From Pontibaca salina (GTDB taxonomy: Bacteria > Pseudomonadota > Alphaproteobacteria > Rhodobacterales > Rhodobacteraceae), in contig NZ_JAEIJD010000009.1 of the NCBI RefSeq assembly GCF_016307205.1, positions 1 through 64,000 on the forward strand: a stretch of DNA of 64,000 nucleotides, read 5' to 3'. A program made the position numbers and the translations under genes. Numbering within the stretch: the stretch's first letter is position 1; each line of letters opens with the position of its first letter. Positions 1-64,000 of the stretch are shown here, one piece after another. The notes beneath the pieces were generated by a model. The model did no database searches. It saw only the letters and a program-made list of their open reading frames with translations, and was not told the DNA's origin.

Positions 1-106
1 CAAGGGGCTGCTGAACACCACTCCGCCCGTGCCGGAAGCAGAGGCCCTGAACCAGCGGGTCTGGAACCCCTTGCCCTATCACCGCTATCGCGGTGCGGAC
101 GAGTAA
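1..106 (+). CDS. 3' end of an unidentified gene (partial)
   Basis: The window opens inside a reading frame (codons from base 2) that ends with TAA at 104-106. The last 34 residues are hydrophilic and Pro-rich and end in the tetrad GADE. I do not recognise the family from this tail. It is called coding because the frame is open from the edge, the third-position GC bias matches the neighbours, and nothing competes on the other strand. Confidence 0.5.
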   Translation, partial: KGLLNTTPPVPEAEALNQRVWNPLPYHRYRGADE

Positions 107-155
107 CAGCCTGCTGAAATAGCCGCCAGTTAGGATTGCGGTGCGTGCAAGCTAG

Positions 156-188
156 AAAAAACCCTAACCCAGATCTTGGGTTAGGGTT
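156..188 (-). terminator. Intrinsic terminator, reading leftward
   Basis: A perfect 11-bp stem (AACCCTAACCC at 160-170 with GGGTTAGGGTT at 178-188) encloses a 7-nt loop. Read on the minus strand the stem is followed directly by a T-run (156-161), as in a Rho-independent terminator. It would end leftward transcription from the small ORF at 192-428 or from tRNA-Ser(UGA). It also faces the tail of the partial gene at 1-106 and may act in both directions, though there is no T-run on that side. Confidence 0.6.
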
Positions 189-191
189 CGT

Positions 192-428
192 TTATGTTGC
201 CCACTTACGCCCCCTCCTGAACTGGATTGCATCGGTGTCGACCGGCCCCATTCGACGAGCAACCTGCTCGGCGAGGACTTTTGCGTCGCGAAAGAACAGC
301 GTTTCTGGCTCCACTAAACTGGCAATGTTGTCAAAGAGAGGCCGAAGACAGTTCGGGCCAAGGCAAAGGGCCATTTGCACGCTATTTGCCGGGCCGAACC
401 GCGCGTCCCTCCCAATGACAGCTGCCAC
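192..428 (-). CDS. Small hypothetical protein (doubtful)
   Basis: A 78-residue frame on the minus strand whose stop codon lies 3 nt before the terminator hairpin at 156-188, which is the main reason to list it. The protein has no signal peptide, membrane segment or motif I recognise, and its C-terminus is basic (RRGRKWAT). No convincing ribosome binding site precedes the ATG at 428. It may be the 3' remnant of a longer, decayed gene: 429-609 shows no consistent frame. The rest of 107-609 holds nothing else I can support. Confidence 0.3.
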   Translation of the reverse strand: MAAVIGRDARFGPANSVQMALCLGPNCLRPLFDNIASLVEPETLFFRDAKVLAEQVARRMGPVDTDAIQFRRGRKWAT

Positions 429-609
429 CGGAAACGCTGATCCAGTGTCCGAATGCCGAGGATCGATTGCTTAGGGCAGCAGCCAAAACAGCCACTGCAT
501 GGCCCGACGCATTCCAGTACCGCCATGCTCCAGCGTCTTCTGAGACGATCCGAGTCATGGTGGGGGCATTTCAGTGTCTATTTGAGAACAACGGCTTAAC
601 ATGTAGTGA

Positions 610-699
610 TGGAGGAGCAGGTGGGATTCGAACCCACGGGACCCGCAAAGGCCCGGTCGCTTTCAAGGCGACAGCAATCGACCACTCTGCCACTGCTCC
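610..699 (-). tRNA. tRNA-Ser (anticodon UGA)
   Basis: The minus strand folds as a class II tRNA: acceptor GGAGCAG/CTGCTCC, a D-arm, an anticodon stem GTCGC/GCGAC with loop CTTGAAA (anticodon TGA, reading UCA/UCG codons), a long variable arm typical of serine tRNAs, a T-arm GTGGG-TTCGAAT-CCCAC and an encoded CCA at 610-612. The discriminator base just before CCA (613) is U on the tRNA, whereas serine tRNAs normally have G73; the second serine tRNA in this window does have G. No gene lies between it and ssb (700-947). Confidence 0.95.
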
Positions 700-947
700 G
701 TCACGATTCCTTACCTAAACGCGTCCGATCTATTTGCCAAGGCCGGGATCGACACAAAGTCATGGAACTGATCCTGCGAGCAGATGAAACCGCAGGGTTC
801 CGAACAACGACCTCTTCGGTGCCGCCGAATATATTGCAGAAACAATGGAAACTTTGATTTCGGCCATAGAAAAAGGGCTGGCGATCGCCAGCCCGGTGGG
901 AAGACTGCAGAACTTTAGGAAAGTTTACATCTGTATCAAAACCGGCG

Positions 948-1445
948 TTAGAATGGGATTTCGTCATCCATATCACGTGACGAGGGCGCGCTGCTGCCGC
1001 CACCACCACCACCGCCATAGCGATCATCTTGTGGGCCGCTGTCATAGCCGCCACCAAAGTCACCCCCGCCGCCGCGCTGGCCGCCGCCTTCGCCGCGCCC
1101 ATCCAGCATTGTCAAGGTGCCATCAAATCCTTGCAAGACGACCTCGGTTGAATAGCGGTCCTGACCGCTTTGATCTTGCCATTTGCGGGTCTGCAGCTTG
1201 CCCTCGATATAGACCTTGGAGCCCTTGCGCAGATATTGCTCGGCGATACGCACCAGCCCATCTTGGAAGATCGCGACCGAATGCCATTCGGTGCGTTCGC
1301 GCCGCTCGCCGGTGTTGCGGTCCTTCCAGGTTTCCGATGTGGCAATGCGCAGATTGCAGACTTTGCCCCCGTTCTGGAATGTCCGGACTTCGGGATCTCG
1401 GCCCAGGTTTCCGATAAGAATGACTTTATTGACTGATCCGGACAT
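948..1445 (-). CDS. ssb: Single-stranded DNA-binding protein
   Basis: SSB coats single-stranded DNA during replication, repair and recombination and recruits partner proteins through its acidic tip. The 165-residue product starts MSGSVNKV and shows the OB-fold with the conserved stretches [10 protein letters not shown] and [10 protein letters not shown] (about residues 10-75), a Gly-rich linker (about 118-155) and the diagnostic C-terminal tip MDDEIPF. The frame stays open 21 codons further upstream, but family alignment and the typical N-terminus favour the ATG at 1445. It is divergent from the lytic transglycosylase gene at 1631. Confidence 0.97.
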
Positions 1446-1583
1446 GTCGGCTCCTGCTGGTGTCATAAAAATTCGTTCGCCGCGAATCCCGGCAAGCGAC
1501 CCGGCCACAGCCTATACCTCCTGCAGGAAGGTTGAAACACGGTTAACGATGGTGATCGCATCAAGACCTTCCAATTTTAGCGT

Positions 1584-1611
1584 TTGGCGGTATATTGCCC
1601 AGCAATAATAA
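1584..1611 (+). promoter_or_regulatory. Candidate promoter of the lytic transglycosylase gene
   Basis: TTGGCG (1584-1589) and TAATAA (1606-1611) are separated by 16 bp and lie 20 bp before the start codon at 1631, with a purine-rich ribosome binding site (AAGGGACAGG) between. It fits a sigma-70-type promoter; no experiment supports it here. Confidence 0.4.
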
Positions 1612-1630
1612 AGGGACAGGATGTCAGCTG

Positions 1631-2221
1631 ATGTATCGGATCGCGTCAGGGATCTTTGTTTTTGGTCTGGTATTGTCGGCAGGGGCCGACACGGCCGGTG
1701 CTGATGTCCTGAAAGATCGCGAGCGCCGGGCGATGTTCGCTTCAAAGACCAAGGTGCTGGATACGCGCGCGTCGGTGCAATACAACAATTCGGTCAGCCT
1801 GCAGCCACCAAGGGTAAACACGCCCGGAAAGTTCTCGAAAACCTATACCGGCAAATATCGGGGCGAATATTTTCAGATGGCGCAGGAAGCCGCGCGGCGC
1901 CATCGCATTCCCGAAGATCTTTTTGTGCGGTTGGTGCAGCAGGAATCAGGCTGGAATCCGCGCGCCAAATCGCACAAGGGCGCGCTTGGGTTGGCGCAGC
2001 TGATGCCACACACAGCGGCGGCACTGGGGGTGGACCCGGCGGACCCGTACCAAAATCTTGATGGTGGAGCGCGCTATCTGGCGCGCCAGTTCAGGGAATT
2101 CGGAACCTGGAAACTGGCGCTGGCGGCCTATAACGCTGGCCCTGGGGCCGTGCGCAAATATGGCGGTGTGCCGCCGTATCAGGAAACCCGCAATTATGTG
2201 GTGGTGATTGCCGGCAACTGA
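1631..2221 (+). CDS. Lytic transglycosylase, SLT domain
   Basis: Periplasmic enzyme that cleaves the MurNAc-GlcNAc bond of peptidoglycan, leaving 1,6-anhydro ends. The 196-residue product has an N-terminal signal peptide (hydrophobic from about residue 4 to 20) and one Slt35/Slt70-like lysozyme-fold domain from about residue 75. The catalytic Glu is E105 in QQESGW, followed by the conserved GLAQLMP and [10 protein letters not shown] motifs. The ATG at 1631 is chosen because it gives a proper signal peptide and is preceded by AAGGGACAGG; an in-frame ATG at 1595 would add 12 hydrophilic residues. Confidence 0.9.
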
Positions 2222-2389
2222 CGCGAAGCGCGCCGGCGTTTTCTCGCTTATTTTTGGTGATCGGTCGGAGTTCTTGCAGCCGTGATGGTTTGGGCAGGGG
2301 AACCTTTGCGCCTGTCCGAGGTTGTGGAGGCAGAAATCGTACCCGTGGCCGGTTTGCGAGCCGGTCGGGGAAAAAGGGAGAGCACTGCC

Positions 2390-2908
2390 ATGTCGACCCA
2401 AGTATTTTTACGCACCAGCGTCGCTGCTGTCACGTTTGCTTTGACCGCGCCATTCATGTTGAGCGCCGAGGACGCTGCGGTGAAGGAAATCACCGTGACC
2501 GCCGAGCCGGCCACCGCCGACGGGATGAATGCAATGATGTATTACCCTCAGATGGAGGCGGACCTGCAACAGGCAATTGCGGAACGGGTACCGGTCTCGG
2601 ATGCGGCCAAGGGGTATGACGTGCATGTTTCCTTAAACAGGGTTGCGTTGAACGGTGAAACGATGCTGCCTGAAAGTCAGGAATTCAACTCCATGCAGGG
2701 CACCGTCACCATCACCAGCCCCCAGACAACTGCCGCGCCGCGCAGTTATCCGGTGAATCTTCGGGCCAGTTCAGCCGGGCCCGCCCCCGAAGGGTTCGTG
2801 ACTATCGAACCCGGTCCGAACGAATTTTATTCGGCGATGATCGCTGCCTTTGCCGATATCGTGGCGCAGGATCTGCCCGAACATATGCCGACCGATTACG
2901 CCCGCTGA
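2390..2908 (+). CDS. Exported hypothetical protein
   Basis: A 172-residue protein with a signal peptide (hydrophobic segment at about residues 8-24, possible cleavage near AEDAA). No family is recognised. The mature part is acidic and predicted to be mixed alpha/beta, with a Pro-rich stretch around residues 110-130. The ATG at 2390 is chosen over the longer frame from 2282 because AAAAAGGGAGAG lies at the right distance and it exposes the signal peptide. It follows the lytic transglycosylase on the same strand after a 168-bp gap and converges with the peptide-binding protein at 2961. Confidence 0.7.
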   Translation: MSTQVFLRTSVAAVTFALTAPFMLSAEDAAVKEITVTAEPATADGMNAMMYYPQMEADLQQAIAERVPVSDAAKGYDVHVSLNRVALNGETMLPESQEFNSMQGTVTITSPQTTAAPRSYPVNLRASSAGPAPEGFVTIEPGPNEFYSAMIAAFADIVAQDLPEHMPTDYAR

Positions 2909-2960
2909 GGTGTATGATTTGGGTCAAACAGGGCCGTCGCGGGGAACTGCGGCGGGCTTC

Positions 2961-4628
2961 TCAGCCTGCAAAGCCGATTTTGTAAAGATGGATCTCATTC
3001 GCGGGGTGCCGTTCCGCATTGATCAGGCTGCCAATATGGTGATTGTACAGCGAGCGCCAATAAGGCTGAACAATGACGGCATCTTCGCGCAAAAGCTGTT
3101 CGATCTGTCTGATCACCTCACGCCGCTTGTCGGCAACCGCGATGGAATTGGCCAGCGTGATCAGCCGGTCGAACTCGGGGCTGGAATAGCCGGTCTCGTT
3201 CCAAGCCGTGCCCGAGCGGTAGGCCAATGTCAGGATCTGGATCTCGAGTGGTCGATGGTTCCACTGGGTTGCGCTGAAGGGGTGGCTGGTCCAATCTTGG
3301 CGAAAGCGCGGCCCCGGCAGGATCGTGCGCCGCACCTTGATGCCCGCGTCCAATAATTGAGCCGCCATGGCATCGCCGGTATTGCGCTGCCAATCGTCAT
3401 CAATGGTGATGAGGTTGTGTTCATAATCGGCCATCCCGGCCGCTTGCAACAGTTCCCGGGCCTGTTCCGGGTCAAAGGGTGCGGCGCCGATATCGACATA
3501 GGCGGGATGAATCGGGCAGACATGGTGGTTTGCGGCGATTTCACCGCGATTGGTATAGCCCAGTTCCAGCAAAACCGCATTGTTCACCGCCAATGCGAGG
3601 GCGCGGCGCACCCGTGTGTCGGCATAAGGTTTGATGCCGTCGACTTCGGCGTTCTGGTTGCCGCGCAGCACGATGGTGGCGGCCGTCAGGGTCTGGGTTT
3701 TGGTCCAGCCAATCATATCCATCACATCGATGACGTCGCCGACGGTTTCATAAAGCAGGTCTATTTCACCGGCCCGCGCCGCACTTACCCAGTTGAAGGG
3801 GTCAGGGCCGTAATCAATGAATTCGACCCGATCGACGTAGGGGCCGCCATAAATCTCGGTTCCCCACCAAGGATGATCGGTGGCGCGTTCCAGGATGCAG
3901 GATTTGCCGACCTCGATGCTGACCGGGCGGAATGGCCCGGTGCCGATGCCATTTTCGAACGGGTCGCCGCCGGTATAGCTGGCGTGGGTGATCGCTGCCG
4001 GGAAATCCGACATATTGGCGATCAAGGCGACGTCGGGTGTGGAGAGCGTCAGCACCACCGTGTGATCGTCCGGAGTCGTCACCGCACCATCGCGCAGCTG
4101 CCCGGATTCATCGTCGATCAACCCACCCATGCGCGATGCCATCGAGTTCGCTGCCAAATCGGTGTCGCACCAGCCCTTGATGTTGCGTTCTACGTCGCGC
4201 GCGGTGAAGTCATCACCGTTGTTCCATTTGATACCTTTGCGCAGGTGCAGAATATAACCGGTCGCGTCCTCGTTCACTTCCCAACCTTGCAGAAGCATGG
4301 GCCGGAACGAGCCGTCGCTTTCGTATTCCACGAGGTATTCCAGAAAGCCCCGTGTCTGATTGCCCGGCTCGGACCATTCATAGGTGCGGGGATCTCCCAG
4401 AGCTTTGACAGTCATTTCAATGCGCAATGTACCTCCCGATTTTATCGCCGGCTGCGCTGTGGCGGGCTGCGCTGCATTGATCAGGCTATAAGCAGCGGCA
4501 CCACCGACACCCAAAGCGGTGGCGCGGGTCAGGAATTCACGGCGTCCGATCTGACCAGCAAAATACTCGCTGGCATGCATCCGCGCTGCCGGATGGACTT
4601 TATCAGAGGGAGGAGGGGACTGTGTCAT
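2961..4628 (-). CDS. Peptide/opine-type ABC transporter substrate-binding protein (Tat-exported, orphan)
   Basis: A 555-residue solute-binding protein of the SBP_bac_5 family (dipeptide/oligopeptide/nickel type). A twin-arginine signal is visible (RREFLTRATALGVGG, Arg pair at residues 29-30) before an Ala-rich h-region and AQPA cleavage site, so export of a folded protein is predicted. Family hallmarks follow: LRKGIKWNNGDDFTARDV, GTGPFRPV and YADTRVRRALALAVN. The ATG at 4628 is preceded by GAAGGAAA. No permease or ATPase genes adjoin it, which is unusual; an AraC regulator lies just upstream on the same strand. The substrate cannot be told from sequence. Confidence 0.88.
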   Translation of the reverse strand: MTQSPPPSDKVHPAARMHASEYFAGQIGRREFLTRATALGVGGAAAYSLINAAQPATAQPAIKSGGTLRIEMTVKALGDPRTYEWSEPGNQTRGFLEYLVEYESDGSFRPMLLQGWEVNEDATGYILHLRKGIKWNNGDDFTARDVERNIKGWCDTDLAANSMASRMGGLIDDESGQLRDGAVTTPDDHTVVLTLSTPDVALIANMSDFPAAITHASYTGGDPFENGIGTGPFRPVSIEVGKSCILERATDHPWWGTEIYGGPYVDRVEFIDYGPDPFNWVSAARAGEIDLLYETVGDVIDVMDMIGWTKTQTLTAATIVLRGNQNAEVDGIKPYADTRVRRALALAVNNAVLLELGYTNRGEIAANHHVCPIHPAYVDIGAAPFDPEQARELLQAAGMADYEHNLITIDDDWQRNTGDAMAAQLLDAGIKVRRTILPGPRFRQDWTSHPFSATQWNHRPLEIQILTLAYRSGTAWNETGYSSPEFDRLITLANSIAVADKRREVIRQIEQLLREDAVIVQPYWRSLYNHHIGSLINAERHPANEIHLYKIGFAG

Positions 4629-4738
4629 CCTGTTGCGGTTTCCTTCAATACGATCCGGCGTGACCAAGCGTCTCAGGCATCATTCGGCAGTAGTTTTCGG
4701 AAGGGGTCAAGCGCAGAGCGGGTGCACATGGATTTACT

Positions 4739-5566
4739 TCATAGGCCTGACGGATCAGCCGGCGCAGCCGCTGCTCGGCGCAGCGCGACCGGCGGGTGAC
4801 CGGTTTGTTGCTGGATGAAGCGGGCGAAATGCGCGACGTCCTTGAAGCCCAGTTGCTGCGCGACTTCCGATACCGGTGCCTGCGTCTCGCCCAGCAATTG
4901 ACGCGATGCATGTAGCAGGCGTTCGGTCAGAAGGGCGGCGGCGGACTTGCCGGTTTCGGCTTGGCAGGCGTGCGCCAGATCGGTCGAGGTGGTATTCAAT
5001 GCGCGGGCATGGTCGGCCAATGTGGCACCACTGCTAAAGGTGCTTGCGAGTCGGGCAAAGTAAGCGCGGCTAAGGCTGCGCTCTTGCGTCTCGGGCGCGG
5101 TGGCCGGAGCGTCTTCAGGGATTTGGCGGCGCAACCAGATCGCGGCCAGATACGCATATGCCGTCATCGCGCTTTGGCCTAGCGGGCGACGGTCTGATTG
5201 CTCGCGTGCCAGCGAATCCAGCAAAAGGGTCAGGTCGGCCTGCGCCCGCGCGTCGCGGATCCGGAGATGTTGTACCGTTTCGGGAAAACGCAAGCCGCTG
5301 GACGGAGGGATAAATAACGCCTGTCCAAACCCTTGCCGCCCCATATCCAGCGCCATCAGGTGCCGCGCCGGAACGAAGATTGCATTATGCGTCCCGATGC
5401 CGGTTCGCGCGCCGTCCAGCAGCGCGACGCCCTGACCGCGGGTAACCCAGATTAGGACGTGATCGCCCCAGTCATGTACAAGATCCAGTTTCCAACTGCC
5501 CCCTTTCGACAGCTGCCCGAGGGTGACTAAATGGATTTCGGTGGATTCAGAGGGAGCGAAATTCAT
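4739..5566 (-). CDS. AraC-family transcriptional regulator
   Basis: A 275-residue regulator with an N-terminal cupin-like sensing half (about 1-120) and a C-terminal AraC/XylS double helix-turn-helix (about 175-265). The signature of the second HTH is clear: SEVAQQLGFKDVAHFARFIQQQTGHPP. The effector is unknown. It lies 110 bp upstream of the orphan peptide-binding protein on the same strand and 36 bp downstream of miaA, so it may control the binding protein or itself. The alternative, that it is merely carried in the miaA transcript, cannot be excluded. Confidence 0.88.
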   Translation of the reverse strand: MNFAPSESTEIHLVTLGQLSKGGSWKLDLVHDWGDHVLIWVTRGQGVALLDGARTGIGTHNAIFVPARHLMALDMGRQGFGQALFIPPSSGLRFPETVQHLRIRDARAQADLTLLLDSLAREQSDRRPLGQSAMTAYAYLAAIWLRRQIPEDAPATAPETQERSLSRAYFARLASTFSSGATLADHARALNTTSTDLAHACQAETGKSAAALLTERLLHASRQLLGETQAPVSEVAQQLGFKDVAHFARFIQQQTGHPPVALRRAAAAPADPSGL

Positions 5567-5602
5567 AATGGTCCGGGCTCTTTCCGTCGTTCGTATTTCA
5601 GG

Positions 5603-6493
5603 TCAGCCCGCTTGCTCACCGCCACGCGGTTGCAGCCTGTGCCACTTGTCCAGCCGTGAGCGAAACCAGGTACGCTGGCGTTTTGCAAATTGCCGGGTCG
5701 AGATGACGACACGGGCACGGGCCTCGTCCAATGTACACGTGCCACGGCGATAGGCCACCAATTCGGGCACGCCGATGGCCTTGAAAGCGGGCAGGGTGGC
5801 ATCAAATTGCCGATCCATCGCCGCAACTTCGTCCAGGGCGCCCTGTTCCAGCATCTGGTCGAATCGCGACAGGATTCGTTGGTTGAGCCAGTCGCGCTCG
5901 GCCTCGATCAAAAGCGGCACGGTCGCGGTGATCGGCAGATCCGGGGGCGGGGTGTGCGCCTGCCATTCGGCTAAACTGCGCCCGGTCGCTGTGCGGACTT
6001 CCCAGGCGCGCTGCACCCGGGCGCGGTTTCGCAGGTCGATCCGCGCCGCACTGCGGGCGTCCAACCCGGCGATCAGTGCATCCAGCGGCATCGCATCTGC
6101 GTCGCTGCGGATGCTGGGCGGGGTCGGCGGGATTTCCGCCAGCCCCTCGGTCAACGCGGCAAAGTAAAGACCGGTGCCCCCGACAATGATCGGGCGTTGA
6201 GCACCTTCTAAGATCGGGCGCACCTCACGTAGCCAGTGCCCGACCGAGTACGGCTGATCAAAAGCGACATGACCATAAAGTCGGTGCGGCGCGACAGCTT
6301 CGTCCTGCAATGAGGGCCGAGCAGTGATGACACGCCAGCAATCATAGACTTGGCTGGCATCGGCATTGATGATCACGCCGCCTGCCTGACGGGCGATCTC
6401 AAGTGCCAGCGCTGACTTGCCCGAAGCCGTCGGGCCGGCAATCAGCACCGGGCAGTCTGAGGGGATCGTGGGAAGGCCGCTAAAAGCGCTCAT
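5603..6493 (-). CDS. miaA: tRNA dimethylallyltransferase
   Basis: Transfers a dimethylallyl group from DMAPP to N6 of A37 in tRNAs that read codons starting with U, the first step to ms2i6A. The 296-residue product has the P-loop AGPTASGKS near residue 18, the conserved INADASQVY and VGGTGLYF motifs, and a C-terminal region with [11 protein letters not shown]. The ATG at 6493, preceded by AAAGGGA, is preferred over an in-frame TTG at 6541. It is divergent from pyrH. Confidence 0.95.
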
Positions 6494-6613
6494 ACTGTGG
6501 TCCCTTTGGGGTTGTGATGGCAAAGTCACATTGTTGCCCAAGGCACATTGAACCCCGGCGCGATTTGCTTCATTTTACAATTAAATTAACCCCGTCCAGC
6601 GGTGGAGCGCAAC

Positions 6614-7360
6614 ATGACCCCTTCCGACACATTTCCCGAGCTGCAGTCTGAAACAACCTATAAACGGGTCTTGTTGAAGATTTCCGGCGAGGCGCTGATG
6701 GGCGATCAGGCCTATGGCCTGCATCCGCCAACCGTTGCGCGCATCGCCCAAGAGGTGCAATCGGTGCGGGATCTGGGGGTCGAGATCTGCATGGTGATCG
6801 GGGGTGGCAACATCTTTCGAGGGTTGCAGGGCTCGGCTCAGGGGATGGAGCGCACCACCGCAGATTACATGGGCATGCTGGCCACAGTGATGAACGCGCT
6901 GGCCATGCAAAGCGCGCTTGAGGCGCTGAGCATCCACACCCGCGTGATCAGTGCCATCCGCATGGACGAGGTGGCCGAGCCCTATATCCGCCGCCGTGCC
7001 GTCCGCCATCTGGAAAAGAAACGCGTCTGCATCTTTGCCGCAGGCACTGGCAACCCTTATTTCACCACGGATACAGCAGCAACTTTGCGAGCGAATGAAA
7101 TGGCGTGTGAGGCGATCTTCAAGGGGACCAAAGTGGACGGGGTCTATGACAAGGACCCGGCGAAATTCGACGATGCGGAACGCTATGACACGATCAGTTA
7201 TGATGACGTGCTGACCAAGCGGCTTGGTGTCATGGATGCCAGCGCGATTGCCCTTGCGCGGGACAACAACTTGCCGATTATCGTCTTTTCACTGGACGAA
7301 CCCGGTGGCTTTCGCGGCATTCTGGCAGGTCGTGGGACCTATACAAAGGTGTATGGCTAA
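6614..7360 (+). CDS. pyrH: Uridylate kinase (UMP kinase)
   Basis: Hexameric amino-acid-kinase-fold enzyme that phosphorylates UMP to UDP for pyrimidine nucleotide synthesis; usually GTP-activated and UTP-inhibited. The 248-residue product shows [11 protein letters not shown] at the N-terminal phosphate loop, [17 protein letters not shown] and [13 protein letters not shown] at 6602 is in frame, but GGTGGAG (6600-6606) is better read as the ribosome binding site for the ATG at 6614. It heads the run pyrH-frr-uppS-cdsA-dxr-rseP. Confidence 0.96.
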
Positions 7361-7405
7361 CGCTATAGACCGACAAATGGCGCGATCAGGATTGAGGAGA
7401 GCTGT

Positions 7406-7969
7406 ATGTCAGCAGATTTTGAACTGGATATAGGCGATCTGGAAAGACGCATGGAAGGCGCACTTGCGGCGCTGCGCACGGAGTTCGCTTCGCTGCGCAC
7501 CGGGCGGGCCAGCGCGTCGATGCTTGAGCCGGTGATGGTTGAAGCCTATGGCCAGCGCACCCCGATCAATCAGGTCGGAACCGTAAACGTACCCGAGCCG
7601 CGCATGGTGACGATCAACGTCTGGGACAAGAGTATGGTCGGCAAGGTGGAAAAGGCGATCCGCGAAAGCGGGCTGGGAATTAATCCGCAGCTGAACGGCA
7701 CAATCATCATGCTGCCGATTCCGGAACTGAATGAAGAGCGGCGCCGCGAGCTTACCAAAGTCGCCGGTCAATATGCGGAAAGCGCCCGTGTGGCGATCCG
7801 CAATATCCGCCGCGACGGCATGGACCAGATCCGCAAGGCCAAGGCGGATAATCTGTCTGAGGACGATCAGAAGCTCTGGGAGAACGAGGTGCAGGAACTG
7901 ACCAACCGCAATATCGCCATTGTGGACAGCCAGTTGGAAACCAAGCAAGCCGAAATCATGCAGGTCTGA
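7406..7969 (+). CDS. frr: Ribosome recycling factor
   Basis: With EF-G it splits post-termination ribosomes. The 187-residue protein matches the family length and shows the three-helix-bundle domain and hinge: [15 protein letters not shown] near the N-terminus, [16 protein letters not shown] in the middle, and a C-terminal helix rich in charged residues. GAGGAGAGC precedes the ATG. It lies 45 bp after pyrH, a classic bacterial pairing. Confidence 0.97.
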
Positions 7970-7978
7970 ACCTAGTTG

Positions 7979-8710
7979 ATGAAAGCCAGTTTTCTCAATG
8001 CACCCAAGGGCGGGCCGCGCCACGTTGCCATCATCATGGATGGCAACGGACGCTGGGCCACCATGCGAGGGCGGCCACGGCTGTTTGGGCATCATGCCGG
8101 TGCGCGCCGCGTGCGGGAAATACTGAAGGCCTGTCCGGACCTTGGGATCAAATACCTGACGATATTCGCTTTCTCGACCGAAAACTGGAAGCGCACGCAG
8201 GACGAGGTGGCCGGGCTGATGAGCCTGTTTCGGCGCTATATCATCAAGGAAACACGGGCGCTGAGCGCTTATGGCGTGCGGGTGCGCTTTATTGGTGATC
8301 GCCCGCGACTGGACGCCAAGCTGATCGCATTGATGGATGAGCTTGAAGCAGAAACCAGCAATAATGACCGCGTTCATCTGACAATCGCGCTGAACTATGG
8401 GGGCCGTGACGAGGTCGCCCGCGCGACCAAGCGGTTGGCGCAAGATGTGGCCGAAGGTCATCTGCGCCCGGAAGACGTAGATGAAGAAACGCTTCCCCGA
8501 TATCTGGATACCCATGTTTTGCCCGACCCGGATCTGGTGATCCGGACCAGTGGCGAGGCGCGGATTTCTAACTTTTTGCTTTGGCAGTCGGCCTATGCGG
8601 AATATGAGTTCATCGACACGCTTTGGCCTGATTTTACTGCTAGTGAGTTACGCAATCTTTGTATCAGCTATGGGGCGCGGGATCGACGCTTTGGCGCGGT
8701 AACGTCATGA
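7979..8710 (+). CDS. uppS: Undecaprenyl diphosphate synthase (cis-prenyltransferase)
   Basis: Condenses farnesyl diphosphate with eight isopentenyl diphosphates to the C55 lipid carrier for cell-wall and LPS sugars. The 243-residue product has the family signature IIMDGNGRWA, with the catalytic Asp at about residue 21, plus FAFSTENWKR and RTSGEARISNFLLWQ. The start is ATG 7979, directly behind an in-frame TTG, 9 bp after frr. Its last codon overlaps cdsA by four bases (ATGA). Confidence 0.97.
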   Translation: MKASFLNAPKGGPRHVAIIMDGNGRWATMRGRPRLFGHHAGARRVREILKACPDLGIKYLTIFAFSTENWKRTQDEVAGLMSLFRRYIIKETRALSAYGVRVRFIGDRPRLDAKLIALMDELEAETSNNDRVHLTIALNYGGRDEVARATKRLAQDVAEGHLRPEDVDEETLPRYLDTHVLPDPDLVIRTSGEARISNFLLWQSAYAEYEFIDTLWPDFTASELRNLCISYGARDRRFGAVTS

Positions 8711-9495
8711 GCGCGCAGGGGCGGTGGTCAGATCTGGGCCCGCGTATCGGCTCGGCAGTGGTTCTTGTGGCGGTATCGCTGGCGGCGGTGTGGATCGGCG
8801 GCGCGGTGTTTCAGGGCTTTATCGCTCTGGCTTGCAGTGCGATGGTCTGGGAGCTGACACGGATGCTGGACCCTGCGATGCGAAATCGGGCGGTTCCGTT
8901 GGGCCTACTGGGGGGCGCGGCAATCTTTGCAGCGGTATATCTGCCCGCCATCGCGGGAATCGCTCTGTTGCTGGCTGTCGCGCTTATCGGCGGCGCGGTC
9001 CTGTCGCGCCATCGGGTGATCCTTGTGCTTTACGGTGCGCTGATCCTGTTGGCGGGCTATGAAATGATCGCCTTGCGCGCGGTTTCGGTTGTCTGGCTGC
9101 TGTGGTTGATTTCTGTCGTCATCGCCTCGGATGTGGCCGGGTATTTTGCCGGCAAGGTCATCGGCGGGGCGAAGTTCTGGCCCCGGATCAGTCCCAACAA
9201 GACCTGGTCGGGCACCGGCGCAGGTTGGCTGGGGGCGGCGCTGGTCGGACTGGGCTTTGCCGTGACGCAAAACGTCACACTGGCGCTGGTGCCGATGTCA
9301 GTGCTGGTCGCGTTCGCAGCGCAGATGGGTGACATTGCCGAAAGCGCGATCAAACGGCGCGTCGGTGTCAAGGATTCCAGCGGGCTGATTCCGGGCCATG
9401 GCGGGTTCCTTGATCGGTTCGATGGTATGCTCGGGGCGGCGCTATTGGTTCTATTGATCGGCGCATGGATAGGCCTGCCGCAAGGGACGTTCTGA
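8707..9495 (+). CDS. cdsA: Phosphatidate cytidylyltransferase
   Basis: Membrane enzyme that makes CDP-diacylglycerol from phosphatidate and CTP, the branch point of phospholipid synthesis. The 262-residue product is almost entirely hydrophobic, with about seven to eight membrane helices, and has the C-terminal CDP-DAG synthase signature around KDSSGLIPGHGGFLDRFD. The ATG at 8707 overlaps the uppS stop (ATGA), implying translational coupling. Confidence 0.96.
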   Translation: MSAQGRWSDLGPRIGSAVVLVAVSLAAVWIGGAVFQGFIALACSAMVWELTRMLDPAMRNRAVPLGLLGGAAIFAAVYLPAIAGIALLLAVALIGGAVLSRHRVILVLYGALILLAGYEMIALRAVSVVWLLWLISVVIASDVAGYFAGKVIGGAKFWPRISPNKTWSGTGAGWLGAALVGLGFAVTQNVTLALVPMSVLVAFAAQMGDIAESAIKRRVGVKDSSGLIPGHGGFLDRFDGMLGAALLVLLIGAWIGLPQGTF

Positions 9496-10667
9496 TGCGG
9501 CGGGTGACGATCCTTGGAGCCACGGGATCGGTGGGGCAGAATACCATCGACCTGCTCACGCGAGCACCCGATGCTTATGACGTGGTGGCGCTGACCGGCG
9601 GTGGCAATATTGCACAACTTGCCCGCGACGCCATTGCGCTGAACGCTGAAATTGCGGTGACAGCGCATGAAAACCGGCTGCAGGACCTGCGCGCCGCACT
9701 GGCGGGCAGCGGCGTCGCCGCGGCGGCAGGTGCCGAGGCACTGGTCGAGGCGGCGGCGCGACCCGCCGATTGGGTTATGTCGGCGATTGTAGGCGCGGCG
9801 GGGCTGAAGCCGGGGCTGATGGCGCTGCAGCAGGGCGCGACGCTGGCACTGGCCAACAAGGAATCGCTGGTTTGCGCCGGGGCGCTGGTGCGCGAGACGG
9901 CTGCCCGTAACGACGCCCGGTTATTGCCTGTGGACAGCGAACATTCCGCTGTGTTTCAGGCCTTGGTGGGCGAGGACATGGCGGCGGTCGAGCGGATTAT
10001 CCTCACCGCCAGTGGCGGTGCGTTCCGCGACTGGCCGCTGGAAGCGCTGGAGCGGGCGACCTTGGCCGAAGCCTCCTGCCACCCGAATTGGAAGATGGGC
10101 CAGCGGATCACGATCGATTCGGCTTCCATGTTTAACAAGGCAATGGAAGTTATTGAGACCTATGAGTTATTTGAAGTCGAGCCCGAACAGATCGAGGTCC
10201 TGATCCACCCCGAATCGCTGATCCATGCTCTTGTCGGCTATCGAGACGGTGCGCTCATGGCGCATGTTGGTGCGCCGGATATGCGCCATGCGATCGGCTA
10301 TGCACTGCACTGGCCCCAGCGCCGCGATCTGCCGATCGAGCGCCTTGATCTCGCGCGGATCGGACAGCTTAGCTTCACTGCGCCCGATGAAATACGCTGG
10401 CCAGCGCTGCGGCTGGCGCGCGCGGTCATGGTCCGTGGCGGGTTGAGCGGCGCGGTATTCAACGCCGCCAAGGAACGGGCGCTTGACGGGTTTATCGCCG
10501 GGCGCATCGGATTTTGCGACATGGCGCGGGTGGTTGAGGATGTGCTGAGTCGATTTGAATCCGATCCGGGGGTTATCGATGCCGCAACGACTCTTGATAA
10601 CGTAATGCAAACCGACCATCTCGCACGCATACGCGCCGACGAAATGATGGCGAAACGGGTAAGGTAG
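9495..10667 (+). CDS. dxr: 1-deoxy-D-xylulose 5-phosphate reductoisomerase
   Basis: Second step of the MEP isoprenoid pathway: DXP plus NADPH to 2-C-methyl-D-erythritol 4-phosphate. The 390-residue product shows the NADPH-binding GATGSVGQNT at residues 8-17, ALANKESLVCAG, the metal-binding VDSEHSA, and ASGGAFRDWP and HPNWKMGQRIT. The ATG at 9495 shares a base with the cdsA stop (TGATG). Having dxr here supplies the isoprenoid precursors used by UppS upstream. Confidence 0.97.
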   Translation: MRRVTILGATGSVGQNTIDLLTRAPDAYDVVALTGGGNIAQLARDAIALNAEIAVTAHENRLQDLRAALAGSGVAAAAGAEALVEAAARPADWVMSAIVGAAGLKPGLMALQQGATLALANKESLVCAGALVRETAARNDARLLPVDSEHSAVFQALVGEDMAAVERIILTASGGAFRDWPLEALERATLAEASCHPNWKMGQRITIDSASMFNKAMEVIETYELFEVEPEQIEVLIHPESLIHALVGYRDGALMAHVGAPDMRHAIGYALHWPQRRDLPIERLDLARIGQLSFTAPDEIRWPALRLARAVMVRGGLSGAVFNAAKERALDGFIAGRIGFCDMARVVEDVLSRFESDPGVIDAATTLDNVMQTDHLARIRADEMMAKRVR

Positions 10668-10672
10668 ATTTC

Positions 10673-12025
10673 TTGGATATTCTCGCATTAATTCCGCAGT
10701 TTGGCGGGCTACTCTATACCATTGTCGCCTTTATTGTTGCGCTGTCGGTCATCGTCGCGGTGCATGAATACGGTCACTACATCGTCGGGCGCTGGTCCGG
10801 CATCCATGCCGAGGTGTTCAGCATCGGATTTGGCCCGGTGCTGTTTTCGCGCCGCGACAAACGCGGCACCCGCTGGCAGGTCGCGGCGCTTCCCTTTGGT
10901 GGGTACGTGAAGTTTTTGGGCGACGCGGATGCCGCGTCAGGCAAGGATGGCGCGGCGATGCAGGTTGCGGCCCAAGATCCGTCGCAATTGCGCCGCACCA
11001 TGCATGGGGCTCCGCTCTGGGCACGCACGGCGACGGTGGCGGCGGGACCGGTCTTTAACTTTGCTATGTCGATCCTTGTTTTCGCCGCGATCTTCATGTT
11101 CCGGGGCGTCGCGACCGACCCGTTGACCGTTGGCGAACTGCGCCCGTTGCCCGAGGCTTCTGCCTATGATTTGCGCGCCGGGGACGAGGTGCTGGCAATC
11201 GCGGATTTGCCCGCGCCGGCGTTCGATGACCCGGCGGCGTGGAGTGACTTTATCGCCGCGATCCCGCGCGAGCGGGTTCTGGATTATCGCGTTCGCCGCG
11301 ACGATATCGAGACGACGGTATCAGGACCTTATCTGATGCCGCCCTTGGTCGTGCAGGTTGCGCCGCGCAGCGCCGCGATGGATATCGGCCTGAAACCGGG
11401 TGATGTGATCCAGTCCATAGCGGGAAACACGGTGTTCGCGTTTGCACAGTTGCGCGAAGCCGTGGAAACATCGAATGGCGCGCCGCTGGCATTGAACGTG
11501 TGGCGCGATGGACAGGAATTGGAGTTCGTCCTTGTGCCCCGGCGCACCGACGAGCCCGCAGCCGACGGCGGTTTTCGTAATCAATGGCGGATCGGGATCG
11601 CCGGCGGGATGGCATTTGTCCCGGCCACACATGCGGCGGGGCCGGTTCAGGCGCTGACGGGCGCGGTGGTCCAGACATGGGAGATTATCCGCGGTTCTCT
11701 GTCGGGGCTTTGGCACATGGTGACTGGCGCGATCAGCACCTGCAACATCTCTGGCCCGATCGGTATCGCCGAAACTTCGGGGGCGATGGCCAGTCAGGGG
11801 GCGCAGAGCTTTGTCTGGTTCATCGCTGTGCTGTCCACTGCCGTAGGGCTGCTAAACCTGTTTCCGATCCCGGCGCTGGATGGCGGCCATCTGATGTTTT
11901 ACGCCTATGAGGCAGTGGCGGGAAAGCCCCCGAGCGACAGCGCGCTGCGGATCCTGATGGCCATCGGTATCTCGTTGATCCTGTCATTGATGGTGTTTGC
12001 GATCAGCAATGATCTGTTCTGCTGA
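10673..12025 (+). CDS. rseP: RIP metalloprotease RseP (site-2 protease)
   Basis: Inner-membrane zinc protease that cleaves anti-sigma factors and remnant signal peptides within the membrane. The 450-residue product has the zinc site HEYGH (H31, E32, H35) in the first membrane helix, the MRE-like segment PFGGYVKFLGD, one clear PDZ domain around residues 225-280, and the second active-site motif LDGGH near residue 402. It begins with a TTG at 10673 behind AAGGTAG; no ATG is available before the HEYGH helix. It lies 5 bp after dxr. Confidence 0.95.
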   Translation: MDILALIPQFGGLLYTIVAFIVALSVIVAVHEYGHYIVGRWSGIHAEVFSIGFGPVLFSRRDKRGTRWQVAALPFGGYVKFLGDADAASGKDGAAMQVAAQDPSQLRRTMHGAPLWARTATVAAGPVFNFAMSILVFAAIFMFRGVATDPLTVGELRPLPEASAYDLRAGDEVLAIADLPAPAFDDPAAWSDFIAAIPRERVLDYRVRRDDIETTVSGPYLMPPLVVQVAPRSAAMDIGLKPGDVIQSIAGNTVFAFAQLREAVETSNGAPLALNVWRDGQELEFVLVPRRTDEPAADGGFRNQWRIGIAGGMAFVPATHAAGPVQALTGAVVQTWEIIRGSLSGLWHMVTGAISTCNISGPIGIAETSGAMASQGAQSFVWFIAVLSTAVGLLNLFPIPALDGGHLMFYAYEAVAGKPPSDSALRILMAIGISLILSLMVFAISNDLFC

Positions 12026-12174
12026 TCTGCGACCCTTTCGACCGTTTAAACGAATTAGAGGCCTGCCCCTTTGGGGTGGCGCGGCTCGGATCGTGGCGTG
12101 ATTCTCCGAACCGATTAGAACGACGGACTGAAATTGATGGGCGCCAACAATTGGCTCGTTGGTGCTTTGCTGTT

Positions 12175-12203
12175 TTGACAAGGCCGAACAATCCCGTTAC
12201 TCC
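12175..12203 (+). promoter_or_regulatory. Candidate promoter of bamA
   Basis: TTGACA (12175-12180), a 17-bp spacer and TACTCC (12198-12203) lie 33 bp before bamA. The -35 is perfect and the -10 weak. It sits in the only sizeable gap (211 bp) in the rseP-lpxB run, so bamA probably has its own promoter in addition to read-through. Confidence 0.35.
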
Positions 12204-12236
12204 AAGCGTAATACGGGCAGGAAGTGAGTTATCGAG

Positions 12237-14606
12237 ATGAATTTGGGCAGTCTTTCGCATACATCCTGCGAGCGTCGTAACAAGAAGACCAATATCTTGA
12301 ATCGGTCGCTTCCGGTTGTTTTCCCCCTGTTTGCAGCGGCTTTTATCTATACTGCAACAGGCGCGCAGGCACAGACATATAGCTTTAACCGGGTTGAGGT
12401 CGAAGGCAACCAGCGGGTCCCGACTGGGACCATCGCTAATTATGTCGGTCTCGAAGCCGGCAAGCCGGTCACGGCGGGCGAGTTGAATGATGCCTATCAA
12501 CGCATTCTTGACAGTGGCGTTTTTGAAACAGTCGAGATTGAGCCGCGTGGCGGTACGCTGCACATCCAAGTGCGTGAATACCCGACGATCAACAGGATCA
12601 ATTTCGAAGGTAATCGTCGGCTGAAAAGCGAGAATCTGGCTAAGATCATCGAATCGACCGAACGCCGTGTGTTCAGCCCGGCCCAGGCCGAACGCGACGC
12701 CGCTACTTTGGCCGAAGCCTATTCGCAGCAGGGGCGCATCGCCGCAACCGTGCGTCCGCGGATCATCAAGCGCAGCAATAACCGCGTCGATCTGGTTTTC
12801 GAGATCGCCGAAGGGGCGACGACCGAGGTCGAGCGGGTCAGCTTTGTCGGCAACCGCGCCTATTCCGACGGGCGGCTGCGCCGGGTGCTTGGGACCAAGC
12901 AGGCGGGAATTCTACGTGCCTTTGTCAGCTCCGACACGCTGATCGAAGAGCGGATCGAATTTGACAAACAAGTCTTGCGCGATTTCTATCTGTCACGCGG
13001 CTATGTCGATTTCCGGGTAAACAGTGCCAATGTCGAATTCACCCGCGAACGCGACGCCTTTTATCTGGTGATGAACATCACCGAGGGCCAGCAATTCCAC
13101 TTTGGCAATATAACCACGGTAAGCGAGATCCCCGAGGCCAATGCCGCCGATTTCCAGGCCGCGCTCAAGGTCAAGCCGGGGGTGGTCTATTCGCCATCAT
13201 TGGTTGAAAATTCGATCGCCCGGCTGGAGCGCTTAGCGTTGCGTCAGGGCATTGATTTCCTGCGGGTCGAGCCGCGCATCACCCGCAATGAGCGCAACCA
13301 AACGCTGGATGTGGTTTTCGCGCTGACAAAAGGGCCTCGTGTTTTCGTCGAGCGCATCGACATCGAGGGGAACACCACGACGCTGGACCGGGTCGTGCGA
13401 CAGCAGTTTCGCATTGTTGAGGGCGATCCTTTCAATCCGCGCGAAATCCGTGAAAGCGCTGAACGCATCCGTGCATTGGGCTATTTCGCCGGCGCCGATG
13501 TCGACGCACGGCAAGGGTCCAGCCCACAACAGGTGGTCGTCGACGTCAATGTCGAGGAACAGCCGACCGGCTCCTTGAGCCTGGGCGGGTCGTACTCGGC
13601 CAATGATGGCTTCGGCATCGCGCTCGGCCTCTCGGAGAATAACTTTCTGGGACGGGGCCAGCGGCTGTCGTTTTCGACCTCGACGGCCGAAGACACAGAA
13701 GAATACGTGCTCAGCTTTGTCGAGCCATATCTATTGGGCCGGGATCTGGCGTTCGGGATCAACATGGGGATCTCGAGCCGTGACTCAAGCTTTGCCAACT
13801 ACAACACCGATCGCGCGTTCTTTAACCCATCCCTGACGTTTCCTTTGGGTGAAAACAGCCGCTTGCAGGTCCGCTATTCTTGGCAGAAGAGCGAGATGGA
13901 AACGCGCGGCGATGACGTGAAAACCGGCGTGGTGATCGGCAGCGAAATTGATTTCGGCGAGCGGGACACCAGTTCGTTGGGCTTTACTTACAGCTATGAC
14001 AGCCGCCGCACCGGTTTGAACCCGAATGCGGGTTGGTTGCTTGAGCTTGGTGCCGATTTTGCTGGCTTGGGGGGCGACAATGAATTCATCCGCACCAATG
14101 CCAAAGCCATTGCCCAGACCCGGATCTTGAACGAGGAGGTCACCCTGCGCGCCACGTTCGAGGGCGGTGCACTGCATTGGCGCGGTGACAATTTCAGCCG
14201 CACCTTGGACCGGTTCATCTTAACCAGCGATACTTTCCGCGGGTTTGACCCGGCGGGAGTCGGGCCTCGCGATTTTTCGAACGGGGTCAACGATGCGCTA
14301 GGTGGCAACCTCTATGCGGTCGCGCGGTTCGAGGCCGAATTCCCGCTTGGCCTGCCCGAAGAGCTGGGCCTGCGCGGCGGCGCGTTTTATGACGTCGGAA
14401 ACCTGTGGGATCTCGACAATGCGAACACGGCTGCCGCCGGTGCCGATATTCAGGGCGCGGACGGGGCCTGGCGCCAAGTGGTCGGGCTGTCGCTGCTCTG
14501 GACCACGGGGATCGGGCCGCTGCGGTTCAATTTTTCCAAGGCTATTAGCAAGGAAGATTACGACGAGGAGCGGTCTTTCGATCTGACCATTCAGGCCCGT
14601 TTCTAA
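12237..14606 (+). CDS. bamA: Outer-membrane protein assembly factor BamA
   Basis: Core of the BAM complex that folds beta-barrel proteins into the outer membrane. The 789-residue protein has a signal peptide (hydrophobic about residues 24-44, cleavage near AQAQ), then five POTRA repeats starting at YSFNRVEVEGNQRV, and a C-terminal 16-strand Omp85 barrel from about residue 440. In the barrel the conserved VRGF-type element appears as FRGFDPAGVGPR, and the chain ends with aromatic Phe, as expected for a BAM substrate. It sits between rseP and the chaperone gene skp, the usual order. Confidence 0.97.
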   Translation: MNLGSLSHTSCERRNKKTNILNRSLPVVFPLFAAAFIYTATGAQAQTYSFNRVEVEGNQRVPTGTIANYVGLEAGKPVTAGELNDAYQRILDSGVFETVEIEPRGGTLHIQVREYPTINRINFEGNRRLKSENLAKIIESTERRVFSPAQAERDAATLAEAYSQQGRIAATVRPRIIKRSNNRVDLVFEIAEGATTEVERVSFVGNRAYSDGRLRRVLGTKQAGILRAFVSSDTLIEERIEFDKQVLRDFYLSRGYVDFRVNSANVEFTRERDAFYLVMNITEGQQFHFGNITTVSEIPEANAADFQAALKVKPGVVYSPSLVENSIARLERLALRQGIDFLRVEPRITRNERNQTLDVVFALTKGPRVFVERIDIEGNTTTLDRVVRQQFRIVEGDPFNPREIRESAERIRALGYFAGADVDARQGSSPQQVVVDVNVEEQPTGSLSLGGSYSANDGFGIALGLSENNFLGRGQRLSFSTSTAEDTEEYVLSFVEPYLLGRDLAFGINMGISSRDSSFANYNTDRAFFNPSLTFPLGENSRLQVRYSWQKSEMETRGDDVKTGVVIGSEIDFGERDTSSLGFTYSYDSRRTGLNPNAGWLLELGADFAGLGGDNEFIRTNAKAIAQTRILNEEVTLRATFEGGALHWRGDNFSRTLDRFILTSDTFRGFDPAGVGPRDFSNGVNDALGGNLYAVARFEAEFPLGLPEELGLRGGAFYDVGNLWDLDNANTAAAGADIQGADGAWRQVVGLSLLWTTGIGPLRFNFSKAISKEDYDEERSFDLTIQARF

Positions 14607-14607
14607 G

Positions 14608-15213
14608 GTGCCGATTGGCGGGGGGATAGCCCGTTCAGGGGCCGGGGCGATGTTTGCCCTGGCCTTAACGTTTGGCACCTCGCTGGGTGCGCAAAACTGG
14701 TCGCCGGATCTATCCTATAGCCTACCTTACAGCGCGATCCTGACCGTTGCGCCCGACCGTCTGTTTATCGAATCCGCCTATGGGCAGCGCGTGGTCCGCG
14801 AGATCGAGACCGAAGGCGCCGCCTTGGCGACCGAAAACCGTCGTATCGAATCCCAGCTAATGGCGGAAGAGCAGGAACTGACGGGTCTACGCGCCGAGAT
14901 GGACCCCGGCGAATTTCGCGCTTTGGCCGATGCCTTTGACCAAAAAGTTCAGCGCATCCGGCGCGAGCAGGATGCCAAGGCCCGTGAATTGGGCGAACAG
15001 CAGGACCGTGCGCGCAGCGAGTTTCTTGAGGTCGCCCGGCCGGTCTTGGTGACATTGATGCGCGAAAGCGGGGCCAGCGTGATCCTGCAGCGTTCGAGTG
15101 TGTTTCTGAGTGCCGACAGCACCGACATCACCGATCTGGCAGTTGCCCGGATCGATGCCGAAATCGGCGATGGCACGCAGGATTCGGAAGTGAGCGATCA
15201 GGACCCGCAATAG
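14608..15213 (+). CDS. skp: Periplasmic OmpH/Skp-like chaperone
   Basis: Holds unfolded outer-membrane proteins in the periplasm and hands them to BAM. The 201-residue product has a signal peptide (hydrophobic about 11-28, cleavage after LGAQ), a short head and a long heptad-rich coiled coil (about 65-140) that forms the tentacles, then a conserved tail. It is longer at the N-terminal head than E. coli Skp and has an acidic C-terminus (SEVSDQDPQ). The start is a GTG at 14608, one base after the bamA stop. Confidence 0.85.
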   Translation: MPIGGGIARSGAGAMFALALTFGTSLGAQNWSPDLSYSLPYSAILTVAPDRLFIESAYGQRVVREIETEGAALATENRRIESQLMAEEQELTGLRAEMDPGEFRALADAFDQKVQRIRREQDAKARELGEQQDRARSEFLEVARPVLVTLMRESGASVILQRSSVFLSADSTDITDLAVARIDAEIGDGTQDSEVSDQDPQ

Positions 15214-15282
15214 CGCGCCTTGCCGAGGCCCCCACAGGTTGATAGCTAGGCGCGCATAGCTGCCAGAACCGAGAGACGGAAA

Positions 15283-15747
15283 ATGACAGACAATTTGCAA
15301 AGCGCGGATATCCAGTTGATTCAGGCGATCCTGCCGCATCGTTACCCGTTTCTATTGGTGGACCGGGTCGTAGATATCGACGGCACCAACAGTGCCACGG
15401 GCATCAAGAACGTCACCATGAACGAGCCGCATTTCCAAGGTCATTTTCCGGGGACGCCGGTAATGCCCGGCGTGACCATAGTCGAAGCGATGGCACAGAC
15501 AGCGGGGGTGATGATCGGCACCGCTCTGGACATGGCTGACAAGGATTTGCTGATTTATTTCATGTCCATTGATAAATGCAAATTCCGCCGCAAGGTCGGC
15601 CCCGGCGATGTACTGGAAATGCGCGTGACCACGTTGCGTGGCAAACCGGGCGGCAAAGTCTGGAAGTTCCGCGGCGAGGCCACAGTTTGTGGTGAGCAGG
15701 CCGCCGAGGCCGAGTTTACCGCGATGATCGATTTCCCGAAAGCCTAG
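15283..15747 (+). CDS. fabZ: 3-hydroxyacyl-ACP dehydratase FabZ
   Basis: Dehydrates 3-hydroxyacyl-ACP in fatty-acid elongation and shares its substrate pool with LpxA. The 154-residue hot-dog-fold protein shows [14 protein letters not shown], the catalytic His in [10 protein letters not shown] and the catalytic Glu in [21 protein letters not shown] precedes the ATG. It is followed after 3 bp by lpxA. Confidence 0.97.
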
Positions 15748-15750
15748 GGG

Positions 15751-16536
15751 ATGGGGGGTATCCATCCTTCGGCCGTGATCGAACCGGGCGCGACCATCGG
15801 CGCCGAGGTGTCCGTCGGCCCGTTTTGCGTGATCGGCGCGAATGTTGTCCTCGCTGATCGGGTCGAGGTGAAAAGCCATGTTGTCATTACCGGCAATACC
15901 GAAATCGGTGCCGATACAGTGATCTTCCCCTTTGCGGTGATCGGCGAAATTCCGCAGGATTTGAAGTTCAAGGGCGAACAAAGCCGTCTGGTGATCGGGG
16001 CCCGTAACCGGATCCGCGAACATGTGACGATGAATCCCGGCACCGACGGGGGTGGCGGGATCACCCGTATTGGCGATGACGGGCTGTTTATGGCCGGGTG
16101 CCACATTGCCCATGACGCCCAAGTGGGTGACCGCGTGATCGTGGTCAATTCGGCGGCTATCGCCGGTCACTGTGTTCTGGGCGATGATGTTATCATCGGC
16201 GGTCTTTCAGGTGTGCACCAATTCGTGCGGATCGGGCGCGGGGCCATCATCGGGGCCGTGACTATGGTGACCAATGATGTGATTCCCTACGGTTTGGTCC
16301 AGGCCGAACGGGGCCGACTGCACGGTCTCAATCTTGTCGGCCTGAAGCGGCGCGGCGTGTCGCGCAGCGATATTTCAGCATTGCGCGCGGCATTTCGCGA
16401 ATTGGAGCAGGGCCGGGGCACGTTTCAAGAGCGCACCAATAGATTGAAACAGGGCAGCGACAGCGAATATGTCCGGGAAATCGTCGATTTCGTCACCGCC
16501 CATAGCGACCGCCATTTTCTGACCCCCGGAGGCTGA
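15751..16536 (+). CDS. lpxA: UDP-N-acetylglucosamine acyltransferase
   Basis: First step of lipid A synthesis: transfers a 3-hydroxyacyl chain from ACP to the 3-OH of UDP-GlcNAc. The 261-residue protein is a left-handed beta-helix built of hexapeptide repeats (IHPSAVIEPGATIGAEV onward to about residue 190) with a helical C-terminus. The catalytic His lies in GCHIAHDAQVGD, and IPQDLKFKGE is characteristic of LpxA. Confidence 0.97.
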   Translation: MGGIHPSAVIEPGATIGAEVSVGPFCVIGANVVLADRVEVKSHVVITGNTEIGADTVIFPFAVIGEIPQDLKFKGEQSRLVIGARNRIREHVTMNPGTDGGGGITRIGDDGLFMAGCHIAHDAQVGDRVIVVNSAAIAGHCVLGDDVIIGGLSGVHQFVRIGRGAIIGAVTMVTNDVIPYGLVQAERGRLHGLNLVGLKRRGVSRSDISALRAAFRELEQGRGTFQERTNRLKQGSDSEYVREIVDFVTAHSDRHFLTPGG

Positions 16537-16541
16537 AGGCG

Positions 16542-17330
16542 ATGCTGGCATTGATTGTCGGATCAGACGATTTGCCCGCTGCATTGCTGGCGGAACTGGA
16601 CCATCCGCCCCTCATTTGTGCGCTCGAAGGCCATGCACCTGATGGCATTGCGGTTGATATTCTATTTCGGCTGGAACGGCTGGGCACATTTCTGGCCGAT
16701 CTGAGCGCCCGCGGCGTGCGCGAGGTTTGTTTGGCGGGCGCAATAACCCGTCCGAAAATTGACCCGCAAAAGATTGACGCGGCGACCATGCCGCTGATCC
16801 CGATTTTGCAAGACGCGATGATGAAAGGCGATGACGGCGCATTGCGCGCAGTGATCGCGATTTTTGAAGATGCGGGTTTTGCCATCCGTCCGGCGCATGA
16901 GATTGCGCCGCGATTGCTGCCGCCGCCGGGCTGCCCGACGCGTCGTCAGGTCGATCAATGTGCCCAAGCAGATGCACTTCGCGGGGCGGCGCTTGTCGGG
17001 GCCATGTCGGATGTCGATGTGGGACAATGTTGCGCTGTTCATAATGGTCAGGCACTGGCAATCGAAGCGTTGTTCGGAACTGACTGGCTGCTGGCGAGTC
17101 TGCAAGATCGGCCCGATGGGGCGGGCGGTATCCTGTTCAAGGCACCCAAAACGCAGCAGGATCGCCGCGTGGATCTCCCGGCCATCGGGCCACGTACAGT
17201 GACTGGCGCGGCGCGGGCGGGGCTGGACGGGATCGTGATTCAGGCCAAAGGGGTGCTGGTGTTGCACCGTGCGCAAGTGATTGCCGAATGTGATCGGCTG
17301 GGCCTGTTTCTTTGGGTGCGGGCAAACTGA
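16542..17330 (+). CDS. lpxI: UDP-2,3-diacylglucosamine pyrophosphatase LpxI
   Basis: Hydrolyses UDP-2,3-diacylglucosamine to lipid X and UMP by attack on the alpha phosphate. It is the non-homologous replacement for LpxH in alphaproteobacteria (DUF1009 family). The 262-residue product has the N-terminal LALIVGSDDLPA, VCLAGAITRP, KGDDGALRAVIAIFEDAGF and a C-terminal GARTV-like half. It lies between lpxA and lpxB, giving the contiguous route fabZ-lpxA-lpxI-lpxB. The stop overlaps the lpxB ATG. Confidence 0.93.
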   Translation: MLALIVGSDDLPAALLAELDHPPLICALEGHAPDGIAVDILFRLERLGTFLADLSARGVREVCLAGAITRPKIDPQKIDAATMPLIPILQDAMMKGDDGALRAVIAIFEDAGFAIRPAHEIAPRLLPPPGCPTRRQVDQCAQADALRGAALVGAMSDVDVGQCCAVHNGQALAIEALFGTDWLLASLQDRPDGAGGILFKAPKTQQDRRVDLPAIGPRTVTGAARAGLDGIVIQAKGVLVLHRAQVIAECDRLGLFLWVRAN

Positions 17331-18484
17331 TGCGGGTGTTCCTGATCGCAGGCGAACCGTCTGGCGATGCTCTGGGCGGGGCCTTGATGGAAGGGCTGCG
17401 CCAATTGGTGCCGGACATTTCTTTCGACGGGATCGGTGGGCCGTTGATGCAGGCGCAAGGGCTGCAAAGCCGGTTCGCGATGGATGAACTCAGTGTTATG
17501 GGCTTGGCCGAAATCCTGCCCAAATACCGGCATCTGAAACGCCGGATTGCCGAGACTGCACATGCGGTGATCGATACTGCGCCCGATGTGCTGATTACCA
17601 TCGATAGCCCGGATTTCTGCCTGCGCGTGGCGCGACGGGTCAAGGCCGGTTCGTCCATTCGCACAGTCCATTATGTCGCGCCCTCGGTCTGGGCCTGGCG
17701 TCCGGGGCGGGCAGCGAAGATGGCGCAGGTGATTGATCATGTGCTGGCGCTGTTGCCGTTCGAACCGCCCTTGATGGAAGCGGCGGGAATGGCATGTGAT
17801 TTTGTCGGCCACCCGGTTGTCGCGCAAAAGCAGGCCAGCGCCGCTGAGATTACCGCCTTTCGCGCTTCCTATGATCTGGATGCGCCTTATGTTCTGGTTT
17901 TGCCCGGGTCGCGCCGCGGCGAAGTGGCGCGGCTGGCGCCGATTTTTGGCGCGGCGCTGACGGTGTTTGCGGCCCGCCATCCGGGACTGAAGCTGGTGCT
18001 GCCTGCCGCCGCCTCGGTCGCGGCACTGGTGCACGAGCAGACCGCACATTGGCCGGTTCAGCCGGTTGTTCTTGACCCGCGCGACCACGACCCAGATACG
18101 GCACGCGCCCATAAGCGCGCAGCCTTTGCCGGTGCCGAACTGGCGCTCGCGGCTTCGGGCACGGTGTCGCTGGAACTGGCAGCGGCGCAGACGCCGATGG
18201 TGGTGGCCTATGATTTCCATTGGCTGACATGGCAGATTATGCGGCGCATGGCGCTGATCGATACCGCGACGCTGGTCAATCTTGTCTCTGACACCCGCAC
18301 CGTACCGGAATGTCTGGGCCCTGCGTGTAAACCTGATCTGATTGCCGAACGGCTGGGGCAGGTTCATGCTGCCCCGCAGGCGCAGGAAAAGGCGATGGCG
18401 CTGACCATGCAGCGCTTGGGGCAGGGCGGCGAGCCGCCGGGGTTACGTGCCGCGCGGGCCGTGTTGGCCGGGTTGGCTCAGTAA
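17330..18484 (+). CDS. lpxB: Lipid-A-disaccharide synthase
   Basis: GT19 glycosyltransferase that joins lipid X and UDP-2,3-diacylglucosamine into the beta-1,6 disaccharide. The 384-residue product shows [12 protein letters not shown] at residues 5-16, the [10 protein letters not shown] loop, [15 protein letters not shown] and LPGSRRGEV. The start is ATG 17330, sharing a base with the lpxI stop; the frame is open to a TTG at 17312. Its last 7 bp overlap the tail of the convergent mnmA gene. Confidence 0.96.
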
Positions 18485-19623
18485 CCCCGCCAGATCCAGC
18501 CACCGCCAAAGATCCGGCTGCCCTCGGATTCATAGAACACACACGCCTGCCCGGGTGAAACGCCCTCCTCGGGGGACAGAAGCTCCACTGTTGCTTCGGT
18601 GTCCGAAATGGGCCGCAGGATGGCGTCGCGCGCCGGTCGGGTCGAGCGCACCTTGACCGAAATCTGCCATTCCGGACGGCTGGTCATGGGCGCATCGCCC
18701 AGCCAGTTGATCTCGCGTACCGGCACCGTGCGGGTCGCCAGCATGTCTTTGGGGCCGACGATTACATGTCTCTTTTCGACATCTAGTTTTACCACGTAAA
18801 GCGGCTCGGTCAGCCCGCCGATGCCCAAGCCCCGGCGCTGGCCGACAGTGTAGTGGATGACGCCGGCATGTTCCCCGAGGACCCGCCCATCGGCATGGAC
18901 GATTTGTCCGGGATCTGCGGCACCGGGGCGCAGTTTCTCGATCACGCTCGCATAATCGCCGTTTGGTACGAAACAGATATCCTGACTGTCGGGCTTGTCG
19001 GCCACGGACAGCCCGTATTGCCCAGCCAAATCGCGGGTTGCCTGTTTGCTGGGCAAATGGCCCAGCGGAAAGCGTAAGAAATCCAGTTGTTCCGGCGTTG
19101 TCGGGAACAGGAAATAGCTCTGATCGCGATCGGCATCGGCGGCCCGGTGCAATTCTGGCCCGTTGGCACCGGTCAAGCGCTGGATATAATGCCCCGTCGC
19201 CATGCAATCGGCATCCAGATCACGGGCGGTTTCCAGTAGATCCTTGAATTTGACGCGCTCGTTGCAGCGAATGCAAGGCACAGGCGTTGCACCCGCCAGA
19301 TAGCTGTCGGCGAATTCGTCGATCACTGCATCGCGGAAGATGTTCTCGTAATCCAGCACGTAATGCGGAAAGCCGCGCTCTTCGGCGACCCGGCGGGCAT
19401 CGTGAATGTCGATCCCGGCGCAGCAGGCGCCTTTTTTCGCCAAGGCTGCCCCGTGATCGTAAAGTTGCAACGTGACCCCGACAACATCATAGCCCTGATC
19501 GGCCAGCAAGGCCGCCACGACCGACGAATCGACACCGCCGGACATTGCCACCACAACGCGTGTCTGCGCCGGAGGTTTGGCAAAACCAAGCGAATTCAGT
19601 TGCGTGTCGGTGTCCAGCGCCAT
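18478..19623 (-). CDS. mnmA: tRNA-specific 2-thiouridylase
   Basis: Installs sulfur at C2 of the wobble uridine (U34) in tRNAs for Lys, Glu and Gln. The 381-residue product has the PP-loop [12 protein letters not shown] near residue 24, the cysteine-containing [17 protein letters not shown] and the second catalytic Cys in [12 protein letters not shown], with an OB-like C-terminal domain. The ATG at 19623 is preceded by AGGAGACGC; the frame is open further upstream but lacks family similarity there. Convergent with lpxB, divergent from sciP. Confidence 0.95.
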
Positions 19624-19751
19624 GGCGCGTCTCCTGATAGGGGAAGGATCCGCAGAATATAGGAAAATTCTACAGATTCTCAAGGGGCTGGCTTCACCGT
19701 CCGTTAAGCCACTTGCGGCGATCTTGGGCTGGTAAGCAAGGATGACCAGTG

Positions 19752-20030
19752 ATGATTGAAAAAAACCCGGACGGTCCACGCTCGGTTACTTTGCCGGATG
19801 GAACCATCATGACACGGGCCGATCTGCCACCCCCAGAAACAAACCGATGGGTCGCGTCGCGCAAAGCAGCGGTCGTGCGAGGGGTGCTTTATGGGCTGAT
19901 TCCCAAAAGCGAGGCACTGGCGACATATGATCTGAGCGAGGAGGAATTTTCATCATGGATGCGGGCCGTCACCACCCACGGCGAAGAGGCTCTGAAAGCA
20001 ACAACAGTGCAAAAGTATCGACAGCTTTAA
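19752..20030 (+). CDS. sciP: CtrA inhibitor SciP (DUF1153)
   Basis: Small helix-turn-helix protein that, in Caulobacter, binds CtrA at promoters and blocks RNA polymerase recruitment, setting the timing of CtrA-driven transcription. The 92-residue product matches the family over its whole length: [32 protein letters not shown] and the [12 protein letters not shown] helix. The start is ATG 19752, directly after an in-frame GTG. Its location 100 bp upstream of ctrA, on the same strand, places antagonist and target side by side. Confidence 0.9.
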
Positions 20031-20057
20031 CGTGTATGCATGCGTGGCAGATTTATG

Positions 20058-20072
20058 GTAACGTGTGATTAA
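20058..20072 (+). promoter_or_regulatory. Candidate CtrA box upstream of ctrA
   Basis: GTAA-N7-TTAA (20058-20061 and 20069-20072) matches the CtrA consensus TTAA-N7-TTAA at seven of eight bases, and another TTAA half-site follows at 20089-20092. It lies about 60 bp before the ctrA start, so it may serve autoregulation. This is a motif match only. Confidence 0.4.
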
Positions 20073-20130
20073 CTTTCATCGCACAAGGTTAACGCCACGA
20101 AGGTAAACGAAACAGGTGGAGAATATTTAA

Positions 20131-20847
20131 ATGCGCGTGCTGCTTGTCGAGGACGATCCGACGACATCCAAAAGCATCGAAATGATGCTGACCCATGCCA
20201 ACCTGAATGTCTACGCCACGGATCGCGGCGAAGAAGGCATCGACTTGGCCAAGCTGTATGATTACGATATCATTTTGCTGGACCTGCATTTGCCCGACAT
20301 GAATGGGCATGAAATTTTGCGTCAACTGCGGTTGGCACGGATCGAGACGCCTATTCTGATCCTGTCGGGGGCCGATGATACAGATAACAAGATCAAGGGG
20401 TTTGGGTCCGGGGCCGACGACTATCTGACCAAACCGTTTCACCGAGAGGAACTGGTCGCGCGCATCCACGCCATTGTGCGCCGCTCGAAAGGGCATGCGC
20501 AGTCAATCATCCATACCGGTAAGATCGCGGTCAACTTGGATGCCAAGACGGTCGAAGCCGAAGGTCAGCCGGTGCACCTGACCGGCAAAGAGTACCAGAT
20601 GCTGGAACTTTTGTCGTTGCGCAAGGGGACGACGCTGACCAAGGAAATGTTCTTGAATCACCTTTACGGCGGCATGGACGAACCGGAACTAAAGATCATT
20701 GATGTTTTCATCTGCAAGCTTCGCAAAAAGTTGAGCACTGCAACAGATGGTGAATCCTACATCGAAACCGTCTGGGGCCGCGGCTATGTCCTGCGCGATC
20801 CGCGCGAGGCTGGCGAGAATAACTGCCGTTTGGTGGTTGGTGCTTGA
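20131..20847 (+). CDS. ctrA: Cell-cycle response regulator CtrA
   Basis: OmpR-family response regulator, master regulator of cell-cycle, motility and, in Rhodobacter capsulatus, gene transfer agent expression. The 238-residue product has an N-terminal receiver domain with phospho-acceptor D51 ([11 protein letters not shown]), Lys in YLTKPF, and a winged-helix DNA-binding domain (about 125-225) with [14 protein letters not shown], near-identical to CtrA sequences I know. It lies between sciP and ligA. In Rhodobacterales CtrA is usually non-essential. Confidence 0.96.
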
Positions 20848-20912
20848 GTTTGCCTTGTACCGCGCTCAGGCGGGCGGCCGCGCCGCCGCGCGCGTTTCGG
20901 CGCTGGACCTGA

Positions 20913-25213
<4,301 letters not shown>

Positions 25214-25236
25214 GACGCGGGACGACCGGGAAAGAA

Positions 25237-25269
25237 AAAGGCCGCGCCGGTGACACCGGCGCGGCCTTT
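25237..25269. terminator. Bidirectional intrinsic terminator between recG and rplI
   Basis: A perfect 15-bp stem (25237-25251 with 25255-25269), GC-rich in the middle and flanked by A and T runs on both sides, lies between two convergent genes. The A/T flanks let it act as a Rho-independent terminator in both directions. Confidence 0.9.
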
Positions 25270-25299
25270 GGGTTTTTCTAGAGGCGAAATATGCTCCGC

Positions 25300-25914
25300 T
25301 TAGTTCTCGTCGGACTCAGACTCATTGAGCGAGTGCTGGAGGTCGGCGTCTTCGGCTGCCGCTCCACCGACATCTTCAAACAGTTCGGAGATTTCGAATT
25401 CTGCAGCGGCCTCTTCCTCGGCTTCCAGTTCCTGGATCGATTTGCCTGCTGCCTGGAGCTCGGCTTCTTCGGGCGAGCGCGCGACGTTAAGTGAGATCAC
25501 GACCATCACTTCGGGGTGCAGGTGCACTTCGATATCGTGCAGGCCGAGCTCCTTGATCGGAGTGCGGATCAGAACCTGTTTGCGATCGATGGAGAACCCT
25601 CCCTCGGTCGCGACATCGGCTGCGTCACGGGTGGTGACCGAACCGTAAAGGTTGCCGCCATCGGAAGCTTGGCGAATCACCACAAAGGTTTCGCCTTCCA
25701 GACGTTTGGCAAGGGCTTCGGCCTCTTTGCGGGTTTCCAGGTTGCGCGCTTCAAGCTGCGCTTTCTGTTCCTCGAAGGCTGCAATATTAGCTTGCGAGGC
25801 TGTCAGGGCTTTACCCTGCAACAGCAGGTAGTTGCGTGCGAAGCCGGGTTTGACATCGACGACGTCGCCCATCTGGCCCAGCTTGGCCACGCGTTCAAGA
25901 AGGATCACTTGCAT
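25300..25914 (-). CDS. rplI: 50S ribosomal protein L9
   Basis: Large-subunit protein that binds 23S rRNA near the L1 stalk. The 204-residue product has the N-terminal L9 domain ([30 protein letters not shown]), a long connecting helix and the C-terminal domain to about residue 150. A highly acidic tail of about 45 residues follows, making it longer than the 149-residue E. coli protein; such acidic extensions occur in related alphaproteobacteria. Last gene of rpsF-rpsR-rplI. Confidence 0.97.
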
Positions 25915-25926
25915 GTCAGGGTCTCC

Positions 25927-26154
25927 TTATTTCACGGCGTAGGGAAGCAACGCCAGAAAGCGGGCGCGCTTGATTGCCCGGGCCAGTTCACGCTGCTTTT
26001 TGCCCGAGACGGCAGTGATGCGCGATGGCACGATCTTGCCGCGTTCGCTGATATAGCGCTGCAACAGACGGGTGTCTTTATAGTCGATCACCGGTGCGTC
26101 GTCGCCCGAGAAGGGGCAGACTTTGCGACGGCGGAAAAATGGTTTTGCGGCCAT
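25927..26154 (-). CDS. rpsR: 30S ribosomal protein S18
   Basis: Small-subunit protein that pairs with S6 on 16S rRNA. The 75-residue product matches the family in length and shows [12 protein letters not shown], the [18 protein letters not shown] segment and the basic [18 protein letters not shown] segment. It lies 12 bp upstream of rplI and 29 bp downstream of rpsF. Confidence 0.97.
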
Positions 26155-26183
26155 GGTTTAGTGTCCTTTTCTAAGGCTGAGAA

Positions 26184-26528
26184 TCAACGGCGGTCGCGGC
26201 GGTCGTCGCGCTTTTGCATCTGGATCGACGGGCCTTCCTTGTGCTCGTCCACCTTGATGGTCAACACGCGCATGACATCATCATGCAGGCGCATCAGACG
26301 TTCCATTTCCTGAACGGCGGTGGCCGGCGCATCCGAGCGCAAAAAGGCGTAGTGGCCCTTGCGGTTCTTGTTGATTCTGTAGGCCATCGTCTTGACGCCC
26401 CAGTATTCGTGATCGACCAGCGTACCGCCATTGTCGGACAGCACGGTGCCGAAATGTTCGATCAGACCTTCGGCTTGCGTGTTGGACAGATCCTGACGCG
26501 CAATCATGACATGCTCATAGAGTGGCAT
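26184..26528 (-). CDS. rpsF: 30S ribosomal protein S6
   Basis: Small-subunit protein and partner of S18. The 114-residue product starts MPLYEHVMIARQDLS and contains DHEYWGVKTMAYRINKNRKG and the C-terminal arm with a basic Arg-rich end (RDDRRDRR). CAGGAGTCC precedes the ATG. First gene of the ribosomal trio and divergent from fabD across a 246-bp gap. Confidence 0.97.
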   Translation of the reverse strand: MPLYEHVMIARQDLSNTQAEGLIEHFGTVLSDNGGTLVDHEYWGVKTMAYRINKNRKGHYAFLRSDAPATAVQEMERLMRLHDDVMRVLTIKVDEHKEGPSIQMQKRDDRRDRR

Positions 26529-26774
26529 GTGGACTCCTGTTTTGTATCAAGGCGCATTTCATAGGAGGGGCCAGTATCCCGGTCGCAGCCCCGCCACGAG
26601 AGTCTGCGCGGTTCAATCAATCGCGCCGGGATGGCCCCATATACACGCTATGACGTGCACGGCAAGGCTGCGGACGGAATTCCGAGCGCTTTTTGCATCA
26701 TTGCAGATGTGCTCAGGCGTTGTGCTTTGATGGCATGCAAGCTAATGCAAATCACGTTGTCAGACGGAGTTATC

Positions 26775-27713
26775 ATGAGCACAGCATTCGTATTTCCCGG
26801 TCAGGGCGCACAAGCTATCGGCATGGGCCGCGCGCTGGCAGAAAGTTATCCGCAGGCGCGCGCGGTTTTCGATGAAGTCGATGAAGCCCTGGGCGAGAAA
26901 CTGAGCGACTTGATTTGGGAGGGCGAGATTGCGGAGCTGACCCTGACGCGCAACGCGCAGCCCGCGCTGATGGCAACATCGCTGGCGGCGATACGTGCGC
27001 TTGAGGCTGAAGGTGTCACGGTCGGCAATGCCAGCTTTGTGGCGGGGCATTCGCTGGGCGAATATTCGGCCTTGGCGGCGGCAGGTGCCATCAGCGTCGC
27101 CGATACGGCGCGACTGTTGCGCACGCGTGGGCAGGCGATGCAGGATGCGGTGCCGGTTGGGCAGGGCGCGATGGCAGCGCTGTTGGGCCTGGATCTTGAT
27201 GCGGTTCGCGCCGTTGCAGCCGAGGCGGCGCAAGGTGCGGTCTGCGAGGCCGCAAATGACAATGACCCGGCGCAGGTCGTGGTGTCTGGCGATACCGCAG
27301 CGGTGGAACGGGCGATCGAACTGGCCAAGGAACGCGGAGCCCGGCGTGCGGTGATGTTGCCGGTCAGCGCGCCGTTTCATTGCGCGCTGATGGCGCCAGC
27401 CGCAAACGTCATGAAAGCGGCCTTGGACGGGGTCGAAATAAAGGCACCGGTGGTGCCGCTGGTTGCCAATGTCAAAGCGGCCCCCGTCAGTGCGCCAGAA
27501 GAGATCCGCGCCTTGCTGGTTGAGCAGATTACCGGTGCGGTGCGCTGGCGCGAAAGCGTGTTGGCGATGGCCGCCGAGGGCGTGACCGAGATCTGGGAGA
27601 TCGGCGCAGGCAAGGCGCTGTCCGGCATGATCCGCCGCATCGATCGTGGCATCACGACCCGCGCCATCGGCACTCCGGACGAAGTGAAAGAAGCTGCGGC
27701 CGGTTTTGAATAA
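26775..27713 (+). CDS. fabD: Malonyl-CoA-ACP transacylase
   Basis: Moves malonyl from CoA to ACP, feeding fatty-acid elongation. The 312-residue product starts MSTAFVFPGQGAQ; the active-site Ser is S93 in GHSLGEYSALAAAG, and the conserved LPVSAPFHCALM holds the catalytic His. The ATG at 26775 with CGGAG upstream is chosen over a long upstream extension. It starts the fatty-acid block fabD, fabG, acpP, fabF, the classic order apart from the HisA-like insert. Confidence 0.97.
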   Translation: MSTAFVFPGQGAQAIGMGRALAESYPQARAVFDEVDEALGEKLSDLIWEGEIAELTLTRNAQPALMATSLAAIRALEAEGVTVGNASFVAGHSLGEYSALAAAGAISVADTARLLRTRGQAMQDAVPVGQGAMAALLGLDLDAVRAVAAEAAQGAVCEAANDNDPAQVVVSGDTAAVERAIELAKERGARRAVMLPVSAPFHCALMAPAANVMKAALDGVEIKAPVVPLVANVKAAPVSAPEEIRALLVEQITGAVRWRESVLAMAAEGVTEIWEIGAGKALSGMIRRIDRGITTRAIGTPDEVKEAAAGFE

Positions 27714-27742
27714 GCGGAAGAAAAACGCTCAGGAGAGAAAAA

Positions 27743-28480
27743 ATGTTTGATTTAACCGGAAAATGCGCGCTGATTACCGGCGCATCGGGCGGGATCGGCG
27801 GCGACATCGCCCGCGCCCTGCATCAGGCCGGAGCCACGGTGGGCCTGTCGGGTACCCGTCAGGAGCCATTGGCGGCACTGGCTGAGGAGCTTGGCACGCG
27901 GGCCCATGTATTGCCGTGTAATCTGAGCGATATGGCGGCGGTTGACGAATTGCCCAAACAGGCTGTCACTGCGATGGGGCAAGTGGATATTCTGGTGAAC
28001 AACGCCGGAATTACCCGCGATAACCTGTTCATGCGCACCTCGGATGAGGAATGGCAAAGCGTCATCGACGTGAACCTGACCGCGACCTTCAAACTGTGCC
28101 GCGGCGTTCTGCGCGGCATGATGAAGGCGCGCTGGGGTCGCATCGTGAATATCTCAAGCGTGGTCGGGGCAATCGGCAATCCGGGGCAGGCCAATTACGC
28201 GGCCGCCAAGGCAGGTGTGATCGGTATGGGCAAATCGCTGGCCTATGAAGTTGCCAGCCGGGGCATCACCGTGAACGCGATCGCACCCGGCTTTATTGCC
28301 ACGGCGATGACCGATAAGCTGACCGATGAGCAGAAATCTGCCTTGCTGACCAAAGTACCTCTTGGCCGCATGGGAACCTCGGATGAGATTGCCGCCGCCG
28401 TGCTTTATTTGGCTAGCCCTCAAGCTGGCTATGTCACTGGGACGACGCTGCATGTTAATGGCGGCTTGGCGATGCTTTGA
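27743..28480 (+). CDS. fabG: 3-oxoacyl-ACP reductase FabG
   Basis: NADPH-dependent short-chain dehydrogenase that reduces 3-oxoacyl-ACP. The 245-residue product shows the Rossmann signature TGASGGIGG, NNAGITRDN, the catalytic Ser in VNISSVVG and the YxxxK motif in ANYAAAKAG, plus the C-terminal YVTGTTLHVNGGLAM. AGGAGAG lies 8 bp before the ATG. It follows fabD after 29 bp. Confidence 0.97.
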   Translation: MFDLTGKCALITGASGGIGGDIARALHQAGATVGLSGTRQEPLAALAEELGTRAHVLPCNLSDMAAVDELPKQAVTAMGQVDILVNNAGITRDNLFMRTSDEEWQSVIDVNLTATFKLCRGVLRGMMKARWGRIVNISSVVGAIGNPGQANYAAAKAGVIGMGKSLAYEVASRGITVNAIAPGFIATAMTDKLTDEQKSALLTKVPLGRMGTSDEIAAAVLYLASPQAGYVTGTTLHVNGGLAML

Positions 28481-28527
28481 TCCGCTAGCGGCGGAATTTG
28501 CATGCTGAAATCTGACGGTGCAAACGA

Positions 28528-28549
28528 TCCTCGCTTGTCTGAGCGAGGA
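28528..28549. terminator. Hairpin downstream of fabG
   Basis: An 8-bp stem (TCCTCGCT/AGCGAGGA) with a 6-nt loop lies 47 bp after the fabG stop, without a T-run. It may end the fabD-fabG transcript or process it before the separate acpP promoter; evidence is structural only. Confidence 0.35.
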
Positions 28550-28618
28550 CGATATACTATCGGAGAGAGAGGGAGCGTGGCGGCGGTTTTGGTTTGATCA
28601 GTAACCGCGTGAAAGCGT

Positions 28619-28646
28619 TTGCCATCGCTACCGACTGTGCTATAGG
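28619..28646 (+). promoter_or_regulatory. Candidate acpP promoter
   Basis: TTGCCA (28619-28624) and TATAGG (28641-28646) are separated by 16 bp, 122 bp before the acpP start. A separate strong promoter fits the high demand for acyl carrier protein relative to the flanking enzymes. Confidence 0.45.
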
Positions 28647-28767
28647 CACCGGAAATACGCGAGCGGGGCCCCTTGGTGCCGCAATTCCAACCCCGGACCA
28701 CCGGGATAACCGGCCCGGTTTGGGCGAAGACTTGGGCTCATAGCCCGTAAAGGAACGAGGAACAGAA

Positions 28768-29001
28768 ATGAGCGATGTCGCAGACCGCGTGAAAAAGATC
28801 GTAGTGGAACACCTAGGTGTCGAAGAGGACAAAGTGACCGAGAGTGCCTCGTTCATCGACGATCTGGGCGCAGACAGTCTGGATACGGTCGAGCTCGTCA
28901 TGGCTTTCGAGGAAGAGTTCGGCATCGAGATTCCGGACGATGCGGCCGAGACGATTCAGACTGTTGGTGATGCGGTGAAATTCATCAAGGGCGCTTCCTG
29001 A
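28768..29001 (+). CDS. acpP: Acyl carrier protein
   Basis: Carries growing acyl chains on a 4'-phosphopantetheine arm for fatty-acid and lipid A synthesis. The 77-residue acidic four-helix protein has the attachment Ser at S37 in [24 protein letters not shown] precedes the ATG. It has its own promoter-like sequence upstream and a good terminator downstream, so it can be expressed as a single-gene unit. Confidence 0.98.
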
Positions 29002-29026
29002 TCCAATTCCGGATCAAGGTTTTTTT

Positions 29027-29060
29027 AACGGCGTTTTCCTACGGGAAAGCGCCGTTTTTT
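29027..29060 (+). terminator. Intrinsic terminator of acpP
   Basis: The inverted repeat AACGGCG-TTTTCC ... GGGAAA-GCGCCGTT (29027-29056) is followed by a T-run to 29060, 26 bp after the acpP stop. A canonical Rho-independent terminator. Confidence 0.85.
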
Positions 29061-29189
29061 GTTGCGTGGCCTGGATCGGGTATACGTGCGCAGGCGGAAA
29101 TAACTTTCCGGGTAAGTCCTAGATTATGAAATTGTGGGCCGGGTGTGCTATGATCCTGCAGACGCGCAGGCTTGGCAAAGGGGATGTCC

Positions 29190-29933
29190 ATGCAACTTTA
29201 TCCGACGATACAGCTACGACAGGGGCGATGTGTGACGCTCACCCGTGGTCGGCTGGAAAAACCCACTGTCTACGATGTGGACCCCGTTGAGATGGCGTGC
29301 AGCTTTGCCATGGCCGGGGCCGAGTGGATGCATCTGACCGATCTGGATGCGGTGGCGCGACAGGGCGACAACGCGGACCTCATCGAGCAAATCATCCGGT
29401 CTGCCGGGATACCCGTACAACTGGGCGGCGGTTTCCGCAGTCGCGAGGTCGTCGAGCATTGGCTGGAGAAGGGCGCGGGAAGTATCGTGATCGGCAGCTG
29501 GGCGAAATGGGAGCCGCAGGCGGTGCGTGATCTGGTTAAATTCCACCCCGCCCAAATCGCTTTGGCGCTTGATGTGTGGCAGGGCCAGGTGATGGTGGAC
29601 GGCTGGCGCAAAGCCAGTGCCTTTACCCCCGAGGGGTTTATTGAGGGGTTTGACGATCTCCCTCTGGCGGGAATCATCGTCACTGATATCGACAGCGATA
29701 TCGGCGAGATCGATGCGCAATTGGGAATTATATCCGGACTTGCCGCCAAGGCACGCGCCCCCGTCATTGCCAGCGGCGTGATCCGCAGCCTTGATGACGT
29801 TGCGCGGCTGAAATATGTGCATAATATTGCCGGAGCGATCATCGGCCGCGCGCTATTGGACGGTTCGGTGACTTTGGCCGAAGCTCTGGAGGTGGCGCGC
29901 CCCGAAGCCGAGCCAATTGCCGAGTTTCAGTAG
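29190..29933 (+). CDS. HisA-like TIM-barrel protein with an altered active site
   Basis: A 247-residue (beta/alpha)8 protein clearly related to HisA, the ProFAR isomerase of histidine synthesis: HLTDLDAVARQGDN, PVQLGGGFRS and ALALDVWQGQVMVDGW are all HisA-like. However the first catalytic Asp of HisA (D8 in Thermotoga) is Gln here (YPTIQLRQG, Q8), while the second (D128, in ALDV) is kept. The phosphate-binding TDIS-RDG loop is also changed to TDIDSDIG. The ATG at 29190 follows AAAGGGG at proper spacing. It is surrounded by fatty-acid genes, not his genes. Isomerase activity is doubtful and the substrate unknown. Confidence 0.8.
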   Translation: MQLYPTIQLRQGRCVTLTRGRLEKPTVYDVDPVEMACSFAMAGAEWMHLTDLDAVARQGDNADLIEQIIRSAGIPVQLGGGFRSREVVEHWLEKGAGSIVIGSWAKWEPQAVRDLVKFHPAQIALALDVWQGQVMVDGWRKASAFTPEGFIEGFDDLPLAGIIVTDIDSDIGEIDAQLGIISGLAAKARAPVIASGVIRSLDDVARLKYVHNIAGAIIGRALLDGSVTLAEALEVARPEAEPIAEFQ

Positions 29934-30061
29934 TCAAAGCTGCAGTGAAACGACGAAAACCGACAGTTGCGCCTGCGCTGCGCTCTTGCCCCTATCCCCC
30001 TGCGCGCGGTAAGAGCGGTGAATATTGAGCACGCAGGCGGATTAAGGCAAGAGGGCAACGG

Positions 30062-31327
30062 ATGCGCAGAGTTGTGGTGACAGGGCTAGGGCTGGTGACA
30101 CCTTTGGCCAGCGGAGTTGAAGAAAGCTGGTCGAGGATTCTGGAAGGGCGTTCCGGAGCCGGACCGATTACGCGCTTTGACGCGTTAGCCAGCGGTGTAG
30201 CGACAACCTATGCCTGTGAAGTTCCGCGCGGCGATGGCGGCGACGGGACCTTCAACGCTGACGACTGGTTGCCGGCGAAAGAGCAGCGCAAGATCGACGA
30301 TTTCATCCTGTTCGGAATCGCCGCGGCGGATATGGCTGTGCGCGATGCCGGATGGACGCCTGAGGCCGAGGAAGACCGGCTGCGGACCGGCGTGATGCTG
30401 GGCTCGGGCATCGGCGGGTTGAACTCGATCGCCGACACCGCGGTTCTGCTTAAAGAGCGGGGACCGCGGCGGGTCTCACCATTCTTTATTCCCGGTGCGC
30501 TGATCAATCTGATCTCCGGACAGGTGAGCATACGTTACGGTTTCAAAGGGCCGAACCATTCGGTCGTTACGGCGTGCTCCACCGGGGCGCATGCCATCGG
30601 AGATGCCAGTCGGCTGATCAGATATGGCGACGCCGATGTGATGATCGCCGGTGGCGCAGAGGCGGCGATTGGCGAGATCGGGATTGCAGGCTTTAATGCC
30701 TGCAAGGCTCTGAGCACCAAATATAGTGACAATCCGCAGGCCGCCAGCCGCCCCTATGATCAAGATCGCGACGGGTTCGTGATGGGCGAGGGCGCGGGCG
30801 TTGTGGTGTTGGAGGAATACGAGCACGCAAAGGCGCGCGGCGCGACCATATATGCCGAAGTCCTGGGCTATGGGCTGTCGGGGGACGCGTATCATATTAC
30901 CGCACCCAGCGAGGATGGCGACGGGGCCGAACGCTCGATGCGTGCGGCTCTAGGAAATGCGGGCCTTGAGCCGTCGGCGGTGGATTACATCAACGCGCAT
31001 GGCACCAGCACCATGGCGGATACGATCGAACTGGCGGCGGTTGAGCGGATGATGGGCGAGGCAGCCGCCACGGTCACCATGTCGTCGACCAAGTCGATGA
31101 CGGGGCATCTGTTGGGCGCGGCGGGGGCGATCGAGGCGATCTTCTCGATTCTGGCTATCCGTGACCAGGTGGCACCGCCGACGATCAACCTGGATAATCC
31201 CGCAGTGGAAACGCCGGTGGATCTGGCACCGAACGCCAAGCGCGAACGTGAAATCAATGTGGCACTGTCCAATTCCTTCGGATTTGGCGGCACCAATGCG
31301 AGCGTCCTGTTTGGAAAGGTGACCTAA
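30062..31327 (+). CDS. fabF: 3-oxoacyl-ACP synthase II
   Basis: Elongating beta-ketoacyl-ACP synthase. The 421-residue thiolase-fold product has the active-site Cys (about C172) in TACSTGAHAIG, the two His motifs HGTSTMADT and KSMTGHLLGAAG, and the C-terminal NSFGFGGTNAS. The ATG is preceded by AAGAGGGCAACG. Its stop shares a base with the mltG start (TAATG), the usual fabF-mltG pairing. Confidence 0.97.
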   Translation: MRRVVVTGLGLVTPLASGVEESWSRILEGRSGAGPITRFDALASGVATTYACEVPRGDGGDGTFNADDWLPAKEQRKIDDFILFGIAAADMAVRDAGWTPEAEEDRLRTGVMLGSGIGGLNSIADTAVLLKERGPRRVSPFFIPGALINLISGQVSIRYGFKGPNHSVVTACSTGAHAIGDASRLIRYGDADVMIAGGAEAAIGEIGIAGFNACKALSTKYSDNPQAASRPYDQDRDGFVMGEGAGVVVLEEYEHAKARGATIYAEVLGYGLSGDAYHITAPSEDGDGAERSMRAALGNAGLEPSAVDYINAHGTSTMADTIELAAVERMMGEAAATVTMSSTKSMTGHLLGAAGAIEAIFSILAIRDQVAPPTINLDNPAVETPVDLAPNAKREREINVALSNSFGFGGTNASVLFGKVT

Positions 31328-32481
31328 TGTGGCGCAGTCTTGCCTCGAACATGGTGACCTTCCTGCTCGTGGCCTTGTTTCTGATTGGCGGCGTGATCCT
31401 ATGGGGGAAACGCCAATATACTGCGGAGGGCCCGTTGGCCGAGGCCATCTGCCTTCGGGTTGAGCGCGGATCGAATATTGGCAAAGTCAGCCGTGATTTG
31501 GCCGGTAAAGGCGCTGTCAGCAGCTCAAAGATCTTTCGCATCGGCGCGGATTACACCGACAAGGCGGGCAAGCTGAAAGCCGGCAGCTTTCTGGTGCAGC
31601 CCGGTGCGTCGATGGAGCAGATCGTCGATCAAATCACCCGCGGCGGCGCCAGCACTTGCGGAACAGAGATTGTTTATCGAGTCGGTGTGAACCACACGAT
31701 CGCACGGATACGTGAACTCGACCCGGCGACCAGTGAGTTTGCCCCCTTGGCCGAGTTCGATCCGATCACCGAAGAGGCTCCTGAGGTATATGCTGAAAAG
31801 CGCGGCGAGACCGATACGCGCTATCGCATTGCGCTGGCGGAAGGCGTGACCAGCTGGCAGGTGATCGAGGCGCTGAAGGCGATTGATGTGCTGGAAGGCG
31901 AGGTCGCGGAGGTCCCGGCCGAGGGCCGACTGGCACCGGACAGCTATGAGGTAACACCGGGCACACTGCGCGCCGATCTGGTCGCGCTGATGGAGCGGCG
32001 GCAAGATCTTCGGATTGCTGCTGCGTGGGAAAGCCGTGCGGAAGGGATCCCGTTGGAGAGCCCCGAGGAAATGCTGATTTTGGCGTCGATCATCGAAAAG
32101 GAAACCGGCGTGCCGGATGAGCGCAGGCAGGTGGCCAGCGTATTTGTGAACCGGCTGGAGCGGGGGATGCGATTGCAGACTGACCCGACGGTGATCTATG
32201 GGGTGACCAAAGGCAAAGGCGTCTTGGGTCGGGGATTGCGGCAAAGTGAATTGCGCAAGGCGACGCCGTGGAACACCTATGTGATTGAAGGTTTGCCGCC
32301 AACACCGATCGCCAATCCCGGATTGGCCAGTCTTGAGGCTGCAGTGGCTCCTGCAGCAACGGATTACGTGTTTTTCGTGGCCGATGGGACCGGCGGACAT
32401 GCATTTGCAAAAACGCTGGAAGAACATAACCGCAATGTCGCCAAATGGCGCCAGATCGAGGCGAACCGACCGGGGCAGTGA
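31327..32481 (+). CDS. mltG: Endolytic transglycosylase MltG
   Basis: Inner-membrane peptidoglycan transglycosylase that cuts nascent glycan strands and is thought to set their length. The 384-residue product has one N-terminal membrane helix (about 8-26), a LysM-like subdomain, and the YceG fold with the catalytic Glu in IIEKETGVPDE and the conserved LQTDPTVIYG and TPIANPGLASLEAA. It closes the fabF transcript; a strong hairpin follows at 32488. Confidence 0.95.
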   Translation: MWRSLASNMVTFLLVALFLIGGVILWGKRQYTAEGPLAEAICLRVERGSNIGKVSRDLAGKGAVSSSKIFRIGADYTDKAGKLKAGSFLVQPGASMEQIVDQITRGGASTCGTEIVYRVGVNHTIARIRELDPATSEFAPLAEFDPITEEAPEVYAEKRGETDTRYRIALAEGVTSWQVIEALKAIDVLEGEVAEVPAEGRLAPDSYEVTPGTLRADLVALMERRQDLRIAAAWESRAEGIPLESPEEMLILASIIEKETGVPDERRQVASVFVNRLERGMRLQTDPTVIYGVTKGKGVLGRGLRQSELRKATPWNTYVIEGLPPTPIANPGLASLEAAVAPAATDYVFFVADGTGGHAFAKTLEEHNRNVAKWRQIEANRPGQ

Positions 32482-32487
32482 TTTCGG

Positions 32488-32519
32488 CGCGTATAGCGAG
32501 GTGAGCTGCGCTATACGCG
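32488..32519 (+). terminator. Terminator hairpin downstream of mltG
   Basis: A perfect 11-bp stem (CGCGTATAGCG at 32488-32498, CGCTATACGCG at 32509-32519) with a 10-nt loop begins 7 bp after the mltG stop and is followed by TTTGG. It likely insulates the fabF-mltG transcript from the gene transfer agent promoter immediately downstream. Confidence 0.65.
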
Positions 32520-32541
32520 TTTGGCTTCGTTGCGTTATGGG

Positions 32542-32570
32542 TTGACAATCCGTACGGTTTCACGTATAGG
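32542..32570 (+). promoter_or_regulatory. Near-consensus promoter upstream of the GTA cluster
   Basis: TTGACA (32542-32547), a 17-bp spacer and TATAGG (32565-32570) make the best sigma-70-type promoter I see in the window. Transcription would start near 32577, about 105 bp before the first GTA gene. The transcript meets an intrinsic terminator after roughly 55 nt. No activator site (for example for GafA or CtrA) is evident by eye: no TTAA-N7-TTAA is found here. Confidence 0.65.
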
Positions 32571-32596
32571 TTGTGTCATGCTAGGGGAAATGAGCA

Positions 32597-32633
32597 AGCG
32601 ACTGCAGGGGTGATCCTGCCGGTCGCTTTTTTT
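32597..32633 (+). terminator. Leader terminator (attenuator candidate) before the GTA genes
   Basis: AGCGAC and GCAGG (32597-32608, one bulged T) pair with CCTGC and GTCGCT (32615-32627), with a 6-nt loop, and are followed by seven T residues (32627-32633). This is a textbook Rho-independent terminator placed between the promoter at 32542 and the first GTA gene at 32681. It would yield a short RNA of about 55 nt unless bypassed. Confidence 0.75.
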
Positions 32634-32680
32634 ATTTCTGTCGTGCGGAGATCATTTTCGCATGAGGTCGATGAACAAGC

Positions 32681-33028
32681 ATGACTTTGATTACCCCCGA
32701 AGAGCGCATTCACCGGACGGCGGAATTGCTGGCGTCGCTGGAGGATTCGATTCGCGACCTGCGCCGACAGGCGGAAGACCTGAGCAGGCAGTTACAGGCC
32801 GGGGAGGATGCAGATCTTGTAACGGGAACCAGACGGGTTGCGGCGGTCGAAGCGCTGCTACGAACCTGCCAAAAGGTGGAGGCAAGCCTTGTCGAACAAC
32901 AACAACAGAGACAGGCCGGAAACATACAGGGCGGGCAAGCGCTCGACCTGGTGCAGGCTCGACTTGAGGTCGGGTGCAGATTGGCTCGCTTGCGCGCCTG
33001 TTGCGACCCGGGAAAGATTTCTGAATGA
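32681..33028 (+). CDS. GTA ORFg1, small terminase subunit
   Basis: First gene of the gene transfer agent cluster. In Rhodobacter capsulatus the ORFg1 product has been shown to act as the small terminase that recruits DNA for packaging. The 115-residue protein is helical and highly charged, with predicted coiled coil over about residues 10-45 and 65-100 and a Gln run at about 72-76. The ribosome binding site is weak. Its 3' end overlaps the large terminase frame by about 65 bp. Identification rests on position and helical character more than on a motif. Confidence 0.8.
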   Translation: MTLITPEERIHRTAELLASLEDSIRDLRRQAEDLSRQLQAGEDADLVTGTRRVAAVEALLRTCQKVEASLVEQQQQRQAGNIQGGQALDLVQARLEVGCRLARLRACCDPGKISE

Positions 33029-34307
33029 GATTGGAGAGGGAGGGCTTTGGGCCCTCCCTTTTTTGTTCGAGTTCTGGGCATTGCCGCACCAGTTGCCGCC
33101 CTTGGGAGATTGGCGGGTCTGGGTGGTTATGGGCGGACGAGGGGCAGGCAAGACGCGGGCGGGGGCCGAATGGATGCGCCGACAGGTCGAGGGTGGCACG
33201 CCGCTGAGCCGGGGGCGCGCGCGGCGTCTGGCGCTGGTGGGCGAAACTTACGATCAGGTGCGCGACGTGATGGTATTTGGCGAGAGCGGCATATTGGAGT
33301 GCTCGCCCCCGGATCGTCGTCCCATCTGGAAAGCGAGTGAACGTAAACTGGTCTGGCCGAACGGGGCCTCGGCGCAGGCGTTTTCGGCACATGATGCCGA
33401 GGCGTTGCGCGGGCCACAATTCGATGCCGCCTGGGCCGATGAACTGGCCAAGTGGAAAAAGGCGGATGAAGCTTGGGATATGCTGCAATTTACCTTGCGG
33501 CTCGGGGATGACCCAAGGGTGTGCGTGACCACGACGCCGCGCAATGTCGGGGTGCTGAAACGATTACTGGCGGCACCATCGACCGTGGTCACCCATGCGC
33601 CGACCGAGGCCAATCGGGCCAATCTGGCGGCGGGCTTTCTGGAGGAGGTGCGCACGCGCTATGCCGGCACGCGGCTGGGGCGGCAGGAACTGGATGGCGT
33701 GCTGCTGGCGGATACCGAGGGCGCGCTGTGGACCGGTTCGGCGCTGGAAACGGCGTGGATTGCAGATGTACCGGCGCTGGACCGCGTGGTCGTGGCGCTG
33801 GACCCCGCAATAAGTGCAGGCGGGGCTGCGGATGAATGTGGCATCATCGTGGTCGGGGCTTGCACGAAAGGGCCACCACAGGATTGGCGTGCCTATGTGC
33901 TGGCCGATTGCACGGTGCAGGGGGTCAGTCCGACGGGCTGGGCCAGAGCGGCGATTGCGGCGATGGAGCAATTCGGGGCCGAGCGGCTGATCGCTGAGGT
34001 GAACCAAGGTGGCCAACTGGTGGAGGAAGTGATCCGACAGGTGGATCCGCTGGTGCCGTTCAAGGCGGTGCATGCCACGCGCGGCAAGGCTGCGCGCGCC
34101 GAACCGGTCGCGGCGCTTTATGAGCAAGGGCGGGTGCGGCATGTGCCGGGGTTGGAGCTGCTGGAAGAACAGATGTGCCTGATGACCGCGCGCGGCTATG
34201 AGGGCGCGGGCTCGCCCGACCGGGTGGATGCGCTGGTCTGGGCACTGCATGAATTGATCATCGCGCCCTCGCGGCAGCTATTGCAGCCACGTCTGCGGGT
34301 GCTCTGA
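32964..34307 (+). CDS. GTA ORFg2, large terminase subunit
   Basis: ATP-driven DNA packaging motor with nuclease domain. About 447 residues: Walker A GGRGAGKTRAGAEW, the conserved VGETYDQVRDVMVFGESG, Walker B-like region AWADELAKW, TTTPRNVGVL, and a C-terminal RNase H-like nuclease with VALDPAIS and SPDRVDALVWAL. The start is uncertain. The TTG at 32964 (preceded by CAGG) gives an N-terminus like other GTA terminases (SGADWL); the ATGA at the end of ORFg1 is in another frame. A terminator-like hairpin lies inside the 5' coding region at 33037. Confidence 0.93.
   Translation: MRSGADWLACAPVATRERFLNEIGEGGLWALPFLFEFWALPHQLPPLGDWRVWVVMGGRGAGKTRAGAEWMRRQVEGGTPLSRGRARRLALVGETYDQVRDVMVFGESGILECSPPDRRPIWKASERKLVWPNGASAQAFSAHDAEALRGPQFDAAWADELAKWKKADEAWDMLQFTLRLGDDPRVCVTTTPRNVGVLKRLLAAPSTVVTHAPTEANRANLAAGFLEEVRTRYAGTRLGRQELDGVLLADTEGALWTGSALETAWIADVPALDRVVVALDPAISAGGAADECGIIVVGACTKGPPQDWRAYVLADCTVQGVSPTGWARAAIAAMEQFGAERLIAEVNQGGQLVEEVIRQVDPLVPFKAVHATRGKAARAEPVAALYEQGRVRHVPGLELLEEQMCLMTARGYEGAGSPDRVDALVWALHELIIAPSRQLLQPRLRVL
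33037..33064 (+). terminator. Terminator-shaped hairpin inside the 5' end of ORFg2
   Basis: A perfect 9-bp, mostly GC stem (AGGGAGGGC at 33037-33045, GCCCTCCCT at 33051-33059) with a 5-nt loop and a T-run (33059-33064) begins 8 bp after the ORFg1 stop. It is coding sequence for the conserved GLWALPFLF segment of the terminase, so it may be partly a by-product of codon choice. Its fit to an intrinsic terminator is nevertheless good; active translation of ORFg2 would suppress it. Confidence 0.55.
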
Positions 34308-34425
34308 CGCTGTTGCGTGATCACCGCGCGGTGGATTTGCCAAATTTTATGAAAGCTCTGTCAAAACGGTTTGCGAAAGGCCGGTTGGCGCATGTCGACG
34401 CGATGAACAGATAGGAGCATCAACA

Positions 34426-35616
34426 ATGGTATTTGATTTCTTGCGTCGCAGAGCCAAGGCCAATGTGCCCGAGAGCAAGGCAAGCGCGACCGGGCGGGTG
34501 CTGGCCTATGCCGGATCGGCGCGGGTGGCCTGGAGCCCGCGCGATACGATATCGCTGACCCGAACCGGGTTTTCCGGCAATCCGGTGGGGTTCCGGTCGG
34601 TCAAGCTGATTGCCGAGGCAGCGGCAGCGCTGCCTCTGGTCTTGCAGGATTGTGATCGGCGCTATGAGCAGCATCCGCTGCTGGCATTGGTGCGTCAGCC
34701 CAACCCGGCGCAGGGACGGGCCGAGCTGATGGAGGCGTTATTTGCGCAGATGCTGCTGTCGGGAAACGCCTATGTCGAGGCGGTCCGCATCGACGCTCAG
34801 GCAGCGCCGGTGGAGCTACATGTGCTGCGTTCGGACCGGATGAGCGTGATTCCGGGCAGCGATGGCTGGCCGGTCGGCTATGAATACAGCGTCGGCGGCC
34901 GGAAAGTGCGGTTTGATGCCAGTGGGGCGGTTTCGCCGATTTGCCACGTCAAATCCTTCCATCCGCAGGACGATCATTACGGACTGTCCCCGTTACAGGC
35001 GGCGGCGATGGCGCTGGACGTGCATAATAGCGCCAGCCGCTGGTCGAAATCGCTGCTGGACAATGCCGCGCGGCCCAGCGGAGCGCTGGTGTTCCGGGGC
35101 GGTGATGGCCACAGCAGCATGGCGGATGACCAGTTCCAGCGGCTCTCGGATGAGATCAGCGCAAACTATCAGGGTGCGCGCAATGCCGGGCGACCAATGG
35201 TTCTGGAAGGCGGGCTCGACTGGAAGCCGATGGGGTTCTCGCCCAGCGACATGGAGTTCCACAAGACCAAGGAGGCGGCGGCGCGTGAGATCGCGCTGGC
35301 CTTCGGGGTGCCGCCGATGCTGCTTGGGATCCAGGGCGATGCGACCTATGCCAATTATCAAGAGGCGAACCGGGCTTTTTACCGCCTGACGGTGCTGCCG
35401 CTGGCGACACGGGTGGCGTCGGCGCTGTCGGACTGGTTGGGGCGATTCAGTGGCGAGGTGCTGGAGCTGAAGCCCGATCTTGACCAAGTGCCGGCGCTGG
35501 CGGCCGAGCGCGATGCGCAATGGGCGCGGGTGGCGCGGGCGGATTTTCTGAGCAACGGCGAAAAGCGCGCGCTGCTGGGGCTGCCGACGGTGGCAGCGGC
35601 CGATGCGGATGCGTGA
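34426..35616 (+). CDS. GTA ORFg3, portal protein
   Basis: HK97-family portal, the dodecameric ring at one capsid vertex through which DNA enters. The 396-residue product shows GNPVGFRSVKLIAEAAAALP, LMEALFAQMLLSGNAYVE, KSFHPQDDHYGLSPLQAA and GVPPMLLGIQGDATYANYQEA, all typical of phage portals. AGGAGCATC precedes the ATG. It follows the terminase after a 118-bp gap with no clear gene or signal. Confidence 0.95.
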   Translation: MVFDFLRRRAKANVPESKASATGRVLAYAGSARVAWSPRDTISLTRTGFSGNPVGFRSVKLIAEAAAALPLVLQDCDRRYEQHPLLALVRQPNPAQGRAELMEALFAQMLLSGNAYVEAVRIDAQAAPVELHVLRSDRMSVIPGSDGWPVGYEYSVGGRKVRFDASGAVSPICHVKSFHPQDDHYGLSPLQAAAMALDVHNSASRWSKSLLDNAARPSGALVFRGGDGHSSMADDQFQRLSDEISANYQGARNAGRPMVLEGGLDWKPMGFSPSDMEFHKTKEAAAREIALAFGVPPMLLGIQGDATYANYQEANRAFYRLTVLPLATRVASALSDWLGRFSGEVLELKPDLDQVPALAAERDAQWARVARADFLSNGEKRALLGLPTVAAADADA

Positions 35617-35836
35617 GGGGCGGTCAGAATATGAGCCATTCGAATGCGCGCCGGGCTTACGTTTAGCGGCCCATGAGCGGGTCGCCCAGATCCATCATGA
35701 GAACCTTAACAGGCGGCTGGATCGACTGGAAGCGGGCATGGAGCGATTGGAGCGGCGGTTGTGGCTGGCGGTTTACGGGGTGGCGGCGATGATTCTGGGT
35801 CAGGCGGTGCAGTCCATCATCGCGGCAGCACCATGA
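35603..35836 (+). CDS. GTA ORFg3.5, small membrane-type protein
   Basis: A 77-residue product overlapping the portal stop by 14 bp. It has a conserved charged helix (LNRRLDRLEAGMERLERRLW, about residues 36-55) followed by one hydrophobic segment (VYGVAAMILGQAVQS). This is the arrangement of the ORFg3.5 product found between portal and protease in Rhodobacterales GTA clusters. Its role is unknown. The start may be the ATG at 35603 or 35609; neither has a good ribosome binding site. Confidence 0.8.
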   Translation: MRMREGRSEYEPFECAPGLRLAAHERVAQIHHENLNRRLDRLEAGMERLERRLWLAVYGVAAMILGQAVQSIIAAAP

Positions 35837-36429
35837 AAAGCGAAACATCAATGGTTTATGAGGAGCAGTTGATGCAGATCAACAGCGGATTGGAGTGCAA
35901 GTTCGCCGGGTTCGGTGCCAAACTGAGCCTAAGCGACGGGGCGGTGATCGCGGGCTATGCCAGCCTGTTCGGACAGGCGGATCAGGGCGGCGACGTGGTG
36001 CAGCAGGGCGCTTATGGCATATCGCTGAAGGCGCTGGCGGCGCGCGGGCAGAGCGTCAAAATGTTGTGGCAACACGACCCGGCGCGGCCAATCGGTGTTT
36101 GGGACGAGGTGCGCGAGGACGGGCGCGGTCTTTGGGTCAAGGGCCGAATTCTGGAGGCCACCCAAGCCGGGCGCGAGGCGATCGCGCTGGTCGCGGCGGG
36201 GGCGATTGATGGGCTGTCGATCGGTTATCGCACACAGCGGGCGAGCAAGAACGACAGGGGCCAGCGGCTCTTGAGCGAACTGGAGCTTTGGGAGGTGTCG
36301 CTGGTGACGTTCCCGATGCTGGCCAGTGCGCGGGTGGCGGCCAAGGGCGAGAGTCACGAAACCGATGCCACCCTGCGCGAGTTGGCGGCGGTCTTTGAGG
36401 ACGCGCGGCTGGAACTGGCGCGACACTGA
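35833..36429 (+). CDS. GTA ORFg4, prohead protease
   Basis: HK97-family maturation protease that trims the capsid protein during head assembly. The 198-residue product shows GYASLFGQADQGGDVVQQGAY, the catalytic His in MLWQHDPARPIGVW, the Ser in GAIDGLSIGY and LWEVSLVTFPM. The ATG overlaps the ORFg3.5 stop (ATGA). Compared with the longer frame from 35761, the ATG at 35833 gives the usual family N-terminus. Confidence 0.94.
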   Translation: MKSETSMVYEEQLMQINSGLECKFAGFGAKLSLSDGAVIAGYASLFGQADQGGDVVQQGAYGISLKALAARGQSVKMLWQHDPARPIGVWDEVREDGRGLWVKGRILEATQAGREAIALVAAGAIDGLSIGYRTQRASKNDRGQRLLSELELWEVSLVTFPMLASARVAAKGESHETDATLRELAAVFEDARLELARH

Positions 36430-36466
36430 CTGCGCGCTGAATTCTGACAACAGACAGGATGTGACG

Positions 36467-37648
36467 ATGAACAAGTCCGATGGATCGGCCTTGGCCGGGG
36501 ACGGTGTGCCCATGATTCGCGAAGTGAGGCAGGCAATGACCGGCTTTGTCAGTGAACTCAAAGGCTTCAAGGGTGAGTTTGGAACCAGACTGCAACAATT
36601 GGAAGAGCGAGTGACCATGCTGAATAGAGACTCAATCGCCGCGGCGCGTCCGCAACTGGCCGCAGGTACGGATGCCGGGGCTCCGCATCAAAAGGCCTTT
36701 AACGCCTATCTGCGCTCGGGCGATGATGACGGGCTGCGCGGCCTTGAATTCGAGTGCAAGGCGATGTCCACTGCGGTGAACGGCGACGGCGGGTTTCTGG
36801 TGGATCCGCAAACCTCTGAGCGGGTGCAGTCGGTCCTGAATTCCACGGCGTCGATCCGGGCGGTGGCCGCAGTCGTGAATGTCGAGGCGACAAGCTATGA
36901 CATGCTGATCGACCATGGCGAAGTCGGCGCCGGCTGGGCCAGCGAGACTGGCGCCGTGGCGGAAACCGGGACGCCGCAGATCGACCGGATTTCGATCCCG
37001 CTGCACGAGTTGAGCGCGCTGCCCAAGGCGAGCCAGCGGCTGTTGGATGACAGCGCTTTTGACATCGAGGGTTGGCTGGCGGGGCGCATCGCCGACAAAT
37101 TCGCCCGTGCCGAAGCGGCAGCCTTTATCAATGGCGATGGCGAAGACAAGCCGCGGGGCATTTTGAACCATGCGGTCGTCGACAATGAAATCTGGGCCTG
37201 GGGCAATCTGGGCTATGTGCCGACCGGTGTCAGTGGCGATGTCGGCGGCGGCGAGGCGGTGATCGATCTGGTCTATGCGCTGGGTGCGCAATACCGCGCC
37301 AATGCCAGCTTTGTCATGAACTCGAAAACCGCCGGACATCTGCGCAAGCTCAAGGACAATGACGGGCGGTTCCTGTGGTCAGACGGTCTGGCCGCCGGTG
37401 AACCGGCGCGGCTGCTGGGCTATCCGGTGCTGATTGCCGAGGACATGCCCAACCCGGAGGCGGACGCGATGGCGGTGGCCTTCGGCGATTTTGCCGCCGG
37501 TTACACCATTGCCGAGCGCCCCGATCTGCGCGTGCTGCGCGACCCGTTCAGCGCCAAGCCCCATGTGCTGTTCTACGCCACCAAGCGCGTGGGCGGCGAT
37601 GTGAGCGATTTCGCCGCCATCAAGCTTCTGAAATTCGGCACCGCGTAA
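36467..37648 (+). CDS. GTA ORFg5, major capsid protein
   Basis: HK97-fold major head protein. The 393-residue product begins with a coiled-coil delta domain (about 12-55) that serves as internal scaffold and is removed by the protease. The fold follows from about residue 85: GDGGFLVDP, GWASETGAVAETGTP, ALPKASQRLLDDSAFD, INGDGEDKPRGIL and the C-terminal GDFAAGYTIAERPDLRVLRD. Mature GTA heads in R. capsulatus are built from this protein. The ATG at 36467 is preceded by ACAGGATG. Confidence 0.96.
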   Translation: MNKSDGSALAGDGVPMIREVRQAMTGFVSELKGFKGEFGTRLQQLEERVTMLNRDSIAAARPQLAAGTDAGAPHQKAFNAYLRSGDDDGLRGLEFECKAMSTAVNGDGGFLVDPQTSERVQSVLNSTASIRAVAAVVNVEATSYDMLIDHGEVGAGWASETGAVAETGTPQIDRISIPLHELSALPKASQRLLDDSAFDIEGWLAGRIADKFARAEAAAFINGDGEDKPRGILNHAVVDNEIWAWGNLGYVPTGVSGDVGGGEAVIDLVYALGAQYRANASFVMNSKTAGHLRKLKDNDGRFLWSDGLAAGEPARLLGYPVLIAEDMPNPEADAMAVAFGDFAAGYTIAERPDLRVLRDPFSAKPHVLFYATKRVGGDVSDFAAIKLLKFGTA

Positions 37649-37817
37649 GGGGCCGGATACGGTCGCGGCAGAAACCGTGGCCGTGGCAGGCGCGTGCCGG
37701 GTGAGATCCCTCGCGTTGTCTAGCTGCTCTCCCTCCGTCCGAGCAACGTGAGGTGGTGCGCGTCTGCCGATCAGACTGGGTTGGCCCCGGAGGGGGCGGA
37801 GCATGCGGAGTGTAGGA

Positions 37818-38408
37818 ATGATGTTGATCGAAGAGACCACGGTACCCGATGCAGCCTTGCCGGTGGACCGGTTCAAGGCGCATCTGCGGCTGGGAACCGG
37901 GTTTGGCGACGACCAATTGCAGGACGGCATCTTGCTTGGGTTCCTGCGGGCGGCGATCGCCGCGATCGAAGCGCGCACCGGCAAGGTTCTGATCCGGCGC
38001 GAGTTCGGCTGGGAGCTGGAAGACTGGCGTGAGCGGACCGGGCAGGTTCTGCCAGTGGTACCGGTGTCGGCGATTGTAACTGTCCTAACAACCGATGCTG
38101 ATGGCACCGAGACGGCGATCCCGCTGGAGAACGTGCGGCTGGAGCCCGACAGCCAGCGGCCGCGATTGCGGCCCGTTGGCCCGCTGCTGCCGGCGGTGCC
38201 GGTGGGCGGCAAGGTGGTGATCCGCATGGTCGCAGGCCTGGCCGAGGAATGGGACGATCTGCCTGCCGATCTGGGCCAGGCGGTGCTGCTGCTGGCGGCG
38301 CATTATTACGAATATCGCCATGAAACCGCGCTCAGCGCCGGCTGCATGCCCTTTGGCGTCAGCAGCCTGATCCAGCGCTATCGTGTGCTGCGGCTGGGGG
38401 TGGCGTGA
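37818..38408 (+). CDS. GTA ORFg6, head-tail adaptor
   Basis: Phage gp6-like adaptor that docks under the portal. The 196-residue product starts MMLIEETTVPDAALPVDRFKAHLRLG, has FLRAAIAAIEARTGKVLI and the helical AVLLLAAHYYEYRHET that is typical of the family, and ends near the conserved LIQRYRVLRLG. Two adjacent ATGs (37818, 37821) are possible; GGAG lies 8 bp before the first. The 170-bp gap behind the capsid gene shows no further gene. Confidence 0.92.
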   Translation: MMLIEETTVPDAALPVDRFKAHLRLGTGFGDDQLQDGILLGFLRAAIAAIEARTGKVLIRREFGWELEDWRERTGQVLPVVPVSAIVTVLTTDADGTETAIPLENVRLEPDSQRPRLRPVGPLLPAVPVGGKVVIRMVAGLAEEWDDLPADLGQAVLLLAAHYYEYRHETALSAGCMPFGVSSLIQRYRVLRLGVA

Positions 38409-38746
38409 TGAAACTGCCGAACCTATCGCGCCTACTCGAATTGGAAAGCCCGGTGCGCCAGCCCGACAATGCCGGTGGCTATGTGGAAAGTTGGGCCACA
38501 CTCGGCTGTGTCTGGGCCGAGGTAACAATCCGCAGCGGCCGAGAACGGGCCGAGGTCGATATGCCGGTTTCGACAGTGCGCTGGCGTGTGGTCGTACGCG
38601 CCTCTCCGGTCGGGGCATCGTCGCGGCCAAAAGCCGGACAGCGGTTTCGCGAAGGCGTGCGCGTCATGGCGATCCGGGCGGTGGCCGAGCGTGATCCTTT
38701 TGGGCGCTATCTGACCTGTTTCGCTGAAGAGGAGGTGGCAATATGA
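38408..38746 (+). CDS. GTA ORFg7, head completion (stopper) protein
   Basis: SPP1 gp16-like head-tail joining protein that closes the head channel. The 112-residue product shows LPNLSRLLELESPVRQPDN, ESWATLGCVWAEVTIRSGRER and the C-terminal FGRYLTCFAEEE, as in other GTA ORFg7 proteins. The ATG shares a base with the ORFg6 stop. Confidence 0.9.
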   Translation: MKLPNLSRLLELESPVRQPDNAGGYVESWATLGCVWAEVTIRSGRERAEVDMPVSTVRWRVVVRASPVGASSRPKAGQRFREGVRVMAIRAVAERDPFGRYLTCFAEEEVAI

Positions 38747-39165
38747 CTTATGCAATGGCAGGCGATCTGCAAGGCGCAGTCTGGCAGCATCTTCTCGCGG
38801 ACCCCAGCCTGAACGCGCTGGTGGGCACGGCAATCTATGACGCGCTGCCGCTGGGCACGATCCCAGAAACCTATGTAAGCATCGGTGCCGAAACGGTGAG
38901 GGATCGTTCCGATATCAGCGGCACGGGGGCCGAGCATCGATTCACGATTTCGGTGATCAGCGAAGTCGCTGGCTTCGCCCACGCCAAGGCGGTCGCGGGG
39001 GCAGTCGGGGATGCGCTGCTGCACCACGATCTTACGCTAGAGCGCGGGCGGATGGTGGGGCTGTGGTTCGAACGGGCCACCGCGCGGCGCACGGGCAGTG
39101 CGGGACGGGTGCGGCGCATCGACCTGCGATTTCGCGCCCGCGTCGAAGACGATCAGGCAGTGTGA
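38743..39165 (+). CDS. GTA ORFg8, tail terminator (DUF3168)
   Basis: Caps the tail tube and joins it to the head. The 140-residue DUF3168 protein shows LQGAVWQHLLADPSLNALVG, the VSIGAETVRDRSDISGTGAEH segment with a conserved aromatic-free loop, and a basic C-terminal strand. The ATG overlaps the ORFg7 stop by four bases. Confidence 0.9.
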   Translation: MTYAMAGDLQGAVWQHLLADPSLNALVGTAIYDALPLGTIPETYVSIGAETVRDRSDISGTGAEHRFTISVISEVAGFAHAKAVAGAVGDALLHHDLTLERGRMVGLWFERATARRTGSAGRVRRIDLRFRARVEDDQAV

Positions 39166-39181
39166 GCAAGGAGGCACGGCT

Positions 39182-39595
39182 ATGGGTGTGCAAAACGGCA
39201 AGGATCTCTTGGTGAAGGTGGATATGACCGGCGACGGCCAGTTCCAGACCATTGCGGGGCTGCGCGCCACGCGGGTCAGTTTCAATGCCGAGAGCGTCGA
39301 TGTGACCAGTCTGGAAAGCCAGGGCGGCTGGCGCGAGTTGCTGGGCGGCGTGGGGGTGCGCTCGGCGGCGATTTCCGGCTCGGGTGTGTTTCGCGATGCC
39401 GGCACTGACGAGCGCGCCCGGCAGTTGTTCTTTGACGGGCTGACGCCGGATTTTCAGGTCATCATTCCAAATTTCGGCATTGTCGAGGGGCCGTTCCAAG
39501 TGACCGCGATCGAATATGCCGGTTCCCACAATGGGGAGGCGACCTATGACCTATCGCTGGCCAGCGCTGGTGCGCTGACTTTTCTCGCACTGTGA
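39182..39595 (+). CDS. GTA ORFg9, major tail tube protein
   Basis: TP901-1-family tail tube protein that stacks to form the GTA tail. The 137-residue product starts MGVQNGKDLLVKVD and shows GLRATRVSFNAESVDVTSLES, then GVRSAAISGSGVF and the C-terminal ATYDLSLASAGALTFLAL. AAGGAGGCACGGCT-like sequence precedes the ATG, fitting a highly expressed structural gene. Confidence 0.94.
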   Translation: MGVQNGKDLLVKVDMTGDGQFQTIAGLRATRVSFNAESVDVTSLESQGGWRELLGGVGVRSAAISGSGVFRDAGTDERARQLFFDGLTPDFQVIIPNFGIVEGPFQVTAIEYAGSHNGEATYDLSLASAGALTFLAL

Positions 39596-39600
39596 TCGCG

Positions 39601-39918
39601 ATGACCAATCCATGGACGGGTGAGGCGGCGCTGGTGATCGACGGCCAGCGGCGGGTGCTCAAATTGACACTGGGTGCGCTGGCCGAACTGGAACAGACGC
39701 TGGAGGCGGGGTCGCTGGTCGATCTGGTGCAGCGGTTCGAAAGCGGCGGTTTTTCGGCACGCGATGTGCTGGCGTTGATCGCCGCCGGATTGCGGGGCGG
39801 GGGCAACGACATGGCCCCCGCCGATCTGGCCCGCGCCGACATCGTAGGCGGGCCGCTGGCGGCGGCGCGGGTCGCGGCGGAATTGCTGGCGCGCGCCTTT
39901 GTGGTGCCAGCGCCGTGA
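39601..39918 (+). CDS. GTA ORFg10, tail assembly chaperone
   Basis: A 105-residue protein in the position of the tail assembly chaperone that guards the tape measure protein. It starts MTNPWTGEAALVIDGQ and has LKLTLGALAELEQTL, the mark of GTA gp10 proteins, followed by helices. The ATG at 39601 is chosen; an in-frame GTG at 39592 overlapping the ORFg9 stop (GTGA) is an alternative that adds three residues. Confidence 0.88.
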   Translation: MTNPWTGEAALVIDGQRRVLKLTLGALAELEQTLEAGSLVDLVQRFESGGFSARDVLALIAAGLRGGGNDMAPADLARADIVGGPLAAARVAAELLARAFVVPAP

Positions 39919-40121
39919 CACATGGTTTTGACTGGCCGGCGCTGATGCGGGCCGGGATGCAGGGCTTGGGCTTGGCTCCAGATGTGTTTTGGCGCCTGAC
40001 ACCGGCGGAATTGCGGCTGATGCTGGGCCAAGGCGGCGAAACAGCACCGCTGACGCGGGCGGGCTTCGATGCATTGCTGGCGGCCTGGCCTGACCACCCG
40101 AAAGGAGACGGCGATGAGTGA
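39915..40121 (+). CDS. GTA ORFg10.1, second tail chaperone
   Basis: A 68-residue product of the rcc01693/phage tail-chaperone type: FDWPALMRAGMQGLGLAPDVFWRLTPAELRLML is characteristic. The start is a GTG overlapping the ORFg10 stop (GTGA). With ORFg10 it makes the two-gene counterpart of the frameshifted G/GT chaperones of long-tailed phages. Confidence 0.87.
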   Translation: MTHGFDWPALMRAGMQGLGLAPDVFWRLTPAELRLMLGQGGETAPLTRAGFDALLAAWPDHPKGDGDE

Positions 40122-40776
40122 GCAGGATGCGATCAGCGATCTGGAACAACAGAGCGCTGCGCTAGAGGACAGTCTGGGCGCGGCGGCCAATATGGCGGCG
40201 GGATTCAACGGTGAGTTGCGCCGGATCCGCGAGACGCTGGCGGCCACCGGCAAAGACGTGGCGGTGTTGGAACGGGGTTTGTCCAAAGGCCTGCGACGGG
40301 CATTTGATGGGCTGGTCTTTGATGGCGTGAAACTGTCGGACGCCTTGGAGACGGTGGCGCGGTCGATGATCCAGACCACCTATTCCGCGGCCATGAAACC
40401 GGTCACCGATCAGGTTGGTGGGATGTTGGCGCACGGTGTCAATAGCGTGGTCGAGGGGGTGCTGCCCTTTGCCGACGGCGCAGGGTTCGCGCAGGGGCGG
40501 GTGCTGCCCTTTGCCAATGGGGGCGTGGTCAGCGGGCCGGTGAGTTTTCCGATGCGCGGTGGGCGTGGGTTGATGGGCGAGGCCGGGCCGGAGGCGATCA
40601 TGCCGCTGGCACGCGGGGCCGACGGCAAGCTGGGAGTGCGCAGCGCGGGCGGTGCCGGCCCGGTCAATGTGGTGATGAACATCACGACCCCGGATGTGCA
40701 GGGCTTTCGCCGCAGTCAGGCCCAGATCGCGGCGCAAATGGGGCGCGCCATGGGGCGCGGCAACCGCAACCGATAA
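40114..40776 (+). CDS. GTA ORFg11, tape measure protein
   Basis: Sets tail length and lines the tube before ejection. The 220-residue product has an N-terminal helical part (DAISDLEQQSAALEDSL), a middle with KGLRRAFDGLVFDG, and the phage-tail motif PFANGGVVSGP ... GLMGEAGPEAIMPLARG. It is very short for a tape measure, in line with the short GTA tail. AAAGGAG precedes the ATG. Confidence 0.93.
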   Translation: MSEQDAISDLEQQSAALEDSLGAAANMAAGFNGELRRIRETLAATGKDVAVLERGLSKGLRRAFDGLVFDGVKLSDALETVARSMIQTTYSAAMKPVTDQVGGMLAHGVNSVVEGVLPFADGAGFAQGRVLPFANGGVVSGPVSFPMRGGRGLMGEAGPEAIMPLARGADGKLGVRSAGGAGPVNVVMNITTPDVQGFRRSQAQIAAQMGRAMGRGNRNR

Positions 40777-40799
40777 TTCCGGCTGAAAGGGAAAACGCA

Positions 40800-41432
40800 A
40801 TGAGCTTTCACGAGGTGAGATTCCCGGCGAGCCTGAGCTTCGGCTCGCTCGGGGGGCCCGAGCGGCGCACCGATGTGGTCACGTTGGCCAACGGATTCGA
40901 GGAGCGCAACACCCCTTGGGCGCATTCGCGGCGGCGCTATGATGCCGGATTAGGGATGCGCAGTCTGGACGATGTCGAAACGCTGATTGCGTTTTTCGAG
41001 GCGCGGCGCGGGCAGATGTTCGGCTTTCGCTGGAAGGACTGGTCCGATTTCAAATCCGGGCGTGCCACGGCAGAGGTCAGCTTTGCCGATCAGGTGATTG
41101 CGGTGGCAGACGGGCAGCGCCGCGAGTTCCAGTTGATCAAGACCTACCGCTCGGGCGCGTTCAACTATGCGCGGCCAATCCACAAACCGGTGGCGGGAAC
41201 CGTGCGGATCGGTATCGAACAGGACGAGATGCGCGAGGCGGTCGATTTCGACGTGGATCTGACCACCGGGCAGATCGTGTTTTACCACCCTCCGGCCGAG
41301 TCGATGGAGATTAAGGCGGGATTCGAATTCGACGTGCCGGTGCGGTTCGATACCGACCGCATTCAGACCAGCGTGGCCAGTTTTCAGGCGGGCGAGGTGC
41401 CCAACGTGCCGGTGGTGGAGGTGCGGGTGTGA
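40800..41432 (+). CDS. GTA ORFg12, distal tail protein (DUF2460)
   Basis: Forms the ring at the tail tip that connects tube and hub. The 210-residue DUF2460 product starts MSFHEVRFPASLSFGS, with ERRTDVVTLANGFEERN, FEARRGQMFGFRWKDW and a C-terminal VPVRFDTDRIQTS, all conserved in the family. Overlaps the next gene by a TGATG-type junction. Confidence 0.94.
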   Translation: MSFHEVRFPASLSFGSLGGPERRTDVVTLANGFEERNTPWAHSRRRYDAGLGMRSLDDVETLIAFFEARRGQMFGFRWKDWSDFKSGRATAEVSFADQVIAVADGQRREFQLIKTYRSGAFNYARPIHKPVAGTVRIGIEQDEMREAVDFDVDLTTGQIVFYHPPAESMEIKAGFEFDVPVRFDTDRIQTSVASFQAGEVPNVPVVEVRV

Positions 41433-42319
41433 TGAGCGGGATGGATGAGCGGTTTCAGGCGCATCTTGCCAGTGGTCTGACGACCCTGTGCCGGGCCTGG
41501 ATGATCACGCGCAAAGACGGCGTCTGCTATGGCTTTACCGATCACGATTGCGCGTTGGCATTCGACGGCATCACGTTCCGTGCCGATAGCGGCATGTCGG
41601 CGTTGGCGCTGCAGCAAGGCACCGGGTTGGCGGTGGACAATAGCGAGGCAATCGGCGCGCTGAGCGATGCGTCGATCCGTGAGGCGGATATCGAGGCGGG
41701 CCGCTTTGACGCGGCTGAGGTGCTTGCCTGGCTGGTGAACTGGGCCGATGTCAGCATGCGCTGGTTGCAGTTTCGCGGCACCATCGGACAGATCCGGCGC
41801 AGCGGCGGGGCCTTCCATGCCGAGCTGCGCGGGCTGACCGAAGCGCTGAACCGGCCCTTGGGGCGGGTCTATCAGAAACCCTGCACGGCGGTGCTGGGCG
41901 ATAGCGCCTGCGGCTTTGATCTGGATCGGCCCGGTTATGCCGAGACACGCCCCATCGCGGATGTTGCCGAGCAACGGATATTCCGCTGGGAGGGGCTGCT
42001 CGAATTCGAACCCGGCTGGTTCGCGCGGGGCCGCCTGAGCGTGCTCGACGGTGCCGGTAAGGGGCTGTGGGGGCTGATCAAACATGACCGGTTCGAAGAC
42101 AACACCCGTGTGATCGAGCTGTGGGAGCCGATCCGCGCGAACCTTGCACCGGGCGAGCGAGTGCGGCTGGAACCGGGCTGCGACAAGGGACTGGAGACCT
42201 GCCGCCTGAAATTTGACAATCTGATCAATTTTCAGGGGTTTCCCGACATTCCCGGCGAAGATTGGGTGATGGCGGTGCCGAAAGCGTCGACTGCCAATAC
42301 TGGGGGGAGCCGGCGATGA
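41432..42319 (+). CDS. GTA ORFg13, tail hub protein (DUF2163)
   Basis: The 295-residue DUF2163 product is the tail hub in the R. capsulatus particle. Conserved features: TTLCRAWMITRKDGVCYGFTDHD, LQFRGTIGQIRR, and the C-terminal Cys-rich segment LEPGCDKGLETCRLKFDNLINFQGFPDIPG with CGFDLDRP before it. R. capsulatus hub is known to bind an iron-sulfur cluster; the Cys residues here (positions near 255-265 and the upstream CTAV/CGF pair) are compatible. The start is ATG 41432 after a GTG. Confidence 0.93.
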   Translation: MSGMDERFQAHLASGLTTLCRAWMITRKDGVCYGFTDHDCALAFDGITFRADSGMSALALQQGTGLAVDNSEAIGALSDASIREADIEAGRFDAAEVLAWLVNWADVSMRWLQFRGTIGQIRRSGGAFHAELRGLTEALNRPLGRVYQKPCTAVLGDSACGFDLDRPGYAETRPIADVAEQRIFRWEGLLEFEPGWFARGRLSVLDGAGKGLWGLIKHDRFEDNTRVIELWEPIRANLAPGERVRLEPGCDKGLETCRLKFDNLINFQGFPDIPGEDWVMAVPKASTANTGGSRR

Positions 42320-42762
42320 GCGATCAGCGGGAATGTATCGTGGCGGCGGCGCGGAGCTGGATCGGCACGCCCTATCGCCATCAAGCGGCGACACGCGGGG
42401 CGGGGACCGATTGCCTGGGGCTGATCCGGGGGGTTTGGCGCGGGCTGTACGGGGAGGAGCCCGAACCGGTGCCGCCCTATTCGATGGACTGGGCCGAGCC
42501 GCAGCTTGACGAGCGTTTGTGGGCGGCGGCGCGGCGGCATCTGGAGGAGCGTCCGGCGATCTCTTTGGTGCCGGGGACTGTCGTGCTGTTCCGGATGCGC
42601 GCCGGTTCCGTGGCCAAACATCTTGGGATCGTGACGACGACCGGCGATGCCGCCCGTTTCGTCCATGCCTATTCCGGGCATGGGGTGATCGAAAGCCCGT
42701 TAAGCGCGCCCTGGCGGCGGCGCATCGTGGCGTGTTTTGACTTTCCGCAGGGGAACGGGTGA
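42316..42762 (+). CDS. GTA ORFg14, tail peptidase (NlpC/P60)
   Basis: Cell-wall hydrolase at the tail tip, thought to open the recipient's peptidoglycan. The 148-residue NlpC/P60 protein has the catalytic Cys C33 in GTDCLGLIRGVWRGLYG and the catalytic His in SVAKHLGIVT. TGGGGGGAGCC precedes the ATG, which overlaps the ORFg13 stop. Confidence 0.94.
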   Translation: MSDQRECIVAAARSWIGTPYRHQAATRGAGTDCLGLIRGVWRGLYGEEPEPVPPYSMDWAEPQLDERLWAAARRHLEERPAISLVPGTVVLFRMRAGSVAKHLGIVTTTGDAARFVHAYSGHGVIESPLSAPWRRRIVACFDFPQGNG

Positions 42763-45700
42763 TGGCGACGATAGTATTTTCGGCTGCGGGTGCGGCCATC
42801 GGCGGCTCGATCGGGGGCACGGTGGCGGGGCTGTCTTCGGTCGCGATCGGGCGCGCGGTTGGGGCAACACTGGGGCGGGTGATCGATGAGCGGCTATTGG
42901 GGGCAGGGTCGGCCCCGGTTGCGACCGGCAAGGTGGACCGCTTTCGCCTGACCCATGCGGGCGAAGGCATGCCGATTGCACAGGTCTATGGCCGTTGCCG
43001 GCTGGGCGGACAGGTGATTTGGGCCTCGGATTTTCGCGAGGATAAAGCCACCAGCGGGGGCGGAAAGGGTGCACCGCGCAAGCCGAAGACGACGGAATAC
43101 AGCTACTCCGTGTCGCTGGCCATCGCGCTATGTGAGGGTGAGATCCTGACCGTCGGGCGCGTTTGGGCCGATGGCGAGGAGCTGGCGCGCGACGATCTGA
43201 ACCTGCGCGTCTATACCGGAAAGCGCGATCAGCAGCCCGATCCGGTGATTGAAGCAATCGAGGGTGCGGGCATGGTGCCGGCCTATCGCGGCACGGCCTA
43301 TGTGGTGATGGAGGATCTGGCGCTGGCACCGTTCGGCAATCGGGTGCCGCAGTTTTCCTTTGAGGTGATCCGCGCGGCGCAACCGGATGCACCGGATTTC
43401 GCCGACGATCCCGCACAATCGGTCACCGGCGTGGCGCTGATACCGGGGACCGGTGAATATGCGTTGGCAACGACACCGGTCTATTATTCGGATGGGCCGG
43501 GCAGCAAATGGGCGGCCAACACCTATTCGCCCTCGGGCAAAAGCGATTTTGCAACATCGGTCGAAACACTGGTTGAGGAACTGCCCAATTGCAGCGCGAC
43601 CGCGCTGGTGGTGGCCTGGTTCGGCGATGACCTGCGCTGCGGCGAGTGCCGGATCAAGCCCAAGGTCGAGCGTCAGGCACATGAGGGGAGCAATATGGCC
43701 TGGCAGGTCGCCGGGCTGACACGTGGCGGTGCCGAGGAAATCGCGCAGCGCGAGGGGCGGCCGATCTATGGCGGCACACCCGCGGACGATTCGGTGCTCG
43801 AGGCCATCGGGCACCTGCGCGAGAATGGGCAGCGGGTGATGTTCTATCCGTTCATCCTGATGGATCAACAGGAGGGCAACGGCCTGCCTGATCCATGGAG
43901 CGGCGCGCAGAACCAGCCGGCGTTGCCGTGGCGGGGGCGGGTCACGTTGTCGGCGGCACCGGGGCAGGAGGGCTCGCCCGATGGAACGGTGCAGGCAGAA
44001 CAGGAGGTCGCGGCCTTCTTCGGGTCGGCCAGCGCCAGCGATTTTCAGATCAGCGAAGGGCGGGTGGACTATAACGGGCCGCAGGAATGGGGCTTGCGCC
44101 GGTTCATCCTGCATTACGCTGCGCTCTGTGCGGCGGCGGGTGGTGTCGACGCTTTTTGCATCGCATCGGAAATGCGCGGCCTGACACAGATTCGCGGGGC
44201 GGCGGGGTTTCCCGCTGTGGCGGCGCTGCGCGCGCTTGCAGCCGAGCTGCGCACGCTGTTGGGGCCGCAAACCAAGATCGGCTATGCGGCGGATTGGTCG
44301 GAATATTGGGGCTATCAGCCGCAGGACGGCAGCGGCGATCGGTATTTCCATCTCGATCCGCTCTGGGCCGATGATAATATCGATTTTATCGGGATCGACA
44401 ATTACATGCCGCTGTCGGATTGGCGCGATGGGGACGAACATGCCGATGCGGCGGCGGGATGGCATAGCATCCATGCGCGCGGCTATCTCGAATCCAATGT
44501 CGAGGGTGGCGAGGGCTTTGATTGGTTCTATCACTCGCCCGAGGCGCGGGCGGCCCAGATCCGCACGCCGATCACCGATGGCGCACATGAGGAGAAGTGG
44601 ATCTGGCGTTACAAGGATATTCGTGGCTGGTGGCAAAACCCCCATCACGAGCGCATCGGCGGGCTCCGGCAGGCGGCAGCGACGGCTTGGGTGCCGCAAT
44701 CAAAACCGATCTGGTTCACCGAACTGGGCTGCGCTTCGGTGGACAAGGGGACCAACCAGCCCAATAAGTTTCTTGACGGCATGTCGTCGGAATCGAGCCT
44801 TCCGCACTATTCCAATGGTCAGCGCGACGATCTGATCCAGCGTCGATACCTTGAGGCGGTTCTGGGCCATTGGCGGCAGCCCGAAAACAACCCGGTTTCT
44901 GAAGTCTACGCCGCGCCGATGCTGGATCTGGCGAATACCTATGTCTGGGCCTGGGATGCGCGCCCATTTCCAGCCTTTCCCAATAATCGCGAGCAGTGGA
45001 GCGACGGTGCCAACCATGCGCGCGGCCATTGGCTGAACGGGCGCACGGGCAGCCGGACGCTGGCCTCGGTCGTGGCGGAGATCTGCCGCCGCGCGGGCGT
45101 GTCGGCGATTGATACGTCGATGTTGCACGGCATCGTGCGCGGTTACGTGGTCGAGGAGGTCGCCGATGCGCGCAAAGCCCTACAGCCGCTGATGCTGCGC
45201 TATGGTTTCGACGCCATCGAGCGCGACGGGGTGCTGAAATTTGTCATGCGCGGGCTTGTCCATCCGCAGGAATTGGCCCGCGATACACTGGCCGAAAGCG
45301 GCGAAACCGAGGGGCTGATCGAGCGGCTGCGCGACAGCGAGGCGGAGCTTTCAGGCCGGGTGCGGGTGCGGTTCATCCAGTCGGGGAGCGATCACGATGT
45401 CGCCACCGAGGAGGCGGTCTTGCCCGATGCGGCGACCCATGCGGTCACCACAAGCGACTTGCCGCTGGCGATGACCCGTGCCGAAGGGCGGCAGACGGTC
45501 GAGCGCTGGCTGACCGAGGCCCGGCTGGCGCGGGACACGGTGCGGTTTGCCTTGCCGCCCTCGTTGATGGCTTGCGGCGCGGGCGATGTGGTGCGTCTTG
45601 CGGGGGATAGGGACGCGGAGGGCGGTCTTTATCGGATCGACCGGGTCGAGCAATCGGATCTACAACTGATTGAGGCGGTGCGGATCGAGCCGGAGGTGTA

Positions 45701-46691
45701 TCTACCCGCGGAAACGGCAGATGATGCCCCCCCTTCTACGGCCTTTGAACCGCCAGTGCCGATTCTGCCGCTGTTTTTGGATCTGCCCCTGATGAGCGGC
45801 GACGAGCTGCCCCATGCCCCGCATATTGCGGCGACGGCAACGCCCTGGCCGGGTTCGGTGGCGGTTTATGCATCGGGGAGCGATGACAACTATACGTTGA
45901 ACGGGATGATCGCGGCGCGTGCAGCGATCGGCCAGACGCAGACGCCGCTGCCCCGCGCTCGGCCGGGGCTTTGGGATTGGGGTGCGCCGCTTGAGGTCAA
46001 ATTATTTGGCGGCGGGCTAGAAAGCCGCAGCCGCGAGGCGGTTTTGAACGGGGCGAATCTTGCGGCCATCGGCGACGGGTCGGCGGATCGGTGGGAGCTG
46101 TTCCAGTTCCAGCAGGCCGAGTTGATCGATCGTGACAGATGGTGGTTATCGGGTCGGCTGCGGGGGCAATTGGGCAGCGATGCGCTGATGCCAGACATGT
46201 GGCCGGCGGGGTCGTGGTTTGTGCTTGTTGACGCGGCGGTGCGCCAGATTGCGCTGAACAGCGTGCAACGCCGGGTGGCGCAGAATTTCCGCATCGGTCC
46301 GGCGCAACGTGGCTATGACGATCCGATCTATGTGCACCAAGTCGAGGCGTTCGACGGGAACGGGTTGCGGCCCTATGCGCCCAGTCATTTGCGCCTTGCA
46401 CCGATGCTAGGGGGCGATCTGCGCGTGTGCTGGGTGCGGCGTACGCGGATCGACGGTGATCGCTGGGACGGACTCGAGGTACCGCTTGGCGAGGGACAGG
46501 AAACCTATCTGGTGCAGGTTCGAGATGGCGGCAAAGTTCTGCGCTCGGCGACGGTGAGCGCACCGGAATGGGTCTATTCCAGTGCCATGCAGGCAGAGGA
46601 CGGGGCCGATGGGTCGACTTGCATCGAGGTGGCGCAGATTTCCGCGCGCTATGGGGAAGGGCCGGGTGTGATGGTCAGGGTGCCGGGCTGA
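42762..46691 (+). CDS. GTA ORFg15, tail tip megaprotein (host specificity/TIM-barrel)
   Basis: The largest GTA protein, forming the tail baseplate and contacting the recipient surface. The 1309-residue product has an N-terminal Gly-rich hydrophobic helix (about 5-45), a hub-like domain, a glycoside-hydrolase-type TIM barrel at about 440-740 (KIGYAADWSEYW near 506, KPIWFTELGCAS near 646) and C-terminal fibronectin-like and sugar-binding-type domains. The ATG shares a base with the ORFg14 stop. Length matches intact homologues; no frameshift seen. Confidence 0.95.
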   Translation: MATIVFSAAGAAIGGSIGGTVAGLSSVAIGRAVGATLGRVIDERLLGAGSAPVATGKVDRFRLTHAGEGMPIAQVYGRCRLGGQVIWASDFREDKATSGGGKGAPRKPKTTEYSYSVSLAIALCEGEILTVGRVWADGEELARDDLNLRVYTGKRDQQPDPVIEAIEGAGMVPAYRGTAYVVMEDLALAPFGNRVPQFSFEVIRAAQPDAPDFADDPAQSVTGVALIPGTGEYALATTPVYYSDGPGSKWAANTYSPSGKSDFATSVETLVEELPNCSATALVVAWFGDDLRCGECRIKPKVERQAHEGSNMAWQVAGLTRGGAEEIAQREGRPIYGGTPADDSVLEAIGHLRENGQRVMFYPFILMDQQEGNGLPDPWSGAQNQPALPWRGRVTLSAAPGQEGSPDGTVQAEQEVAAFFGSASASDFQISEGRVDYNGPQEWGLRRFILHYAALCAAAGGVDAFCIASEMRGLTQIRGAAGFPAVAALRALAAELRTLLGPQTKIGYAADWSEYWGYQPQDGSGDRYFHLDPLWADDNIDFIGIDNYMPLSDWRDGDEHADAAAGWHSIHARGYLESNVEGGEGFDWFYHSPEARAAQIRTPITDGAHEEKWIWRYKDIRGWWQNPHHERIGGLRQAAATAWVPQSKPIWFTELGCASVDKGTNQPNKFLDGMSSESSLPHYSNGQRDDLIQRRYLEAVLGHWRQPENNPVSEVYAAPMLDLANTYVWAWDARPFPAFPNNREQWSDGANHARGHWLNGRTGSRTLASVVAEICRRAGVSAIDTSMLHGIVRGYVVEEVADARKALQPLMLRYGFDAIERDGVLKFVMRGLVHPQELARDTLAESGETEGLIERLRDSEAELSGRVRVRFIQSGSDHDVATEEAVLPDAATHAVTTSDLPLAMTRAEGRQTVERWLTEARLARDTVRFALPPSLMACGAGDVVRLAGDRDAEGGLYRIDRVEQSDLQLIEAVRIEPEVYLPAETADDAPPSTAFEPPVPILPLFLDLPLMSGDELPHAPHIAATATPWPGSVAVYASGSDDNYTLNGMIAARAAIGQTQTPLPRARPGLWDWGAPLEVKLFGGGLESRSREAVLNGANLAAIGDGSADRWELFQFQQAELIDRDRWWLSGRLRGQLGSDALMPDMWPAGSWFVLVDAAVRQIALNSVQRRVAQNFRIGPAQRGYDDPIYVHQVEAFDGNGLRPYAPSHLRLAPMLGGDLRVCWVRRTRIDGDRWDGLEVPLGEGQETYLVQVRDGGKVLRSATVSAPEWVYSSAMQAEDGADGSTCIEVAQISARYGEGPGVMVRVPG

Positions 46692-46996
46692 TGCGGCCAA
46701 TTCTACATGGCGATGTCAGTAGCGCCGCGCGGGCGTTGCTGGTGCTGCCGCCACAAGCGCGCGACGCGGTCTGTCGACAGATGATTCGGCAGGCTCAGCA
46801 GGCCGACCACCATGTCCGCGAGAACGGGCGCGTGCATCCGATCTGGGGCAATGGCTCGCTCATGGCGGCGGCGCGCAACTGGCCGCTGGCGGATGAGCCG
46901 GGATTCGATGATGTGGATTACTGCCATTGTTTCAAATTGGTGTTGCGTGCGCTGATCGACCACCATTGCGGCACCGGGAATGGCCGTAACAGGTGA
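46691..46996 (+). CDS. Small conserved protein at the end of the GTA cluster
   Basis: A 101-residue protein whose ATG shares a base with the ORFg15 stop, so it is translated with the GTA genes. It contains ILHGDVSSAARALLVLPP, a helical middle and the motif HPIWGNGSLMAAA followed by DDVDYCHC. Similar small proteins are found in this position in other Rhodobacterales (DUF7742-type, from memory). No enzymatic motif is visible. It may act in GTA regulation or simply travel with the cluster. Confidence 0.8.
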   Translation: MRPILHGDVSSAARALLVLPPQARDAVCRQMIRQAQQADHHVRENGRVHPIWGNGSLMAAARNWPLADEPGFDDVDYCHCFKLVLRALIDHHCGTGNGRNR

Positions 46997-47040
46997 CTTG
47001 CATTTGATGCGCAGGCCTATGATCGCTCGTCGGTTTGCGA

Positions 47041-47070
47041 TTGGCGTTTCCTGCGTTACTTAGCTATTAT
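47041..47070 (+). promoter_or_regulatory. Candidate cysE promoter
   Basis: TTGGCG (47041-47046) and TATTAT (47065-47070) with an 18-bp spacer lie 24 bp before the cysE start, suggesting that cysE can be expressed apart from the GTA transcript. Confidence 0.4.
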
Positions 47071-47094
47071 GGGCGCAACGAAAGAGAGGTTGCC

Positions 47095-47904
47095 ATGGCT
47101 GAGATACGCAGGAACATTTCTCCGGTCGATCCCGTCTGGGACCGGATCCGGGACGAGGCACAGGAGGCCATCCGTAAGGAGCCGCTGATGGGCGGGCTGA
47201 TTCATGCCTGTATCCTGCACCACAAGACGCTGGAAAAGGCTTTGTCCTACCGCTTTGCGGCAAAACTATATTCCAACGAGATGTCGATGGTGGTTTTGCG
47301 CGAAATCGCGGACGAAGCCTTTGCCGAGAATCCCGAACTGATCGAGGCCGCCCGTGCCGATTTGGTGGCAGTCTACGAGCGCGACCCGGCCTGTCATCGG
47401 CTGTTGCAGCCGGTCCTTTACTTCAAGGGATATCAGGCGGTTCAGGCCTATCGCATCGGCAATTGGCTGTGGACGCAGGGTAAGCGCGATCTGGCCTATT
47501 TCATTCAGATGCGGGTGTCGGAGATTTTTGGTGTCGACATCCATCCAAACGCGCGAATCGGCAAGGGCATCATGATCGACCATGCCCATTCCATCGTGAT
47601 CGGCGAAACCGCCGTGGTGGGCGACAACGTATCGATGCTGCATTCGGTCACGCTGGGCGGGACCGGCAAGGAAAAGGAAGACCGCCATCCCAAGATCGCC
47701 AACGGCGTGCTGATCGGTGCCGGGGCCAAGGTCTTGGGCAATATCCCAATCGGCGAATGTAGCCGCATCGCGGCCGGATCGGTGGTGCTGCAAGAGGTGC
47801 CCGCGTTCACGACAGTGGCGGGCGTTCCAGCCCGGATCGTCGGGAAATCGGGCTGCGGTCAGCCGTCGGTCAGCATGAACCAATTGTTTCCCGATTACGA
47901 CTGA
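47095..47904 (+). CDS. cysE: Serine O-acetyltransferase
   Basis: Acetylates L-serine with acetyl-CoA, the first step of cysteine synthesis. The 269-residue product has the N-terminal helical SATase domain (DPVWDRIRDEAQEAI, ACILHHKTLEKAL) and the left-handed beta-helix (GVDIHPNARIGKGIMIDHAH onward) with catalytic His residues in IDHAH and SMLHSVTLGGTG. The ATG at 47095 follows AAAGAGAGG. A cysE gene next to the GTA cluster is also known in R. capsulatus, where its loss was reported to impair gene transfer. Confidence 0.95.
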   Translation: MAEIRRNISPVDPVWDRIRDEAQEAIRKEPLMGGLIHACILHHKTLEKALSYRFAAKLYSNEMSMVVLREIADEAFAENPELIEAARADLVAVYERDPACHRLLQPVLYFKGYQAVQAYRIGNWLWTQGKRDLAYFIQMRVSEIFGVDIHPNARIGKGIMIDHAHSIVIGETAVVGDNVSMLHSVTLGGTGKEKEDRHPKIANGVLIGAGAKVLGNIPIGECSRIAAGSVVLQEVPAFTTVAGVPARIVGKSGCGQPSVSMNQLFPDYD

Positions 47905-47911
47905 TGTGAGC

Positions 47912-47946
47912 CTGATCAGCGGCGCAATCGATGCGCCGCTGATCAG
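47912..47946. terminator. Strong hairpin between cysE and the pdh operon
   Basis: A perfect 15-bp stem (47912-47926 and 47932-47946, CTGATCAGCGGCGCA and its complement) with a 5-nt loop begins 8 bp after the cysE stop, between convergent transcripts. There is no T-run, but its stability suggests a terminator or 3'-end stabiliser for one or both. Confidence 0.65.
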
Positions 47947-47994
47947 ATCATATTGCGTGAAAACGGGTTCATCCGGTGCTCAAACAGCCCAGTT

Positions 47995-49287
47995 TCAGAC
48001 CAGCATGGTCATCGGGTTTTCGAGATTGTCGACGATTGCCTGCAACAGTTCCGCACCCAGAGCCCCGTCAATCACACGGTGATCCACTGACAAGGTGACA
48101 GACATGATCGTGGCGACCGTCAGTTCGCCATCATCACCCACCACAGGTTTCTTCACCCCCGCGCCGACCGCCAGGATCGCACCGTGGGGCGGGTTGATGA
48201 CGGCGTCGAAATTGTCGATCCCGAACATGCCCAGATTGGAGATCGCAAAACTGCCGCCCTGATATTCCTGTGGGGCAAGTTTGCGCTCGCGCGCGCGGCC
48301 AGCAAGATCTTTCATCTCGGCGGAAAGCGCGGACAGAGATTTTGCTTCTGCATCGCGCAACACCGGCGTGAACAGACCGCCTTCGATGGCGACAGCGACA
48401 GCCACATCCGAGGGTTTCAATTTCAGAATTCGATCGCCCGCCCAGACCGCGTTGGCCGTGGGCACCTGTTGCAGCGCCAAGGCACAGGCCTTGATGATGA
48501 AATCATTGACCGAAAGCTTGACGCCCCGACTGTCGAGTTGCGCATTCAACGTGCTGCGGAATTTCAACAGAGCGTCGAGACGGATATCGCGCCGCAGATA
48601 GAAATGCGGGATCGATTGCTTGGCTTCGGTCAGGCGCGAAGCGATGGTCTTGCGCATGCCATCCAGTTGGATTTCTTCGTAATCCCGGTCGGCATAGATT
48701 TTCGCCACTGCCTCGGCTGACGGGCCGGCAGCCACGGCTGCGGCCATCGGTGTGGGGGTCGCTTCGCTGCGCGCCGCGTCCTGCGGGCGGGCGGATTCGA
48801 CATCGGCCTTGACGATACGACCGCGCGGGCCAGACCCAGAGATTTGTGACAGATCCAGCCCCTTGTTGGCGGCGATCCGGCGGGCGAGCGGCGAGGCAAA
48901 GATACGTTCGCCATTGGCTGTTTGCGGTGCAGACGCTGCGGGCTGCGCCGTGTCCTTTGCCGGGGCCGCCTTGTCGCCCGCCGCAGCCGCCGGGGCGGCT
49001 TCTGGCGTGGTTTGCGCCCGGGTCGCAATGTCATCGACGCTTTCGTCTTCGGCCAGCAGCACCGCGATCGGGCTGTTGACTTTGACACCCTCGGTGCCCT
49101 CGCCAATCAGCAGCTTGCCGATCGTTCCCTCATCCACCGCCTCGAATTCCATCGTCGCCTTGTCGGTTTCGATCTCGGCCAGAAGATCGCCCGCCGCAAC
49201 GGTATCCCCTTCCTTGACCAGCCATTTGGCAAGCGTGCCTTCCTCCATCGTCGGCGAGAGGGCGGGCATCAAAATTTCCGTGGGCAT
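47995..49287 (-). CDS. pdhC: Pyruvate dehydrogenase E2, dihydrolipoamide acetyltransferase
   Basis: Transfers the acetyl group from lipoate to CoA and forms the core of the complex. The 430-residue product has one lipoyl domain with the modified Lys at K43 ([15 protein letters not shown]), an Ala/Pro-rich linker, a peripheral-subunit-binding domain ([19 protein letters not shown], about 128-165) and the catalytic domain with [16 protein letters not shown] near the C-terminus. It follows pdhB after 12 bp; no E3 (lipoamide dehydrogenase) gene follows in the window. Confidence 0.97.
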
Positions 49288-49299
49288 GGCCCTTCCTCC

Positions 49300-50664
49300 T
49301 TATTTATAGGTAACTTTGCGCACCGCTTCGAGCACTTCCTCGGTGCTGGTCAGCGCGTATTTTTCAAGATTGGCGGCATAGGGCAGCGGCACGTCCTTGC
49401 CGGTGCAATTGATTACCGGAGCGTCGAGCCAGTCGAAGGCCTCCTGCATCAGGACCGAGCTGATATAGCTGCCGACCGAGCCTTGCGGCCAGCCTTCCTC
49501 GACGGTGACGCAGCGGTTGGTCTTTTGAACCGATTTGATGATCGTCGCGGTGTCCATCGGGCGCAATGTGCGCAGGTCGATTACTTCGGCATCGATCCCG
49601 TCTTTCGCAAGGATTTCCGCCGCTTCCAGTGCATAGCTCATGCCGATACCAAAGCTGACGATGGTCACGTCTTCGCCCTCGCGCCAAATCCGGGCCTTGC
49701 CGAAAGGCACCGTGTAATCGTCGATATCGGGGACATCGAAACTGCGCCCATAAAGAATTTCGTTCTCTAAGAAGATCACCGGGTTGTCATCGCGGATCGC
49801 GGTCTTCAGCAAGCCTTTGGCATCGCTGGCGGAATAGGGCATCACCACTTTCAGACCCGGAATCTGCATGAACCACGCGGCGAAGTCCTGACTGTGCTGC
49901 GCCGCAACCCGCGCGGCGGCGCCGTTGGGGCCGCGAAAGACCATTGGCGCGCCCATTTGGCCACCAGACATATACAATGTCTTGGCCGCCGAGTTCACGA
50001 TCTGATCCATCGCCTGCATGGCAAAGTTGAAGGTCATGAACTCGACAATGGGGCGCAGCCCGCCAAAGGCCGCACCCACGGCGAGACCGGTAAAGCCGTG
50101 TTCGGTGATCGGCGTATCGATCACCCGCCGCGCGCTGAATTCATCTAGCAACCCCTGAGAGATCTTGTAGGCGCCCTGATATTCCGCGACTTCTTCGCCC
50201 ATCAGGAACACATCTTCGTCGCGCCGCATTTCCTCGGCCATGGCGTCGCGCAACGCCTCGCGGACGGTCTGCTGCTTCAGCTTGGTGCCTTCGGGCCAGT
50301 CCGGGCTGGTATCGGGTTCGGGGGCCGCGGCGGCGGGGCTGGCGGCGGTTGCTTTGGGGGCAGATTCCGGCGTTTTGGTCTGCGCCGTTTCGACGGCCTG
50401 CGCCGCATCGTCGACGCTTTCACCGTCTTCGACCATGACCGCGATCGGGGTGTTCACCTTGACCCCTTCGCTGCCCTCATTCACCAGAATACGGCCGACG
50501 ATGCCTTCGTCTACCGCTTCGAATTCCATCGTGGCCTTGTCAGTCTCGATTTCGGCCAGAATATCGCCTGCCGAGACGGTGTCGCCTTCTTTCACCAGCC
50601 ATTTGGATAAAGTGCCTTCTTCCATGGTCGGCGATAGGGCGGGCATGAGAATTTCAGTTGCCAT
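49300..50664 (-). CDS. pdhB: Pyruvate dehydrogenase E1 beta with N-terminal lipoyl domain
   Basis: With PdhA it forms the thiamine-dependent E1. The 454-residue product is unusual in having its own lipoyl domain (residues 1-80, K43 in [11 protein letters not shown]), an Ala-rich linker (about 85-125) and then the transketolase-like E1 beta fold ([45 protein letters not shown]). Such lipoylated E1 beta proteins are typical of alphaproteobacteria. It lies 14 bp after pdhA. Confidence 0.97.
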
Positions 50665-50678
50665 TGATCTGTTTCCCT

Positions 50679-51701
50679 TCAGGCGTTCTGCGGTGCCGCT
50701 TCGGCATAGATATCGGTCCAGAGTTCCTCCAGCGCCGGTTCGGGGCTGTCCTTGGAGAATTCGGCAGCGTCATTGACCACCTGTTTGATTTCCTTGTCGA
50801 TGGCTTTCAGATCCTCTTCGCTGGCGTGTTTGCCCTCCAGCAACAGGGTGCGCACATGTTCGATGGGGTCGCGTTCCTCGCGGATTTTCTGGACCTCTTC
50901 ACGGGTTCGATATTTCGCCGGGTCCGACATCGAATGCCCCCGATAGCGATAGGTCATGATCTCAAGAACATATGGTCCCTTGCCCGAGCGGCAGTGCGCC
51001 ACGGCTTTTTCCCCGGCCTCTTTCACGGCCAGAACATCCATGCCGTCAACTTGCTCGCCGGGGATGCCAAAGGGTTTGCCGCGGGTATAAAGCTCGGGTG
51101 TCGAGGTCGAGCGGCTTTGTGACGTGCCCATCGCGTACTGGTTGTTCTCGATCACGAACACCACCGGCAGTTGCCACAGCGACGCCATGTTGAAAGTCTC
51201 GAAAACCTGACCCTGGTTGCTGGCACCATCGCCGAAATAGGTGAAGGTAACCCGCCCGTTTTCCTTGTAGCGGTCGGCAAAGGCCAGCCCGGCGCCGATC
51301 GGCACCTGCGCGCCGACGATGCCATGCCCGCCATAGAAGTGCTTTTCACGGCTGAACATGTGCATCGAGCCGCCCTTACCCTTGGAGTAGCCCCCCTCGC
51401 GCCCGGTCAGTTCGGCCATGACGCCGTTCGGATCCATGCCGCTGGCCAGCATATGCCCGTGATCGCGGTAAGAGGTAATCCGCTTGTCACCCTCTTCAGC
51501 AGCGGCTTCTAGCCCCACGACCACGGCTTCCTGACCGATATAAAGGTGACAGAACCCGCCAATCAGGCCCATGCCATAAAGCTGGCCGGCTTTTTCTTCG
51601 AATCGGCGGATCAACAACATCTCGCGGTAGTATTTTTTCAGCTCATCCGCAGCAATATTGGGTTTTATATTGGGTTTTTTGGTGTTTTTCCGGGCGGCCA
51701 T
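50679..51701 (-). CDS. pdhA: Pyruvate dehydrogenase E1 alpha
   Basis: Thiamine-diphosphate-binding subunit that decarboxylates pyruvate. The 340-residue product has [31 protein letters not shown], the TPP motif [21 protein letters not shown] and the phosphorylation-loop-type [10 protein letters not shown]. The N-terminus is short and Lys-rich ([11 protein letters not shown]). First gene of pdhA-pdhB-pdhC, with a perfect palindrome in its upstream region. Confidence 0.97.
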
Positions 51702-51727
51702 ATAATGATCATCTCCCTCGATGAAGG

Positions 51728-51745
51728 TAGTTTAACGTTAAACTA
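51728..51745. promoter_or_regulatory. Palindromic operator candidate upstream of pdhA
   Basis: TAGTTTAACGTTAAACTA is an 18-bp perfect palindrome, 27-44 bp before the pdhA start codon, beside AT-rich sequence (51746-51790) that likely holds the promoter. Its position near the expected -10/+1 region suits a dimeric repressor. The regulator is not identifiable from the window; it does not look like the PdhR consensus. Confidence 0.55.
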
Positions 51746-51822
51746 TCAGATATATAAAAAATTGCAGCTTCAAAAGTATAATGACTCGGAGCGTCTCCGG
51801 CGTCCAGAGGGGCCACGCCATC

Positions 51823-52122
51823 TCAGCGGATTACCAATTCATCCGCGCGTAACAAACCGAGAACCGAGCGGGCCTGCTGATCAAGCAGATCAAGGTCCAG
51901 ATAGTTGTCGGACAACCGGCGTGTGAGATTTTCCATGACCGCGATTTGGGTTTCCATCTGCTCAAGCTTCGCGCGCAGGGTTTCGGCTTCGGCTGAGATT
52001 TCGACCCGACGAAACAGGCCATAATCGCCCTGCACGGCGGCAAAGGTAAAATAGGCGCACAAAAGGAACGCGATGGCGAAATAAATCAGGGCGCCAAAAC
52101 CGGGTCTGCTGGATCGGATCAA
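51823..52122 (-). CDS. FtsB/DivIC-like septum formation initiator
   Basis: A bitopic division protein: one membrane helix (about residues 10-28, LIYFAIAFLLCAYFTFAAV) followed by a periplasmic coiled coil (about 40-75, AEAETLRAKLEQMETQIAVME) and a short tail. FtsB-family proteins bridge FtsL and FtsQ in the divisome. The frame is open to an ATG at 52227, but a TTG at 52122 behind AAGG gives 99 residues, the normal family length, with the helix at the right place. Position just upstream of pdhA is common in this group. Confidence 0.82.
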   Translation of the reverse strand: MIRSSRPGFGALIYFAIAFLLCAYFTFAAVQGDYGLFRRVEISAEAETLRAKLEQMETQIAVMENLTRRLSDNYLDLDLLDQQARSVLGLLRADELVIR

Positions 52123-52288
52123 AACTGCTTGCCTTGCTGGGCACCCTGTGCGGGCGTCTGTTGGCCGAATTATCGCACAATCAATCGGCCTTGTGAATCC
52201 CTTGTGAGATCGGACGCGACGAATCAATATCCCGCCCGACTGGAAAAGGCCTGCGGTGCTGTTATCCTGTTATCGAGGAGGAATTGTC

Positions 52289-53908
52289 ATGCCCCCGAGC
52301 CCCCCAAACGACGATCTTGGTACTCATCACGTCAGCAACCAGCCGATGCCGCAACTGTCCCGCGATCTCTGGGCCAACGATATTGCGTTGCGCGGGGCGA
52401 TCGCGCGCAATGGCGGTCGCGCCGATGATCTGGCTGCGGCCGGTGCGGTCTATGGCAGTGCGGAGATGCGGCAGGCTGCACAGGAGGCCCGCCGCGATCC
52501 GCCCCGGCTGATCGCCTTTGACCGAACTGGGCGGCGTCGCGACGAGGTGGCCTATAATCAAGGCTATCACCATTGCCTGAGGGTCGGCGCACAGCAAGGT
52601 TATGCAAGTGTCGCCTGGGATGGCCGGCCCGGTGGTCACGTGACCCACGCCGCACAGGTCTATATGTTGTCGCAGGTTGAACCGGGCACCTGCTGCCCGC
52701 TGACCATGACCTATGCGGCGGTGCCCGCGCTGAGGGCCGATGCGAACCTTGCTGCGCTCTGGCAGCCGCGTCTGACGGCGCCGGATTACGACCCGTCCCT
52801 ATGCCCAGTCGATCAGAAACACGCCGCAACGATGGGCATGGCGATGACCGAAAAACAGGGCGGTTCAGATGTGCGGGCGAACACGACACGGGCACGGCGC
52901 GATGGTGATATCTACCGCCTGACCGGGCATAAGTGGTTTTGCTCGGCGCCAATGTCGGATGGGTTCCTGACGCTGGCCTATACCGACGAGGGGCTGACCT
53001 GTTTTCTTGTGCCGCGCTGGCTGGACGGGACACGCAACACGATCCGCTTGCGACGGCTCAAGGACAAGCTGGGCAACCGCGCCAATGCCAGCGCCGAGAT
53101 CGAATATATCGATGCGCTGGCCCATCGGCTCGGCGATGAAGGGGCAGGGGTGCGCACCATCATCGAAATGGTGCATCACACGCGGCTCGACACCGCCATC
53201 GCCCCTGCCGGCCTGATGCGCGCGGCGCTGAGCGAGGCGCATTGGTGGGTCAACGGGCGCAAAGCCTTCCAGCGCCGCCTGATCGACCAACCGCTGATGC
53301 GCACGGTTCTGGCCGATCTGGCACTTGACTGGGAAGGGGCGCTGGCCGCTGGCCTTGCCATGGCGCGCGCTTTTGACGGGCCGGGGGCCGAGAACCGCGC
53401 GCTGGCGCGGATCGGGGTGGCGTTGGTCAAATTTCTCAATAACAAGCGCTGCGTGCCGGTGGTGGCCGAAGCAATGGAGGTGCTGGGCGGCATGGGCTAT
53501 ATTGAGGAGACGCCGATGCCCATGCTCTACCGGGAGGCACCGCTAAATGGGATCTGGGAAGGCTCGGGCAACGTTATATGTCTTGATATCCTGCGCACGC
53601 TGGCGCGCGAGCCGCTGGCGGGCGCGGTATTAAACCATGCGCTTGATGCCGCGCGGGGCGCAAATCGGCACTATGACAGGGCGCTGGAAAATCATCGCGC
53701 GCGCTGGCCCGACCTCGCGGGTGAGAGCGAAGCGCGCTGGTTTGCCGAAAGCCTTGGCACTTTGTTGACAATGGCGACGCTGATCGAAACTGCCCCTAAT
53801 GCGATTTCAGACGGCTATGCCGCGACGCGATTGAGTGGCGCTCGCGGGCTGGTGCCGGGCAGCGTAACCGGGCTGGATACCGATGCAATTCTGTCGCGGC
53901 TTGGCTGA
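52289..53908 (+). CDS. aidB: AidB-like acyl-CoA dehydrogenase
   Basis: FAD flavoprotein of the acyl-CoA dehydrogenase superfamily, AidB branch; E. coli AidB (541 residues) is induced on alkylation stress and binds DNA. The 539-residue product shows HHCLRVGAQQGYASVAW, CPLTMTYAAVPAL, MAMTEKQGGSDVRANTTRA and GHKWFCSAPMSD, then GIWEGSGNVICLDILR. These are AidB-specific, including the VPRWLDGTRNTIRLRRLKDKLG segment. A perfect AGGAGG lies before the ATG at 52289. Substrate and true role are not settled even for E. coli AidB. Confidence 0.9.
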   Translation: MPPSPPNDDLGTHHVSNQPMPQLSRDLWANDIALRGAIARNGGRADDLAAAGAVYGSAEMRQAAQEARRDPPRLIAFDRTGRRRDEVAYNQGYHHCLRVGAQQGYASVAWDGRPGGHVTHAAQVYMLSQVEPGTCCPLTMTYAAVPALRADANLAALWQPRLTAPDYDPSLCPVDQKHAATMGMAMTEKQGGSDVRANTTRARRDGDIYRLTGHKWFCSAPMSDGFLTLAYTDEGLTCFLVPRWLDGTRNTIRLRRLKDKLGNRANASAEIEYIDALAHRLGDEGAGVRTIIEMVHHTRLDTAIAPAGLMRAALSEAHWWVNGRKAFQRRLIDQPLMRTVLADLALDWEGALAAGLAMARAFDGPGAENRALARIGVALVKFLNNKRCVPVVAEAMEVLGGMGYIEETPMPMLYREAPLNGIWEGSGNVICLDILRTLAREPLAGAVLNHALDAARGANRHYDRALENHRARWPDLAGESEARWFAESLGTLLTMATLIETAPNAISDGYAATRLSGARGLVPGSVTGLDTDAILSRLG

Positions 53909-54003
53909 GCGCAGGAATCCTGCTTGCGGCCTTGTCACAGATCGGCACCGCCTTATGTCAGGTCGAGAAGCTACATAGCTGTTGACGAAAAGGAGCACCG
54001 ATC

Positions 54004-54489
54004 ATGGATGAGAACAAGGAAAGCCTGTCCAACCTGCAAACCGCTCTGTCGATGGAATTGTCGGCGGTGACCCAATATCTGCTGCATGCGCATGTGCTGG
54101 ATGACTGGGGTCTTGACCGTCTGGCAGACAAGATGCGTGAGGAAATGCACGAGGAGCTGGGCCATGCCGGACGGTTTATCGACCGCATGCTCTATCTGGG
54201 TGGCGAGCCGGTCATGGAGCCGCAGAAGAACCCGCGCCCGGCGAAAAGCCTGCAGGAAATGTTCGAAGCCGATCGCCAGGACGAAAAGGATTCGATCGCT
54301 TTCTACACCAAGGCCGCGCGCAGCGCCTCGGATAGCGATGACATTGGCAGCCGCGCTTTGTTCGAAGAAATTCTGCTGGATGAAGAGGGCCATTGGGATT
54401 GGCTGGATCAGCAACTCCGGCTGTTGGACCGCATGGGCGAACCGGCCTTCACAGCCAAATATATGAGCGTGGGCGGGGATGACGACTAA
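54004..54489 (+). CDS. bfr: Bacterioferritin-like protein lacking the haem Met
   Basis: Ferritin-fold protein for iron storage or oxidation. The 161-residue product keeps all ferroxidase ligands of bacterioferritin at equivalent places: E18/E19 (MELSAV), E51 and H54 (EELGHA), E94 (RQDE), E127 and H130 (DEEGH). The haem-binding Met52 is replaced by Leu (HEELGHAG). It also carries the long loop typical of bacterioferritin (GGEPVMEP). AGGAGCACCGATC precedes the ATG. It may form a haem-free cage or pair with another subunit. Confidence 0.85.
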   Translation: MDENKESLSNLQTALSMELSAVTQYLLHAHVLDDWGLDRLADKMREEMHEELGHAGRFIDRMLYLGGEPVMEPQKNPRPAKSLQEMFEADRQDEKDSIAFYTKAARSASDSDDIGSRALFEEILLDEEGHWDWLDQQLRLLDRMGEPAFTAKYMSVGGDDD

Positions 54490-54532
54490 ACTTGCGCGTG
54501 GGGTGCATGCAATCGATGTGCCTGCGGGTTCG

Positions 54533-54556
54533 GGGCCAAGATAACAGGCTTGGCCC
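54533..54556 (+). terminator. Hairpin downstream of the bacterioferritin gene
   Basis: GGGCCAAG (54533-54540) and CTTGGCCC (54549-54556) form an 8-bp GC-rich stem with an 8-nt loop 43 bp after the stop, extended by partly paired flanks. No T-run; likely a terminator or 3' end. Confidence 0.4.
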
Positions 54557-54628
54557 GAGCCCTGAAAACTCGAAGGCGCGCGTTCAGCATCATACGAGAC
54601 GGTGACATGACCAACGCGGGAACCGATC

Positions 54629-55573
54629 ATGGATCAGGTAGACGCCAATGTCGGACTGATATTCGATAAGCTGGATGGCTGGCTTGACGGGTTGTTCCGG
54701 TTGCTGCCGAATATCCTTGTCGCGATTGTCGTCGTGATCCTGTTCTGGCTGCTAGGTCTAGGACTCGGCAAGCTTGTTGTCACAACTGCAAACCGGCGCG
54801 GTCGCGAAAGTCTGGGCGAGGTTGGCAGTTCGCTTGTTCGCTGGGCGATGGCAATCGTTGGGATAATGCTGGCTGTCACCATCGTGGCCCCCTCGGTTAC
54901 TCCCGGCGATCTGTTTGCCGGGCTTGGCGTCAGTTCGGTCGCCATTGGCTTTGCCTTCAAGGATATTTTGCAAAACATGCTGGCTGGCATCCTGATCCTC
55001 CTGCGCCAGCCCTTTGAGGTTGGCGATCAGATCGTTTCGGGCGGACATGAGGGAACCGTTGATAAGATCGAGACCCGCGCGACCATGATCACCACCTATG
55101 ATGGGCGCCGTGTCGTCATTCCCAATGCGGTCATTTACACAGATAGCGTGGTCGTTAATACGGCGTTCGAGACGCGCCGCTCTGAATATGACATCGGCAT
55201 CGGCTGCAATGATCCTTGGGATCGGGCGCGCGAGTTGATGGAGCAGGCCTGCGCGGCGGTTGAAGGGGTCAGCAGCGATCCGCCGCCAGAGACAATTCCC
55301 ATCGAATTGGGCGATTTCGCAAATGTGGTCCGGTTGCGGTGGTGGACCAAATCCGATCGCGCCTCGCAGATACATACCTTTGGCGAGGTGCTTCAAGCGG
55401 TTTACAAGGCGCTTGATCAGGAAGGTATCGATATGCCGTATCCGACCCAGGTCCATCTGTTCCACGACCAGACCGAAGAGGTTGACGGCGATCGCACGCG
55501 CCAGCGCGAAGGCTGGCCAGCGGGTCAGGGCAAGGTGCCAAAGTCACGCCAGCAAGTGAAAGCGGATGGCTAG
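54629..55573 (+). CDS. MscS-family mechanosensitive channel
   Basis: Homoheptameric tension-gated channel protecting against osmotic downshock. The 314-residue product has three membrane helices (about 25-48, 68-88, 95-127), the pore-lining TM3 with alternating Gly/Ala (GLGVSSVAIGFAFKDILQNMLAG), the beta domain (GGHEGTVDKIETRATMITTYDGRRVVIPNAVIY) and an alpha-beta cytosolic domain. The charged tail after about 275 is poorly conserved. Start ATG 54629. Confidence 0.92.
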   Translation: MDQVDANVGLIFDKLDGWLDGLFRLLPNILVAIVVVILFWLLGLGLGKLVVTTANRRGRESLGEVGSSLVRWAMAIVGIMLAVTIVAPSVTPGDLFAGLGVSSVAIGFAFKDILQNMLAGILILLRQPFEVGDQIVSGGHEGTVDKIETRATMITTYDGRRVVIPNAVIYTDSVVVNTAFETRRSEYDIGIGCNDPWDRARELMEQACAAVEGVSSDPPPETIPIELGDFANVVRLRWWTKSDRASQIHTFGEVLQAVYKALDQEGIDMPYPTQVHLFHDQTEEVDGDRTRQREGWPAGQGKVPKSRQQVKADG

Positions 55574-55620
55574 GGGCAGCGCTATGCTCATGGCCGCAGC
55601 GCATCCCGATGGAGGCCAAG

Positions 55621-56136
55621 ATGTTCGTTGATGATCAGGTCGTTGATGTGCTGTTGCGCGGGACTCTGCTGTCGTTCTTCGGGTTGCTGTGGATCATTCT
55701 GCTGGTCCGTATTGTCGGGCTGCGCTCGTTCTCGAAGATGACCAATTTTGATTTTGTCATGACCGTTGCCATGGGCTCGCTTTTGGCCGGGGCCAGCCAA
55801 AGCAAGGATTGGGCCGGTTTCGTGCAGACCGCGACCGCGATGGCGAGCCTCTTCGCGGTTCAGTATTGCGTCGCTCGGCTGCGCAAATCATCAGAACAAT
55901 TTGAAAAGATCGTGCAAAACAAGCCGGTCTTGTTGATGAAGGACGGCATTGTGCAGCAGGATGCGTTGCGAAAGACCCGAGTCAGCCGCAATGATCTTAT
56001 GGCGAAACTGCGCGAGGCAAATGTTCTTGACCAATCACAGGTGCGCGCTGTGGTGCTGGAGACCACGGGCGATATCTCGGTCCTGCACGGCGAAGATCTG
56101 GACGACGATCTTCTGACCGGAGTGCGTGCAATTTGA
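55621..56136 (+). CDS. DUF421 (YetF-like) membrane protein
   Basis: A 171-residue protein with three N-terminal membrane helices (about 10-30, 38-58, 64-84) and a soluble DUF421 domain with KPVLLMKDGIVQQDALRKTRVSRNDLMAKLRE. The B. subtilis relatives (YetF, YdfS) are known as membrane proteins of unclear function in spores and germination; here no function is assigned. GGAGG at 55612-55616 fits the ATG at 55621; an earlier ATG at 55609 would add four residues. It follows mscS after 47 bp on the same strand. Confidence 0.85.
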   Translation: MFVDDQVVDVLLRGTLLSFFGLLWIILLVRIVGLRSFSKMTNFDFVMTVAMGSLLAGASQSKDWAGFVQTATAMASLFAVQYCVARLRKSSEQFEKIVQNKPVLLMKDGIVQQDALRKTRVSRNDLMAKLREANVLDQSQVRAVVLETTGDISVLHGEDLDDDLLTGVRAI

Positions 56137-56242
56137 TTGATGCGGTGCGGCTGTGGTGCGCTCACCGCAATCAGCCAGTGTACCCTAGCGGTCAGCCTTT
56201 GAGGCGATAACCACCCGCATTATCGAGCAGCGCCCATGGAGC

Positions 56243-57421
56243 CTAGACCGGCGTGTTGCGACAATATCCCTTGGTTTCGCCTTGGGCCTTTGTCTGGAAG
56301 ATCACCAGCGAGATCACTGCGGACAATGCAGCCAGCCCCAGCGCCAACAGGTAGTTCTGATAGAGGTCAAAAAACAAACCAGCCGCAGCAGGCCCCATCA
56401 GACCGGCGGCGGCCCATGCGGTGAACACGCGCCCGTAAACGACGGTTCCCAAACCAGTGCTGAAACGATGGGAAATATATGCCGGATAGGCTGCGATGGT
56501 GCCACCATAGGCAAAACCGACAACCGATAAGCCGATCAGGGTCACCGTCAGTTGCGGCGCGACTGCCATGAGCAGCAAGGCGGTCGCTGTCAGGGCCGCA
56601 AGGCCCGTCAGAACGGACCGGCCGCCAAACCAATCCGTCAGCGTCCCGGCCAGCAGGCTGCCGACCATATTGGCCAAGGCGATCACGATCGGTGCCAAAG
56701 TGATCCAGAACGTCCCGCCGTCACTTGCTGCCACCATGCCGGTCGCGTGGCCAATGGCCATCAGTCCGGCTGTGACTGCGCCGCAATAGCTGAGCCAGAG
56801 CCAAATAGTCTGCTGCCTGAGGCTCCCGCCAACAGGCTGCGTGTTTTCGGTTTCAAGCGCGTAAGTCACCCGCGAAGCCGCCAGTGTCAGTGCGCTTAAC
56901 GCGGCAGTGATCAGCAGACACACCGCCAGCAACAGCAGCGCCGCCGCCCAGCCGCCGCCTGCAATGGCAAAACGCAGCGGTACCGGGAAGACCACGGCAC
57001 CGAGCGCATAGCACGCCGTGACAAACCCCATTGCAAAACCCCGTCGTTGGGGCAGGGCGCGGCCAGCAAATTGCAACGCATAGCCGTAGCCCAAACCGTT
57101 GGCGGCCCCGAAAACCAGACCGAAGCCAAGCCAGACAAAGACCATGGAGGGACTGAAAGCGGCCAGTGTGCACCCTGCTGCCGCCAGCGCGCCAGTCATT
57201 GCTACATAGGCGGGGGGGGACAGGCGGTCATATAATCTATGGCCCAGAAGGACGGCAGCCGCCAAGGCCGCAAGCGCGATGGAATAGGTTAAGCTAGCGG
57301 TGCTGCGCGACACGCCAAATTCGCTTTCCAGCGCCAGAAGCAATATCGAAAACGCATGCACCGACCCCAGAATGAAGGCAAGCAGCCCCGCGCCCGCGAG
57401 GGCCACCCTAGGACGATTCAT
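56243..57421 (-). CDS. Major facilitator superfamily transporter
   Basis: A 392-residue protein with twelve hydrophobic helices, of the oxalate/formate-antiporter-like (OFA) type: GLLAFILGSVHAFSILLLAL at the N-terminus, GFGLVFGAANGLGYGYAL in TM4 and the GxxxD-like cytoplasmic loop TDWFGGRSVL. The substrate is not predictable from these features. It is convergent with the DUF421 gene and upstream of the stretch 57422-57937, in which I see no gene. Confidence 0.88.
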   Translation of the reverse strand: MNRPRVALAGAGLLAFILGSVHAFSILLLALESEFGVSRSTASLTYSIALAALAAAVLLGHRLYDRLSPPAYVAMTGALAAAGCTLAAFSPSMVFVWLGFGLVFGAANGLGYGYALQFAGRALPQRRGFAMGFVTACYALGAVVFPVPLRFAIAGGGWAAALLLLAVCLLITAALSALTLAASRVTYALETENTQPVGGSLRQQTIWLWLSYCGAVTAGLMAIGHATGMVAASDGGTFWITLAPIVIALANMVGSLLAGTLTDWFGGRSVLTGLAALTATALLLMAVAPQLTVTLIGLSVVGFAYGGTIAAYPAYISHRFSTGLGTVVYGRVFTAWAAAGLMGPAAAGLFFDLYQNYLLALGLAALSAVISLVIFQTKAQGETKGYCRNTPV

Positions 57422-57937
57422 TTCCGCCGCGCTTCACTGAATTGCTGCAATGCGCCCCGCACGCCTTGCGGGGCAAGAAAACTGGAAACATAAGTTTCCT
57501 CCAAAGTTAGAAGCGCATCAGCCGCTATATAAAAGTACCTTCTGGTCGCCCTTCAAGCCAAGGAGCCGGTCGCAGTCCGTGCCCAGTCGGCTGCCGATCT
57601 TATCGTATTTCACATTGTGAAACTCAATCAAGAACTCGCCTCACCGCAATGGCCCGCCAGCACAAATTTAATGCGATACCTTCGCCACTTGCGGCAATAA
57701 TTTATGCGGTTTGCTGCGGGCTGGAAGCCCCGTTTAAGGTGGGTCGGTTGCTCTGGCCAACTGCCGGACGTTGTCTGGCTTTTCATCCCGGATACTCACC
57801 CGCCTAGGGTGCTCAGAATTATCCTGAGAACGCTTTGCGCAATTTTTTCAGTTAGAGGGCAGGGGGCGGTGAGGTCACGGCTTTGCGGGATTGTGGAGGT
57901 CCCGGTCCAGTTTTTGTAGTGCAGGGCAGCGCAGATT
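57422..57937. other. Intergenic stretch without recognised gene
   Basis: About 515 bp, somewhat lower in GC than the surroundings, with no frame showing coding bias. A small inverted repeat CTCAG-N7-CTGAG lies at 57812-57828. It holds the upstream region of the leftward MFS gene and the 3' region of the leftward HxlR gene. No RNA gene, transposase or repeat family is recognised. Confidence 0.5.
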
Positions 57938-58672
57938 TCATACCCGCTCAACGCGGTTTTTCTCAGCAGCGAAGACACTGAGCCCGAGCCATTGCTGCAT
58001 TGTTTTCGCCAATTGGCGCGAGCCGTCAAAATTAATCCGGTCACACGCCTTTTCTACCGTATCAAGCCCCATCCAGATCGCCGTCATCGTCCGGAGGTCC
58101 GTCGTGACGTAAAGGTCTATGTCAAAGCCAGGATCTGTCGCGCAAAGGTCTATGCTGCCTTTGGGTTCGACGACGAGCCAGAAATTGCGGCGTGTGGACG
58201 GCAATTCGGGATAGCAAAACCTAACAACCACGCGCCGTTCCGGCAGCGGTGTCGGGTCGAGATTGCGGCGCATGTCCCACATCAGCAGCGAGGCATCGAG
58301 GTTGCGCAGCGACAGGTTCGATTCGACCCATCTCTGGCCCCATACGCCTAGCGCCTTGACCACAGGGAGAAGATCTTCACCGGCGGGGGTGAGGTGGTAT
58401 TCGCTGATGCCGGCATCGCCAGCGACGGGGACGCGGACCACGATTCCGGCAGCTTCCAGTTCCTTCAAGCGCTGGGATAGCAACGTCGGCGACATTCTCG
58501 GCACGCCACGCTTGAGGTCGTTGAACCTTGTGGACCCAGCCACGAGCTCGCGCACGAGCACCATTGTCCACCGCTTGCACAGCACTTCCGAGGCCATCGC
58601 CACGGGACAAAATTGGTAATAGCTGCCTTGTGACATCATATGCACTTTTGAAGCCATGCCGTCAGTTGGCAT
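57938..58672 (-). CDS. HxlR-family transcriptional regulator with C-terminal ligand domain
   Basis: A 244-residue regulator with an N-terminal HxlR winged helix: CPVAMASEVLCKRWTMVLVRELVAGSTRFNDLKRGVPRMSPTLLSQRLKELEAAGIV-type sequence at about residues 22-78, ending in the wing SEYHLTPAGEDLLPV. Residues 130-235 form an additional domain resembling an SCP2-like lipid/ligand pocket. It is divergent from the FAD oxidase-nitrilase-cupin genes and is their likely regulator. Starts at 58672, 58657 or 58636-58639 are all possible; a 17-bp palindrome overlaps the first two. Confidence 0.86.
   Translation of the reverse strand: MPTDGMASKVHMMSQGSYYQFCPVAMASEVLCKRWTMVLVRELVAGSTRFNDLKRGVPRMSPTLLSQRLKELEAAGIVVRVPVAGDAGISEYHLTPAGEDLLPVVKALGVWGQRWVESNLSLRNLDASLLMWDMRRNLDPTPLPERRVVVRFCYPELPSTRRNFWLVVEPKGSIDLCATDPGFDIDLYVTTDLRTMTAIWMGLDTVEKACDRINFDGSRQLAKTMQQWLGLSVFAAEKNRVERV
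58656..58672. promoter_or_regulatory. Candidate operator at the HxlR gene start
   Basis: ATGCC-GTCAGTT-GGCAT is an inverted repeat with 5-bp arms and a 7-bp centre that covers the first possible start codons of the HxlR gene. It lies in the divergent region before the FAD oxidase gene (58874). HxlR proteins bind such repeats as dimers; binding here is inferred. Confidence 0.35.
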
Positions 58673-58873
58673 GAAATCTTATAGCACAGATTTCAGTTGT
58701 CCGCAGCAATGGTCCGGAAGGCTGACAGGTTTGTGGTCCATTTTCTGCACTAGTCCGAATAGCGAGAAGCGCGCACCATGCTCCCGTCGAGTGGAACAGC
58801 TTGATGCCGCATCCGAACTCCAAATCCAGAAGTCCGAACGCGGTCACTTCTTTCATTTAGAGGAGATACGCAC

Positions 58874-60313
58874 ATGACTTATCCAATAACTGCCTTGAAT
58901 GGCGGCTCCGTAGCCGTATCCGACGAGGATATGGACGGGCTGCGGGGCGACACGCGTGGTGGGGTGTTGCTGCCCGATGACGCGGGCTACAAGGAAGCGG
59001 GCGCGATTTGGAACGGCATGATCAGCCGCCGCCCCGGTCTCGTCGTGCAGCCGCTGGGTGCCAGCGACATCAAAGCGGCGGTAGAGTTTGCCGCCCGTCA
59101 CAATCTGCTGATTTCGATGCGGGGAGGCGGCCACCAGATCGGCGGGCTCGCCGTGGCAGAAGGCGCTTTACTTGTCGACATGTCGCGAATGCGCCATGTC
59201 CATGTCGACCCAGAGGCTCGCACGGCCCGTGTCGGTGCTGGCTGCTTGCTGGGCGATGTCGACCGCGAATGCCAGCGCCACGGGCTGGCTTTTCCCACGG
59301 GCATCAACAGCACCACTGGCATCGCGGGGTTAACGCTCGGCGGCGGCTTTGGCTGGATCACGCGCAAATACGGCATGACCATCGATAACTTGCTCTCAGC
59401 CGAAATTGTCACTGCCGACGGTGCGATCCTGACAATCAGCCCCGACAGCCATCCCGACCTGTTCTGGGCCTGCAAAGGCGGCGGCGGAAACTTCGGGGTC
59501 ATCTCGTCGTTCGAGTTTCGCCTGCATCCGGTGGGGCCGGAGATCCTGTCCGGACTGCTCGTGCACCCGCTTGACGCCGCTCCCGAGTTGCTTCGGAAAT
59601 ATCGCGAGATCAGCAACAGCGCGCCGGATGAACTTACGGTCTGGACCGTGATGCGCAAGGCGCCGCCGCTGCCATTCATTCCCGAGGACTGGCATGGCCG
59701 CGAGGTGATGATCTTTGCCGTGTGCTATTGTGGCGATATGGCCGAGGGCGAGAAAGCCGTTGCCGACTTGCGTGCGCTGGGGCAGCCGCTTGCCGATGTG
59801 ATCGGTCCGCACCCCTATACGGGTTGGCAAATGGCGTTCGATCCACTGCTGACGCCGGGCATGCGAAATTACTGGAAGAGCCAAGATTTTCTCGACCTGA
59901 CGGAAGAGACGATCGGCCACCTTGTCGATGCGGCCCGCAACCTGCCAGACGACCAAACGGAAATCGTTTTGCCACATCTTGGCGGTGCGATGGCGCGGGT
60001 TGCCCCGGCAGCCACGGCCTTTCCGCAGCGGAAATCGCACTTTACGCTGAACCTCCACACACGGTGGGAAGATCCTGCAAAAGATGCGGCTTGTATTGCT
60101 TGGGCGCGTGCGCTGTCGGATCGGGTCGCGTCGCAATCGGCGGGCAGCGTTTACGTGAACTTCATGCCCGAAGACGACGCAGCGCGGATCGGCGGCGCTT
60201 ATGGCAACAACATGGATCGATTGCGACAGGTAAAGGCCCGATATGATCCGGGCAACCTGTTCCGCGTGAACCATAACATCAGCCCCGCAACCGCCGCTCG
60301 CGCGGCGGAATAG
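58874..60313 (+). CDS. FAD-linked oxidoreductase (PCMH/BBE type)
   Basis: A 479-residue flavoprotein of the berberine-bridge-enzyme superfamily: PCMH FAD-binding domain (about 50-225), substrate domain, and C-terminal BBE motif (YGNNMDRLRQVKARYDPGNLFRVNHN). The FAD-linking His is H87 in SMRGGGHQIGG. The second covalent Cys of bicovalent members is absent (TGINSTTGIAGLTLGGG instead of a CxxxG segment), so single linkage to His is expected. Relatives oxidise sugars, alkaloids or other alcohols/amines with O2; the substrate is unknown. AGAGGAGATACGC precedes the ATG. Confidence 0.9.
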   Translation: MTYPITALNGGSVAVSDEDMDGLRGDTRGGVLLPDDAGYKEAGAIWNGMISRRPGLVVQPLGASDIKAAVEFAARHNLLISMRGGGHQIGGLAVAEGALLVDMSRMRHVHVDPEARTARVGAGCLLGDVDRECQRHGLAFPTGINSTTGIAGLTLGGGFGWITRKYGMTIDNLLSAEIVTADGAILTISPDSHPDLFWACKGGGGNFGVISSFEFRLHPVGPEILSGLLVHPLDAAPELLRKYREISNSAPDELTVWTVMRKAPPLPFIPEDWHGREVMIFAVCYCGDMAEGEKAVADLRALGQPLADVIGPHPYTGWQMAFDPLLTPGMRNYWKSQDFLDLTEETIGHLVDAARNLPDDQTEIVLPHLGGAMARVAPAATAFPQRKSHFTLNLHTRWEDPAKDAACIAWARALSDRVASQSAGSVYVNFMPEDDAARIGGAYGNNMDRLRQVKARYDPGNLFRVNHNISPATAARAAE

Positions 60314-60406
60314 ATGCGGCCACTATCTTGATATCTATGACGCAACTGGGATCGGGGTGTCACCCTGAACGTGATGCACCCGAATCCGGCCTGAGGAGTG
60401 AAGAAC

Positions 60407-61342
60407 ATGCGTGTTTCCGTCATCCAGCAGCCCCCCGTCTATCTCGATCGCGAGAAATCCATCGCGAAGGCCTGCGATCTCATTGCGGCATCCTCCCGCG
60501 AGGGGGCTGAAATGGTCGTGTTTCCCGAGGCTTGGATACCGGGCTATCCCACTTTTGTCTGGCGTCTGGCCCCCGGCATCGGCATGGGCAAGACCGACGA
60601 GTTATACGCTTGTCTCCAGGATAATGCGGTCGACCTGAACCGGGATGGGTTGGCGGCGATCCGCGCTTGCGCACGCGAATTCGGAGCGGTCGTGGTCATT
60701 GGGTACCATGAATTGGATGGCGCAGGCAGCGGTAGCACGCTTTACAACAGCTGCGCGATCATCGACGCCGATGGAAGGCTGGCCAACAACCATCGAAAAT
60801 TAATGCCGACCAATCCCGAACGGATGATTTGGGGATTTGGCGATGGCTCGGGTCTGAATGTGGTCGAAACCGCGGTGGGGCGGGTCGGCGCACTGATCTG
60901 CTGGGAAAACTATATGCCGTTGGCGCGTTATGCGCTCTATGCCCAGAATATCGACATCTACGTTGCCCCGACCTGGGACAGCGGAGAAAGCTGGCTTGCA
61001 ACCATGCAGCACATCGCCCGCGAGGGCGGCTGCTGGGTCGTGGGGTGCGCGACGGCGCTGGAAGCCTCGGACATCCCCGCAGACGTGCCATATCGGGACG
61101 AGTTGTTTCCCGACGCGGCAGAGTGGATCAATTCTGGCGATGCGGTGGTCTACAAGCCATTTGGCGCTGCGCTGGCCGGCCCGATGCATCGCGAGAAAGG
61201 GCTGCTCATCGCCGATATCGAAGTGGCCGCTGCGCGGGCCTCGCGTCGCAAGTTTGATGTCAGCGGGCACTATGCCCGGCCCGATGTCTTTTCTCTCACC
61301 GTGGATCGGCACCCGCGACGCGCAGCGGAGTTTCTCTCGTGA
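60407..61342 (+). CDS. Nitrilase (carbon-nitrogen hydrolase)
   Basis: Hydrolyses a nitrile to carboxylic acid and ammonia, or forms an amide. The 311-residue product has the complete catalytic triad: E41 (VVFPEAWIPGYP), K131 (NNHRKLMPTNPER) and C165 (ALICWENYMPLARYA), and the Trp after the Cys and the extended C-terminus that mark true nitrilases of branch 1. GAGGAG lies 9 bp before the ATG at 60407; a GTG at 60398 is also in frame. It follows the FAD oxidase after 93 bp and precedes a cupin, suggesting one catabolic unit. Confidence 0.93.
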   Translation: MRVSVIQQPPVYLDREKSIAKACDLIAASSREGAEMVVFPEAWIPGYPTFVWRLAPGIGMGKTDELYACLQDNAVDLNRDGLAAIRACAREFGAVVVIGYHELDGAGSGSTLYNSCAIIDADGRLANNHRKLMPTNPERMIWGFGDGSGLNVVETAVGRVGALICWENYMPLARYALYAQNIDIYVAPTWDSGESWLATMQHIAREGGCWVVGCATALEASDIPADVPYRDELFPDAAEWINSGDAVVYKPFGAALAGPMHREKGLLIADIEVAAARASRRKFDVSGHYARPDVFSLTVDRHPRRAAEFLS

Positions 61343-61540
61343 CATTGCCCGGCCGATCAAACCGCAACCGCCTGAATGTCCGACCAAACGGGCAAGTCAC
61401 CCCGTTGAAGGAGTAGGCGGCGCCGAGGACTCCCGCCAAAAGGTTTTGCAACGGCTAACTTACGAGGGTCGGATAGCGCCTAAGACGAAACCGGATCGCG
61501 GCAATCGCTGTGATCAGCAACACAGGAGAGGTAACTTATC

Positions 61541-61906
61541 ATGACCAATGCAATAGAAATAAGACGCTTCGAACACCCTGACGACGTTCTCGACATGAAA
61601 GAAAACGGCGGAATAAATATCATCAGGATGCGCGGCGGGGCGACTGGCATGCACGCTATATTCGAGCCCGGCTGGACTTGGGAGAAGGACGAGAAGCCGC
61701 TGCTTGGTTCACCTGACTCGTGTCCGATGCACCACACCGGCTACTGCATTGCAGGTCGATTGGTGGTCCGCATGATTGACACCTTGGTGGAAACGTCGAT
61801 TGCGGCTGGCGACTTCTTTGAAATTCCCCCCGGCCATGATGCCTATGTCGAGGGCTCGGAGCGCGTCGAGCTTATCCTGTTCGAGGCACCTGCACACCAG
61901 CATTAG
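61541..61906 (+). CDS. Small cupin-domain protein
   Basis: A 121-residue single-domain cupin. Metal-ligand candidates lie in MHAIFEPGW, CPMHHTGYCIAGRL and PPGHDAYVEG, that is His at the first and second conserved motifs. It may be a dioxygenase, isomerase or binding protein; no enzyme family is specific. GGAGAGG precedes the ATG. The 198-bp gap to the nitrilase gene holds no gene, so co-transcription is likely but not shown. Confidence 0.82.
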   Translation: MTNAIEIRRFEHPDDVLDMKENGGINIIRMRGGATGMHAIFEPGWTWEKDEKPLLGSPDSCPMHHTGYCIAGRLVVRMIDTLVETSIAAGDFFEIPPGHDAYVEGSERVELILFEAPAHQH

Positions 61907-62053
61907 AGCAACCGTCTTGCTCACGCCGTCTTGGCTATCAATTTGCAGTCTTGCCTGATCAGGGGGTTGGTCGTTCGTAGCAGCGCGCGCCTGAAGGCGG
62001 ACGCTTCGTCTCTGGTGAAGGCGTCACGTCATACCGGATAGGATCTTCATAGA

Positions 62054-62071
62054 GGGTTGAATCCTCAACCC
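62054..62071. repeat. Short inverted repeat upstream of tRNA-Ser(GCU)
   Basis: GGGTTGA-ATCC-TCAACCC forms a compact 7-bp hairpin with a 4-nt loop, 148 bp after the cupin stop. It could end the cupin transcript, but there is no T-run. The rest of 61907-62187 shows no gene. Confidence 0.35.
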
Positions 62072-62187
62072 AGAAAACTGACCAGATCCGCAGTGTTTTG
62101 CGCCTGTTAATGGTCCCGGGGAGGTTTTTTCAGAAAAGCCCAGTTTAGTCTTGTAATCCCTGTGCTTGCTTGGCTATACGCGGCGGC

Positions 62188-62277
62188 GGAGACGTGGCCG
62201 AGTGGTCGAAGGCGCTCCCCTGCTAAGGGAGTAGGCTCGTGAGGGTCTCGTGGGTTCGAATCCCATCGTCTCCGCCA
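62188..62277 (+). tRNA. tRNA-Ser (anticodon GCU)
   Basis: A class II tRNA: acceptor GGAGACG/CGTCTCC, anticodon stem and loop CCCCT-GCT-AAGGG (anticodon GCT, reading AGC/AGU), a long variable arm, a T-arm GTGGG-TTCGAAT-CCCAT and encoded GCCA with the expected discriminator G. tRNA-Ser genes are common attachment sites for integrative elements; a shortened AlpA-like gene lies 55 bp downstream. Confidence 0.97.
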
Positions 62278-62331
62278 CAATTCATTGGCAAGCTACTGTT
62301 TTAGAACAGAAACCTAAAACCTTATCCCCCA

Positions 62332-62493
62332 TCATGATCCGGATCGTCTCGGAAGGCGCTGGAACATGCCCAGCTTGATCGGGTCACTGAAAGTGCCCAC
62401 GGCCATCATCGCGTAAATGGTGGTGCGCGACAGCCCGGTGATGTGCAGCACCGACGGCAGGCGCAGGATGGTTGTGGGATTTTGCTCTTTCAT
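62332..62493 (-). pseudogene. AlpA-like excisionase/regulator, shortened
   Basis: A 53-residue product with the AlpA/MerR-like helix-turn-helix motif found in prophage and island regulators: ILRLPSVLHITGLSRTTIYAMM ending in FSDPIKLG. Intact relatives are about 65-70 residues and continue with RSVGW and a C-terminal helix; here the frame diverges into GMFQRLPRRSGS and stops. It is therefore likely a truncated remnant, next to tRNA-Ser(GCU). TTAAGG precedes the ATG. No integrase is present in the window. Confidence 0.6.
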
Positions 62494-62501
62494 CCTTAAG
62501 C

Positions 62502-62804
62502 TCACCGGTTTGAGCGAGAGCAAAAGAGGGCGCGGAGGATTTCCTGGCCCAGGCCGAGGCTCATTGTCTGGTGCGGCTGAGCACTCCCGTCAAGATAGGC
62601 CCCTAAGGCTTTGCCGCGTAGCGCGCGAACAATCTCGTGGTGCATGATGCCATAGGTGCGGTCAGCAGCACGCGCAACTCGGCCTGCGCGCGGCCAACCT
62701 GGTTGCTCTTGCCAGTCTGTCAGGGATCGAAGACCCGCTTCACGCAGCCCCAGCGCGACCGCAACGCAGTGATGCGCAGGCCGGTGTAGTTGGTCGCGAG
62801 TCAT
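62502..62804 (-). CDS. Hypothetical protein of an integrative-element remnant
   Basis: A 100-residue frame ending 8 bp before the AlpA-like gene, on the same strand. It is rich in His and Arg at the N-terminus (RPAHHCVAVALGLREAG) and has no recognised domain. Just upstream another frame (ending in EARRFSQRYAK, stop overlapping this ATG as ATGA) suggests a two-gene or frameshifted remnant at about 62800-62930. I cannot say whether either is expressed. Confidence 0.35.
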   Translation of the reverse strand: MTRDQLHRPAHHCVAVALGLREAGLRSLTDWQEQPGWPRAGRVARAADRTYGIMHHEIVRALRGKALGAYLDGSAQPHQTMSLGLGQEILRALFCSRSNR

Positions 62805-63026
62805 TTCGCGTAGCGTTGGCTAAATCGGCGCGCTTCCTGACCCAACCTGTCGCGCAGCAATTCCGTAACGCCGCCTCGACAGGTTTATCATGCTCGGCTG
62901 ACGGAAAACTTGTCATCAAGATGTCATCGCTCTGAAGCAAAGCTGTGATCTTCGGCGGGGTATAACGCCCTCAGGCAATAATGCTTTCACATCTCGTTGA
63001 CGGGCCGCAGCCCGAAGGACACTTTG

Positions 63027-64000
63027 TTGAAAAATTCGCTTTTCCTCTCGGCAGCCATCGCTCTGGCCAGCACCGCCGCTTCGGCTCAAACTCTGCGCAT
63101 CCCCCATGAACTGGGCTATGGAGGCTCAGAATCGCTCGACCCGATTTCGCCCCAGCGTTTCTATGAAGCCATCCAGAACATGTATTCGCGCCTGGTCCGC
63201 CAGGGCGACGACGGTCGCCCCTCGCCGGATCTGGCGCTGAACTGGGAGACGACGCCGGACGCCAAGGAGTGGACATTCGCGCTCCGACCGGGCGTGACCT
63301 TCCACAATGGCAACACGTTCACCGCAGAAGACGTGGCTTTTTCGTTGATGCGCACCCAGTCAGAGACGATCCAAAGCCCCACCAAGGGGGTGATGGAAAT
63401 CATCGATCGCGTCGAAGTGGTGGATGACATGACGGTTAAGGTCGTGCTCAAACAGACGCATGCCGACTTCCCGCTTTTGGTGATGGACTACCGGATCAAG
63501 ATGCTCGACGCCGAAACCTGCGGCCACAACCTGGACGCGCTATGCGAAAGCGGCAACGGCACCGGCCCTTATAAAATGGTCGAATTGGACGCCCTGGGCA
63601 CCACCACGCTGGCCCGGTTTGACGACTATTACGGCGGCCTGCCTGGTGCCGAAAACCTGGAACTGATCGCTATCGCCGATCAGGATGCCCGTGTGGCCGC
63701 ACTGCAGGCCGGTCAGATCGACTTTATCTATGCGCTATCTGCCGAGCAGGTGCCGCTGTTCGCCAACAATCCAAACTTCACCGTTCAGACCGTGCCCACC
63801 GGCCGCTGGATCGGCATGATTATGAACACCACTGTTGCCCCCTTTGATGATGCGCGGGTCCGCAAGGCGATCCGGATGAGTGCCGACCGCGACGTATTGG
63901 GCAAACTGGTCTTTGGTGAGGACAACTATATCACCAACTGCGATCACCCGGTCTGGCCTGGCGACCAGTATCGCGCCGACATTGCCTGCGAGCGTGACAT
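63027..64000 (+). CDS. Peptide-type ABC transporter substrate-binding protein (partial, runs off the window)
   Basis: The first 324 residues of an SBP_bac_5 family binding protein. The start is a TTG at 63027, 7 bp behind AAGGA, giving a Sec signal peptide (hydrophobic SLFLSAAIALASTAASA, cleaved before QTLRIPHE). Family motifs: ALRPGVTFHNGNTFTAEDVAFS, GNGTGPYKMVE and PFDDARVRKAIRMSADRD. Unlike the binding protein at 2961 it uses a Sec signal. Permease and ATPase genes, if any, lie beyond 64000. The gene is open at the right edge. Confidence 0.9.
   Translation, partial: MKNSLFLSAAIALASTAASAQTLRIPHELGYGGSESLDPISPQRFYEAIQNMYSRLVRQGDDGRPSPDLALNWETTPDAKEWTFALRPGVTFHNGNTFTAEDVAFSLMRTQSETIQSPTKGVMEIIDRVEVVDDMTVKVVLKQTHADFPLLVMDYRIKMLDAETCGHNLDALCESGNGTGPYKMVELDALGTTTLARFDDYYGGLPGAENLELIAIADQDARVAALQAGQIDFIYALSAEQVPLFANNPNFTVQTVPTGRWIGMIMNTTVAPFDDARVRKAIRMSADRDVLGKLVFGEDNYITNCDHPVWPGDQYRADIACERD

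Follow-up and report, generated by a model that had tools for sequence, protein, structure and literature searches.

The gene transfer agent (GTA) locus of Pontibaca salina raises the question of how the regulator GafA switches GTA production on, and why it does so in a small fraction of cells only. We analysed a 64,000-nucleotide stretch of DNA (hereafter the window; G000:C40:1-64000) from the 2.93-Mb genome, which holds a complete-looking Rhodobacteraceae GTA cluster in the order hisA-type gene, fabF-type ketoacyl synthase, mltG (YceG), leader, g1, terminase, portal, protease and capsid, continuing past the capsid gene up to the GTA TIM-barrel tail gene. By direct search, 16 of 61 genomes had a g1 homologue in the corresponding position. 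The comparative evidence points, with a probability of roughly 0.68, to control of the cluster by a promoter-proximal termination switch of the lambda-Q or AlpA type, with GafA as the antiterminator. The features on which this reading draws are collected in Table 1.

Table 1 Leader features and first gene of the P. salina GTA cluster, in window coordinates
Feature	Position	Strand	Basis or remark
-35 element TTGACA	32542..32547	+	TTGAC exact in 177/182 profile-matched leaders
CGnnCG core of spacer motif, here CGTACG within CCGTACGG	32551..32556	+	candidate GafA-loading site
-10 element TATAGG	32565..32570	+	TA columns 97-99% conserved (177 leaders)
Start box CATGCTAGGGGA in the initially transcribed region, CAtGCTRGRAGA in the family consensus	32577..32588	+	predicted +1 inside
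HP1, whole extended hairpin, outer stem 32586-32594/32631-32639 enclosing the U tract	32586..32639	+	fold, covariation
Intrinsic terminator (predicted), inner stem-loop 32597-32627, T run 32627-32633	32597..32633	+	kept in 164/167 leaders, chosen by a profile covering this region
HP2, stem 32641-32647/32659-32665, consensus CUCGUGCGG..GCAUGAG	32641..32665	+	sequence conserved
GTA g1 (small terminase) ORF, first gene after leader	32681..33028	+	ORF, conserved ATG

The -35 and -10 hexamers of the window lie 17 nt apart, and the first-pass annotation had placed and read this promoter exactly as we find it (TTGACA-17-TATAGG, 32542-32570). At the level of sequence it is a sigma70-type promoter with a near-consensus core, and the pattern TTGACA-N16-18-TATA occurs a single time on both strands of the 64 kb, with 0.0 occurrences expected from 40 dinucleotide shuffles; promoter scans that require a T at the last -10 position miss the TATAGG promoter. 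The -35 element was near consensus throughout the leaders examined, and the -10 element of relatives was often weak (for example TAGAAA or TACACC). Judging from the -10 spacing, transcription is predicted to start at A32578, which corrects an earlier estimate near 32577. Between the mltG stop codon and the promoter lies an inverted repeat (GCGCGTATAGCG / CGCTATACGCG, 32487-32519), which may be a weak terminator for mltG or a regulator site.

The segment from 32577 to 32640 folds at -27.8 kcal/mol, compared with -16.1 ± 2.9 kcal/mol for shuffled versions (z = -4.0, 0/200 as good), and the fold bears out the hairpin with seven Ts that the first-pass annotation had reported ahead of the first GTA gene. 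The extent given at that time was too short, since an outer stem encloses the U tract. With the U tract starting at about +50, the RNA ending there would be about 50-56 nt long. Counting as terminators those hairpins of 12 kcal/mol or stronger that have four or more Ts in the next five positions, we found one in 164 of 167 distinct leaders and in 6.4% of dinucleotide shuffles, a count that measures conservation and not independent discovery because the leaders had been chosen by a profile covering the terminator region. Within HP1, 13 of 20 pairs were changed on both sides, with 64 double-change cells against 22.5 when shuffled (0/500 as high), and pairing dropped to about half in slid versions of the stem. 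Conservation in relatives and compensatory changes in the stem, the two signs by which the first-pass annotation had proposed to judge the hairpin, were thus both present. As far as sequences can tell, the leader holds an intrinsic terminator ahead of the first gene, and its hairpin is under selection as a terminator.

Two further parts of the leader may have a role beyond termination. The outer arms of HP1 coevolve (z = -9; 0/5000 permutations in the divergent subset), yet the 3' arm would be untranscribed when the polymerase stops. HP2, which lies just downstream of the terminator and adjoins a Shine-Dalgarno-like GAGG, is strongly conserved in sequence with little covariation, and is intact in 95 of the 167 leaders. 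The outer stem and HP2 could act in the read-through RNA. A more specific idea, which we hold only tentatively and consider on balance unlikely, is that together they form an RNA element of read-through transcripts only, working either inside the antitermination complex, in the manner of put or nut, or as a checkpoint for RNA processing; if so, the GTA leader would pair an RNA element with a protein antiterminator that is loaded on DNA. Separately, directly behind g1 the opening codons of the terminase gene hold a terminator-like hairpin followed by six Ts (33034-33066), and the close relatives L003 and L004 have similar ones. As a second designed terminator this candidate was rejected, since its frequency of 23/149, against 7-18 in synonymous-codon shuffles, does not clearly exceed what coding constraint would give.

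We assessed the distribution of the module with a profile made from 29 leaders, applied to regions upstream of g1 or the terminase gene in genomes of the same family. It detected the module ahead of g1 in 102 of 120 distinct loci of the family, although the loci were sampled mostly by terminase similarity and its true frequency in the family may be somewhat lower. In a separate collection of named Rhodobacter, Paracoccus, Thioclava and Gemmobacter loci, with R. capsulatus, the source of the archetypal RcGTA, among them, it was present in 80 of 80, and the covariance model R1 had a match at that position in every one of these. Promoter, hairpin and T run are often retained even in leaders that diverge too far for the profile (for example L042, L013 and L088). 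The loci of R. capsulatus DSM 1710 and SP108 were located via the RcGTA portal sequence from PDB, and both (L141 and L142) carry the module, with TTGACA-17-TAGAAA, the start box CATGCTAGGAG, the hairpin AAGCGCAACGGGAAACCGTTTGCGCTT with its T run, and then HP2. As judged from these matches, the module is family-wide and not peculiar to P. salina. GTA terminases at 28 loci of other alphaproteobacterial families had no comparable promoter-terminator module, and searches for more leader copies in the genome or the class returned only weak generic hairpins.

The leader is single copy per genome and always at the GTA. Among viral contigs with leader motifs (L250-L297), 47 of 48 were GTA clusters filed as viruses, and no phage ancestor of the leader was found among viral contigs with the two patterns used. 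In one genome (G081) the GTA has decayed, a deletion having fused the N-terminus of the terminase to a GTA tail gene (L129:1599-3066), and the leader and gafA remain despite this decay. GTA clusters lacking the module were also seen (L008, L009, L011, L107, L108 and L120), several of which share CATACAGGCAA.AAAGGTATCGAG before g1; GafA is present in these, and they are likely to be under another mode of control.

The position of mltG directly upstream of the leader in the window could mean that the hairpin is an insulator, which stops mltG transcripts short of the GTA genes next to an incidental promoter. A further terminator in the 200 nt ahead of the -35 element was seen in only 46 of 177 leaders. 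We regard this as very unlikely, given that the spacing between promoter and terminator is fixed, that an insulator would be expected before the promoter, and that in R. capsulatus a distinct terminator lies between mltG and the promoter. In L271 and L252, moreover, mltG is 1.7 and 4.3 kb distant, respectively, and the module has remained beside the GTA genes.

Two short blocks flanking the -10 element were conserved across relatives. Between -35 and -10, the C and G columns of the CGnnCG motif are 86-96% conserved (177 leaders), and the box at the start site is 97-99% conserved at most positions (167 leaders), exceeding the -10 element itself. In 171 of 174 leaders, the -35 element and the start box are 37-38 nt apart, and the distance from the start box to the U run is mostly 42-47 nt. 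Neither the CGnnCG motif nor the box would be expected of a plain sigma70 promoter. A sigma-dependent pause at the start box is not well supported; GCTRGRAGA is invariant, but the box is -10-like in only about half of the leaders, the second -10 position being A or G (about 45% of leaders have TAGRAG, about 54% TGGRAG, n = 167). A second CCGTACGGT element was observed in many leaders at a fixed position 35-40 nt upstream of the -35 element (L022, L027, L041, L069, L079 and others), with CGnACG[GC]T in 31 sequences against 3 expected, and this is possibly another GafA site.

In 124 of 167 leaders an ATG coincides with the start site, and two conserved hairpins lie side by side, as might be seen if the leader were an RNA switch or coupled attenuation to translation, with an alternative antiterminator fold that responds to a ligand or a leader peptide. 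Such a mechanism is highly improbable here. AAG, AGG or ACG replaces the ATG in the remaining leaders and the lengths from box to U run fall in all reading frames, so that a leader peptide, for which neither ATG nor frame is conserved, was discarded as a candidate; the leaders showed no conserved alternative pairing and no Rfam riboswitch match. Searches against Rfam gave no match for the leader above the gathering score (best sub-threshold score 21.4 bits, with 45 needed), and only two tRNAs above threshold in the whole window.

The first-pass annotation had also offered a separate RNA of about 55 nt as an alternative to attenuation. Such an RNA is probably made, as a by-product of termination, and it would be discrete, at 50-56 nt, with a conserved 5' end, which speaks for a trans-acting small RNA. 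That it acts in trans is nevertheless the least probable of the readings considered: the inner stem and loop of HP1 vary freely among relatives and present no conserved accessible seed, the conserved unpaired bases number only about ten and overlap promoter-proximal elements that act at the DNA level, and the leader, without an Rfam match, occurs once in each genome and only ever next to the GTA genes.

As the candidate antiterminator, the genome encodes one full-length GafA of 368 amino acids, with a DUF6456 domain (PF20057) scoring 212.2 bits against a curated cut-off of 26.3. GafA of R. capsulatus binds a 50-bp fragment that covers 76-125 bp ahead of the g1 start codon (PMC6363796). We found that this fragment, CATTGCGGACGCTCTAAGGTAGAAATAAGCCATGCTAGGAGAGGTGGGCA, comprises the spacer motif, the -10 element, the start site and the start box, and ends at the foot of the inner hairpin; it contains CGnnCG, with the resolution being that of the whole fragment and not of single bases. 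The C-terminal (DUF6456) part of GafA binds the 76-125 bp fragment, and the N-terminal part binds both flanking fragments (PMC9638019). By extension, GafA would bind at CGnnCG in P. salina. Across 52 family genomes, with kinship ignored, the median DUF6456 score was 213 bits in genomes with the leader and 176 bits in those without (P = 7e-8), and leader score correlated with the score of the GafA C-terminal domain after terminase divergence was accounted for (partial ρ = 0.64). Within the leader-bearing group alone the correlation was not significant (ρ = 0.20, p = 0.25), and at least 16 leader-less GTA clusters nevertheless have GafA. These statistics, which ignore phylogeny, are suggestive of coevolution between leader and GafA.

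Published work on R. capsulatus reads GafA as an activator of initiation and leaves the terminator unmentioned (PMC6363796, PMC9638019); GafA contacts the omega subunit of RNA polymerase, the authors propose recruitment through omega (PMC9638019), and the GafA papers state that no definitive mechanism is given. GafA might accordingly act on initiation only, with the leader terminator an unregulated, constitutive brake by which leaky transcription is lowered to a constant degree. The weak -10 elements frequent in relatives (TAGAAA, TACACC) suggest that initiation could need help, and GafY of Caulobacter does activate initiation. We judge this account improbable, as the -35 element is near consensus throughout, compared with AATCAT in Caulobacter, and as a strong, family-wide brake must be passed for GTA production, which the GafA counterpart GafZ does.

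In the termination switch that we favour, housekeeping RNA polymerase would start often at about 32578 from the near-consensus promoter, and in most cells it would halt at the intrinsic terminator at about +50 and release the short leader RNA. Once made, GafA would bind within the -35/-10 spacer as well as at the box on the start site, join the polymerase and enable it to read through the leader terminator, and through later ones, so that g1 and the remaining genes of the cluster are transcribed. The aligned leaders contain the promoter, the terminator and the invariant boxes at fixed spacing, conserved across the family, R. capsulatus included; we infer that termination takes place there in vivo and is relieved by GafA. 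The first-pass annotation had suggested an attenuator bypassed by antitermination, possibly linked to GafA or to CtrA. The GafA link gives the best fit to the comparative evidence, and the CtrA link is not supported, no binding of CtrA to the RcGTA promoter having been observed (PMC6363796). In R. capsulatus, the reporter with activity only in a small sub-population comprised about 500 bp upstream up to the g1 start codon (PMC3423380), such that the leader terminator was included in it. If our reading is right, the control point of RcGTA shifts from the initiation of transcription to its completion, all published RcGTA promoter reporters that reach g1 need to be read again, and a domesticated phage has retained lambda-like late-gene logic across a whole bacterial family.

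The absence of any description of attenuation for GTA clusters, as stated in the first-pass annotation, is out of date, since GafYZ antitermination was published for Caulobacter in 2024 (PMC11150451). In the literature searched, including the main texts of the GafA papers, we found no description of a leader terminator in Rhodobacteraceae or at the RcGTA promoter. GTA antitermination is thus already known, and the version with a leader terminator in Rhodobacteraceae would be the new element. In R. capsulatus itself, the orthologous RcGTA promoter carries the same module (L141:1542-1641).

Among GTAs, the comparison is with GafYZ of Caulobacter crescentus, which antiterminates at terGTA, a terminator located behind the first gene, and also at rrnB T1 of E. 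coli; the GafZ element lies between -35 and -10, and the poor -35 (AATCAT) requires GafY and IHF (PMC11150451). Both systems have a GTA cluster, a DUF6456-type regulator and a regulator site between -35 and -10 (a candidate here), and in both a terminator appears to have to be passed for the cluster to be expressed. A terminator-resistant polymerase formed through GafA is proposed by analogy; of the GTA regulators, the activity has been shown for Caulobacter GafZ only. The systems differ in that terGTA consists of three 150-bp repeats after the first gene, in contrast to a single covarying hairpin from +20 to +56 before any gene, and in that the Caulobacter regulator is split into two proteins that are fused here in GafA. 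Given a near-consensus -35 here and a poor one in Caulobacter, GTA control in Rhodobacteraceae may rest more on termination.

The architectures of proven function that come nearest are those of AlpA and of phage Q. In Pseudomonas aeruginosa, the binding element of AlpA lies between -35 and -10, and 54 nt separate the start site from the beginning of the terminator (PMC7969949). The alpBCDE promoter resembles the GTA leader in this arrangement, with an intrinsic terminator ahead of the first gene, and its target lysis genes are, like the GTA, expressed in a subset of cells (PMC7969949). Going by the papers, AlpA has no sequence kinship with GafA, and bypass of termination is proven for AlpA and inferred for GafA. 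Lambdoid Q, with PR' and tR', likewise combines a late promoter, a binding element in the spacer, a start-proximal element and a leader terminator (PMC6606751). Q requires a -10-like pause element, whereas the GTA start box is -10-like in part of the family only, and no Q homologue is involved at the GTA leader. Across these systems, the position of CGnnCG matches those of QBE, ABE and ZBE (PMC6606751, PMC7969949, PMC11150451).
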